Assembly (NCBI RefSeq): GCF_014695575.1
Contig: NZ_JACJOO010000044.1
Span: 1 to 40,754, forward strand
Direction of reading: 5' to 3'
Source: Leptolyngbya sp. FACHB-8
GTDB lineage: Bacteria > Cyanobacteriota > Cyanobacteriia > Elainellales > Elainellaceae
DNA length: 40,754 bases
The position numbers were made by a program, and so were the translations under genes. The notes below the pieces were generated by a model. That model was given only the letters and a program-made list of their open reading frames with translations, did no database searches and had not been told where the DNA came from. Numbering within the stretch: the first letter of the stretch is position 1; each line of letters begins with the position of its first letter. Positions 1 through 40,754 of the stretch are shown here, in pieces.

Positions 1-37
1 TCAGATCACGCAGGGGATGTTTTTGGCGACGGGTCAT
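1..37 (-). CDS. Possible 5' end of a leftward gene cut by the window edge
   Basis: On the minus strand an ATG at 37-35 opens a frame reading MTRRQKHPLRDL before leaving the window. This basic, Pro-containing start resembles the N-termini of some helix-turn-helix or transposase-like proteins of cyanobacteria, but 12 residues cannot identify a family. No convincing Shine-Dalgarno sequence precedes the ATG. It is divergent from the gene starting at 170. Low confidence. Confidence 0.25.
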   Translation of the reverse strand, partial: MTRRQKHPLRDL

Positions 38-66
38 AGCAGGGCACCCAAGGGTTCCCTACTATC

Positions 67-97
67 TTGACAGCCGCCTATAAAAAATGGCGATATT
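67..97 (+). promoter_or_regulatory. Candidate -35/-10 promoter for the gene at 170
   Basis: A perfect -35 hexamer TTGACA lies at 67-72. A weaker -10 candidate, GATATT, lies at 92-97 with a 19-bp spacer. The only support is the consensus match and the position about 70 bp upstream of the first rightward gene. The spacer is longer than the optimum. Confidence 0.3.
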
Positions 98-169
98 CGA
101 GTCAAATGACCCAATCGGCCCAAAACCCTGGCCGATTTGGAGCAGGAAATTAATGCGGCTCAGCCTGTA

Positions 170-1306
170 ATGAAGCCTTATCGGATGGAGCCTCAGCCTG
201 CCCGTCGTCGCTCTGGCTTTGGTGGCAAATTCTTTTTCCTGCTGCTATTGCTAGGGATTCCGGCAGCGGTTGTCTGGGCTGCCAACCTACCCTATGCACC
301 TATCCGCCGTCCGATCGCTCGCAACATGCCCATTCTGCTGTTGCCCAGCTACATGCATGTAGACCGGGATTTTCGGGATGCGATCGCCCTCACCGAACAA
401 TCCAAGCAACTCATCGACAATGCCACCAGTTTTGCCGATATCCAGATGGGCGCTCAGAAGGTGACAGAAGCTCAGGCCAAGCTGGATGCGCTACCCCTGG
501 ATCTGGTGAGCTACTGGCCCAATCGCTATTACTACTGGTACGACTGGCGCTTCAGCCCCGTCGCCTTTAATGGAGCCCGGGCAGAGGTGGGACGGCTGCA
601 AGCCAAAGTCTTTCAGGAGCAGAATGCCCATACGGTGCTGACAGATGTTGAGCAAGCGCTCAACAAGGCCAAGCAAAACTATCAGGCTGCACCCGATCTG
701 GTATCGAAGCAGGCCGCCATTACAGCCTGGCGCGTTGCTCTGAATCAGATGGAGATAGTTCCTGCACAAACACTGGCAGGGGATATAGCACGACAGAAAT
801 TGGAGCCAGAGAAGGATGAGTTTCAGGCGATCGTAGGTGAATCGGCGACAAGTCGTGAGACCGCTGTGCTGATTGAATCAGCCCGAAGCTTTGCGTGGGA
901 AGCCGCAAAGCGAGCACAAAACCCACCCCACTCGGTAGAAGAATGGGCGGCGATCGAACAGCTTTGGGAAAAAGCCATTTATCTACTCAGCCAAGTTTCT
1001 GCCACTACGGATCCAACGGGATTTGCTGAAGCCCAAAAGCTGATGGCAACTTATCAGTCAAATAGGCTGGATATTAGCATTCGGAAGCAGGCGGAGAGTG
1101 AGGCGATCGACTCATTAAAAAGGACACAGCAAGAAATTCAATCGCTACTGGCGCAATTGAACTATATGAACGCCAATCAAGTTGCTGCACGCTTGCAAGG
1201 CATTCTGACTGAGTTGAACAGCATTAAACCCGGCACAACCGCTTATAAAGAAGCTGAAATTTTGCGATTGCAAACCAACAACAAGCTGCAAGAAATCAGT
1301 CGGTAG
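170..1306 (+). CDS. Conserved cyanobacterial membrane-anchored coiled-coil protein, function unknown
   Basis: A protein of about 378 residues with no recognised catalytic domain. After a short basic segment (RRRSGFGGK) there is one strongly hydrophobic helix at about residues 20-39, so it is probably an inner-membrane protein with one anchor. The rest is Gln/Ala/Glu-rich and helical, likely coiled coil, with a Tyr/Trp-rich patch (YWPNRYYYWYDWRFS) after the first helical segment. The frame is open upstream to a TTG at 137. The ATG at 170 is preferred because it starts right before the conserved-looking MKPYRMEPQ segment; neither start has a clear ribosome-binding site. Its neighbour at 1388 is convergent, so it is probably transcribed alone. 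I recognise it only as a cyanobacterial hypothetical family. Confidence 0.75.
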   Translation: MKPYRMEPQPARRRSGFGGKFFFLLLLLGIPAAVVWAANLPYAPIRRPIARNMPILLLPSYMHVDRDFRDAIALTEQSKQLIDNATSFADIQMGAQKVTEAQAKLDALPLDLVSYWPNRYYYWYDWRFSPVAFNGARAEVGRLQAKVFQEQNAHTVLTDVEQALNKAKQNYQAAPDLVSKQAAITAWRVALNQMEIVPAQTLAGDIARQKLEPEKDEFQAIVGESATSRETAVLIESARSFAWEAAKRAQNPPHSVEEWAAIEQLWEKAIYLLSQVSATTDPTGFAEAQKLMATYQSNRLDISIRKQAESEAIDSLKRTQQEIQSLLAQLNYMNANQVAARLQGILTELNSIKPGTTAYKEAEILRLQTNNKLQEISR

Positions 1307-1334
1307 AGGTTAATTGAGCCGAGTCGTTTACAAC

Positions 1335-1389
1335 AATAGGATCTCCGGCTGAAGGACCATATTATGACTCTTCAGCCAGAGATCCTATT
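1335..1389. terminator. 20-bp inverted repeat between convergent genes
   Basis: The arms 1335-1354 and 1370-1389 are complementary with one mismatch around a 15-nt loop. The repeat lies exactly between the convergent genes ending at 1306 (+) and 1388 (-), and its right arm overlaps the stop codon of the latter. A bidirectional terminator or mRNA-end hairpin is likely, although there is no long T run. Confidence 0.5.
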
Positions 1390-1909
1390 ATTCATCGGTG
1401 TCGTGCAGTTTTAATTGCATACAGCAGCGATCGCTCATCGGCAACCCCCACTCTGCTTCAGCACTGCGAATCGCTCGTAAAGCAGGGCTGATGTCTTCGT
1501 CAGGGATAATTTCAAATCCTAACCGGCTGTAATAGGGAGCATTCCAGGGGATGGTGCGAAAGGTGGTGAGGGTGAGGGTGCTGTGGCCTTGGGCTTTGGC
1601 CCACTGAGCGATCGCCTCAATCAGCCGACGCCCGATACCCTGACGAGCGTACCGGGGATCAACATCAATCTCCTGAAGATGCGGTCCCGATGTCAGTACA
1701 CGAACAACAGCAAAAGCAATAGGTTGATCCATTACATCCGCAGCAATCCAGATCAGGAGCCGGGGGGGATCTAAAACCCAGGTGTTGGGTTCTGAGTTGG
1801 CGATCGCTTCATAATCCGTTCCTCTAAACAGCTCGGACCCTGCCTTCTCAATCTGAGATAGATGGGGCAAATCCTCTAGGCGAGCGGGTCGAATGGTGAC
1901 AGCATCCAT
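1388..1909 (-). CDS. GNAT family N-acetyltransferase
   Basis: A 173-residue protein with the GCN5-related acetyltransferase fold. The acetyl-CoA-binding motif A is visible as a beta strand ending in IDVDPRYARQGIGR (about 81-94), followed by the alpha3 helix RLIEAIAQWAKAQG. A late tyrosine segment (NAPYYSRLGFEIIP) is typical of motif B. It should transfer an acetyl group from acetyl-CoA to an amine; the substrate (small molecule, ribosomal protein or other) cannot be read from sequence. Length is normal for a single-domain GNAT. It is leftward and convergent with the preceding gene. The ATG at 1909 is followed directly by the conserved DAVTIRPARLEDL start of the fold, so the start is secure. 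Confidence 0.88.
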   Translation of the reverse strand: MDAVTIRPARLEDLPHLSQIEKAGSELFRGTDYEAIANSEPNTWVLDPPRLLIWIAADVMDQPIAFAVVRVLTSGPHLQEIDVDPRYARQGIGRRLIEAIAQWAKAQGHSTLTLTTFRTIPWNAPYYSRLGFEIIPDEDISPALRAIRSAEAEWGLPMSDRCCMQLKLHDTDE

Positions 1910-2357
1910 ACCATTTCTCGGGTTATTCGTTATCCTACTCCAACTGGCAAGTGTACCTATGACAAATTCATCACTAATTCATTAGGCATTTCATACACTG
2001 ACATATAAATCTTTTCAACCTAGTGCTATATAGATGCAGGGCAAAGTTCTACATCCACACATCACCAGACAGGGAAATACTGCATGCTAAAAAGCATCAT
2101 TTCTTAAAAATTACGTACTGATCACAATGCTGTCTATTCCCTCAACTCGATGTAGTTGCGAAATCATCTCTTAATAAGCTGTTTGAGAAGCTTCAAAGAA
2201 GTGATTTTCCGTGCTTTAAGGAGATAGAAATTAACCGTTGAATTTGACAAGGCTCCTGGAACTCATTTGAAGCAGACTTGGAAAACCTACCCAGCAGTAT
2301 TGTTGGGTAGAATAGCAGTAAACTTACGCTCTTCAAACGGTTTAACCCTGGCATTTT
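1910..2357. other. Gene-free divergent spacer with one small hairpin
   Basis: About 450 bp, AT-rich, between the leftward GNAT gene and rightward ccdA, so it should hold promoters for both. The only clear structure is a 7-bp perfect hairpin (CTACCCA at 2287-2293 with TGGGTAG at 2304-2310), 48 bp before the ccdA start. No convincing reading frame was found. Confidence 0.5.
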
Positions 2358-3101
2358 ATGGTGGAGTACCTTCAAACCCAGCTTTATTATCTGGCCCAGT
2401 TTGCCGATAATCTGGTATCCAGTCAACTGGCTCATCTCACCCCCTTGAGTATTGGGGTGATTTTTCTGGCAGGGTTACTCACCAGCCTGACGCCCTGCAT
2501 GTTATCTATGCTGCCCATTACGGTGGGCTACATTGGCGGGTACGAAGCTCGGGGACGGTTGTGGGCAGCCGCACAATCTACCTGGTTTGCCCTGGGATTG
2601 GCAACAACCCTGGCTATCATGGGGGTGTTGGCGGCGATCGCCGGTCAAGTCTACGGCAAAATTGGCATTGGGCTTCCCATCGTTGTCAGCTTGATTGCCA
2701 TTTTGATGGGGCTCAATCTGCTGGAAGCATTACCCCTAAGACTTCCCTCCTTCACAGGCATGGATTGGATTTCAGAAGATTGGCCCGAGGGCATTCGCTC
2801 CTACGTTTTAGGGTTAACCTTTGGGCTCGTGGCCTCTCCTTGCAGCACTCCTGTCTTGGCAACGCTTCTCGCCTGGGTTTCTACCACGCAAAACCCAGTG
2901 CTGGGAAGTAGTCTGCTGCTGGCCTATACGGCTGGATATGTCACGCCGCTCATCTTAGCAGGCACCTTTACGGCCTCGTTGAAGAAGCTGCTGGAGTTGC
3001 GCCGCTGGTCAGGGTGGATTACGCCCGCCAGTGGAGTGTTATTAGTAGGGTTTGGGGTATTTTCACTACTGGTACGGGTGTTGCCAACCACCGCTCTCTA
3101 A
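2358..3101 (+). CDS. ccdA: CcdA-type cytochrome c biogenesis / thiol-disulfide transporter
   Basis: A 247-residue polytopic membrane protein of the CcdA/DsbD transmembrane family. The family moves reducing equivalents across the membrane by thiol exchange; in cyanobacteria it feeds the lumenal CcsX/CcsB system for cytochrome c heme attachment. Six hydrophobic helices are visible. The two functional cysteines are C47 in LTSLTPCMLSMLPITVGY and C162 in VASPCSTPVLATLL, both in the Pro-Cys or Cys-Pro-rich turns typical of the family. The length matches stand-alone CcdA. The usual partner ccs1/ccsB is not in the window; sppA follows in the same direction after a strong hairpin. The ATG at 2358 is the first good start, without an obvious Shine-Dalgarno. 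Confidence 0.9.
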   Translation: MVEYLQTQLYYLAQFADNLVSSQLAHLTPLSIGVIFLAGLLTSLTPCMLSMLPITVGYIGGYEARGRLWAAAQSTWFALGLATTLAIMGVLAAIAGQVYGKIGIGLPIVVSLIAILMGLNLLEALPLRLPSFTGMDWISEDWPEGIRSYVLGLTFGLVASPCSTPVLATLLAWVSTTQNPVLGSSLLLAYTAGYVTPLILAGTFTASLKKLLELRRWSGWITPASGVLLVGFGVFSLLVRVLPTTAL

Positions 3102-3115
3102 AACAATGAAGACAC

Positions 3116-3154
3116 AATTGATAATTTGTCGGCATTCCCGACAAATTATCAATT
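3116..3154. terminator. Perfect 17-bp hairpin after ccdA
   Basis: The arms 3116-3132 and 3138-3154 are perfectly complementary around a 5-nt loop (CATTC). The repeat sits 15 bp after the ccdA stop. Its base is A/T-rich and its tip is GTCGG/CCGAC. It probably ends or protects ccdA mRNA and separates it from sppA. Confidence 0.6.
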
Positions 3155-3212
3155 TGAGTCAATTTCTACCAGGGCGGAATCTTTATTATTTCTAAGCTTT
3201 AGAGCAACCAAA

Positions 3213-5009
3213 ATGGGCAAGTTTATTCAACAAATCCTGGCGACCGTGATCGGGTTGATTTTATTCGTAACGCTGGGGTTAGGAGGACTGTTATTGTTAG
3301 CAGCGATCGCCGCTGTAGTCACAGAAGGCCCATCCGCTAGCGTCAAAGACGACACCATTCTCACCCTGGATTTGAGCCACGGAATTACCGATGCTAATAT
3401 TGATCCGCCTCTGGGATTAGTGGAAACAGCCCTGGGTTTAGAGAACAAAAGTCGGGCTGTCCCCCTGCGGGTTGCCATTGACGCGATCGACGCTGCCGCC
3501 AAGGATGATCAGATCAAAGCGCTCTACATTACGGGCACCCTGAGTTCCGTCTCGGGCTACGCCACACTAGAAGAATTGCGCCAGGCTCTAGTCGATTTCC
3601 GTGCTTCAGGAAAATCCATTTACGCCTATGGGGGCGGTTGGGATGAACGTGATTATCTACTAGTGTCTGCGGCCGACCACATCATCCTCACCCCCAACGC
3701 CTTGATGGAGTTGAATGGCTTACGCGCCGAAATGATGTTCTTTGCTGGGGCCCTGAATAAATACGGTGTTGGAGTTCAGGTCATTCGAGCTGGACAGTAC
3801 AAAGCTGCCGTGGAGCCTTTCATCCGCACCGATAACAGCCCAGCGGCGGCCCAGCAAACTCAGGCCTTACTCGACGACCTCTGGCAAGAATTTGTGACCC
3901 AGGTAGCCGCAAGCCGCAAGCTAACTCCTGCCAAAATTGAGGCGATCGCCAACCAACAGGGGCTGCTCTCCGCCGAAGCGGCCAAAAACGCCGGGCTGGT
4001 AGATAGGCTAGCCTACCCGGATGAAATGGAAGCCGAACTCCAGAAGTTAACGGGTGCGGAGAAAGCAGAAGACATCCACGACATCAGTGTGATGGAATAT
4101 GCCGAAGTAGCAGATGTGGGAACAACGAACGCCAGTGGCAACAAACAGGTCGCCCTGGTGTACCTGAATGGTGACATTGTGAGCAGCAGTGATAGCTCCG
4201 AGCAGATTGCGGGCGATCGCACCGCTGCCCTCCTCAAGAAGTTACGCCTTGATGATGACGTGAAAGCCGTTGTCCTCCGCATCAATAGCCCTGGCGGCAG
4301 TGCCTTTGCCTCTGAGCTGGTTGCACGGGAAATCAAGCTGCTGCATGATACGAAGCCCACCATTGCATCCATGGGTAACGTGGCGGCCTCAGGCGGTTAT
4401 CAGCTGGCCACCTACGCCCACAAAATCTACGCCTCCCCCGCCACCATTACAGGCTCCATCGGGGTGTTTGGCATGGTGCCTAACGTACAAAAGCTCGCCA
4501 ACGACAACGGCATCACCTGGGATAGTGTCCAAACCAACCCCAGCGCTGATCTGTATAGCATCTCCCGCCCCCGCACGCCTCAGGAGCTAGCCATGCTACA
4601 AGGCATGGTGGATCAAACCTATACTGACTTCCTGAACATGGTGTCTCAATCGCGATCGCTCCCCGTGGCAGATGTGCGAAAAGTCGCCGAGGGTCGCGTC
4701 TGGTCAGGCATTGATGCGAAAGGAGTTGGCCTCGTGGATGAACTGGGTGGGCTGGAAACCGCCATTCAAGCTGCCGCGAAGCAAGCAGACCTCGGAGACA
4801 ACTGGAAACTGGTGGAATATCCGGATGCACAACCCTTCCAACTCCAAGCCCTTACCTCCATCTTGAGCCGAGTCAGTTCCCATAGCGCTGCCAATGATCC
4901 TCTCAATCAGGCGATTCAGAGAGCCCAGCGCGAGCTATCTTTCCTGCAAAACCTGGATGATCCTAAGGGAGTTTACGCGCGATCGGCATTCCAGCCAGAG
5001 ATTCGCTAG
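3213..5009 (+). CDS. sppA: Signal peptide peptidase SppA, long (67K) type
   Basis: A membrane-anchored serine protease of family S49 that degrades signal peptides after their release; in cyanobacteria SppA has also been linked to light acclimation. Using the ATG at 3213 the protein has 598 residues, the size of the E. coli 67K form, with two S49 halves. An N-terminal anchor (IQQILATVIGLILFVTLGLG) lies near residues 4-30. The catalytic pair is visible: the N-terminal-half lysine K197 in RAGQYKAAVEPF and the C-terminal-half serine S363 in INSPGGSAFASE. The frame is open upstream to a TTG at 3126, but that start would fall inside the ccdA hairpin and add a tail before the anchor, so 3213 is preferred. 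Rightward, about 110 bp after ccdA. Confidence 0.93.
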   Translation: MGKFIQQILATVIGLILFVTLGLGGLLLLAAIAAVVTEGPSASVKDDTILTLDLSHGITDANIDPPLGLVETALGLENKSRAVPLRVAIDAIDAAAKDDQIKALYITGTLSSVSGYATLEELRQALVDFRASGKSIYAYGGGWDERDYLLVSAADHIILTPNALMELNGLRAEMMFFAGALNKYGVGVQVIRAGQYKAAVEPFIRTDNSPAAAQQTQALLDDLWQEFVTQVAASRKLTPAKIEAIANQQGLLSAEAAKNAGLVDRLAYPDEMEAELQKLTGAEKAEDIHDISVMEYAEVADVGTTNASGNKQVALVYLNGDIVSSSDSSEQIAGDRTAALLKKLRLDDDVKAVVLRINSPGGSAFASELVAREIKLLHDTKPTIASMGNVAASGGYQLATYAHKIYASPATITGSIGVFGMVPNVQKLANDNGITWDSVQTNPSADLYSISRPRTPQELAMLQGMVDQTYTDFLNMVSQSRSLPVADVRKVAEGRVWSGIDAKGVGLVDELGGLETAIQAAAKQADLGDNWKLVEYPDAQPFQLQALTSILSRVSSHSAANDPLNQAIQRAQRELSFLQNLDDPKGVYARSAFQPEIR

Positions 5010-5044
5010 TTCTCTTTCGACTTCCGCCGTGTTGGATTGGCATG

Positions 5045-5132
5045 GGGTGCATCCCACTTTTGCAAATTTGGAAACCCACTTTTGTAAGTGAAGCGGGCTT
5101 CGCCCGCTTCACTTACAAAAGTGGATGCACCC
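5045..5132. repeat. Long perfect palindrome with GCTTCGC apex and an asymmetric outer arm
   Basis: The inner arms 5076-5098 and 5102-5124 are perfect over 23 bp with the 3-nt loop TTC; the apex reads GCTTCGC (5097-5103). An outer arm, GGGTGCAT at 5045-5052, pairs with ATGCACCC at 5125-5132. The left side carries about 22 extra bases bounded by two copies of CCCACTTTTG. It lies between sppA and mgtE, both rightward. Confidence 0.85.
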
Positions 5133-5257
5133 TTAGCATGTGCATGGCAAGCTTAAGCCTTCAACCGGATTTGATATAACCCCACGTTTGAAACACGCCC
5201 CGCACTTGCACAGTGCTATAGACTAAGTGCAGAGGCGTAGTTCAGGCTGGCAGAAGG

Positions 5258-6652
5258 TTGACTTTCATCGAAGACGATACCCCCATTCCCTCCTTCTCGC
5301 GCAAGGAACTGCAAGAGCTGGTGCGGGCACAACTACAAACCCTGCTAGAGCAAAGTAACTTGCAGGGAGCAAAGGCATTGCTCGTTCCCGTGCAGCCTGC
5401 CGACATTGCAGAAGCAATTGAAGCCTTGCCCAATACGATGCAGGCGATCGCCTTCCGTCTCCTTTCGAAAGACGAGGCGATCGAAGTGTACGAATACCTC
5501 GACTCCTCCGTTCAACAAACCCTGATCGAAGACTTCCGCCGCCAGGATGTGCAGGACATTGTCGGGGAGATGTCTCCCGACGACCGGGCGCGGTTGTTTG
5601 ATGAGTTGCCAGCGAAAGTCGTCACGCGTCTGCTATCGCAACTGAGCCCAGAGGATCGAGAGGCCACAGCCCTACTGCTGGGCTACCAACCGGACACCGC
5701 CGGGCGTATCATGACGCCCGAGTACGTTGCCCTGAAGGAAAACTGGACCGTCACTCGCGCCCTGGAAGAAATCCGCAAGCTGGCGGACATGAGCGAAACC
5801 ATTTATTACCTCTACGTCACCGATCGCGCCCGACAGTTAGTGGGCATTATTTCTCTACGAGGCCTGGTTACCGCTCAACCTGATCAGTTAATTGGCGAGA
5901 TCATGGTACGCGACGTCGTCTACGTCCAAACCGACACCGACCAGGAAGAAGTCGCCAACTTGATTCAGCGTTATGACTTCCTGGCCGTACCCGTAGTCGA
6001 CACAGAACAACGGCTGGTGGGAATCGTCACAGTGGACGATGTGCTTGACGTGGTACAGGAGGAAACCACCGAGGACATCTACCAGTTAGGCGGCGTTCAA
6101 TCTGGCGATGACAGCTACTTTGAAACGGATTTGATGCGAGTAGCTCGCCGTCGGGTCGTCTGGCTGTTCGTTCTGCTGATTACCAATACGGGCACCAGTG
6201 CCGTCATCCGCAGCCAACAAGACATTTTGCAACAGGTTGTTTCCCTGGCAGCCTTTATTCCCCTCCTAATTGGCACCGGAGGCAACGTGGGGGCACAATC
6301 CTCCACGGTCGTTATTCGCGGTTTGAACACGAACGAAATTGGCATCAAAGAGTCTTTTAATGTGATTCGGCGAGAGGCGATCGCAGGTGCCTTCCTCGGC
6401 CTCATGTTGGGAACTGTGGTAACGGTATGGGCTTACTTTTTGCAGGGAAATCTGGCAGTGGCGATCGCCGTAGGGTGCAGCCTGGTGGCGATCTCGGTTC
6501 TGGCGTCCGTAGCAGGTTCAGCGTTGCCGTTCCTGTTTATGGCGATCGGCTTTGACCCCGCGTTGATGTCGGCCCCCTTTATTACGACTTTTGTGGATGT
6601 ACTGGGTGTACTCATTTACCTCAACTTTGCCCGCTTAATTTTGAGGCTATAA
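5258..6652 (+). CDS. mgtE: Magnesium transporter MgtE
   Basis: A 464-residue Mg2+-selective channel of the MgtE family. Domain order is the standard one: a helical N domain (about 15-135, with the signature EMSPDDRARLFDELP), a CBS pair (about 145-270, ending VGIVTVDDVLDVVQEE) that senses cytoplasmic Mg2+, a connecting helix, and a five-helix membrane domain from about 297. The pore signatures GGNVGAQSS (341-349) and DPALMSAPFITTFVDVLG (433-450) are intact. The only start upstream of the conserved N domain in this frame is a TTG at 5258, since a stop lies at 5219; a TTG start is therefore likely. Rightward, isolated by the palindrome upstream and an inverted repeat downstream. Confidence 0.95.
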   Translation: MTFIEDDTPIPSFSRKELQELVRAQLQTLLEQSNLQGAKALLVPVQPADIAEAIEALPNTMQAIAFRLLSKDEAIEVYEYLDSSVQQTLIEDFRRQDVQDIVGEMSPDDRARLFDELPAKVVTRLLSQLSPEDREATALLLGYQPDTAGRIMTPEYVALKENWTVTRALEEIRKLADMSETIYYLYVTDRARQLVGIISLRGLVTAQPDQLIGEIMVRDVVYVQTDTDQEEVANLIQRYDFLAVPVVDTEQRLVGIVTVDDVLDVVQEETTEDIYQLGGVQSGDDSYFETDLMRVARRRVVWLFVLLITNTGTSAVIRSQQDILQQVVSLAAFIPLLIGTGGNVGAQSSTVVIRGLNTNEIGIKESFNVIRREAIAGAFLGLMLGTVVTVWAYFLQGNLAVAIAVGCSLVAISVLASVAGSALPFLFMAIGFDPALMSAPFITTFVDVLGVLIYLNFARLILRL

Positions 6653-6672
6653 AACAACACCTGGAGAGTTTC

Positions 6673-6724
6673 GCTGAATCTCTAATTGGCGTACGCGACA
6701 CCCACGCCTATTAAGAGATTCAGC
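6673..6724. terminator. Inverted repeat downstream of mgtE
   Basis: GCTGAATCTCT (6673-6683) pairs perfectly with AGAGATTCAGC (6714-6724). Inner GGCGT/ACGCC continues the stem with small interruptions. It starts about 20 bp after the mgtE stop. There is no T run on the rightward side. Confidence 0.45.
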
Positions 6725-6792
6725 TCGCCTACACCCTACTGAGAAAAAACGCTACAATCCAGATCCAAACTCTTGTAACTCAGTCACCCAGT

Positions 6793-7095
6793 ATGTTGAC
6801 TTCGTTACTCATTCTGTGTTTTGGTCTGACTCCCTCGGTGATCTCATTGTGGTGCCTGCGACATTCCAGAGCAGAGTCTCAGGCGCGCTTTCAACATGCA
6901 ATGGAATCCATGAGCTACAGACGGTTTGCCACGCCGACCCAGCGGCCGGATCAGCAATATGTAGAGGGATTAGGGCTGGTAGTTGGGAATATTCGCTGTC
7001 AGTATAATGCGCGATCGCCCTACATCCGCTGTGCTATCAACCCCAGCGGCCCCTGCGACGAATGCTCCCACTTTGAAGAACGGCCTTTGCCATAG
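6793..7095 (+). CDS. Small conserved cyanobacterial protein with CxxC-type C-terminus (DUF6464-like)
   Basis: A 100-residue protein. The N-terminus is one hydrophobic helix (LTSLLILCFGLTPSVISLW), giving a membrane anchor or signal sequence. The C-terminal half has the conserved pattern CQYNARSPYIRCAINPSGPC followed by DECSHFE, with four cysteines (CQY, RCA, GPC, ECS) that could bind a metal or form disulfides. I recognise the pattern as a cyanobacterial domain of unknown function, probably DUF6464, from memory only. The ATG at 6793 follows 'cagt' without a clear ribosome-binding site. It is rightward and convergent with the large fusion gene ending at 7206. Function unknown. Confidence 0.75.
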   Translation: MLTSLLILCFGLTPSVISLWCLRHSRAESQARFQHAMESMSYRRFATPTQRPDQQYVEGLGLVVGNIRCQYNARSPYIRCAINPSGPCDECSHFEERPLP

Positions 7096-7107
7096 TGTGT
7101 AATTTTT

Positions 7108-7212
7108 GCGTTGAGAACGTTCAATAGAACGTTCTCAACGCAGATTTAGCCCATGGCCATCGTGCCTACCTCAAGGGAGTTCAGTGAAACGTCCTTAACG
7201 CGGGTTTAGCCA
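7108..7212. repeat. Perfect 15-bp hairpin plus degenerate direct repeat at a convergent gene junction
   Basis: The arms 7108-7122 and 7127-7141 are perfect with the loop AATA; the half-site GAACGTTC is itself palindromic. The sequence from 7121 to about 7152 recurs in degraded form at 7181-7212 (TTCAGTGAAACG... GGTTTAGCC), 60 bp later. The second copy runs into the 3' end of the leftward gene. It probably serves as a terminator for both convergent genes. Confidence 0.6.
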
Positions 7213-9737
7213 AGAATAAGTGGCCAGAGAAGAAGGGCGATCGCCCCGCTTGCAATATGCTGGGGTAGCAAGCAGCGGAACGGCTGCCGAGCAATTTTTT
7301 GGGCCACCACAATGCTGAGCAAAACCCCTGCCATGAGCGTAGACCCTTGCAGAAATGCAATAACGGCCGGATGAACGGTTAGTACCAGGGCTTCGCCACC
7401 ACTTAGACCAACCGTGGCAAGGCTTACGGGAATCACTCGGCCCACTTCTGTCAGCCCCAAATGCAGATAGTGGGCTAGATTAGCCGCCAACACCAAAGGC
7501 AGATAGCCATAAGCCAGTTCCACAAAGGGCCTGGGATGAGGATTGTGGTTGAACAGGTGCATCGCTCCGTAGGCGAGGAGGGCGATCGCCCCTGGTACCA
7601 GTAGTGCGACCCCTGATATCCCCAAATGTCCCCAAACGTTCCCCAAAATTTGGGTAGGTTGAGAAATGCCAAGCCGGATCAGACTTTCGGGCAGATGATG
7701 CAGGAATACGGCTCCAAACAGTAAAAACAGCAGATAAACCTCATGCAGAGTCGGTTTGTGCGTCGTCCATAATTCAATACCGGGTGGTCGTAGATTGAAT
7801 TCCACAGACCGGTGGGGACAGGCTTTCAGGCAGGTCATGCATAGTACGCAGTCACGGTTATCCTGCAACTGAGCCGGGTGCGAGTAGAGGGGGCAGCCCC
7901 CTGTCTCCTGGCCTTCTCCCTTTTCAGGGCCACCCCGATAACACTGGTAAGTGGTGCAAGTAGCAGAGCAAATGCCCTGCTGAGCCCGCAACTCAGTCAT
8001 CGACAACTTGGCAAACAGGCCATTCATCCCACCAATGGGGCAGAGGTAACGGCACCAAAACCGCCGCTCAAACAGCACAGAAAAGACCACAGCACCTGCG
8101 GTAATCAGCATCAGGAGACAGCCCGACAAATACGCTGTGTTCTCCAGGTTCCACAACTCTTCCCAGAGCAAAATCAGGGCGAACATCCCAAACACGAACC
8201 ATCCACCCCACCGCTCAGCCTGGGTGCGGGGCCAGGAGCGCAGGGAGCCGGGGAAAAATCGGTTAGTGATCTTTTGGGCGATCTCCCCGTAGATCATGAA
8301 GGGACAAACCGAGCACCAGATACGCCCCAGGAAGGGAAAAATGAGCAGCACCAGGGGCCACCACCAGGCCCAAAACAAATTTAGGGCAATATTGCGATCG
8401 CGACTCTGCGGCCCAAACCAGAGAATCGCCACGACGACCGCAAATAGGGTAAAAGTGATGCCATAGTTGATGCGATCGGGCCACCACGGACTTCGCAAAA
8501 ACTGCCGCAGCCGAGGGTAGCTGTTTAACAAATTAATTCGGAATCGTCGGGTTTTGCTCCCCACCGCCCAAAAGACTTCTTCGGTCAGCACAGGTGCACA
8601 GTTAGATTGAATAACAGCCCGCTCTACCATGCTTTCCAGCTCTGACAAATTGCCCGGAAAGTCATACCCCTGAAGCCGCCGCAATGCTTCGGGGGCCACA
8701 GTCGGCTTGTTAAGCCCCTTGGCTTTGCAGTAGAGCCCGATGTAGTAGTTCACCTGGGGTTCCAGGTCAGCCTTTCGTACCCGCAGTGGCGGCACTTTAA
8801 TGATGTGCCCTATACTTTGTTGCCGTTCCAGCTCTGGCAGAGTGCGTTCTGAGGTGAAGATAAACCGCGCCTGACTTTGACGGGGTGAAGCCTCCTCGCC
8901 ATCACGGGTAATCGGAGTATATTCACCCGTTTTCACTAAGTGGCGAATTTTGGGACGGAGTTCTTTGGGTAACTCCTGAATGTTGTTGAGGAGTAAAGTG
9001 CCACGGCCCAACCAATCTAACAACCCCGCCTTGCCCCCAGCTCGACCGAAAAGCTCGGCACCGTTGGCCTGGATCTTGTCGCAGTCCACACGAATAAGGG
9101 GTTGTTTGCGATCGTCCCCGCCAAAATGAACCAATGCCGCTGCGTTGTCCTTCCCTAACCCAGGCTCCCCAAAAATCAGCACAGGTCGCCGGTCTTTCGA
9201 GGCCTTGGTAATGTCGTTGCGCAACCGCACGGCATACCGGCTGGAACCAATAATCCCCCGTTTTACCTTCGGCAGCAGGTAGGGGCGCAGGGCTATCTGC
9301 CGTTCCTGTTCAAAAGTCAGTTGAGCTGACATTTGATTCAGCTCGTCGGCCAGCTGCCGAGAAAGTACCTGATTGATCACCGGATACTGGAGAGCCAGAG
9401 CCCGCAGGCGATCGCCCTGTACCCGCCATAGCTCAGACTCATCCAACGTAACGATGGTTTGCTCCGTAGGCTGCTCTAGCAACACCTCTTTGAGGTACAA
9501 CACCGAACCCGGCAGCAGACCGACATCCAGAGGAGCATTGCCCTCCCGGTGTACTTCCACGTGGCCCTGTTTGAGGATATAAAGACCATCGGGATGGGTT
9601 TGCTCTGTTACTAATTTGTGATTTGCGGGAAGAATTATGGGTTCAAGGAGAAGGGCGATCGCCGCCAAAACTTCTGGTGGCAACATTCCCAGAACCGTCT
9701 GCGCTTGTAACCAATTCTGCTGCTCCTGGCTATCCAT
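7206..9737 (-). CDS. Crp-like / degenerate NtrC-type AAA+ / NapH-NosR-type Fe-S membrane fusion protein
   Basis: An 843-residue three-part protein. Residues about 20-125 form a cyclic-nucleotide-binding-like beta roll (DGLYILKQGHVEVHREG). Residues about 160-390 resemble the AAA+ domain of sigma-54 activators: Walker A GEPGLGKD (190-197), GAELFGRAGG, arginine-finger region LRVRKADLEP and lid DFPGNLSELESMVERAV. The GAFTGA loop is absent, Walker B reads LLLNNIQ with Asn for both acids, and no Fis-type DNA-binding domain follows. From about 425 there are several TM helices with polyferredoxin motifs: GRIWCSVCP, FWCRYLCPIGG, CSATCTTYQC, and CVLCMTCLKACP (630-641). His residues (HH, HYLH) in the late helices could bind heme. 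Inference: a redox membrane protein gated by a Crp/AAA+ module. The ATG at 9737 is chosen over an in-frame TTG at 9770. Transcribed alone. Confidence 0.85.
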   Translation of the reverse strand: MDSQEQQNWLQAQTVLGMLPPEVLAAIALLLEPIILPANHKLVTEQTHPDGLYILKQGHVEVHREGNAPLDVGLLPGSVLYLKEVLLEQPTEQTIVTLDESELWRVQGDRLRALALQYPVINQVLSRQLADELNQMSAQLTFEQERQIALRPYLLPKVKRGIIGSSRYAVRLRNDITKASKDRRPVLIFGEPGLGKDNAAALVHFGGDDRKQPLIRVDCDKIQANGAELFGRAGGKAGLLDWLGRGTLLLNNIQELPKELRPKIRHLVKTGEYTPITRDGEEASPRQSQARFIFTSERTLPELERQQSIGHIIKVPPLRVRKADLEPQVNYYIGLYCKAKGLNKPTVAPEALRRLQGYDFPGNLSELESMVERAVIQSNCAPVLTEEVFWAVGSKTRRFRINLLNSYPRLRQFLRSPWWPDRINYGITFTLFAVVVAILWFGPQSRDRNIALNLFWAWWWPLVLLIFPFLGRIWCSVCPFMIYGEIAQKITNRFFPGSLRSWPRTQAERWGGWFVFGMFALILLWEELWNLENTAYLSGCLLMLITAGAVVFSVLFERRFWCRYLCPIGGMNGLFAKLSMTELRAQQGICSATCTTYQCYRGGPEKGEGQETGGCPLYSHPAQLQDNRDCVLCMTCLKACPHRSVEFNLRPPGIELWTTHKPTLHEVYLLFLLFGAVFLHHLPESLIRLGISQPTQILGNVWGHLGISGVALLVPGAIALLAYGAMHLFNHNPHPRPFVELAYGYLPLVLAANLAHYLHLGLTEVGRVIPVSLATVGLSGGEALVLTVHPAVIAFLQGSTLMAGVLLSIVVAQKIARQPFRCLLPQHIASGAIALLLWPLILG

Positions 9738-9894
9738 GCTGTGCCCCCAATAATCCCTAGCCCGAGGCAATCTTAACGCAGGAGTGATTCATATGAAGGG
9801 AGGTGAAAAAGTGTGTCTTAACCGAATGCTGTTTATTGACATCGTCGAGTTTTTCAGAGTACCTTCCGTGGAGAATAGGGTAGCAGATGTAACA

Positions 9895-10048
9895 GGCGAA
9901 GCTCAGCGCAATGCGTGATGCGCTCATGATGCCTATCTCGTTTCTGGCGTAACTCAGCGCAACGGGTAGCGCACCCGAGATTTGTATACCGTTTTTGGTG
10001 TAGTTCAACGCAACGGGTAGCGGACCTAAAGTTTGTATGCCGTTTTTT
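9895..10048. repeat. Three tandem imperfect 51-bp repeats just upstream of the porin gene
   Basis: Units start at 9895, 9946 and 9997 (51, 51 and 52 bp). Each begins GGYGTAR(C/T)TCARCGCAA and ends with a C/G plus T-rich CGTTTTT-like tail; units 2 and 3 share CAACGGGTAGCG. The array ends 18 bp before the porin ATG, so it lies in the promoter or 5' leader. Arrays of this general type are common in filamentous cyanobacteria; function here is unknown. Confidence 0.85.
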
Positions 10049-10065
10049 GGTGTGAGGATAAATTG

Positions 10066-11958
10066 ATGCAACTCTTGTGGATGAAACGTGCGAATTTTTC
10101 TGCGGTCCTGTGGCTGGCTTTGGTGAGTGGATTGGCAGTCGCCATGCCATCCATGCAAGCTCAAGCCGTTGAATCCGAACCGTCTCGATACGACGCATTA
10201 AAGGTAGAACCTGCTTCTGATGGTTCTGCGATCGCCTTAACCACAGAACCGTCCTCCGATCTAACGACGGTTTCCGAGGTCAGTGCCCCCGGCTCAGAAG
10301 CCCCGATGGCATCCGACGCGATCGCCACAGAGCCCGTCGCGGAGACCGAGCAAGCACCTGGCAACGGAGTTGCCCTGCAGGATTGGCGCACTACCCAAAC
10401 CGCAACGACCCGTGATACCGCTTCTACCCTGAGTGCGGTACAGGCCACGATGAATATGGCTCAGGTCACCTCTGTCACCCAATTCTCTGATGTGCAGCCG
10501 GGAGATTGGGCCTATGAAGCTCTTTCCTTTCTTGCCAACTCCGAAGACCAGGGGGGATTGGATTGCCTGGAAGGGTACCCCGACGGCAGCTACCGGGGGA
10601 ACCGAACCCTGAGCCGTTTTGAATTTGCAGCCGGATTAGCCGCTTGTTTGGATGCGATCGCGGGCACAAATTTAGATGCAGAACAAATTACCCGCGTTGA
10701 AGCGCTCCAACGTGAGTTCTCCGCTGAATTGACAGCCCTGCGCGGTCGCGTCGATACCCTGGAAGCCCAGGTAGACGAACTAGAAGCCAATCAGTTCTCT
10801 ACGACCACCCGGCTGTTTGGTCAGGCGGTCGTGGGTGTGCAGGGTCGCAACGAAAACGACTTCACGTTTTTTGTGGATGAACTGACCGACGACGAAACCA
10901 GCGTCAACCTCATTACCAACCTTCAGCTCAGCTTACTAACCCAGTTTGATGAGCGCACCATCCTGCTAACCGGGCTACAGGCCGGTGATGGCGGCACCGT
11001 AGAAGATGGTCCCGCTCTCAGCAACTTCTTCCGGTTGGGTTATGAAGGGGATACGGACAATGACTTCCGGCTCAGCGACCTGAGCCTGCGCCATCTGATT
11101 GGTGATGACTTTGCCATCATTGTTGGAGCAGAAGGACTGAACGCCGTCAACGTTTTCCGGGGTACGAACCGGGTCGAGGGAGCAGGATTAGGCCCTCTCT
11201 CGTTGTTTGCTCAACGTAACCCCATCATTGGCATGGGTAACGGTGAGGGTGGCCTTGGGTTTGACTGGCAAATTGCCGATCGCATTAGCCTGCAGGGGGT
11301 TTACTCCTCCAGCCTGCCGAGTGATACAAACCTGGGCGGTTTGTTTGGTGGCGATCAAGGAGAAACGGCGATCGGAGCACAACTGGTTGTCACTCCCATC
11401 GATAACCTGGACGTTTCGTTCCAGTACATCAACTCCTATTCCCCCTTCGGTCGACTGGGTACCGGAGTTGGCGATGACCAAATTGCGGTTTTGGGCGGAA
11501 ACTTCCGGGCTCCCATTAACACCGATGCGTTGGGGACCTCTCTCGCCTGGCAAATTTCCAATACCTTCTCTCTGGGCGGATGGTTTGGATATACCAACTC
11601 AGATTTACAGGGGGATAGGGGAAATGCAGAGACCATCAACTGGATGGTGTTCTTGAACGTTGCTGATGTGCTGGGCGATGGCAACCTGGCTGGACTGTAT
11701 GTGGGTCAACCACCGCGTATTGTTAGCAGTGACTTCCCCGGAGGCCGGAACGTGCCTTCCTTTATCAATGAGGGCGAAGTGGAAGCTGGTTCTGGCGGGC
11801 AACCTGATGCAGCAACTCATCTGGAAGGCTTCTTCCGCTGGCGTTTGAGCGACAACATCGTTCTAACTCCCGGCTTCATTGTCATCTTTAATCCGGGTCA
11901 TAACTCTGACAACGACACCATCTTTGTCGGCGCACTCCGGACAACCTTCCTGTTCTAA
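10066..11958 (+). CDS. SLH-domain outer-membrane porin (OprB / iron-uptake porin family)
   Basis: A 630-residue major outer-membrane porin of the cyanobacterial SomA/OprB type. A signal peptide (about 1-34, ending MPSMQAQA) is followed by a Ser/Thr/Ala-rich linker. Next comes one SLH domain (about 132-190: TQFSDVQPGDWAYEALSFL ... LEGYPDGSYRGNRTLSRFEF) that tethers the protein to peptidoglycan-linked polymer, a coiled coil (about 205-242), and a long beta-barrel region ending in the aromatic residue expected for outer-membrane insertion (TTFLF). The family allows passage of small solutes and inorganic ions, iron among them. The ATG at 10066 has an upstream GAGG at good spacing; an earlier in-frame ATG (10033) would precede the signal peptide and is rejected. 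The 51-bp repeats lie directly upstream. Confidence 0.92.
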   Translation: MQLLWMKRANFSAVLWLALVSGLAVAMPSMQAQAVESEPSRYDALKVEPASDGSAIALTTEPSSDLTTVSEVSAPGSEAPMASDAIATEPVAETEQAPGNGVALQDWRTTQTATTRDTASTLSAVQATMNMAQVTSVTQFSDVQPGDWAYEALSFLANSEDQGGLDCLEGYPDGSYRGNRTLSRFEFAAGLAACLDAIAGTNLDAEQITRVEALQREFSAELTALRGRVDTLEAQVDELEANQFSTTTRLFGQAVVGVQGRNENDFTFFVDELTDDETSVNLITNLQLSLLTQFDERTILLTGLQAGDGGTVEDGPALSNFFRLGYEGDTDNDFRLSDLSLRHLIGDDFAIIVGAEGLNAVNVFRGTNRVEGAGLGPLSLFAQRNPIIGMGNGEGGLGFDWQIADRISLQGVYSSSLPSDTNLGGLFGGDQGETAIGAQLVVTPIDNLDVSFQYINSYSPFGRLGTGVGDDQIAVLGGNFRAPINTDALGTSLAWQISNTFSLGGWFGYTNSDLQGDRGNAETINWMVFLNVADVLGDGNLAGLYVGQPPRIVSSDFPGGRNVPSFINEGEVEAGSGGQPDAATHLEGFFRWRLSDNIVLTPGFIVIFNPGHNSDNDTIFVGALRTTFLF

Positions 11959-11974
11959 GTCTTCTGGCTAAGAC

Positions 11975-12009
11975 GTTGCCTTTCATGCATTTATTGGATG
12001 AAAGGCAAC
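11975..12009 (+). terminator. 12-bp hairpin after the porin gene
   Basis: GTTGCCTTTCAT (11975-11986) pairs perfectly with ATGAAAGGCAAC (11998-12009) around an 11-nt loop, 17 bp after the porin stop. It is a likely mRNA 3' end structure, without a T run. Confidence 0.55.
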
Positions 12010-12228
12010 CTTGCCAAGTGTTGCTTTCCGAGCTTCTAGATATTCTTTATATGGATATTTGGAAACTTGGAAAGCTTTCTGAGTTTGATAGATTCCCTAA
12101 TATCAATCGGCACTCCATGTATTTGCCACGATTCTTAACTTAAGCCCTGTATCTTTTCCTTGACGAAGGCAGGGGTAAGGGGAAAGACTAAAACAGTCTA
12201 AATGAGTGCATAAACTGCAAGTGATCAG

Positions 12229-12252
12229 GCGATCCATATGGGTCGCTTTTTA
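12229..12252 (+). terminator. Short GC-rich hairpin followed by a T run
   Basis: GCGATCC (12229-12235) pairs with GGGTCGC (12240-12246, one G-T pair) around ATAT and is followed by TTTTTATT. This is the classic Rho-independent layout on the plus strand. No gene is visible directly upstream (the porin ends 270 bp earlier), so it could end a small non-coding transcript. Confidence 0.5.
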
Positions 12253-12302
12253 TTGCAAAAAATTAAGTTTACGCCTTGTTCCAAGGCTATATAGCCTCCA
12301 TA

Positions 12303-12421
12303 GTTGAACCCCAATTCGAAATAAACCCAAGTGCCCATTTTGGTGTCCGGGTCGCGCACACCAAAATGGGCTTTTTTGAGCCCTTGATTTTGTGTGCGGG
12401 TCGTGCGTACAAAATCAAGGG
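12303..12421. repeat. Tandem pair of palindromes fused to an extragenic repeat copy
   Basis: First palindrome: GCCCATTTTGGTGT (12333-12346) with ACACCAAAATGGGC (12358-12371), followed by T6, so it can also terminate transcription. Second: CCCTTGATTTTGT (12381-12393) with ACAAAATCAAGGG (12409-12421) around a GC core. The left flank 12303-12343, read on the minus strand, is a copy of the ~35-bp repeat found at 31546 and 38189 (CAAAATGGGCACTT... GAAYTGNGGTT). It lies in the gene-free stretch between the porin and arsR-type genes. Confidence 0.75.
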
Positions 12422-12566
12422 TTTAAGATAAATGACGAAGGTATTGTCAAGTAGAACATAAAACATCAGGCGCATTTCAGAGCGAATTGGGCGTACAAGA
12501 AGAATATTCCGCTCTAAAAAACATTCAGGAATTACTAATTTTTTCGACAAAGAGTACTGGTTTGCA

Positions 12567-12617
12567 AGGGATAGGACGGAAGGTAAAACCAGGGTTTCTA
12601 CCTTCCGTTCTATCCCT
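12567..12617. repeat. 19-bp inverted repeat upstream of the ArsR-type gene
   Basis: The arms 12567-12585 and 12599-12617 match with one mismatch around a 13-nt loop. It lies about 105 bp before the regulator start, so it could be a terminator of upstream transcription or a regulatory structure. Open frames over this area are by-products of the inverted repeats. Confidence 0.6.
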
Positions 12618-12722
12618 ACCAGGGAAGCGGCGGAAAATAGTTCTCTCAGGGCGATCCCCAAGCACCATTCCACGGTAATCTGATAAAATCATCGCTTCAA
12701 GGTTATGGAAGCATAAACTAAT

Positions 12723-13088
12723 ATGCAATCATCTGATTCTGTCCCGCCCGAGGTTGTGCAGCAGGTTGCCGAGTATTTCGGTGTCTTGAGTGAACCGACG
12801 CGCCTCCGCATCTTGAATGTGCTACGGGATGGGGAGCGGTGTGTACAGGATTTAGTTGAAGTCACTGCCACCAGCCAGGCCAACGTTTCTAAGCACTTAA
12901 AGGTGATGGTGCAAGCCGGTATCCTCAGTCGCCGCACGGAGGGAACGTCTGCCTTTTACCGGGTGGAAGATGGGCTGATCTTTGAGCTATGTAATTTGGT
13001 GTGCGATCGCCTCGCCACCCGCATTGAGCAACAGGCCCGCTACTTCCGCGCCTTCAGCCTGGCCGCAGAAAACCAAGAATCTGCTTAA
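12723..13088 (+). CDS. ArsR/SmtB-family winged-helix regulator
   Basis: A 121-residue dimeric DNA-binding regulator. The signature start is visible (YFGVLSEPTRLRILNVLRDGE, residues 19-39), followed by the helix-turn-helix ATSQANVSKHLKVMVQAGIL (49-68) and the wing (RRTEGTSAFYRVED). Family members repress operons for metal efflux or stress and leave DNA on metal binding or thiol change. The classical alpha3 metal box ELCVCD is reduced to GERCVQD with one cysteine (C40); two more cysteines occur in the last helix (ELCNLVCDRL, C90 and C94). The ligand may therefore be a metal on alpha5 or a redox signal; this is inference. No adjacent efflux gene is present; htpG follows 180 bp later. The ATG at 12723 has no strong Shine-Dalgarno. 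Confidence 0.9.
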   Translation: MQSSDSVPPEVVQQVAEYFGVLSEPTRLRILNVLRDGERCVQDLVEVTATSQANVSKHLKVMVQAGILSRRTEGTSAFYRVEDGLIFELCNLVCDRLATRIEQQARYFRAFSLAAENQESA

Positions 13089-13105
13089 CTCTTGTTCAAC
13101 CTTGC

Positions 13106-13136
13106 GTGATGGTGGGTGTGTACACCCCACCATCAC
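13106..13136 (+). terminator. 11-bp hairpin after the ArsR-type gene
   Basis: GTGATGGTGGG (13106-13116) pairs perfectly with CCCACCATCAC (13126-13136), 17 bp after the stop codon. It lacks a T run. A likely mRNA end between the regulator and htpG. Confidence 0.55.
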
Positions 13137-13269
13137 ACGGTTTGAGTAGGTAGGGAAATCCGCATCTGCGTCTGTGGAGCTAATGGATCAATAATGAAAA
13201 GCGATCGCCCTCACACTTGAGTAGGACGACAGTTAACCATATCCACTGAATCACCACCGACGGAGACCT

Positions 13270-15237
13270 ATGGCGACGATTCTGGAACAGGGCAACATCT
13301 CGATCCATACCGAGAATATTTTCCCCATCATCAAAAAGTGGCTCTATTCCGATCACGAAATCTTCTTACGAGAGCTCGTTTCTAACGCAGTTGATGCGAT
13401 TCAGAAGCTCAACATGGTCGCTCGCTCTGGCGAGTTTGCAGGCGACCTACCTGAGCCCCTGGTCGAAATCACCCTGGACAAGGAAAACAAAACCCTGGCT
13501 ATTTCTGACAACGGCATCGGCATGACCGCCGATGAGGTGAAGAAATACATTAACCAGGTGGCGTTCTCCAGCGCTGAAGAATTTATTGAAAAATATAAGG
13601 GTGCTGGTGACCAGCAAATCATCGGCCACTTCGGGCTTGGTTTCTACTCCTCCTTCATGGTGGCTAAGCACGTCGAGATTGAAACCCTCTCCTACAAAGA
13701 AGGGTCGGCTCCTGTGAACTGGAGCTGTGACGGTTCCACCGAGTTCAAAATTTCGGAGGGTAACCGCACGACAGTTGGAACCACCATCACCCTCACCTTG
13801 CAGGATGAGGAGGTCGAGTACGCCGAACCTTACCGCATTAAGGAACTGGTGCGGAAGTATTGCGACTTCCTGCCCGTCTCCATCAAACTGGGCGACGAAC
13901 AAATCAACCGCCAGAAGGCTCCCTGGAAAGAATCGCCCAGCTCCCTCAGCCGCGAAGATTACCTGGAATTCTACCGTTACCTCTACCCGTTCCAGGAAGA
14001 GCCTCTGCTGTGGGTTCACCTGAACACCGACTACCCCTTCGTGGTTAACGGTATCCTCTACTTCCCCAAGCTACGGCCCGATGTAGATGTTACCAAGGGG
14101 CAAATCAAGCTGTTCTGTAATCAGGTGTTCGTCAGCGACAACTGCGAGGAGGTAATTCCCCGCTTCTTGATGCCCCTGCGGGGTGTGATCGACAGCAGCG
14201 ACATTCCGCTGAACGTGTCGCGTAGCTTCTTGCAGAGCGATCGCACCGTTCGTAAGATTGCGGATTACATTGCGAAGAAAGTGGGCGATCGCCTTAAGGA
14301 ACTCTACCGCGACGACCGCGAAGCCTACGTCCGGAGCTGGCAAGATCTGGGCACCTTCGTCAAGTTCGGCTCCATGAACGACGACAAGTTCAAGAAGCAG
14401 GTAGAGGATATTCTGATCTTCCGTACCACCTACGAAGCACCGAAAACTGAAGCCGCTGAAGTGCAGGTGCAGACGGAAGAAGGCGATGCCTGGCAGGATG
14501 TTTCCACACCGCAAGCTGGTCCCGGCCTCCCCTACACCACGTTGAAGGAATACCTGGAGCGCACCCAGGAGAAGCAGCAAAACCGGGTCTTCTACGCCAC
14601 CGATGAAGCCGCTCAGGCCACCTACATCGACCTATTCAAGGGTCAGGGCTTAGAAGTGCTGTTCATGGATTCCTTTATTGACAGCCACTTCATCAGCTTC
14701 CTGGAGCGGGAATATCCCGATGCCAAGTTCTCCCGTGTGGATGCCGACCTGGATGACACCCTGATCGACAAAGAGAAGGAACAATCCGAAATCGTCGACC
14801 CTAACAGCAACAAGACCCGCAGCGAATTGGTGAAGGAACTGTTCGAAAAAGCTCTGAACAAACCCTCCGTCACCATCCGCACGGAAGCCCTCAAGACCGA
14901 TGGCGAGAATGCGCCTCCGGCGATGGTGCTGTTACCCGAAAACCTGCGCCGGATGCGGGAGATGACCGCTCTGCTACAACAGCAAGCGGTTGACTTCCCG
15001 AACGAGCACACTCTGCTGGTCAACACCTCTCACCCCCTGGTGCAAAACCTGCTCGACCTGAACAAGGGCAGCATTGTCCAAACAGAAGGTACCTCTCCCT
15101 CTGGAGAACTGTCTAACCTCCTCTGCCAGCACATTTATGACCTGGCACTGATGGCCCAAAAAGCCTTCGATGCCGAGGGTATGAAAGCGTTTGTAGAGCG
15201 ATCGAATCAGGTGCTAACCCGGTTAACCCGTGTGTAA
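13270..15237 (+). CDS. htpG: Molecular chaperone HtpG (bacterial Hsp90)
   Basis: A 655-residue cytosolic ATP-dependent chaperone, full length for the cyanobacterial family. The N-terminal GHKL ATPase domain shows the Glu/Asn-bearing helix LRELVSNAVDAIQKL, the Asp motif DNGIGM and the lid glycine motif GHFGLGFYSSFMV. The middle domain (about 230-500) and the C-terminal dimerisation domain follow without interruption. In cyanobacteria HtpG supports heat, high-light and oxidative tolerance and assists phycobilisome linker and tetrapyrrole proteins. The ATG at 13270 has GGAGAC about 8 bp upstream. No CIRCE inverted repeat was seen in the 180 bp before the start. Rightward; the downstream palindrome pair separates it from a convergent gene. 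Confidence 0.97.
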   Translation: MATILEQGNISIHTENIFPIIKKWLYSDHEIFLRELVSNAVDAIQKLNMVARSGEFAGDLPEPLVEITLDKENKTLAISDNGIGMTADEVKKYINQVAFSSAEEFIEKYKGAGDQQIIGHFGLGFYSSFMVAKHVEIETLSYKEGSAPVNWSCDGSTEFKISEGNRTTVGTTITLTLQDEEVEYAEPYRIKELVRKYCDFLPVSIKLGDEQINRQKAPWKESPSSLSREDYLEFYRYLYPFQEEPLLWVHLNTDYPFVVNGILYFPKLRPDVDVTKGQIKLFCNQVFVSDNCEEVIPRFLMPLRGVIDSSDIPLNVSRSFLQSDRTVRKIADYIAKKVGDRLKELYRDDREAYVRSWQDLGTFVKFGSMNDDKFKKQVEDILIFRTTYEAPKTEAAEVQVQTEEGDAWQDVSTPQAGPGLPYTTLKEYLERTQEKQQNRVFYATDEAAQATYIDLFKGQGLEVLFMDSFIDSHFISFLEREYPDAKFSRVDADLDDTLIDKEKEQSEIVDPNSNKTRSELVKELFEKALNKPSVTIRTEALKTDGENAPPAMVLLPENLRRMREMTALLQQQAVDFPNEHTLLVNTSHPLVQNLLDLNKGSIVQTEGTSPSGELSNLLCQHIYDLALMAQKAFDAEGMKAFVERSNQVLTRLTRV

Positions 15238-15290
15238 TTGCCAACAGAATTAGTCTGCTTCAAGCTAATTCGTTGAGTTAGAAAAGACGG

Positions 15291-15324
15291 AGAAACCCGG
15301 TGTTTTTAGAAACACCGGGTTTCT
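15291..15324. terminator. Perfect 15-bp hairpin after htpG
   Basis: AGAAACCCGGTGTTT (15291-15305) pairs with AAACACCGGGTTTCT (15310-15324) around TTAG. It has A-rich 5' and T-rich 3' sides and sits 54 bp after the htpG stop. A probable terminator. Confidence 0.65.
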
Positions 15325-15354
15325 AACATTTAATGACGAAGACACTTCATTAGA

Positions 15355-15415
15355 GCTGTTGGAAAAGTTGATTTTTTGCGGGCTACGCGCACAAAAAATC
15401 AGCTTTTCCAACAGC
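15355..15415. repeat. 24-bp-arm palindrome of the T-core-A family
   Basis: The arms 15355-15378 and 15392-15415 match with one G-T position; the core is CGGGCTACGCGCA. The layout is GATTTTTT, GC core, AAAAAATC, the same as at 12381, 23155, 37317 and 38881. It lies between convergent htpG and the gene ending at 15426. Confidence 0.85.
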
Positions 15416-15425
15416 TTCTAACATT

Positions 15426-15836
15426 TTAGAAGTGGAAACGATAGGTAATCCCGCCTTCCTCAGAAACATCAAAGGTTGCATTGAGTTCCTGAGCCTTTTC
15501 ATCCAGGTAGGTTTTAGCATCCGAAATAGGCATTCCCGTCTCCGCTGCTAATCGCAGGGGCGTAATGACGCCTCCGTTTGCCTGTAAAACTCGCAGGAAT
15601 GATTGTTCTAGTTTCTGTTCTTTACTCTCTTCAGCCTGCCCAGCTGTATGTCGTAAATTCCATACCAGTAACCCTGCTCCAACTAGTGGTGGTACACCTA
15701 AAACAAGGAGACCTAAGCCAGCTTCCTTATCCTCCTTCGTAGCATTCGGATTTGGTAGGAGGCATATAGCCCCAATTAGCATGGGTGCGCCGATAGCGAA
15801 GAGGAATCCGGCTAGAACTTTTTGAAAGAGTCGCAT
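15426..15836 (-). CDS. Small two-TM protein with a C-terminal winged-helix-like segment, unknown function
   Basis: About 136 residues. Two hydrophobic helices (VLAGFLFAIGAPMLIGAICL and LGLLVLGVPPLVGAGLLVW) are joined by a short acidic-basic loop (NPNATKEDKEAG), giving a membrane hairpin. The C-terminal cytoplasmic part (EQSFLRVLQANGGVITPLRL ... GMPISDAKTYLDEKAQEL) looks like a small helix-turn-helix/winged-helix fold used in regulatory or interaction domains. The ATG at 15836 is chosen because the longer frame to 15914 would overlap the upstream acetyltransferase gene; with it the gap is 29 bp, consistent with a two-gene leftward operon. Not assigned to a named family. Confidence 0.75.
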   Translation of the reverse strand: MRLFQKVLAGFLFAIGAPMLIGAICLLPNPNATKEDKEAGLGLLVLGVPPLVGAGLLVWNLRHTAGQAEESKEQKLEQSFLRVLQANGGVITPLRLAAETGMPISDAKTYLDEKAQELNATFDVSEEGGITYRFHF

Positions 15837-15865
15837 GGGTTTGAAGGTTCCTATAGGGGCGATCG

Positions 15866-16375
15866 CTACTCCAGTTGGTCGAACTCCGAGCGATATTTTA
15901 CTGTTCCAACACAATTTTCTAAGGCATCCGGTTCCAGTTCCAACACCATAAACGCTTCATTTGGAATGGGGTATTCACATTTCAACCTCTTTTCCTTAGC
16001 TGAAATAAAGCCAAATCGGGGGTAGTACTCTGGATGGCCTAGCACTACGACGGCTTTACACCCTAGACGAGAGCATTCTTCTAAACTCTGTTGAATCAGC
16101 AACGCCCCAATTCCTTGTCGCTGGTAACCCGGTAATACAGCCACGGGTGCCAGTCCCAAAACCAGTAAATTATCTGGGCATTTCCCGGCGATCGCCACTG
16201 GACTAAAGAAAACATGCCCAACAACGTGCCCCGATTCAACAGCCACAAAAGAAAGCGTAGAGGAAACACCTCGCAATTGATCGACTAAATTTGCCTCATC
16301 CTCTCGCCCAAATGCCGCCATATTGATCTGGCGAATTGCTTCAACATCTTCTGGTTTCTCAGCTCGAACTTCCAT
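15866..16375 (-). CDS. GNAT family N-acetyltransferase (YhbS-like)
   Basis: A 169-residue GCN5-related acetyltransferase. The acetyl-CoA loop is clear: LAPVAVLPGYQRQGIGALLI (75-94) with the RQGIGA P-loop-like turn. A second signature, VVLGHPEYYPRFGF (about 110-123), is typical of the YhbS-like subgroup. The N-terminus EVRAEKPEDVEAIRQINMAAF fits the first strand and helix of the fold, so the ATG at 16375 is secure. The acceptor is unknown. It precedes the small two-TM gene on the same strand by 29 bp, so the two are likely co-transcribed. The divergent neighbour is the MBOAT gene, with palindromes in between. Confidence 0.9.
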   Translation of the reverse strand: MEVRAEKPEDVEAIRQINMAAFGREDEANLVDQLRGVSSTLSFVAVESGHVVGHVFFSPVAIAGKCPDNLLVLGLAPVAVLPGYQRQGIGALLIQQSLEECSRLGCKAVVVLGHPEYYPRFGFISAKEKRLKCEYPIPNEAFMVLELEPDALENCVGTVKYRSEFDQLE

Positions 16376-16395
16376 AGCCCAGGATTCAAACTTCT

Positions 16396-16444
16396 GGTTG
16401 TTTTTGTGAGAGCCTTGCTCCGCGCGGCTCTCACAAAAACAACC
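16396..16444. repeat. Perfect 19-bp palindrome in a divergent spacer
   Basis: GGTTGTTTTTGTGAGAGCC (16396-16414) pairs perfectly with 16426-16444; the loop is TTGCTCCGCGC. It is of the T-run, GC-core, A-run type. It lies 20 bp upstream of the GNAT start, in the spacer between divergent genes, so it is not simply a 3'-end terminator. Confidence 0.85.
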
Positions 16445-16484
16445 GTGGTTAATTCAAGTGCAAAGCGCTGTAATTTCCACCATA

Positions 16485-16629
16485 CACCTCAGAGGACCGT
16501 ACTCTACAGGCGTAGTTGAGTGGAGTGAAAGGGCACGAAGTATCCCTCCACTCACTCAACTATGCTTCCGAGGTGCATGAATCGTTTTTTGAGGACGTAG
16601 ATGGTTGCGCGGCAAAACCACGCAACCAT
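16485..16629. repeat. Nested inverted repeats in the 374-bp spacer before the MBOAT gene
   Basis: Outer CACCTC (16485-16490) pairs with GAGGTG (16570-16575). Inside, GCGTAGTTGAGTG (16510-16522) pairs with CACTCAACTATGC (16553-16565, one mismatch). A second hairpin, ATGGTTGCG (16601-16609) with CGCAACCAT (16621-16629), follows. No reading frame of interest lies here. The function, whether promoter region, small RNA or degraded repeat element, is not determined. Confidence 0.5.
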
Positions 16630-16749
16630 TCACGCAGGAAGTCTATTGGAAAAAACTGGCAAATCTGGTCGGGTTGGGGGTAGCAAGTTAAGAAGGATGA
16701 GATACAGTTATTCGACGTAGCGACACAGCGTAGTACCTCCGACAGCCCT

Positions 16750-18246
16750 ATGCGATTTCTCTCAATCCTTTATGGTTTATTCCTCCTCAGCGTGATGGGG
16801 TTGTTCTGGTCTGTGGAGGGGCGATCGCTCAAGCTAGTCGTGCTCTTGATGGCTAGCCTCGTCTTCTACAGCTCCTTACAAATCCAGTACGTGCCGCTGT
16901 TGCTGGTCATGATGTGGCTAACCTATCAGATCGGGCTGGCCCTCGGAACGCCAATGGACTGGCGGGTCGAGGATGAGCGCTGGCAATTTGCACAGCATGA
17001 CTGGAACCGTCGCCGTCTCAGCATGTTAATCGTTGGGATTGTCCTCAACGTTCTGCTGCTGCTGGGCTTTAAGTATGTGCCCTTCTTGCTGTCGTCAGTT
17101 CATGCTGTATTAAACCTGCCCGCCGCCGAAACAGGAGCGGCATGGTTTAGCCAGAACTTGCTAGCACCTCTCGGAATCAGCTTCTTCTGCTTCGAGTGTA
17201 TTGCCTACCTGATTGATGTCTATCGGGGCGCACCTCCAACTTACAGTCTGCTGAAATTCGCCTCCTACAAGCTGTTCTTCCCAAAACTTATTTCGGGTCC
17301 CATCACTCGCTTCCATCCCTGGGCCGCCCAACTGCAAGAAGTACAGTTTCCCCAGGTTTCACAGATTGTCGAAGGGCTCTGGCTGATTGCCTGTGGAGCC
17401 ATTAAAAAGCTACTGCTGGCTGATCACCTGGCGACCCTGGTTAATCTGAGCTTTGAGAGCCTGGAGCGGGCTGGAAGTGGAGATTTGTGGTTGGCGATCG
17501 CTGCCTACGGGTTCCAGCTCTACCTCGACTTTAGCGGCTACGTGGACATGGCCCGAGGCTCCGCCATTTTGTTAGGCATTGAGCTGCCGCAAAACTTCAA
17601 CTTCCCCTACTTCTGTACCAGCATTGCCGACTTTTGGCGTCGCTGGCACATGACCCTGGGAGATTGGCTGCGCAACTATCTCTACTTCCCCCTGGGAGGC
17701 TCCCGGCAAGGTGTTGCTCGTACTTGCTTGAACCTGATAATCGTGATGATCATTGCAGGCATCTGGCACGGGGCCGCCTGGGGCTTTGTGGTGTGGGGAG
17801 CCTTACACGGCCTATTTTTGGTGATTCATCGTCTGACCGATGTCATCACGAAAGAAGCGCCCGCGCTGGCTAAATTTTGGCAGCATCCGGTGGGTGTTGT
17901 GCTGGGTTGGGGGGTCACACAGGCCTCCGTCTTCTTTGCCTGGATCTTTTTCCGATTGCCCAACTTAAGTGAATCGGGCATGGTCATCCAACGGCTCTGG
18001 GGCCACCCGGCAGATGCACAATTTGCCCAGAAGATTTATGTGGAAGCGTTGGGGAGCGATCGTCTTCAAATCGCAGCTCTCCTGGTCGCTCTCTTTGTGG
18101 GTATGGGCATTGCCTACCTGTTCCATCGAGGCTTCAAGCTAAAGCTAAGTTTGCCGCTGAAGTTGTTGTTAATTCCATCCTGCTTGCTGCTGGCCTGGCT
18201 GATGGCTCCCAACGAAAGCCCGCCATACATCTATTTCGACTTCTAA
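16750..18246 (+). CDS. MBOAT family membrane-bound O-acyltransferase (AlgI/DltB-like)
   Basis: A 498-residue polytopic membrane protein that transfers acyl groups, in AlgI-like enzymes acetyl groups onto exported polysaccharide. About 10-12 hydrophobic helices are visible. The catalytic core is intact: FWRRWHMTLGDWLRNYLYFP with His300, and IAGIWHGAAWGFVVWGALHG with His340, matching the two essential histidines of AlgI. LISGPITRF and LYLDFSGYVDMARG are further family signatures. AlgI proteins normally work with an SGNH-fold partner (AlgX/AlgJ); none is adjacent here. Polysaccharide genes lie about 2.5 kb downstream, which suggests surface sugar modification (inference). The ATG at 16750 directly begins the first helix. 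Rightward, single gene, with a MITE-like element 36 bp after the stop. Confidence 0.93.
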   Translation: MRFLSILYGLFLLSVMGLFWSVEGRSLKLVVLLMASLVFYSSLQIQYVPLLLVMMWLTYQIGLALGTPMDWRVEDERWQFAQHDWNRRRLSMLIVGIVLNVLLLLGFKYVPFLLSSVHAVLNLPAAETGAAWFSQNLLAPLGISFFCFECIAYLIDVYRGAPPTYSLLKFASYKLFFPKLISGPITRFHPWAAQLQEVQFPQVSQIVEGLWLIACGAIKKLLLADHLATLVNLSFESLERAGSGDLWLAIAAYGFQLYLDFSGYVDMARGSAILLGIELPQNFNFPYFCTSIADFWRRWHMTLGDWLRNYLYFPLGGSRQGVARTCLNLIIVMIIAGIWHGAAWGFVVWGALHGLFLVIHRLTDVITKEAPALAKFWQHPVGVVLGWGVTQASVFFAWIFFRLPNLSESGMVIQRLWGHPADAQFAQKIYVEALGSDRLQIAALLVALFVGMGIAYLFHRGFKLKLSLPLKLLLIPSCLLLAWLMAPNESPPYIYFDF

Positions 18247-18281
18247 ACGGTCGAATAAGTAGCTCAGCCTGATCAAGCATA

Positions 18282-18384
18282 AGGAGATTTCCAGATAAGA
18301 ACTTACCCATTATTTGGAAAAAAGGCGCGGCTTCGCCGCGCCTTTTTTCCAAATAATGGGGATATTGTTTCTCAGAAATCTCCT
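18282..18384. mobile_element. MITE-like palindromic element, copy A (103 bp)
   Basis: The ends AGGAGATTTC (18282-18291) and GAAATCTCCT (18375-18384) are perfect 10-bp inverted repeats. Inside, CAGATAAGAACTT on the left and GATATTGTTTCTCA on the right are asymmetric. The centre is a perfect palindrome with 26-bp arms (18306-18331, 18335-18360) and loop TTC, whose core GGAAAAAAGGCGCGGC forms an A-stem-T terminator. Nearly identical to copy B at 33273 and frame-related to copy C at 40537. No coding capacity. Confidence 0.85.
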
Positions 18385-18470
18385 AAGACCAAACAATGGT
18401 GTGCACGCCCACGAAGCAGGCGGCACACCATTTGTTTAACCAAGCTGAGTATTCTGAGTTGGGGCCAAGG

Positions 18471-18491
18471 GCTTATCTCGAACTGAGGTTA
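18471..18491 (+). repeat. Partial copy of a dispersed extragenic repeat
   Basis: Reads GCTTATCTCGAACTGAGGTTA, matching the 3' half of the repeats at 31546 and 38189, which lack gene context here too. The upstream CAAAATGGGCACTT half is not preserved; GGGGCCAAGG stands in its place. Confidence 0.55.
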
Positions 18492-18578
18492 CTGAGTGTG
18501 TGTGATTCACTAACTCCCAACAAAATGGGGTTAGTTCTGAGCAGGTTTAAAGCCAAACTTGGTTTCTGTTAGTAAAAC

Positions 18579-18688
18579 TTTTGCACACATTCTGCACAAA
18601 GTGCAGAACTAGGACCATGGATGAGTTTTATAGCAACACGATCGCGCTCATTTTGCGTCATTTTTACATGTGCAAAATCCGTGCAAAA
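18579..18688. promoter_or_regulatory. Array of TTTTGCACA-type sites, operator- or iteron-like
   Basis: Forward sites TTTTGCACA (18579) and TTCTGCACA (18590) are 11 bp apart. TTCTGCAC/GTGCAGAA (18590-18608) is a perfect 8-bp inverted repeat with spacer AAA. Reverse sites TGTGCAAAA (18669) and CGTGCAAAA (18680) are again 11 bp apart, and TTTTGCGTCA lies at 18651. The two pairs mirror each other across about 70 bp. Spacing of one helical turn suggests cooperative protein binding. It lies about 620 bp upstream of psbA in a gene-free region. Confidence 0.5.
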
Positions 18689-18848
18689 TTACTAGCGCTT
18701 TAGTAAAGGCCGTTGAAGTGTTCAGGCATCTATGGATCACCTTATTTGCAGAGGGAAAAGGGAGCTGTGTAAGGTTCTAAGCACTCTCCGCAGTTGATTT
18801 GAAGGAGTCGTGGCGATCGCCCTATACTTCTTTCAAAACAGCGTTAAA

Positions 18849-18878
18849 GTTAACAAACTCTAGAGTCTGTTTGTATCA
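18849..18878 (+). promoter_or_regulatory. Candidate promoter in the psbA upstream region
   Basis: TTAACA, an 18-bp spacer containing the palindrome CTCTAGAG, then TATCAT. The consensus match is fair. It is about 430 bp before psbA and no gene starts nearby, so it would drive a long leader or a small RNA. Tentative. Confidence 0.25.
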
Positions 18879-19234
18879 TTGCCTCATTTAATCCCATACG
18901 TCAGCGAACAGGGCACTAAATACAGTGAAACGATTGCAGGGCAGGAGTTGTATGCTCAGCAAGGATTGAGCTCGATTATCCTAAAGTACCCGCAAATCAA
19001 TCATTTGGGCAGGCTCTAAAAGCGAGTTTCTATTCGCATAAATATCATTTCAGTTACCAATCTTTAGAATTAGTTACAAAGCTCGAATAAGGTTTAGAAC
19101 GGTTTGATAGCTTCGACAAAAACTGGAATGGTTCTAGAGCAAGCTATTGAGATAATTATTAAGGATTATGGAAGAAGGATATCAGTCCTTTCTTTACGAA
19201 ATTTTGTGAAGACTACTAGAAATGTTTGTGCATC

Positions 19235-19271
19235 TATAACTACTATCAAATTGAAGATTTTTAACATCTTC
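19235..19271 (+). promoter_or_regulatory. Candidate psbA -10 box and 5'-leader hairpin
   Basis: TATAAC at 19235-19240 is a good -10 box with no clear -35, a pattern known for light-regulated psbA promoters. Downstream, GAAGAT (19253-19258) pairs with ATCTTC (19266-19271) in what would be the leader, with further T-A and G-T pairs at the base. An AU-rich stretch without a Shine-Dalgarno leads to the ATG. The start site is not determinable here. Confidence 0.4.
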
Positions 19272-19308
19272 GATTCATTCTTTTCCTACACTGCATTTAT
19301 TCCTAATT

Positions 19309-20391
19309 ATGACGACTACCCTTCAACGGCGCGATAGCGCCAGCGCGTGGGAGCGATTTTGCAATTGGGTCACCAGCGTTAACAACCGGATTTATATCGG
19401 TTGGTTTGGCGTTCTGATGATCCCTTGCCTGCTCACTGCAACCATCTGCTACATCATCGCTTTCGTCGCGGCTCCTCCTGTGGACATCGACGGTATCCGT
19501 GAGCCTGTTGCAGGTTCTCTGCTCTACGGCAACAACATCATCACTGGCGCGGTTGTTCCTTCTTCCAACGCCATTGGTCTGCACTTCTACCCCATCTGGG
19601 AAGCTGCTTCCCTCGATGAGTGGCTCTACAACGGTGGTCCTTACCAACTGGTTGTGTTCCACTTCCTGATTGGGATCTTTGCTTACATGGGTCGTCAGTG
19701 GGAACTGAGCTACCGCCTCGGTATGCGTCCCTGGATCTGCGTTGCTTACAGCGCACCTCTGGCTGCCGCTACTTCAGTTTTCTTGATCTACCCCATTGGT
19801 CAGGGTTCCTTCTCTGACGGGATGCCCCTGGGTATTTCCGGTACCTTCAACTTCATGTTCGTGTTCCAGGCAGAGCACAACATTCTGATGCACCCCTTCC
19901 ACATGCTGGGCGTAGCGGGTGTGTTCGGTGGTTCTCTGTTCTCTGCGATGCACGGTTCTTTGGTGACTTCTTCTCTGGTGCGTGAGACCACCGAGACCGA
20001 GTCTCAGAACTACGGTTACAAGTTTGGACAAGAAGAAGAGACCTACAACATCGTGGCAGCCCACGGTTACTTCGGTCGTCTGATTTTCCAATACGCCTCT
20101 TTCAACAACTCTCGCGCACTGCACTTCTTCTTGGGTGCATGGCCTGTAGTATGTATCTGGTTCACCGCGCTGGGTATCAGCACGATGGCATTCAACCTGA
20201 ACGGGTTCAACTTCAACCAGTCGATTCTGGATTCTCAAGGTCGCGTTGTTGCAACTTGGGCGGACGTTCTGAACCGCGCGAACCTGGGTATGGAAGTGAT
20301 GCACGAGCGCAACGCTCACAACTTCCCTCTCGACCTGGCCTCTGGCGATGAGATGCCTGTTGCTCTGACGGCTCCCAGCATCAACGGCTAA
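19309..20391 (+). CDS. psbA: Photosystem II reaction-centre protein D1
   Basis: Full-length D1 of 360 residues, core of photosystem II in the thylakoid membrane; with D2 it binds P680, pheophytin, QB and most ligands of the Mn4CaO5 cluster. Key residues are all present: Y161, D170, E189, H190, H198 (P680 ligand), H215 and H272 (non-heme iron), S264 and F255 (QB pocket), H332, E333, H337, D342 and A344. The C-terminal 16-residue extension after A344 is to be removed by CtpA. Residue 130 is Gln, the form typical of the constitutive/low-light D1:1 isoform rather than the high-light Glu130 form. The ATG at 19309 gives the conserved MTTTLQRR start. Single rightward gene with a strong terminator at 20444. 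Codon use is biased, as expected for a highly expressed gene. Confidence 0.99.
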
Positions 20392-20443
20392 GGCTTGCAC
20401 ATAGGATTCTTTGAAACCTAAAGCTGTGCATTAAGCTGAATGC

Positions 20444-20473
20444 AAGACGGCCCCTAATAGGGGCCGTCTTTTT
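20444..20473 (+). terminator. Rho-independent terminator of psbA
   Basis: AAGACGGCCCC (20444-20454) pairs perfectly with GGGGCCGTCTT (20460-20470) around TAATA and is followed by a T run (TCTTTTT in total). It lies 53 bp after the psbA stop. Confidence 0.9.
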
Positions 20474-20519
20474 GCTAGGGTCACATCTTGCGCCTATAGC
20501 CCTGGCCCGATTAGTTAGG

Positions 20520-20609
20520 ACACGTTATTTTTTGAGAAGCCATACTCCGTATGGCTTCTCAAAAAATAACGTGTTTGGTTCTCGGCACGTAGTGCTGTAA
20601 AAACCAAAC
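20520..20609. repeat. 26-bp-arm perfect palindrome followed by a second hairpin
   Basis: The arms 20520-20545 and 20549-20574 are perfect with the 3-nt loop TCC; the layout has T6 on the left and A6 on the right. Overlapping its end, GTTTGGTT (20573-20580) pairs with AACCAAAC (20602-20609), with an inner GGCAC/GTGCT stem. It lies between psbA and the glycosyltransferase gene, both rightward. Confidence 0.85.
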
Positions 20610-20668
20610 ATGCATAGCAGCTTGTGTAAAGCGGGTATTCTACTAACACCCGTTGGAAACCAGATCGG

Positions 20669-22828
20669 ATGGACGCAACAACGATTTTAGATCAGGGCGA
20701 ATTGGCGATCGCCCAGGGCAACTTTGAAGCCGCAATTGCCTACTACCAAGACTGCATCCCATCCGATGAAGGCTGCATCTGGCCCCTAGGGGTAGCCTAC
20801 GTGCTCAATGGGGATGAAGAAACTGCCCAAGCTGTATGGATGGAGGCGATCGCCTCTCTAGATCCCGATACTGTGGGCAAAACGTTAGCAGCCCTGTTCT
20901 CCTGTCTGGTAACCGAAGCAGAACGTCAGCTTCAGCAGCGACGCTTTGAGCCAGCGGAACGAGCCTTTCGGCAAGCGTTGGAATTGGAGCCCGAATCAAC
21001 GCAAGCCCTGATGGGGTTGGGTAGCGCACTGGCCCAACAGGGGCTCTATGAAAGCGCCTGTGAGGCATGGAGTACAGTGACGGCTCTGGAGCCCTCTTTT
21101 ATTCCGGCCTATGTTGCGTTAGGGCAAACCTATCAGGCTTTAAGGGAATGGCCTGCGGCGATCGCTGCCTATCAAGCATTATTGACGCACAAGCCAGACC
21201 ATAGTGATATTCACCATCGGTTAGGACAATGTTTGTTACGAATAGGGGAAGCCGAGAGGGCGATCGCCCATTTAGAACAGGCCATCCAGCACTCGCCGAA
21301 CCCTAGCACTCTCTCTGGCGACCTGGGATGGGCCTGGTTACGGTGGGGAAATCCAGCAACAGCGATGCAGTACTGGCAGCACATCTCCCCTCAACTTGCT
21401 CGCTTCATCACTGATTACCTGGCATGGGAAACTCAGCTTCAGGAGGGCGATCGCAGTACAGCTCACCTGCGGTTAAACAGGGCTTTCCTGCAAGCGTTGG
21501 TAACGGGTAATACGGCGGATGCCACCGTAGCTTTGAACCAACTGCTGCAACGCATGGGGTGGAATGCAGGCATTACACCAGCCCTGGAACTGGTTTCCAA
21601 TAGCATCACAACGTTACCTTTGCAAACCTTAGCCAAGCCAGAATCCAGCTTGCAACAGCCGGATTCTATAACCTCTACAAGTGGTGAGGTCAACGCTCCT
21701 ACAGGGTTCTACGAAACCACCGCAGAATGGGCGCAGACTCATCCCGAAGCGAGCTATCAGCCACTACAGCCGCCTTCGCTCATGCCGTTGTGCCCACCCC
21801 ATGCAGAAGAAGCCGAAATCCATCCCAGCTTTCGCTTCGGCAGCCAGGTTCCCCTGCCAGGAGCCTTCGTCGTAATAGTTCCAGAAGGCCGTTACTGGAT
21901 TGAGGAGAATCACCAGGTGGCAGCGATCGCCGCCGATAACCACATCCTGGGGGACGTGTCGCCCTTTTCTCCAATTCTCAGCCCTGGCCATCCCGACGCC
22001 CACCCCAGCCGTCATCCCCTCCTGCGTCGTGCCACTTTGCCCGCACCTCAAAAAATCGATGGGCGTGTCGCCATTCTCTCAGGCCTCTCCAACTCCGTCT
22101 ATTTCCACTGGATGTTAGATCTACTGCCACGCTTCGAGCTATTGCGTCAGGCAGGCATTACGCCCGAGCAAGTGGATTACTATCTGGTGGACACGAAGCA
22201 TCCCTTCCAGAAAGAAACCCTGGAGCAATTGGGCATTCCTTTGGAGAAAGCCATTTCTCCGGAACTGGTACCGCATTTGGAAGCGCGATCGCTCATCCTG
22301 CCCTCCTTTCCTGCCAGTATCTCCTGGATGCCCGAGTGGGCCTGCGACTTCCTGCGCCAGGCTTTTCTAGGAGACGCTACTAATCAGCCCGGCTCAGGCC
22401 GCCGGCTCTACATTAGCCGTGCCCAGGCCAGTGTGCGACGGCTCATCAATGAACCCCAAGTTTTGAGTGCTCTAAAGCCCTGGGGTTTTGAAACAATTCA
22501 CCTGGAAAATTTTTCTGTTCAGGAACAAGCGTGCTTGTTTGCCCAAGCAGAGGTCATTGTTACTCTGCATGGCAGCGGTTTGACCAATCTTGTCTTCTGT
22601 CAGCCAGCGACCACTGTAATTGAACTGTTTTCGCCGGAGTATGTCTATCCCTGTTACTGGCTCGTCGCTAACTGGAGACATCTAAAATATCACTACCTAC
22701 TGGGCCAAGTTCCAGAAGGTCTTTTCCTACACCAAATGCTATATCCCGATTCTCGCCAGGAGGATGTCTGGGTGGAGCCGGAGCACCTGCTAGAAACGTT
22801 GCAAAAGCTCGGCATTAAACCAGTTTAA
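20669..22828 (+). CDS. TPR-repeat protein fused to a GT61 (DUF563) glycosyltransferase domain
   Basis: A 719-residue, probably cytoplasmic or membrane-associated enzyme. Residues 1-240 are tetratricopeptide repeats (for example AERAFRQALELEPESTQALM and AIAAYQALLTHKPDHSDIH). After a low-complexity linker (about 310-380), residues about 395-719 form a family 61 glycosyltransferase domain: SGLSNSVYFHWMLDLLPRFE (471-490), RRLYISRAQA (578-587), and the late VTLHGSGLTNLVFC (631-644) with the conserved His-Gly-x-Gly and Asn. Such enzymes transfer sugars during capsule or exopolysaccharide synthesis. The convergent downstream gene is a Wzc-like polysaccharide kinase, which supports this role (inference). 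The ATG at 20669 is the first start and gives a complete first TPR. The donor and acceptor sugars are unknown. Confidence 0.88.
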   Translation: MDATTILDQGELAIAQGNFEAAIAYYQDCIPSDEGCIWPLGVAYVLNGDEETAQAVWMEAIASLDPDTVGKTLAALFSCLVTEAERQLQQRRFEPAERAFRQALELEPESTQALMGLGSALAQQGLYESACEAWSTVTALEPSFIPAYVALGQTYQALREWPAAIAAYQALLTHKPDHSDIHHRLGQCLLRIGEAERAIAHLEQAIQHSPNPSTLSGDLGWAWLRWGNPATAMQYWQHISPQLARFITDYLAWETQLQEGDRSTAHLRLNRAFLQALVTGNTADATVALNQLLQRMGWNAGITPALELVSNSITTLPLQTLAKPESSLQQPDSITSTSGEVNAPTGFYETTAEWAQTHPEASYQPLQPPSLMPLCPPHAEEAEIHPSFRFGSQVPLPGAFVVIVPEGRYWIEENHQVAAIAADNHILGDVSPFSPILSPGHPDAHPSRHPLLRRATLPAPQKIDGRVAILSGLSNSVYFHWMLDLLPRFELLRQAGITPEQVDYYLVDTKHPFQKETLEQLGIPLEKAISPELVPHLEARSLILPSFPASISWMPEWACDFLRQAFLGDATNQPGSGRRLYISRAQASVRRLINEPQVLSALKPWGFETIHLENFSVQEQACLFAQAEVIVTLHGSGLTNLVFCQPATTVIELFSPEYVYPCYWLVANWRHLKYHYLLGQVPEGLFLHQMLYPDSRQEDVWVEPEHLLETLQKLGIKPV

Positions 22829-22835
22829 AAAAATA

Positions 22836-22863
22836 AAACCCCTGGCCGCGAAACCAGAGGTTT
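22836..22863 (+). terminator. Hairpin just after the GT61 gene
   Basis: AAACCCCTGG (22836-22845) pairs with CCAGAGGTTT (22854-22863) with one mismatch, 8 bp after the stop. An A-rich 5' side and T3 at the end fit a weak intrinsic terminator. Confidence 0.55.
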
Positions 22864-23154
22864 GAATCAGGGTGCATCTACCACTCCACTTTTCCTAAAG
22901 AGAGCACCTTCATCAGGATAATTTTGTCCCACTTCTCTCAAAATCTTCGCTTTACCAGAGTTCATAGTGACTCCACTGTGTATAGCAATGTGCAAGTGCG
23001 TTAAGTACAGCAACGGTGGCGTGGGGCACAAAAGGCTCCACACCACCGTACTTAATCAGCGGTAACAGGGTTTCTGGTCTGCCATTCTTTTTGTAGAAGT
23101 AGCGGTGGGGTTTCTACTTTCACAAAAAAATTTTGATCCTTAGTGCATTAGTTC

Positions 23155-23229
23155 GGACAGTTTTTCTGAAACCCTTGATTTTGCGTGCGCGAAGCGCACG
23201 CAAAATCAAGGGTTTCAGAAAAACTGTCC
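23155..23229. repeat. 75-bp perfect palindrome (36-bp arms, GAA loop)
   Basis: The arms 23155-23190 and 23194-23229 are identical by inverse complement over all 36 positions; the loop is GAA and the apex reads GCGAAGC (23189-23195). Internal layout TTGATTTT, GCGTGCGC, GAA, GCGCACGC, AAAATCAA places it in the T-core-A family. It is the longest palindrome in the window, between the convergent GT61 and Wzc-like genes. Confidence 0.95.
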
Positions 23230-23241
23230 AGAGTATTGTTA

Positions 23242-23278
23242 GTGTTGAAAAGCCATAGAAACGACAGCTTTTCAACAC
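23242..23278 (-). terminator. 12-bp hairpin at the 3' end of the Wzc-like gene
   Basis: GTGTTGAAAAGC (23242-23253) pairs perfectly with GCTTTTCAACAC (23267-23278), 7 bp beyond the leftward stop. A probable mRNA end for the leftward gene. Confidence 0.6.
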
Positions 23279-23285
23279 GACCCTA

Positions 23286-25895
23286 TCAATTCTGTTTGGG
23301 TGACAAAAACGGATCCAACAAATTATCCGGTTTCTTCGAAGGAACTGGTGACGGTGCTGTTGGTGTTGTTTCGGGTGTTGACGGTTGGGGTTCCTTGCGC
23401 CATTGAAGAATAATTTGAGTCATCCACAGAACCGAAATCAAAAGCCCAACTCCTGATAAAACGAGAAGCTGAGGGGAAAAAGTTTGAGCTTGTTGGGGTA
23501 GGCGAGCCTGAGATAGGGCTTCTTTGGGATTCTGCCAGAGGTCCTTCAATCCAGAAAAACGGAAGGTAGAAGTCCGAGGTTGGCCCAGGCGACCAAGGCG
23601 TTCAGCTTTAGCGTCCCCAAAAGAGCTACTTCCTTTTCCTGCGCTACTTTTGCGACGGTAGTAGTGATAGTTGTAGGTGTTGTAGTGGTTGGCGGGTGGG
23701 GGCTGCACACCATTGGCAATGATACCCAGGAGATTCACAGGAGAAAGGTTGAGCGTTTCAATGGTCTGCGCCAAGTCAGTGCGCCGGGTTTTGCCGATAG
23801 CTGTGACAAGCATCATGCCATCGGCATGGGCGGCTAGCAGGGGAGTATCGGCAAAGCCCAGAATGGGTGGCATATCGTAAATTACCAGGCTGTAAATACC
23901 TTGTAATCGCTCCATTAGGGCTCGCATACGGCGGGAGGAAAGCAGCTTCGTTGGATCTGGAGGATTTGAACCAGCCGTCAGAACATGCAGATAGGGCTCC
24001 CCTTCAACCCCCCGGATCAGGCTACCCAGTTCGGCATTATTGCTCAGAACATCACTCAAGCCACGCAGGTTAGCCAGGTTTAGCCGTTCATGAACCTGAG
24101 GACAACGCAAATCGGCATCCACGAGCAACACCCGTTGCCCCATTGCCGCCGCTGCTTTTGCCAGGTGGGTTGCGACGGTCGATTTGCCCTCTGTTGGTGA
24201 GGGGGAACTGATCACCACTGAACGAATTGGGCTATCGGAACCGAGAAACCGTAAGTTAGCGTAAAGGGATCGGAAAGCTTCTGCAAAGGGTGAGGCAATG
24301 TAGTAGTCACGAGGATAGTGGTTGCTATCGCCCTGGGCTTGAGTTGGAACAGACTCAGAAGCCGCCTGGGGAACCGTGACGACCTCAAGTTCTTCCTCAG
24401 CCCTTGCCAAAGGCACGCTGCCCAGAATAGGTAGACGGGTCAGTGCCTTGATGTCATCGGTGGAGTGCACGACTCGATCTAATTTGTCAGCAACGAGCGC
24501 AGCAATGCCTCCCAGAATGAAGCCTGCGATCGCCCCCATCATCAAACTACGCGGCACATTGGGCGACACCGGCTGGCCCGCCACGGATGGTGCGGCAATC
24601 AGTTCCCACGGCACCGACTTTTGGGCAGCATCAATCTGTAGGGTCTCGCGGGTCGTCAGAAAACGGTTGAGGCTATCGGTTGCTACAGCTAGCTCCCGTT
24701 GCAGCTCAGTGTATTGCCGTGCCAGCGCAGGAACAATAGCGAACTCTTGCTTCAAGCCCGTGTCAACCTGAGTCAGCGCATCACTACGGGCTTCCAGTTG
24801 GCGCACTTCATTCGCAGTTTTGATCAGTTGGCGCGTCAGTTCTAGCGAGGTGGGGGTAAGGTTGCCAGTGGCACCGCTACTATCAGAAAAGGTTTGAATG
24901 ACGCGATCGGCTTCCTGGTCAAGCAACGGCAAGAGGCTGGCCCGTTCGTCTTCCAGTACCATCACATTGGGGCTATCCGGTTGAAAACGAGCTGACTCGG
25001 TAGCGATTTTGGCTTCCAGCTCGCGCAGTTGGGTGAGAAGCGCCTGATAACGGGGCGACTCGCTGAGGCTGGAGGCGGCCAGAGCTTGCTGATCATTAAA
25101 CCCCAGTTGGTTTTGCAAGCTGTTGTAGAGCGATCGCGCCTCGGTCAAAGCTGTTTGGGTTTGCTGCCGCTGTTTCTCCACCTCGCTAATGAAGTCGGAC
25201 AGTTCATCTCCCCGCTTCTCCGGGTCAATCAGGCTATATTCCTGACGGAAGCGTTCCAGGCGCGATTGTAAGCTATCGACGCGATCGCGCAACTCAGGCA
25301 ACTGCCCATCGACAAACTGAATCCCCTGGCGCAGGCTACTCTGCCGCTGTTCAAAGCTGTAATCTAAAAACTCTTGAGAAAGTGCATCCAGGACTACCTG
25401 AATCCGCTCTGGGTCGGAGTTCAGGAAGCTCACAGATAGCACTTTCGTATCCCGTAATCGGGTAATCTGCAGATCCTGCAGCAACATACCGTAGCTGAGC
25501 CCAGGATCCTCGCGCTCTAGCTTCTCCGCGATTGGCTTTAACAGAGCCGGACTGCGCAGTACCTCAATCTGAGTGGAATAGTCAAAGGCTGGGGAAATAG
25601 GCATTTCCCCTTGCAACAGCTCGCGGGATGGATCATCCAGAGCCACTGGCTCTACAAGGACACGAAACTCCCCCCGATAAATGGGTGTACGGGTCAGCGT
25701 CCAGGCAGCCATCGTAAGGGTGACGGCGATCGCGACCCCACCAAATAAATAGCGACGCCGACGAATAATCTGGAACCACTCTGCCAGTTCATTTTCTTCC
25801 TTCAAGTTCACTGGAGTGCTGCCTGTGGGAAGGTAGCTGCTTCTCGGAACATGACCATTCTTGTCAAAAGACGTTGAATCGGATTCGACTGGCAT
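23286..25895 (-). CDS. Polysaccharide co-polymerase with BY-kinase domain (Wzc-like tyrosine autokinase)
   Basis: An inner-membrane protein that controls chain length and export of surface polysaccharide, about 869 residues from the ATG at 25895 (a GTG at 25910 is also possible). Order: Wzz-type first helix (LFGGVAIAVTLTMAAWTL, about 50-67), a large periplasmic coiled-coil region, a second helix after PNVPRS (about 450-470), then a cytoplasmic bacterial tyrosine kinase. Its motifs are Walker A SSPSPTEGKSTVA (about 563-575), Walker A' VLLVDADLR, Walker B LVIYDMPP, and a Tyr cluster NHYNTYNYHYYRR (about 736-748). Unusually, about 60 residues beyond the Tyr cluster a third helix (LLVLSGVGLLISVLWMTQII) is followed by a Pro/Thr/Ser-rich tail, so the protein should end outside the cytoplasm. 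Leftward, convergent with the GT61 gene. Confidence 0.92.
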   Translation of the reverse strand: MPVESDSTSFDKNGHVPRSSYLPTGSTPVNLKEENELAEWFQIIRRRRYLFGGVAIAVTLTMAAWTLTRTPIYRGEFRVLVEPVALDDPSRELLQGEMPISPAFDYSTQIEVLRSPALLKPIAEKLEREDPGLSYGMLLQDLQITRLRDTKVLSVSFLNSDPERIQVVLDALSQEFLDYSFEQRQSSLRQGIQFVDGQLPELRDRVDSLQSRLERFRQEYSLIDPEKRGDELSDFISEVEKQRQQTQTALTEARSLYNSLQNQLGFNDQQALAASSLSESPRYQALLTQLRELEAKIATESARFQPDSPNVMVLEDERASLLPLLDQEADRVIQTFSDSSGATGNLTPTSLELTRQLIKTANEVRQLEARSDALTQVDTGLKQEFAIVPALARQYTELQRELAVATDSLNRFLTTRETLQIDAAQKSVPWELIAAPSVAGQPVSPNVPRSLMMGAIAGFILGGIAALVADKLDRVVHSTDDIKALTRLPILGSVPLARAEEELEVVTVPQAASESVPTQAQGDSNHYPRDYYIASPFAEAFRSLYANLRFLGSDSPIRSVVISSPSPTEGKSTVATHLAKAAAAMGQRVLLVDADLRCPQVHERLNLANLRGLSDVLSNNAELGSLIRGVEGEPYLHVLTAGSNPPDPTKLLSSRRMRALMERLQGIYSLVIYDMPPILGFADTPLLAAHADGMMLVTAIGKTRRTDLAQTIETLNLSPVNLLGIIANGVQPPPANHYNTYNYHYYRRKSSAGKGSSSFGDAKAERLGRLGQPRTSTFRFSGLKDLWQNPKEALSQARLPQQAQTFSPQLLVLSGVGLLISVLWMTQIILQWRKEPQPSTPETTPTAPSPVPSKKPDNLLDPFLSPKQN

Positions 25896-26321
25896 AGCTG
25901 CCCCATTCACGACTGATCTCAGGCTGAGGGTCTTTTGGCTCCGCTGCTTGCCAGGGGCTATGACAGGGCAAAACGGAGGTAGAACCGACGCCTAAAATTC
26001 CAGAATCTACACATTGTTATTACGCTGTTTTCCAGGCAGAACCGAACAGTTTGTCAAAAAGGTAACCAGAATCACGATTTTGAATGCTTGAAAAGCGCTC
26101 TAACTAACGCGACACTCGCAATACCATCAGTTCGAGCTAAGGGGGGGTTTGAGGCTCGAACTCGGATAACCTACGACAAATTCTAGAGTTGCTCAATTCC
26201 GAAACCCTTTATCCTGTAATGAGGATGCTTGAAGCAGGTTTTCTGAGTGCTTTCATCAGAACTAGAATTTTGCATCTTTCAACCATCCTCTAAAAGACCT
26301 GTGTTATAAAAGCTTTTCGGC
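25896..26321. other. Divergent promoter spacer with an 8-bp inverted repeat
   Basis: About 425 bp between the divergent Wzc-like and phosphoesterase genes, so both promoters should lie here. The one clear structure is GTTCGAGC (26130-26137) with GCTCGAAC (26154-26161) flanking a G7 run; it could be an operator or a leader hairpin. No reading frame of interest was seen. Confidence 0.45.
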
Positions 26322-27251
26322 ATGAATACTCCTGAGCTGTCGTCCCCATCCAAATCTCTCACCCTTGCTGTTGTCGGAGATGTCCATGATCAATGGGAGG
26401 CCCAGGATGAGCGGGCCTTGAAGCATCTGGGAGTTGATCTGGTTTTACTGGTGGGGGACTTTGGCAACGAGTCAGTGGAGGTGGTGGAGGCGATCGCCCA
26501 CATGTCCATTCCCAAAGCCGTCATCCTCGGCAATCACGACGCCTGGTACACCGCTACAGAATGGGGCCGACAAAAGTGCCCCTACGATCGCACTAAAGAA
26601 GACCGCGTTCAACGCCAGTTAGATTTGTTAGGCCCAACCCACGTCGGCTATGGCGTTCTAGATTTTCCTGAGTTAGGGATTTCGGTGGTGGGTGGTCGGC
26701 CCTTTAGCTGGGGCGGTTCAGAGTGGAAATATGAGGCGTTTTACCGTCAGCGCTACCAGGTGCACAGCATGGCTGAGTCGACGGAGCGTATCATTGCCGC
26801 TGCCGCTCAAGCCACCCAGGAAAACCTTATTTTCATTGGCCATTGCGGCCCCTTTGGCTTGGGTGATGCCCCCGAAGACCCCTGTGGTCGTGACTGGAAC
26901 CCCCTGGGCGGCGACTTTGGCGATCCCGATTTGGCAGAGGCGATCGCCCACACCCGCAGCCTGGGCAAGCACATCCCCCTAGTCACCTTTGGGCACATGC
27001 ATCATAACCTGCGGCATCGGCGCGATCGATTGCGCCGTCCTACCCATCTTCAAGACGGCACCTTTTATTTGAATGCTGCCGCCGTCCCTCGCATCATTGA
27101 GGCCGAGGACGACTGTTTCCGTAACTTCTCCCTGGTCACCCTGAAAGACGGGGTGGTAAGCCACGCTTCTATGGTGTGGATTAATCAAGACCTAGGAATT
27201 AAGTCAAAACAGGTATTGTACTTTGCTGACGCCCCGGCCATTGCAGGTTAG
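26322..27251 (+). CDS. Calcineurin-like metallophosphoesterase, cyanobacterial/plant TIGR04168 type
   Basis: A 309-residue hydrolase with a complete two-metal phosphoesterase site: GDVHDQW (D20, H22), LLVGDFGNE (D46), ILGNHDAW (N71, H72, D73), FIGHCGP (H174) and FGHMHHN (H225, H227). I recognise the overall pattern as the TIGR04168 family, found mainly in cyanobacteria and chloroplast-containing organisms. The natural substrate is unknown; a phosphomono- or diester is expected. No signal peptide, so it is cytoplasmic. The ATG at 26322 lies 35 residues before the second metal motif region and fits family length. Rightward, followed by a tRNA gene; there is no operon partner. Confidence 0.9.
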   Translation: MNTPELSSPSKSLTLAVVGDVHDQWEAQDERALKHLGVDLVLLVGDFGNESVEVVEAIAHMSIPKAVILGNHDAWYTATEWGRQKCPYDRTKEDRVQRQLDLLGPTHVGYGVLDFPELGISVVGGRPFSWGGSEWKYEAFYRQRYQVHSMAESTERIIAAAAQATQENLIFIGHCGPFGLGDAPEDPCGRDWNPLGGDFGDPDLAEAIAHTRSLGKHIPLVTFGHMHHNLRHRRDRLRRPTHLQDGTFYLNAAAVPRIIEAEDDCFRNFSLVTLKDGVVSHASMVWINQDLGIKSKQVLYFADAPAIAG

Positions 27252-27332
27252 TATAAGTAGATAAACCTATTACCAACTTCCTCAAGGCTGAAATTTCAGT
27301 AACCTTTTGAAACGCCCCTCTTGAGCCATGTC

Positions 27333-27369
27333 AATTTTTGTGTGCGGGCTTCGATCCCATCCAAAAATT
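27333..27369. repeat. Degenerate T-core-A palindrome
   Basis: AATTTTTG (27333-27340) pairs with CAAAAATT (27362-27369). The centre TGTGCGGGCTTCGATCCCAT is only partly self-complementary (GGG/CCC). It looks like a decayed member of the palindrome family, downstream of the phosphoesterase gene. Confidence 0.45.
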
Positions 27370-27494
27370 AAACTCAAGATTTTGAGAGGTTTCTGCCACT
27401 TTTTAGGATGTCTAAACAGGGCGCTGAAAACACGTCTCAAAACGGGAGTAGGGTTTGGTTTGGTTAGAAGTTGGTATAAGATGAAGGAACACCT

Positions 27495-27579
<85 letters not shown>

Positions 27580-27701
27580 TTCCTGTTCCGCGACGTTGAA
27601 CTAAACCCCTGAGTTCTTATCTCTTCCATCTTCAAGTTTATAGTCCATAGCATTCGCTTTAATCGGTTAATGCACCATTCATGCTGTAAGGAAGGTGCCT
27701 G

Positions 27702-27917
27702 ATGCATTATTTAGTCTGGTGGGCGATCGCATTCCTATGCTTTGCATTCGGGTTTCGTTCTAGAGAAGAAGTGCTCCGTCTGACAGGAGCGGGAGTGGGA
27801 AGCATGGTTGGGCTTTACGGCCTGACTGCGGCTCCCGTTGGGATTCAGTTAACGATTGAATCTCTGGCATTAGTGTCCATATCCACGCTATATCTACGAC
27901 GTAATCAGTACTTGTAA
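27702..27917 (+). CDS. Small two-helix membrane protein, unknown function
   Basis: A 71-residue protein. Two hydrophobic segments (YLVWWAIAFLCFAFGF and a long one from VGSMVGLYGLTAAPVGI to ALVSISTLYL) are separated by a short basic-acidic loop (RSREEVLRLTGA), and a basic tail RRNQYL follows. This suggests a small integral membrane protein. Evidence that it is real: a strong Shine-Dalgarno AAGGAAGG about 7 bp before the ATG at 27702, and a perfect terminator hairpin right after the stop. I do not recognise a family. It lies alone between tRNA-Ser and the prolyl oligopeptidase gene. Confidence 0.7.
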   Translation: MHYLVWWAIAFLCFAFGFRSREEVLRLTGAGVGSMVGLYGLTAAPVGIQLTIESLALVSISTLYLRRNQYL

Positions 27918-27934
27918 AAACTCCAAACCGGAAC

Positions 27935-27973
27935 ACGATTAAAAAGCCGCGCGATGCGCGGCTTTTTAATCGT
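27935..27973. terminator. Bidirectional Rho-independent terminator
   Basis: ACGATTAAAAAGCCGCGC (27935-27952) pairs perfectly over 18 bp with 27956-27973; the loop is GAT. AAAAAGCC on one side and GGCTTTTT on the other make it a classic two-way terminator, 18 bp after the small membrane protein gene. Confidence 0.9.
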
Positions 27974-28126
27974 ATGACCGAACCCGATTGCGTCAGACCA
28001 TACCAAGCAAGACGTGAGCACCACGCTTCCGTGGAGCAGAAGTTTGGCTATGGTAAGGAGAGGTGTGTGCTGAGCATCCACCTCCCCTCTATAAACCAGA
28101 ACCATTAGCCCCCACAGATTTCTGTT

Positions 28127-30202
28127 ATGACACGTCCCGGCAAATTAACTTATCCTCAAACGCGTACTGTTGATCAGATCGATGACTACTTTGGCACGTC
28201 TGTTGCTGATCCCTATCGCTGGCTTGAAGATGACCACTCTGATGAAACCGCCGCCTGGGTTGCTGCCCAAAATGAGCTAACCTTCGGCTATTTGGATAAT
28301 ATTTCCTATCGTGCTTCACTCAAAGCCCGATTGCAGGAGCTTTATAACTATCCCCGTTACTCGGCACCCTATCGACGAGGCGATCGCGTCTTCTTTTTCA
28401 AGAATGACGGCCTGCAAGATCAAAGCGTTGTCTACGTTCAACAAGGCTTAGATGGCGAGCCCGAGATTCTGCTCGACCCCAACACCTTTTCAGAAGACAA
28501 GACCCTGGTTCTAACGGCCTTTTCACCATCACGGAATGGGAAATACGCCGTATATGGTTTATCCGAAGGGAGTTCCGATTGGCAAACCTATCGCATCCTC
28601 AACATTGATACTCGGGAAACCTTACCCGAAGTTATTGAATGGGTCAAAGTCTCTTCTCCTGCCTGGTGCGGAGATGGTTTTTATTATGGTCGCTACGATG
28701 CACCCGAAGCAGGTACAGAGCTATCATCTCGCAATGAATTTCATAAGGTTTTCTATCACCGTTTAGGGACGCCACAATCAGAAGATCAATTAATCTACGA
28801 AGACCCTGAGCATCCTCTAAGGTTTCACATGGCCCGTACCACCGAGGATGAACAATATGTCATTCTTTACATCTCCGATCGCGGTCAAGCGAAGTTAGGA
28901 AACGCTATCTACGTCAAGAACTTAGCGACGGGAGATACAGAATTTACCCCTATTGTAGATAGCATCACCGATGAAACCTACGGTGTTGTTGATAATGTAG
29001 GCGACTCTCTTCTCATCTCTACGAATAAAGATGCACCCAATGGTCGACTCATTCTAGTAGACCCCCAAAAGCCCACGGAGGAGCACTGGCAAACTATTCT
29101 GCCAGAACGACCGGAACCCCTGCGAGATGTGGATACTGCTGGCGGCAAAATATTTGCCTCCTATCTGCAAGATGTCTCAACCCGAGTCTATGTTCATAGC
29201 CTGACTGGGGAACTGGAAAACGAAATTCTTCTTCCAGAACTGGGAACAGCGGGTGGCTTTGGTGGGCAGAAAGATGATGACTTTGTGTTCTACACTTTCA
29301 CCTCCTTCACAACACCCGGCACCATCTATCGTTACGACATTACAACCCAACACTCCACTGTTTTTCGTGCCCCTGAACTCACCTTTGACCCCAGCCAATT
29401 TGAAACCCAACAGGTGTTCTACCCCAGCCCTGATGGAACTCGAATCCCGCTATTTTTGATCTCTAGGAAGGGGATTGAGCGGAACGGGAAAATTCCTACC
29501 TATTTGTACGCCTATGGCGGATTTAATGTGGAGATTTTGCCGAGCTTCAGTGCGAACCGGATTGCCTTGTTGGAACAGGGGGTGATGGTGGCGATCGCCA
29601 ATATTCGAGGGGGTGGCGAATACGGTCGCACTTGGCACGAAGCTGCCATTCGCGAGAAGCGCCCCATCGCTTTTCAAGACTTCATCGCCGCCGCTGAGTA
29701 TTTGATAGCTGAAAATTACACGAATCCCGATAAGTTGGCGATCGAAGGTCGCTCTAACGGTGGCTTACTAATGGGTGCTGTGATGAACCAACGGCCCGAC
29801 CTGTTTAAGGTGGTGCTGCCGGGGGTAGGCGTGATGGATATGTTGCGCTTCCACAAATTCACCATCGGTTGGAACTGGATTGCCGAGTATGGCTCCAGCG
29901 ACAACGAAGCGGATTTCCCCTACCTCTACAGCTACTCGCCCCTGCACAACATCCGCTCGGATGTGCCCTACCCGGCTACGCTGATCGTGACCGCTGATCA
30001 TGACGATCGCGTCGTGCCTGCCCACTCTTTTAAGTACGCCGCTACTCTTCAAGCGCAACAGTCTGGGTATGCCCCCGTCTTGATTCGCATTGGCACTAAA
30101 TCAGGCCACGGGGCCAGCAACCTCACCAAAGCCCTGGAGGAAACCTCAGACATCTACGCCTTCATCTTCCATCACCTGGGCGTAGAACCAACGTTTGCCT
30201 GA
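28127..30202 (+). CDS. Prolyl oligopeptidase family serine peptidase (S9A)
   Basis: A 691-residue cytosolic peptidase that cuts short proline-containing peptides on the C-terminal side of proline. The N-terminal part plus residues about 75-405 form the seven-bladed propeller that filters substrates (start signature DPYRWLEDDHSDETAAWV). The C-terminal alpha/beta hydrolase domain holds the triad at about S543 (IEGRSNGGLLMG), D626 (TADHDDRVVP) and H661 (SGHGAS). Further family marks are YGGFNVEILPSFSANR and NIRGGGEYGRTWHEAA. Length matches well-studied prolyl oligopeptidases and no signal peptide is present. The ATG at 28127 is the only sensible start. Rightward, with no clear operon partner; the next gene starts 160 bp later. 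Confidence 0.95.
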   Translation: MTRPGKLTYPQTRTVDQIDDYFGTSVADPYRWLEDDHSDETAAWVAAQNELTFGYLDNISYRASLKARLQELYNYPRYSAPYRRGDRVFFFKNDGLQDQSVVYVQQGLDGEPEILLDPNTFSEDKTLVLTAFSPSRNGKYAVYGLSEGSSDWQTYRILNIDTRETLPEVIEWVKVSSPAWCGDGFYYGRYDAPEAGTELSSRNEFHKVFYHRLGTPQSEDQLIYEDPEHPLRFHMARTTEDEQYVILYISDRGQAKLGNAIYVKNLATGDTEFTPIVDSITDETYGVVDNVGDSLLISTNKDAPNGRLILVDPQKPTEEHWQTILPERPEPLRDVDTAGGKIFASYLQDVSTRVYVHSLTGELENEILLPELGTAGGFGGQKDDDFVFYTFTSFTTPGTIYRYDITTQHSTVFRAPELTFDPSQFETQQVFYPSPDGTRIPLFLISRKGIERNGKIPTYLYAYGGFNVEILPSFSANRIALLEQGVMVAIANIRGGGEYGRTWHEAAIREKRPIAFQDFIAAAEYLIAENYTNPDKLAIEGRSNGGLLMGAVMNQRPDLFKVVLPGVGVMDMLRFHKFTIGWNWIAEYGSSDNEADFPYLYSYSPLHNIRSDVPYPATLIVTADHDDRVVPAHSFKYAATLQAQQSGYAPVLIRIGTKSGHGASNLTKALEETSDIYAFIFHHLGVEPTFA

Positions 30203-30364
30203 GCTCAGAGTTACGCCCTGCTAGCCAACCTGATTCGCTAATGGTCGGTATGGCAGCATGGGTTTCAAACATAACGTTGGTTTTGCATGGGCATGCTCCT
30301 GCAACAACATCATCATTGTTTCGCCTAAGCTAAAGCGAGAACTGCGTCTATTCCAGAGATTCCC

Positions 30365-31480
30365 ATGCACATTGAAACGCTCGCTATCCATGCCGGACGA
30401 CAAGCTGACCCCACAACTGGAGCGATCGCCCCTCCTCTCTACCTCTCCACCACCTTCGAGCAGGAACCCAATCGGGGCCTCTTATACACCCGCAATAACA
30501 ACCCCAACCGCACCATGTTGGAGGAGTGCCTGGGGGCTCTGGAAGGTGGCGAAGTGGCGATCGCCTTCTCCTCAGGCAGTGCCGCCACCGCCAGTGTGTT
30601 CCAGGCTCTCCGTCCCGGTGACCATGTGATTGCTCCCAATGATGCCTACACGGGCACAACAGCAATCTTGCGATCGCTTCTGCAACCCTGGGGGCTAGCC
30701 GTTAGTTTTCTGGATATGACGGATCTGGAAGCGGTGCAGTCAGCGGTACAGGACAATACCCGACTAATCTGGATTGAAACACCATCCAACCCAATGTTAA
30801 AGGTGGTGGATATTGCAGCGGTAGCGGCGATCGCTCATCATGCTAACGCTCTTTGTGTCTGCGATAACACCTGGGCTACCCCACTATTGCAACGTCCGTT
30901 TGAGCTGGGGGTCGATCTGGTTGTCCATTCCACCACTAAGTATTTAGGCGGCCACAGTGATGTACTGGGAGGCGCAGTTATTGCCAGGGTAGATTCAGAT
31001 ACCGTTCAGCAAATTCGGCAAATTCAGGTCACAGCGGGAGCTGTTCCCTCGCCGTTTGATTGCTGGCTGCTACTGCGGGGTATCCAGTCCTTGCCCTACC
31101 GAATGCGGGGTCATTGCGAGAATGCTATGAAGTTGGCAACGTGGTTGGGCCAGCATCCGGGGGTGTCTGCGGTGCACTATCCAGGGTTGGAGGGGAATGC
31201 GGGGTATGCGATCGCCCGCAAGCAAATGACCGACTTTGGTGGCATGCTATCCGTCCAAATTCGGGGAGGGCGTGAGCAATCCTTAAAGCTACTGGATCAT
31301 CTACAAATCTTCCAGCGAGCTACCAGCTTGGGAGGTGTGGAAAGTCTAATTGAACATCGTGCTACAACGGAAGGCCCCGACACCACTACCCCTGATGATC
31401 TGCTCCGCGTCTCTGTGGGCTTGGAACATCCCAGCGATCTGATTGCTGATTTGGAGCAAGCATTTCAGAAGATTCAATAA
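30365..31480 (+). CDS. Cys/Met metabolism PLP-dependent enzyme, probably cystathionine gamma-synthase
   Basis: A 371-residue PLP enzyme of the trans-sulfuration family. The Schiff-base lysine is K192 in VVHSTTKYLGGHSDVLGG. Other family marks are YTRNNNPNRTMLEECLGALE, AFSSGSAAT, ETPSNPMLKVVDI, CDNTWATPLLQRP and the C-terminal TSLGGVESLIEHRA followed by LRVSVGLE. Likely reaction: an activated homoserine plus cysteine gives cystathionine on the path to methionine. A gamma-lyase, beta-lyase or sulfhydrylase role cannot be excluded by eye, so I give no symbol. Cytoplasmic, expected tetramer. The ATG at 30365 begins the conserved MHIETLAIHAGRQADPTTGA. Length is at the short end of the family but complete. 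Confidence 0.9.
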   Translation: MHIETLAIHAGRQADPTTGAIAPPLYLSTTFEQEPNRGLLYTRNNNPNRTMLEECLGALEGGEVAIAFSSGSAATASVFQALRPGDHVIAPNDAYTGTTAILRSLLQPWGLAVSFLDMTDLEAVQSAVQDNTRLIWIETPSNPMLKVVDIAAVAAIAHHANALCVCDNTWATPLLQRPFELGVDLVVHSTTKYLGGHSDVLGGAVIARVDSDTVQQIRQIQVTAGAVPSPFDCWLLLRGIQSLPYRMRGHCENAMKLATWLGQHPGVSAVHYPGLEGNAGYAIARKQMTDFGGMLSVQIRGGREQSLKLLDHLQIFQRATSLGGVESLIEHRATTEGPDTTTPDDLLRVSVGLEHPSDLIADLEQAFQKIQ

Positions 31481-31545
31481 ATAACTCAATCAACCTCACT
31501 TTGGGATACGTTGAAGTATCGTTTTTGAGTGCATGCAGTGCATGT

Positions 31546-31584
31546 CAAAATGGGCACTTCAGCTCATCTTGAATTGAGGTTATC
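31546..31584 (+). repeat. Dispersed extragenic repeat, full copy
   Basis: Runs from CAAAATGGGCACTTCAG to GAATTGAGGTTATC. It differs from the copy at 38189-38226 at about four of 34 positions. Inverse copy at 12303-12343 and partial copy at 18471. It begins about 65 bp after the cystathionine gamma-synthase-like gene. Confidence 0.75.
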
Positions 31585-31609
31585 TACTACGTAGCAAAAT
31601 GCCTTAGCT

Positions 31610-31677
31610 CCCCTAAATCCCCTATGGAAAGAGGGTTTTCTGGCTCAAAGGCCCTCTTTCCATAGGGGATTTAGGGG
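31610..31677. repeat. 26-bp-arm inverted repeat of the CCCCTAAATCCCC type
   Basis: The arms 31610-31635 and 31652-31677 are perfect, with a 16-nt loop. The arm begins CCCCTAAATCCCCTATGG. Similar 'ccctaaatcccc' inverted repeats are, from memory, abundant small palindromic or MITE-like elements in many cyanobacterial genomes. It lies in the 920-bp gene-free stretch after the PLP enzyme gene. Confidence 0.85.
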
Positions 31678-31847
31678 GATCGATATCTGTTGAAGCTGTT
31701 CAACTTGTATTGGTATCAGAACTCACTTTATGCTGTTATTTAGCACCTGAAGTAGAGCGATTTTTAAGTTTCGTAATAGGTTCTCAAGACTTTCCGGACT
31801 CGAAAATTATTCGATTGAAACAACTATGAACTTTTGAATAAATCTTT

Positions 31848-31920
31848 TCCTGGCTTCCAGATGCAAGGTAAGCAAATGATAGAAAAAGATTACTTACCTC
31901 TATTTCTACTGAAGCCAGGA
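31848..31920. repeat. Nested 73-bp stem-loop element
   Basis: Outer TCCTGGCTTC (31848-31857) pairs perfectly with GAAGCCAGGA (31911-31920). Inner AGGTAAG (31866-31872) pairs with CTTACCT (31893-31899). Outer terminal repeats around an inner hairpin resemble a small non-autonomous element or a structured RNA. The rest of 31920-32402 shows no clear feature. Confidence 0.5.
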
Positions 31921-32402
31921 CTAAAGGGTGCTTGAATGTTATTTTTTGGTGTCGTATGGCACAGAAAAACACTTCTATTGAAGGGTATTTAACACACTCT
32001 ATATGCCAGTCAGTCGATTGTCTCGAAGAGTGCCTTTAGAACCACGAATTTTAGACACCCATAAACCACCGATAAGAATAAAAACTTTCCCCCAGCAAGA
32101 TGCAGTTAAGTGCCAGATCTATTGCCTATAGGAGCTGAGAAGCGATCGCAAACCAACCTTCCTGTCACATATGCCAGTATACTACTATCTTGTAATCCAA
32201 TTGTAGGAGTGGCATAGTTCACTAGGACGAACCCATTCGGGTGATGGTTTTATCTATATATCCCAGGCGTTATCGAATCCCAGGCGATTACGAATCATGA
32301 ACACATTCCCCATTGGTTTTCAGCTTGGGCTGCCGACTGCATAAGAGTCAATAGCACTCGGTGGTTCTCGCATCAATCTTGGTCATTAGAGGCCCCCTAA
32401 AA

Positions 32403-32948
32403 ATGAGTGAGAACTTCTTCTTACAGGCCATTGTCGAGTCTTACCCCGATGGAATTTTGATTGTCAACAATCATGGCTTAGTGGTTGCCGTCAATCAAAG
32501 TGCTCGTCAGATTTGCAAGCATTTGGATTCTGACGGACTGCCCGAGAGCCAGGTTCCCCCATCCATCTGGCGTATTTGCCGCTCCCTGTTTGAGAACCGC
32601 GACGAGTTCGGCGATCTTCCTATTATTATCGAGGATCGGATTGACCTTCTGCCCGTCGGTTATGTGCGCGTGCGCGCTCAATGGTTCATTCCAGATGCTA
32701 CGAATCCCTGCATTATTGTCACCCTCGAGGACACCTTGCAAAATGCCCGTAGCCTCGTTAACGCAGAGAAGCGCAAGTACGGTCTAACAGAACGTGAAAT
32801 GGAAGTGCAATTGCTTCGTCAGGTGCAATGCACCTATGAGTCCATTGCACAGCAGCTTCACATCACCGTAAATACGGTGAAGAAGCACGTTAAAAGCATC
32901 AACATGAAACGCAGCGCATCTCTTTACTCCTCTGACCATACGGTCTAG
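32403..32948 (+). CDS. PAS-like / LuxR-type helix-turn-helix regulator
   Basis: A 181-residue transcription regulator. The N-terminal part (about 5-110: FLQAIVESYPDGILIVNNHG ... VVAVNQSARQIC) looks like a PAS sensor domain. The C-terminal LuxR-type HTH spans about 126-166 (LTEREMEVQLLRQVQCTYES, then QLHITVNTVKKHVKSI). The protein stops soon after the recognition helix (NMKRSASLYSSDHTV), shorter than NarL-type proteins; I believe this short end is usual for the cyanobacterial subgroup, so it is probably not a truncation. No phosphoacceptor receiver domain, so activity is likely set by a PAS ligand or interaction. The ATG at 32403 is chosen over an in-frame upstream start at 32361 because the PAS domain starts there. 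Targets unknown; single rightward gene. Confidence 0.88.
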   Translation: MSENFFLQAIVESYPDGILIVNNHGLVVAVNQSARQICKHLDSDGLPESQVPPSIWRICRSLFENRDEFGDLPIIIEDRIDLLPVGYVRVRAQWFIPDATNPCIIVTLEDTLQNARSLVNAEKRKYGLTEREMEVQLLRQVQCTYESIAQQLHITVNTVKKHVKSINMKRSASLYSSDHTV

Positions 32949-32963
32949 AGAGTATCTGTCGTA

Positions 32964-32998
32964 TTGGTTTTTCGTGCCCGCGTGGCGCGAGAAACCAA
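32964..32998. repeat. Imperfect T-core-A palindrome after the LuxR-type gene
   Basis: The arms 32964-32978 (TTGGTTTTTCGTGCC) and 32984-32998 (GGCGCGAGAAACCAA) match with two mismatches around CGCGT. It begins 15 bp after the regulator stop. Confidence 0.6.
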
Positions 32999-33038
32999 CA
33001 TTTCAAAACCAATTCAAATTTGATGGCGATCGCCCCCC

Positions 33039-33146
33039 GATTGTTTGAACCGTGCTTCTACTGGCCCCCTTCAAACAATCCCTGAAGCTAGACGCCATAG
33101 CTAAGCGTGCGCCGGGATGCTTTTGGTTTAAAAGCATCCCTTTTCT
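33039..33146 (+). terminator. 11-bp inverted repeat and a strong Rho-independent terminator
   Basis: GATTGTTTGAA (33039-33049) pairs with TTCAAACAATC (33070-33080). Then GGGATGCTTTT (33114-33124) pairs perfectly with AAAAGCATCCC (33130-33140) and is followed by TTTTCT, a clear plus-strand terminator. It lies about 165 bp after the LuxR-type gene, so it may end a long 3' UTR or a small RNA. Confidence 0.65.
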
Positions 33147-33199
33147 CTGATCGGCACGGTTCATCAGACGGCTCCTTAGCGATCGGGCATCTCATAACC

Positions 33200-33250
33200 T
33201 GCCATTTTTTTTGTGATGGTCGCCTTGCCAACACCACAAAAAGAATGGCA
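33200..33250. repeat. 16-bp-arm palindrome of the T-core-A type
   Basis: TGCCATTTTTTTTGTG (33200-33215) pairs with CACAAAAAGAATGGCA (33235-33250) with one mismatch; an inner TGG/CCA continues the stem. A related half (TGCCATTCTTTTTGT) occurs near 23091 in the spacer before the Wzc-like gene. Confidence 0.6.
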
Positions 33251-33272
33251 AGTTGTTTTATTTGTGATCCTT

Positions 33273-33375
33273 AGGAGATTTCCAGATAAGAACTTCCCCA
33301 TTATTTGGAAAAAAGGCGCGGCGAAGCCGCGCCTTTTTTCCAAATAATGGGGATATTGTTTCTCAGAAATCTCCT
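33273..33375. mobile_element. MITE-like palindromic element, copy B (103 bp)
   Basis: The same 10-bp ends as copy A (33273-33282 and 33366-33375) and the same asymmetric inner flanks. The central palindrome has 26-27-bp arms, but the loop is GAA with apex GCGAAGC (33321-33327), where copy A has TTC/GCTTCGC. The core is therefore inverted relative to the frame. Its right end abuts the stop codon of the leftward response-regulator gene. Confidence 0.87.
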
Positions 33376-34064
33376 TAGCGATCGCTCCCCAATCGATAGC
33401 CCTTCCCATACACCGTATGGATCAACGGTGGCTCTCCTGCTGCTTCGATTTTTCGCCGGAGGAGACGAATCTGGGCCGCTAATGCATTACTGCTGGGTTT
33501 TTCTTCAGGCTGCCAGAGGTACTCTGAAATCTGGTCATGGGTCAACAACTGGTTGGGATGGCGCATGAAATACGCCAGTAAACTGGACTCCTTATCGGAT
33601 AGCTCGATAGAACGGCCGGCGCGGTAAGCCAGTTGATTATCGACGTCTAATTCCAGGTCTTCCACTCGCAGGCGAGCATCAACAGGAACGCTAGGTTCCA
33701 GAGTAGGGGGTCGCCGCAGCAGTGCCCGCACTCGCGCTAACAATTCCCGTAGCTCAAACGGCTTCACGATATAGTCGTCCGCTCCGGCATCCAGCCCCAG
33801 AACCCGATCGTCAACAGTGTCCTTCGCGGTGAGGAAGAGGACAGGGGTGCGATCGCCCCGTTGTCGCAACTGCTGGCAAATTTCCAGGCCACTCATCCCC
33901 GGCAACATCCAGTCGAGAATCAGCAGGGCATAACCATTTTCTTCCGCTAACTGGCTTCCTGTCGTTCCCTCATGCACCACATCCACCACATACCCCTCCC
34001 GCTGCAAAATGCGGCTCAGGGGGTCGGTTAGCTCGGCTTCGTCATCGACGAGAAGGATACGCAT
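33375..34064 (-). CDS. rppA: OmpR-family response regulator, RppA-like
   Basis: A 229-residue two-component regulator. The receiver domain (1-115) has the acidic pair D7/D8, phosphoacceptor D51 (LILDWMLPG), T79 (FLTAKD) and K101 (IVKPFE). The OmpR winged helix (about 130-225) shows LSDKESSLLAYFMRHPNQLL, SSNALAAQIRLLRRKIEAAG and HTVYGKGYRL. The N-terminal block MRILLVDDEAELTDPLSRIL is what I remember for RppA/NrsR, which in Synechocystis responds to redox or nickel and acts on photosynthesis genes; the assignment is by recollection. Its sensor kinase RppB is not next to it. Third gene of a leftward operon: it starts 5 bp after the HAM1 stop (ATG at 34064; an earlier in-frame start would overlap). 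Its stop codon is directly at MITE copy B. Confidence 0.88.
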   Translation of the reverse strand: MRILLVDDEAELTDPLSRILQREGYVVDVVHEGTTGSQLAEENGYALLILDWMLPGMSGLEICQQLRQRGDRTPVLFLTAKDTVDDRVLGLDAGADDYIVKPFELRELLARVRALLRRPPTLEPSVPVDARLRVEDLELDVDNQLAYRAGRSIELSDKESSLLAYFMRHPNQLLTHDQISEYLWQPEEKPSSNALAAQIRLLRRKIEAAGEPPLIHTVYGKGYRLGSDR

Positions 34065-34069
34065 AAGGT

Positions 34070-34645
34070 CTAAAACCGCCCATCCCACGTCCCCAGCACC
34101 GGAACCAGCGAATATTCCTTGCGTACCAAAGCTTCAAAGGCCAGGTGACGCACGGAGTAATTGTCTTTTTCTTCCAGTTCCATTTCGGCCAGGGTACGAT
34201 TGCTCCCATTCGGGATAAAAATCGTTTCCCAACTATAGCCATTGTTACCACGCGGTTCCGTGGCGATCGTGCCCTCGACCGTGCCGACGTAAATGTTCAT
34301 TTCGCCGTTATAAGTGGCAAGGACGGTTTTCGCGCGGGCGGTGCGTTCTTCAAAGCCGTGCATCATTTCACAGATGCCGCGATCGCCCGACCGTTGCATA
34401 AACCACTTCACCAAGGCACCTGGCAGACCGTTCCAGGCATCAATATAAAGCCCGGTGTCGTCTACCATCACCGGGCGGCGGAGTACTCCATAGGCGTACT
34501 TCACCTTGTGGACGGCAACCTCTTCCACATCAACGGATTGTAGTTCAGGGAGATCCAGACCGTAATGCTGGAGTTTTCGTCCCAGATACCGTTCAGCTTC
34601 CGCCAGCTTTTTCTGAGAATGGGTGACAAACAGAAACGTGTGCAT
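34070..34645 (-). CDS. Non-canonical purine NTP pyrophosphatase (RdgB/HAM1 family)
   Basis: A 191-residue house-cleaning enzyme that hydrolyses ITP, dITP and XTP to monophosphates and pyrophosphate, keeping deaminated purines out of DNA and RNA. Family marks: FVTHSQKKLAEAERYLG at the N-terminus (the T/S-x-N-x-K substrate motif appears here as THSQKK, with Ser-Gln in the Asn region), VDDTGLYIDAWNGLPGALVK (61-80) with metal-binding Asp62/63, VEGTIATEPRGNNGYSWETI, and the late SVRHLAFEAL. Length is normal and it is cytoplasmic. Its ATG directly follows the MoxR stop codon (TAAATG), so translation is probably coupled. Second gene of the leftward operon. Confidence 0.9.
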   Translation of the reverse strand: MHTFLFVTHSQKKLAEAERYLGRKLQHYGLDLPELQSVDVEEVAVHKVKYAYGVLRRPVMVDDTGLYIDAWNGLPGALVKWFMQRSGDRGICEMMHGFEERTARAKTVLATYNGEMNIYVGTVEGTIATEPRGNNGYSWETIFIPNGSNRTLAEMELEEKDNYSVRHLAFEALVRKEYSLVPVLGTWDGRF

Positions 34646-35557
34646 TTAGGGAATAGGGACTGACCGAAGTAAGCGTTCAACCACCGCCTTGGCCCGGTTG
34701 CCTCCCGAAGGAATAATCCGGTGCGCTAGAACGTAGGGAGCCAGAAACTTCACGTCATCGGGGATGGCGTAGTCTCGTCCTTCCAGGAAAGCCAGTGCTT
34801 GGGTCGCCCGATATAGCGCAACCGTACCCCGTGGGCTCGCGCCCAGCACCACATCCTCATCCTGGCGAGTGGCCCTTACTAGATCAAGAATATAGTGCTG
34901 TAGCGATGTTTCAACGCGAACTGTGGCACAAAGTCGCTGAAGTGCTTGTACTTCCTCAAGACTAATGCACGGTTTTAATTCTCTTATGGTGGGGCTCTGA
35001 TCTTCTAATCGATTGAGCATTTGGAGTTCCTCAACTTCCGTGGGGTAACCCAAACTGAGGGAGAGGGCAAAGCGATCCATCTGCGCTTCCGGCAGGGGGA
35101 ACGTGCCCTGATATTCCACCGGGTTCTGGGTTGCAATCACGAAAAAGGGCGTCGGTACGAGGCGAGAATTACGGTCTACGGTGACCTGCTGTTCCTCCAT
35201 CACCTCGAGCAAAGCCGACTGGGTGCGAGGCGTCGCCCGGTTAATCTCATCAGCCAGCAACACGTTAGTGAACACGGGCCCAGGCATAAACTCGAAATTG
35301 CCGCTGCTGGGATTCCAGATATTCGTCCCCGTGATGTCCGTGGGTAGCAGGTCAGGGGTACATTGAATGCGGTGAAACTCGCCATCAATGGAACGGGCTA
35401 GAGTTTTCGCCAGCAAAGTTTTTCCCACACCGGGCACATCTTCTAGTAGGGCGTGCCCCCCTGAAAACAGAGCCACCAAAACCAGGCGGATTGCCTCCGA
35501 TTTTCCCACAATAGTTTGGCCGAGGTTCTGAATCAGCGGTTCAATACGTTCTCTCAT
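34646..35557 (-). CDS. MoxR-family AAA+ ATPase
   Basis: A 303-residue AAA+ chaperone-like ATPase. Walker A is EDVPGVGKT (39-47), Walker B is VLLADEINRA (Asp103-Glu104), the following helix is TPRTQSALLEVMEEQQVTVD, sensor 1 lies in VIATQNPVEYQGTFPLPEAQ, and sensor 2 is around ASPRGTVALYRATQ. MoxR proteins help assemble or activate partner protein complexes, often with a DUF58 or von Willebrand-type protein. No such partner is adjacent here, which is less usual. First gene of the moxR-ham1-rppA operon. The ATG at 35557 gives the normal family start (RERIEPLIQNLGQTIVGKSE). Cytoplasmic. Confidence 0.93.
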   Translation of the reverse strand: MRERIEPLIQNLGQTIVGKSEAIRLVLVALFSGGHALLEDVPGVGKTLLAKTLARSIDGEFHRIQCTPDLLPTDITGTNIWNPSSGNFEFMPGPVFTNVLLADEINRATPRTQSALLEVMEEQQVTVDRNSRLVPTPFFVIATQNPVEYQGTFPLPEAQMDRFALSLSLGYPTEVEELQMLNRLEDQSPTIRELKPCISLEEVQALQRLCATVRVETSLQHYILDLVRATRQDEDVVLGASPRGTVALYRATQALAFLEGRDYAIPDDVKFLAPYVLAHRIIPSGGNRAKAVVERLLRSVPIP

Positions 35558-35988
35558 GGGTTAGCCCTTTGGCAACACGGGAATAGCTCCATCATGACCA
35601 GTATTGGCTGGAAATGAAAAGAGTTTCTACCAGACAATCTCCTACTTCCGGCATAGGGACCCGGATTCAGACACAAATTCAACACCCGCTCGGTTGGAAT
35701 GCTCTAAAGCCCTTTTGGTATGAACGTGACGCGTGCACCGGGCTTGCAGCATCCCTAGGCCAATGAGGTACGAGAGATGGATGTGAGACTTCGTCTCACA
35801 TCCATCTCTCGTACCTCATCAGCTCGGAAAGATTGGTATGAAAGGGGTTCTCAATAAAACTATCTCAGGTACGAATACTTGAGGTTGGGAGAAATTCTCT
35901 AGGCATTTCGATTTCATCCCGAATTCATTTTTTTACGGCATAGTAAAGCAGGTATGTTTTTCAGCTAACCCTTTGATTGACGGTTCCT
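35558..35988. repeat. Divergent spacer holding a 27-bp-arm perfect palindrome
   Basis: The 430-bp spacer between the divergent moxR and DUF305 genes holds one long palindrome: arms 35763-35789 and 35793-35819, perfect, with loop TTC and apex GACTTCGTC. Unlike most others in the window it lacks T/A runs (GAGGTACGAGAGATGG in the arm) and stands near promoters rather than 3' ends. Nothing else was recognised. Confidence 0.8.
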
Positions 35989-36687
35989 ATGCGCTCTAAA
36001 TCAATCTTTGGCGCCTTCGCGCTCTTGATGTCTTTGTCTGCCATATCTCCCACTCTGACAGCTTGCGCAAAGCAGATGGATCATGGCAGCGGCATGGGTA
36101 CGACAGAATCCCCAACGACAACGGACCACGGAAGCTCCGGCAGCGCAGAATCCTCGACTGCTATGAGTCACGATATGGGCGACATGGACTTGGGACCTAA
36201 AGATGAAACCTTTGATCTACGGTTCATCGACGGCATGATTTTGCACCATCAAGGGGCAGTTGCGATGGCCGAAGATGCGCTCGAACATTCCAACCGTGAC
36301 GAAATTCGCCAGCTTGCCCAGGCGATCGCAGCAGTCCAACAAACTGAAATTGAGCAAATGCAACAGTGGCGGCAGGCCTGGTATCCCGACGCTGGCCCAG
36401 AACCCATGATGTACCACGCTCAGATGGGGCACATGATGGAAATGTCTGAGGAGATGAAAGCTGCCATGATGATGAACGTGGATCTGGGAGCCGCAGACGA
36501 GGAGTTTGATCTACGCTTCCTAAATGCCATGATTCCTCACCATGAGGGTGCATTGGAGATGGCCGAGCAAGCTTTAGAGCGGAGCGATCGCCCTGAGATG
36601 CAAGAGCTCGCTCGCAATATCCTTTCCAGCCAGCAGCAGGAAATTGACCAGATGAACCAGTGGAAGAAGGATTGGTACGGTCAATAA
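35989..36687 (+). CDS. Lipoprotein with two DUF305 domains
   Basis: About 232 residues. An N-terminal signal with lipobox SPTLTAC predicts a lipid-anchored protein outside the cytoplasmic membrane. A Met/His/Ser-rich linker (KQMDHGSGMGTTES ... MSHDMGDMD) is followed by two tandem DUF305 units, each with a di-histidine signature: FIDGMILHHQGAVAMAEDAL and FLNAMIPHHEGALEMAEQAL. Each unit ends in a similar helix (EQMQQWRQAWYP and DQMNQWKKDWYG). DUF305 is a ferritin-like four-helix family; the paired His plus Met-rich segments suggest metal binding, perhaps copper (inference). The ATG at 35989 is preferred over an in-frame TTG at 35977. Rightward single gene with a hairpin directly after the stop. 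Confidence 0.9.
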   Translation: MRSKSIFGAFALLMSLSAISPTLTACAKQMDHGSGMGTTESPTTTDHGSSGSAESSTAMSHDMGDMDLGPKDETFDLRFIDGMILHHQGAVAMAEDALEHSNRDEIRQLAQAIAAVQQTEIEQMQQWRQAWYPDAGPEPMMYHAQMGHMMEMSEEMKAAMMMNVDLGAADEEFDLRFLNAMIPHHEGALEMAEQALERSDRPEMQELARNILSSQQQEIDQMNQWKKDWYGQ

Positions 36688-36692
36688 TGTTT

Positions 36693-36786
36693 AGTTTGGT
36701 TGTGGAGTGCAGGCCACAGCCAAACTGTCTCTACTCAACGTTGGGCAGTTCTCTCACTTGTGCAGTTTGCGGACTGAGAGCTGCCC
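36693..36786 (+). terminator. Two hairpins after the DUF305 gene
   Basis: AGTTTGGTTGTGG (36693-36705) pairs with CCACAGCCAAACT (36714-36726, one mismatch), 5 bp after the stop. GGGCAGTTCTCTCA (36743-36756) pairs with TGAGAGCTGCCC (36775-36786) with a small bulge. They separate the convergent genes at 35989 and 36810. Confidence 0.6.
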
Positions 36787-36809
36787 AGCCTCATATAGAC
36801 AAGCATGAA

Positions 36810-37007
36810 CTATTGCTCTTCGCCCTGCTTTACGGGTTTATGACGGCGTTCAGCCCATTTTTCAGCTTGGGCAGTGGCAATGGCAATCGCCCGCCCTTCC
36901 TCGTAGCCCTCATCTAATAGAGCATTGGCAATATCAATGGCTTTACCCCGCACTTCAGAGGTCAAATTCTTCATGGAGGCGGGGTAATCTTTAGAATTCC
37001 AAGGCAT
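36810..37007 (-). CDS. Small conserved protein of unknown function
   Basis: A 65-residue basic-acidic protein, MPWNSKDYPASMKNL at the start, then a central segment EVRGKAIDIANALLDEGYEE and GRAIAIATAQAEKWAERRHK. It has no membrane segment and looks like a compact helical domain. Similar short proteins (MPWxxxDYPxSMKNL... AIAIATAQAEKWA) occur widely in bacteria, sometimes near general stress genes, to my recollection; no function is known to me. Leftward, convergent with the DUF305 gene. The ATG at 37007 starts at the conserved MPW; its Shine-Dalgarno is weak. Confidence 0.8.
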   Translation of the reverse strand: MPWNSKDYPASMKNLTSEVRGKAIDIANALLDEGYEEGRAIAIATAQAEKWAERRHKPVKQGEEQ

Positions 37008-37228
37008 AATTCGATACGAGTATCAACACTATCAACCTATCTTTTTAGGCATGCGAAGAAATCTACCGGATAGGATGTTTAAGCAATCGTTTTTATCAAT
37101 AGTTTTTTGTTAGTTTTGCGGGTTCTGATACCGAAACTCAATCGATAAATTCAATTCGTGAAGTAGCACCTATTTGAAACTCATCACGGAAAAACAAATA
37201 ACTGTTTACTGCTATATAACCTCCATAG

Positions 37229-37267
37229 AAAAGCTGAGCTGAATTTTAATTGTTCAGCTCAGCTTTT
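37229..37267. terminator. 15-bp bidirectional terminator hairpin
   Basis: AAAAGCTGAGCTGAA (37229-37243) pairs perfectly with TTCAGCTCAGCTTTT (37253-37267), loop TTTTAATTG, followed by TTAG. A5' and T3' runs fit two-way termination. It lies between the leftward genes hli and 36810. The motif GCTATATAACCTCCATAG just upstream (37211) also occurs as GCTATATAGCCTCCATAG at about 12285. Confidence 0.65.
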
Positions 37268-37316
37268 TAGTTTTTGGCTTGAGGATGCTTGCAATTTTGG
37301 CAAGGTCAAGAAGGGT

Positions 37317-37349
37317 TTGATTTTCGTACGCTGAGCGTACGAAAATCAA
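37317..37349. repeat. 16-bp-arm palindrome of the TTGATTTT family, downstream of hli
   Basis: TTGATTTTCGTACGCT (37317-37332) pairs with AGCGTACGAAAATCAA (37334-37349); the centre is one base. It begins 16 bp beyond the leftward hli stop. It shares TTGATTTT ... AAAATCAA with palindromes at 12381, 23155, 38881 and, with variation, 15355. Confidence 0.85.
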
Positions 37350-37364
37350 GGTATTAACTATCTA

Positions 37365-37571
37365 TTAGATCAGACCCAGCCAGTGCATGAAACCTTGACC
37401 AGTGGTCAATTCAACCAGGATGGCGGCCAGGAAGCCGAGCATCGCTAGACGGCCATTCCACAGTTCAGCAGTGGGGTTAGAACCGAATTCAAACTTGGTG
37501 CCGAATTCGCCATACTTGCGCTGAAACTGATTTTCGTAACCGGTGGGGGGATTCTGAGGTCCGGAAGTCAT
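37365..37571 (-). CDS. hli: High-light-inducible (CAB/ELIP/HLIP) one-helix protein
   Basis: A 68-residue thylakoid protein of the Hli/Scp family, the cyanobacterial relatives of plant light-harvesting proteins. The single transmembrane helix carries the chlorophyll-binding motif ExxNxR: ELWNGRLAMLGFLAAILVEL (about 39-58). The N-terminal half is soluble (FQRKYGEFGTKFEFG). Hli proteins pair as dimers, bind chlorophyll and carotenoid, and protect photosystem II assembly and chlorophyll synthesis in excess light. A clear ribosome-binding site, AAGGAG, precedes the ATG at 37571. Leftward, single gene. Presence with psbA in one window fits a photosynthetic host but they are 17 kb apart. Confidence 0.93.
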   Translation of the reverse strand: MTSGPQNPPTGYENQFQRKYGEFGTKFEFGSNPTAELWNGRLAMLGFLAAILVELTTGQGFMHWLGLI

Positions 37572-38263
37572 GGATTCATCTCCTTAATGTTGGTTCGGGT
37601 TAAACCGCTCATGTGGTAGCGGCGCCCTGTGCTTGTGCTTTACATGAACAAATGTAACGAATTCCCTTTCGATTTATGGTCTATCAATAGTAGTGGGTTG
37701 GGAAAAAGTTTGACTCGTCTTTCGAAAGGGATTGAAATGTTAGCTGAAAACACTTTTTCGGCTAAATTTTCTAACGGTTACAATCGCTACTTTATTAACT
37801 TTGAGCGAACCCTTCATTAGTCTCTAAGAGATTTGATCATAGCAATCTAAAATTATTGCTCAGTTATGCTAGTAGAGTGATTTCATTCAGCAATATAGAT
37901 AGAATAATCAGCTATTTTTAATATACTCATAAGTATTTGTTATGGCGCTTACAATTTGATGGATAAAATTTATGTCTATAACAGTGGAAGCCGCTACAAA
38001 CAGGCTCAAACTAGCCTCTACCCCTACATTTAATATTTGCCCTTCAAAGGCTTTTCGATGGCATTTAAGCACCAATGCGATAGCTCTCGATAATTGATAG
38101 CCAGGCTGCCTTCGTTTAGAGATATGGAGTGCAAAGCGCTTCACACCTTTAAGTAACCCAAGGTCGGGTAAGGGTGTTTTGCGCCCACCAAAATGGGCAC
38201 TTCAGCTTATCTCGAACTGCGGTTAGATAACGCGATACTAGTACGCTGAGGCGGAAATCCATC
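37572..38263. other. Long gene-poor spacer with an extragenic repeat copy
   Basis: Together with 38264-38629 this is about 1 kb without a convincing gene. The hli promoter should lie just right of 37571. Low-complexity frames at 37629-37820 (+) and 37908-38144 (-) lack a ribosome-binding site and family resemblance. A full copy of the ~35-bp repeat (CAAAATGGGCACTTCAGCTT ... GGTTAGAT) lies at 38189-38226, preceded by GTGTTTTGCGCCCAC, half of a palindrome core like that at 12333. Confidence 0.55.
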
Positions 38264-38312
38264 ACCTATGTTTTTGTGTAGGGTGCTTCGCACCCTACAC
38301 AAAAACATAGGT
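38264..38312. repeat. Perfect 23-bp palindrome with GCTTCGC apex
   Basis: The arms 38264-38286 and 38290-38312 are perfect; loop TTC, apex GCTTCGC (38285-38291). The layout ATGTTTTTGTGTAGGGTGC and its complement is of the T-core-A type. No gene lies within 300 bp on either side. Confidence 0.92.
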
Positions 38313-38629
38313 TGCGAACTTAGGCCGCAGCCTACTAGCCATAAGCAAGCGTGAAGCCGGGCAGCAACCTCCAGCGAAAGGACTCAAAGCAGAAAGGAGG
38401 GCTGCAACTTGTTGTACTGGCATCTTGAGGAGACCTGGCTGAAGGACTGCGATCGCCAGATTGGAAAAGCTGGGATCGGAGCGTTCAGATTCTACTTGTT
38501 TCAGCACTATTCGCCTATAGCTATAGCATTTAATGTTCCAGCTGACAGATGAAGCCTGAAACCGCAATCTCTAAGCTTTGGACAGAGCTTTATAAAGGCT
38601 TTTGACATCTGCTCTATAAGGAGTTAGCT

Positions 38630-38869
38630 ATGCAACGTTTGCGCGAGTTATTTCAGCGGCTATCCCTGGCCCGTGTTTTGCTGGTTGCCTTAATCGGGAT
38701 GCTACTCATCACGACCACGGCTTGCAACACGGGTGATGTGCGAGGTGCGCGCCCCGACAATCCTCCCGTGCAAATGGGCGGGAACAATAATCCTTATAAG
38801 TCAGGTGGAGATGGTTATACCGGCTTTAAGGCAACCGAAGATCCTGCGGTAGCAAAACCTCGCTCTTAG
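38630..38869 (+). CDS. Small lipoprotein, cyanobacterial, unknown function
   Basis: A 79-residue protein. The N-terminal basic helix and hydrophobic core (RVLLVALIGMLLITTTAC) end in a lipobox with Cys32, so a mature lipoprotein of about 48 residues is predicted. The mature part is Gly/Asn/Pro-rich: ARPDNPPVQMGGNNNPYKSG, then GDGYTGFKATEDP. I recall similar small cyanobacterial proteins with PPVQMGGNNNP, without known function. The Shine-Dalgarno AAGGAG is 8 bp before the ATG at 38630, which supports a real gene. Rightward single gene with a palindrome 11 bp after the stop. Confidence 0.8.
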   Translation: MQRLRELFQRLSLARVLLVALIGMLLITTTACNTGDVRGARPDNPPVQMGGNNNPYKSGGDGYTGFKATEDPAVAKPRS

Positions 38870-38880
38870 AAGCCGTTTGA

Positions 38881-38923
38881 AAGGTTGATTTTTCGTGCGC
38901 TACGCGTACGAAAAATCAACCTT
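38881..38923. repeat. 20-bp-arm palindrome of the TTGATTTT family
   Basis: The arms 38881-38900 (AAGGTTGATTTTTCGTGCGC) and 38904-38923 match with one mismatch; loop TAC. Outside, GTTTGAAAGG on the left and CCTCTTTAAAC on the right extend the stem after a 10-base insertion (CTCAGAACCT) on the right side. Confidence 0.85.
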
Positions 38924-38969
38924 CTCAGAACCTCTTTAAACAGTTTTTGGAGATGAGTTGTACTCATTC

Positions 38970-39022
38970 ATATTCAAAAGAAAAAGGGCGGCACAAAGGA
39001 CCGTCCTTTTTCTTTTGAATAT
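38970..39022. terminator. 22-bp-arm bidirectional terminator before the EcsC gene stop
   Basis: The arms 38970-38991 and 39001-39022 match with one mismatch; A-rich AAAAGAAAAAGGGCGG on the left and T-rich on the right, loop CACAAAGGA. It lies between the convergent lipoprotein (+) and EcsC (-) genes and fits termination for both. Confidence 0.8.
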
Positions 39023-39031
39023 AGGTAGACC

Positions 39032-39763
39032 TTACACAGAAATCGTGTCCTGCTGATTTTGCTTAGCCCGCTTCTGCTCGTAGAACTGCATCGCAATTTG
39101 CCCCATCCCATACAACAGAGCCGCATCGCTTGTTACCCCGACGGCTGCACCTAAGCCTGGGATGAGCTCCACGAAACTCAAGCCCGATTTCAACAAGCCA
39201 GAACCGCCAGAGAACAAGCCCCAGATGGCAATTACTTCACCCCGACGTGCGGAGTCTGTGGGGGAAAAGCCATAGAGCGTGGCAATGCGGTAGACCATGT
39301 TCGCCTGCAATGCGGCTACCGCACCCAGGTCTAATGCTGACAGTAGCAGGGCAGCAGGAGGAATAAAGTTGGTCACCAAACCAATCTGAGCAGCCCGCAT
39401 GGAAGAATCGGCAATCACGCGACGAACCAATTGATCGGTGGAGTCCGTGGGATGCTGGCGACGCAATTCTGCCACTTCCTGATTGACTTTTTCTACATCC
39501 ACCTGGCCCAAGGCAGCCATCAACCAGCTAATACCAGGCACCTTCGTGCCCATTTTGATGAGGGGATTTTCGGCAAAGGGGGTGACAACTTTGCCAATGG
39601 TTTCGGTTGTCTGCTCAGCCCAGGTGTGAATCGCATCCGTGTTGGGTGCCATCGATTGAGTGGTCTTCTGCATGTTGGTAGCGATCGCCCGAGGCACACT
39701 CATCGCGGCGATGAGCGCCTCCTGGGTCACATCCATCAAAAAGTCTTGCAATTTGTTATTCAT
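39032..39763 (-). CDS. EcsC-family protein
   Basis: A 243-residue protein of the EcsC family, a helical membrane-associated family named for a gene of the Bacillus ecs operon; the biochemical function is not established. Family marks: MRAAQIGLVTNFIPPAALLL, then ALDLGAVAALQANMVYRIAT and LYGFSPTDSARRGEVIAIWG. Gly-rich hydrophobic stretches (LSFVELIPGLGAAVGVTSDA) suggest membrane contact. The N-terminal 60 residues (MNNKLQDFLMDVTQEALIA) are amphipathic helices. The ATG at 39763 is the natural start. Leftward, convergent with the small lipoprotein gene and divergent from the Nudix-like gene. No operon partner. Confidence 0.85.
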   Translation of the reverse strand: MNNKLQDFLMDVTQEALIAAMSVPRAIATNMQKTTQSMAPNTDAIHTWAEQTTETIGKVVTPFAENPLIKMGTKVPGISWLMAALGQVDVEKVNQEVAELRRQHPTDSTDQLVRRVIADSSMRAAQIGLVTNFIPPAALLLSALDLGAVAALQANMVYRIATLYGFSPTDSARRGEVIAIWGLFSGGSGLLKSGLSFVELIPGLGAAVGVTSDAALLYGMGQIAMQFYEQKRAKQNQQDTISV

Positions 39764-39980
39764 GGTGGAGTCTACTTTGGAGGCTAGGTCATACCCTCAC
39801 GGTAAAGACTCAAATGCGGGATGGCGTCTACCTTTCTGTAGGAATATCCCCTCTGTAGCATGGCAGTTATCATCACCTGCCCGAAACATGCCATACTCTG
39901 ATTTAGCTTTTACCTCTCGAAAGCTTGATGGATAAAGGTTTCAAGAGGTAAAAGGCAGATATTCATTCTCCTTGTGTGTG

Positions 39981-40538
39981 ATGGGTTCAACACATCCCGA
40001 TTGGCAATTCGACGATCGCTTCCTTGAGATGCGGAGCCGCTGGTTCACTCTGATCGGCGAACACTGGCATGACCATCAAGGCACTCCGCTGGAATACTGG
40101 CGAGTCGAACGGGCACATTCTGTCGTTATCATCCCCATCCAGGCTGGGCAATTCCTCCTGCCACCTGCGCAGTTTCGCCCCGGCGTCAAACACGCAACTT
40201 TGGATTTTCCGGGAGGTCGATTACTGGAAGGAGTCCCAGCCGACGAAGTGGCGGTACGGATTTTGGGACGCGAGTTGGGCGTGAAGGAAGGGGCGATCGC
40301 CCAACTCACCCCCATTAATCCCAACGGCTGGATCGTCAACAGTTCCTTCTCCAACCAACAGCTTTTCGGTTTCGTGGCCCATTTGACCCCAGATGTCCCC
40401 ATCCCTGAATCTCAAATTGGTAGCACCTACACGGTCAACCATCAGGGAGTCCAAAACTTGTTGACAGACCTGCTATGCCTGCAATGCCGAGCGTTGCTGC
40501 TTGACTGGTGGCTGCAAACCACTAGCACAAGCTCTTAG
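39981..40538 (+). CDS. Nudix-like hydrolase with an altered Nudix box
   Basis: About 185 residues with the Nudix fold order: an N-terminal strand region with VERAHSVVIIPIQAGQFLLP, then the box region FPGGRLLEGVPADEVAVRIL followed by GRELGV, and a C-terminal half with QQLFGFVAHL. The canonical box is GX5EX7REUXEEXGU. Here the first Gly, Glu and the final G-V are in place, but the REUXEE part reads RILGRE, so only one of the two catalytic glutamates remains. The enzyme may have changed activity or act by binding, for example to a nucleoside diphosphate derivative (inference). The ATG at 39981 is preferred over an in-frame TTG at 39972. Its TAG stop is formed at the left end of MITE copy C. Confidence 0.8.
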   Translation: MGSTHPDWQFDDRFLEMRSRWFTLIGEHWHDHQGTPLEYWRVERAHSVVIIPIQAGQFLLPPAQFRPGVKHATLDFPGGRLLEGVPADEVAVRILGRELGVKEGAIAQLTPINPNGWIVNSSFSNQQLFGFVAHLTPDVPIPESQIGSTYTVNHQGVQNLLTDLLCLQCRALLLDWWLQTTSTSS

Positions 40539-40640
40539 GAGGTTTCTGCATAAGAATTTACCCAGGATGTTGGTGTTTTGCCCGCGAAGCGGGCAAAACA
40601 CCAACATCCTGGGGGGTAATTTCATTGCTGGAAATCTCCT
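40537..40640. mobile_element. MITE-like palindromic element, copy C (104 bp) with a different core
   Basis: The ends AGGAGGTTTC (40537-40546) and GAAATCTCCT (40631-40640) match those of copies A and B with one change. TGCATAAGAATTTAC resembles the left inner flank of A/B. The core is unrelated in sequence: a perfect 25-bp palindrome (40561-40585, 40589-40613) with loop GAA and apex GCGAAGC (40584-40590). Confidence 0.8.
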
Positions 40641-40754
40641 TATACCGTTTTAATATGAAGCTGCGCCAAATAGGGCTTCGAGAATGAAATCGTAGGACGT
40701 CAATGACGCAACCCTTTCAGGGGAAATCTTGTCGAGTTCCGAGGTCAGGAGTTT

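Follow-up and report, generated by a model that had tools for sequence, protein, structure and literature searches.

A conserved cyanobacterial membrane polyferredoxin carrying a sigma-54-activator-type AAA+ domain that looks catalytically dead

Why would cyanobacteria conserve a remnant of a sigma-54 activator that has apparently lost its catalytic activity, when few members of the phylum have sigma-54 at all (by the PF04552 counts below and a passage of PMC12316311), and what does this remnant do in front of a membrane Fe-S module? The question is raised by one gene on a contig of Leptolyngbya sp. FACHB-8, of which the whole stretch of 40,754 nucleotides was analysed (the window). An earlier note, made from the letters alone, had read its product as a CNB-type sensor, an NtrC-like AAA+ domain and a NapH/NosR-like membrane part joined in one chain. 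The single frame, the domain matches and the wide occurrence of relatives bear this layout out (Table 1), and a literature search among open-licence papers found no description of such a fusion. Besides the families named in Table 1, Pfam reports Sigma54_activat at residues 162-306 (E 1.8e-14) and Fer4_5, and the NapH model of NCBIfam matches residues 469-648 below its cut-off. A whole-chain AlphaFold model, built on a 34-row alignment (the second of three, with 36, 34 and 44 hand-chosen rows), has a mean pLDDT of 83.9 and a pTM of 0.56, with a loop at residues 587-632 below pLDDT 50. The gene lies between an SLH/OprB porin gene upstream and divergent (10033-11958, plus strand) and a DUF6464 protein gene downstream and tail to tail (6793-7095, plus strand).

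Table 1. Layout of the fusion gene, in window positions, with residue numbers of the encoded protein
Feature	Position	Strand	Basis
Whole gene: CNB-like / pseudo-AAA+ / NapH-like polyferredoxin / C-terminal TM bundle	7206..9737	-	Single ORF, ATG start, 843 aa
CNB-like domain, residues 1-148	9294..9737	-	Pfam cNMP_binding 36-117; CNB folds SLC9C1, Clr
Sigma-54-activator-type AAA+ core, residues 160-310; GAFTGA lacking, Arg-finger segment gapped	8808..9260	-	Pfam, alignment, folds
Walker A GEPGLGKD, residues 190-197	9147..9170	-	K196 in 163/163 rows
Asn251-Asn252 in place of the Walker B Asp-Glu	8982..8987	-	Subfamily A rows: N251 132/133, N252 131/133
AAA lid, residues 311-392	8562..8807	-	AAA_lid_14 319-380
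NapH-like membrane and Fe-S module, residues 418-660	7758..8486	-	Four predicted helices; CX2CP 475/478, CX3CP 562/566
Cluster loop: C590, C594, C599, C615 and CxxCxxCxxxCP at 630-640	7818..7970	-	Every Cys 163/163
C-terminal membrane bundle, residues 661-843	7209..7757	-	Five predicted helices; present too in the AAA-less Deinococcus protein

Relatives at E<=1e-40 are encoded in 249 of the 388 genomes of Cyanobacteriia, and the fusion is therefore not an assembly artefact; single-frame, full-length relatives in many genomes rule out a chance ORF as well. A pattern scan returned 526 relatives, the best 80 of which all stand under cyanobacterial titles and align from query residue 1-9 onwards. 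The host has one copy, plus a weak match elsewhere (26% over residues 447-606). Some match was found in 1094 of 72,556 plasmid records; two of these, both cyanobacterial, cover 80% or more of the query at a single site, and no full fusion from outside the cyanobacteria is among the matches listed. In a search within the phylum, the listed matches from members outside the class are all partial. Further afield, AAA-less 4Fe-4S membrane proteins occur in Deinococcus ficus (33% identity over residues 402-818, C-terminal helices included) and in haloarchaea (about 27% identity); unlike the window protein, they have about 450 aa and leave no space for a CNB and an AAA+ domain.

Motif counts were made on 163 rows, from hand-chosen loci, out of 177 matches (>550 aa, E<1e-40), which fall into subfamilies A (133), B (11) and C (19). 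Among the 14 dropped matches are relatives without an AAA+ domain, for example the Deinococcus protein, and the length filter favours rows bearing the AAA+ part. In a quick, arbitrarily rooted tree of 61 rows, B and C are set apart (SH-aLRT 100), A is the rest, and one locus (L132) forms a long branch. The window gene belongs to subfamily A. Subfamily B is present, at E<=1e-220, in 43 of the 388 genomes of the class and in 29 of 155 genera, and subfamily C (family f19) is without the CNB-like domain. A further lineage has two tandem AAA+ domains in one frame, in a chain of 1121 aa (locus L186 of genome G396, 1143-4508, plus strand), the first Walker B reading Asp-His and the second Asn-Asn; G402 (L188) and G409 (L187) were assigned to this lineage by frame length alone.

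The NtrC-type AAA+ fold is present in the window protein, as the PF00158 match and the structural similarity of this part of the model to FleQ, NtrC1 and PspF (Z 23-25) together indicate; PF00158 alone is unspecific, matching 14 of 14 control genomes and nine places in the host genome. VpsR, like FleQ, is among the solved structures that match the domain closely. In an alignment with PspF and NorR of E. coli, the window protein retains Walker A, reads LLLNNI at Walker B and lacks GAFTGA, just as the earlier note had described, and the GAFTGA loop is absent from all nine family AAA+ domains aligned in this way. The same note had counted the Arg-finger region as kept, which proved mistaken: the FRADLLDRL/FRADLFHRL segment of PspF/NorR is gapped in the nine domains, one of which retains part of its length, and the PPLRVRKAD that follows remains. 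Adjoining this gap is Arg305, found in 96 of 133 subfamily A rows, which might stand in for the first Arg finger and leaves that finger slightly open.

Across the family, the Asn-Asn pair that the earlier note had singled out for a conservation check is nearly invariant in subfamily A (Table 1), an intact Walker B occurs in 0 of 163 rows, and a catalytic Glu at position 252 is likewise found in none of these rows (cyanobacterial loci, >550 aa). Of the 11 subfamily B rows, seven carry Asp251 and all carry Asn252; in C, Asp251 is present in 13 of 19 rows and residue 252 is mixed. The P-loop Gly before the Lys (position 195) is Glu in 86/133 A and 17/19 C rows, so the intact Walker A of the window protein is atypical, and subfamily B has a regular GKT at 195-197 in 11/11. 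At the sensor II position, the Arg of PGNIREL, the window protein has Ser; Arg is found there in 24/133 A, 18/19 C and 0/11 B rows. This Arg in C and in part of A, together with the GKT of B, would count against full decay of the domain, and five residues (Lys196, His204, Asp324, Asn363 and Glu366) are each kept in 163/163 rows. Judged by its residues, the AAA+ motor looks dead across the family, the catalytic residues being lost, in contrast to the invariant cluster ligands; nucleotide binding appears possible, Lys196 being kept.

A working sigma-54 activator was considered and rejected: GAFTGA, the Walker B acids, an HTH and a host match to the sigma-54 DNA-binding domain (DBD) were not found, and the Arg-finger segment is gapped. 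On these grounds we share the earlier view that this is not a normal activator, and also that it lacks a DNA-binding domain, since Pfam finds no DNA-binding or HTH family in the window protein at E<=1, a search in which HMMER filters discard most matches above about 0.1. The accompanying premise that cyanobacteria are without sigma-54 agrees with the host genome, where PF04552 (sigma-54 DBD) has 0 matches in a search that is positive in 4 of 14 control genomes. Across the phylum, 11 of 386 genomes match at E<=0.001, two of them above the cut-off. Sigma-54 is described as absent from 29 cyanobacteria in passages of PMC3162934, and two cyanobacterial exceptions are named in passages of PMC12316311. 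The stronger of our two above-cut-off matches is an orphan 202-aa ORF (L189:2415-3023, minus strand, 62 bits); its genome, of family f6, has no other PF04552 match.

DhaR, VpsR, TyrR and HupR are DNA-binding regulators. Like the window protein, they have an AAA+ domain of this family in which GAFTGA is broken (as passages of PMC3162934 describe); the window protein differs from them in the Asn-Asn of Walker B, the gapped Arg-finger segment and the polyferredoxin end, and no HTH was found in it.

The CNB-like domain scores 35.7 bits against PF00027 (cut-off 27.5), and its part of the model resembles the CNB structures SLC9C1 and Clr at Z of about 17. The fold is common to the Crp/Fnr regulators, whose C-terminal HTH was not found in the window protein. 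In Crp/Fnr proteins the cyclic-nucleotide cassette carries a phosphate-binding Arg; in columns 80-100 of the CNB, where the alignment is loose, no conserved Arg was found in A or B (maximum in A, 21/133). The domain is missing from subfamily C and from 4/133 A rows (loci L134-L137, near which only a short helix match was found), absences that fall on several separate branches with the rest of the chain retained. Nucleotide-dependent gating by a working switch, which the earlier note had offered as a possible role, is not supported: a conserved CNB Arg is lacking in this loose alignment, the CNB is absent from part of the family, and the AAA+ site lacks the hydrolysis residues.

The Fe-S part is conserved to a different degree. 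All 12 cysteines (475, 478, 562, 566, 590, 594, 599, 615, 630, 633, 636 and 640) are kept in each of the 163 rows, in agreement with the claim that the Fe-S cysteine sets are intact, and the redox half looks functional by this measure. The second cysteine set is regularly spaced; the first is irregularly spaced yet invariant. No other region of the chain is as well conserved as the NapH-like module, which has mean identities (sampled pairs) of 84% within A, 60% between A and B and 58% between A and C. The corresponding values are 65%, 30% and 41% for the AAA core, 51% within A and 25% between A and B for the CNB, and 70% within A for the lid. The four helices of the module are seen in the AlphaFold model (hydropathy at a cut-off of 1.5 misses the helix at 504-528 and flags one CNB stretch). 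On the assumption of alternating helices and of the charge rule, all 12 cysteines would lie in two cytoplasmic loops. Modelled alone (44 rows), the redox half has a pLDDT of 84.4 and a pTM of 0.85, with the same loop (587-632) below 50. No solved relative of this half was found by sequence (best E 0.037) or by structure (Foldseek none at E<=0.001; VIA Z<=6.6 among the matches listed). Heme in the C-terminal helices was also considered: His756 is present in 125/133 A and 9/11 B rows and in only 2/19 C rows, and heme ligation is therefore not a family feature.

Among known systems, the closest comparison is with NapH/MauN (TIGR02163), whose membrane helices, two Cys-Pro motifs and last 4Fe-4S motif align with the window protein; the alignment with E. 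coli NapH covers both Cys-Pro motifs and the last cluster motif. Unlike these proteins, the window protein reaches 57 bits against the TIGR02163 cut-off of 213.05, has CX2CP for CX3CP at the first motif and an irregular first cluster, and bears extra C-terminal helices and the CNB-AAA+ fusion. NapG (NF007012) has 0 matches in the host at E<=1e-5, and is above the cut-off in 1 of 14 control genomes. Passages of PMC5928378 describe a four-helix module with CX3CP motifs as common to NapH, NosR and RdhC, propose the NapH membrane segments as quinol oxidisers, and state that mutation of the CX3CP motif disturbs function. NosR/NirI and RdhC (PceC) thus share the four-helix module with its Cys-Pro motifs (PMC5928378, same passages); in contrast to the window protein, they have a flavin-binding extracytoplasmic domain, of which Pfam finds none in the window protein, where a pseudo-AAA+ stands in front.

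Gene neighbourhoods connect one subfamily with sulfur. At 43 subfamily B loci (42 genomes and one plasmid record), a same-strand cysK follows the B gene in 28, and in 21 of these it is no more than 200 nt away; twelve of the other 15 loci have >5 kb of downstream sequence and three <1.5 kb. A cysK gene is found within 7 kb of the subfamily A gene at 2/80 loci, and, when the count is restricted to loci flanked by 6 kb or more in each direction, in B at 19/29, in A at 2/57 and in C at 0/20. In six B genomes the cysK most similar to the query is 73-94% identical to it, and every one of these genomes has one or more further copies, at 45-59% identity, which suggests a dedicated paralogue; the close copy lies just downstream of the B gene in five of the six and about 7 kb off in G472. 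Other neighbours of the 43 B loci are rhodanese (14), petC (9), psbA (7), ArsR (6), SQR-like (4), YgaP-like (3) and DsrE (2) genes. Rhodanese, petC, psbA and SQR-like genes occur near A at 0/80 and near C at 0/20 loci. The A loci (n=80) have ArsR at 6, cysK at 2 and the remaining 14 reference genes at none, and the C loci (n=20) have ArsR at 4 and all other reference genes at none within 7 kb. These reference genes were taken from two B plasmids, one in the locus set and the other probably in it, and the neighbour comparison therefore favours B; the cysK adjacency stands independently of this. The counts omit L112 (probably the same plasmid as L231) and a contig-end fragment of G201. Gene context supports sulfur chemistry for subfamily B. 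Around the subfamily A gene no conserved operon was found, LtrA, DUF4351 and ArsR genes recurring in part of the loci only; given this and the scarcity of cysK there, the sulfur link may not extend to the window gene.

Taken together, we favour, tentatively, a quinone-linked polyferredoxin whose partner in electron exchange is a sulfur or thiol system of the cytoplasm, the non-hydrolysing pseudo-AAA serving as scaffold or switch. The conserved working part would be the Fe-S module of a NapH/NosR-type membrane electron-transfer protein. Electrons would move between the membrane quinone pool and cytoplasmic Fe-S clusters, probably two in number, via the paired Cys-Pro motifs on the cytoplasmic side, with the cytoplasmic partner as the next acceptor or donor; quinone as the membrane partner is presumed, as is any direction of flow. 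The CNB-like and AAA+ front domains descend from regulators; the AAA+ domain would now be a scaffold, or a clamp responding to a ligand, which holds the partner in place or fixes the conformation of the module. In subfamily B, the partner pathway would be sulfide handling, and the cysteine synthase gene that often comes next would be dedicated to it and presumably share its operon; for subfamily A we infer a related cytoplasmic sulfur or thiol reaction. Weighing against this reading are the lack of a conserved A operon, the B loci without cysK, the Fur-type neighbours of some C genes, the missing NapG match in the host, the irregular first cysteine set, the failure to find a solved relative of the redox half, and the low model confidence in the cluster loop. 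A bolder version, which we consider rather improbable, is a new class of quinone-linked Fe-S oxidoreductase that ties photosynthetic electron transport to sulfur metabolism in the cytoplasm (sulfide, persulfide or thiol) and whose gate is formed by oligomerised, dead sigma-54-activator domains, with B passing its product to the co-encoded cysteine synthase. If electrons do pass between plastoquinone and sulfur metabolism here, the protein would supply a connection so far missing from the photosynthetic electron network, for which the B-cysK pair offers a genetic handle.

The same domains could instead form a membrane redox sensor, in which the Fe-S module senses redox conditions or sulfide and the CNB-AAA+ part controls a partner by binding, with no metabolic electron flow. 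The regulatory descent of the front domains fits this, as do the ArsR-type genes within 7 kb of some A, B and C loci, the Fur-type genes by some C loci, and the NosR/NirI relatives, initially regarded as regulators (in passages of PMC5928378). However, Pfam finds no output domain, the Fe-S part is much better conserved than the putative output part, and several branches without the CNB have the remainder in place, so that we consider a sensor unlikely, though it is the chief rival. Binding of a nucleotide by the AAA+ domain without hydrolysis (ATP, or c-di-GMP as in FleQ/VpsR), gating electron flow, would explain the invariant Lys196 and the place of FleQ and VpsR among the close solved matches, but it sits badly with the frequent Glu at the P-loop Gly in A and C, and has in our view a small chance of being right. 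That the fused front half is a functionless, decaying passenger seems more doubtful still: the catalytic motifs are gone and the CNB is absent from C and some A rows, yet core and lid remain well conserved within A, with strictly kept residues, and one lineage carries two AAA+ domains in a single frame. The selection of rows >550 aa, which favours those bearing an AAA+ part, weakens this conservation argument.

Some loci have further features. Islands on plasmids of Pseudanabaena galeata (pPg_03, L112) and Aulosira laxa (plasmid2, L113) carry a subfamily B gene, cysK, copies of psbA and petC, and rhodanese-like genes, the former also SQR-like and DsrE genes. In the Pseudanabaena plasmid island, the SQR-like oxidoreductase (98 bits, cut-off 525) is accompanied by rhodanese, DsrE, petC and psbA genes and by an ArsR/SmtB gene, BigR matching only under its cut-off. 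Such islands may be portable gene sets for sulfide or low-oxygen conditions. At 18 of 152 A and C loci (L039:6577-7809, plus strand, and 17 other A loci), an LtrA-family membrane protein is encoded within 3.5 kb after the A gene, in the same orientation. In subfamily C, a Fur-family-like gene lies directly after the gene or overlaps its end at 6/20 loci (for example L150:8811-9506, plus strand), one of them confirmed by Pfam, and an SDR gene is found upstream in these six.
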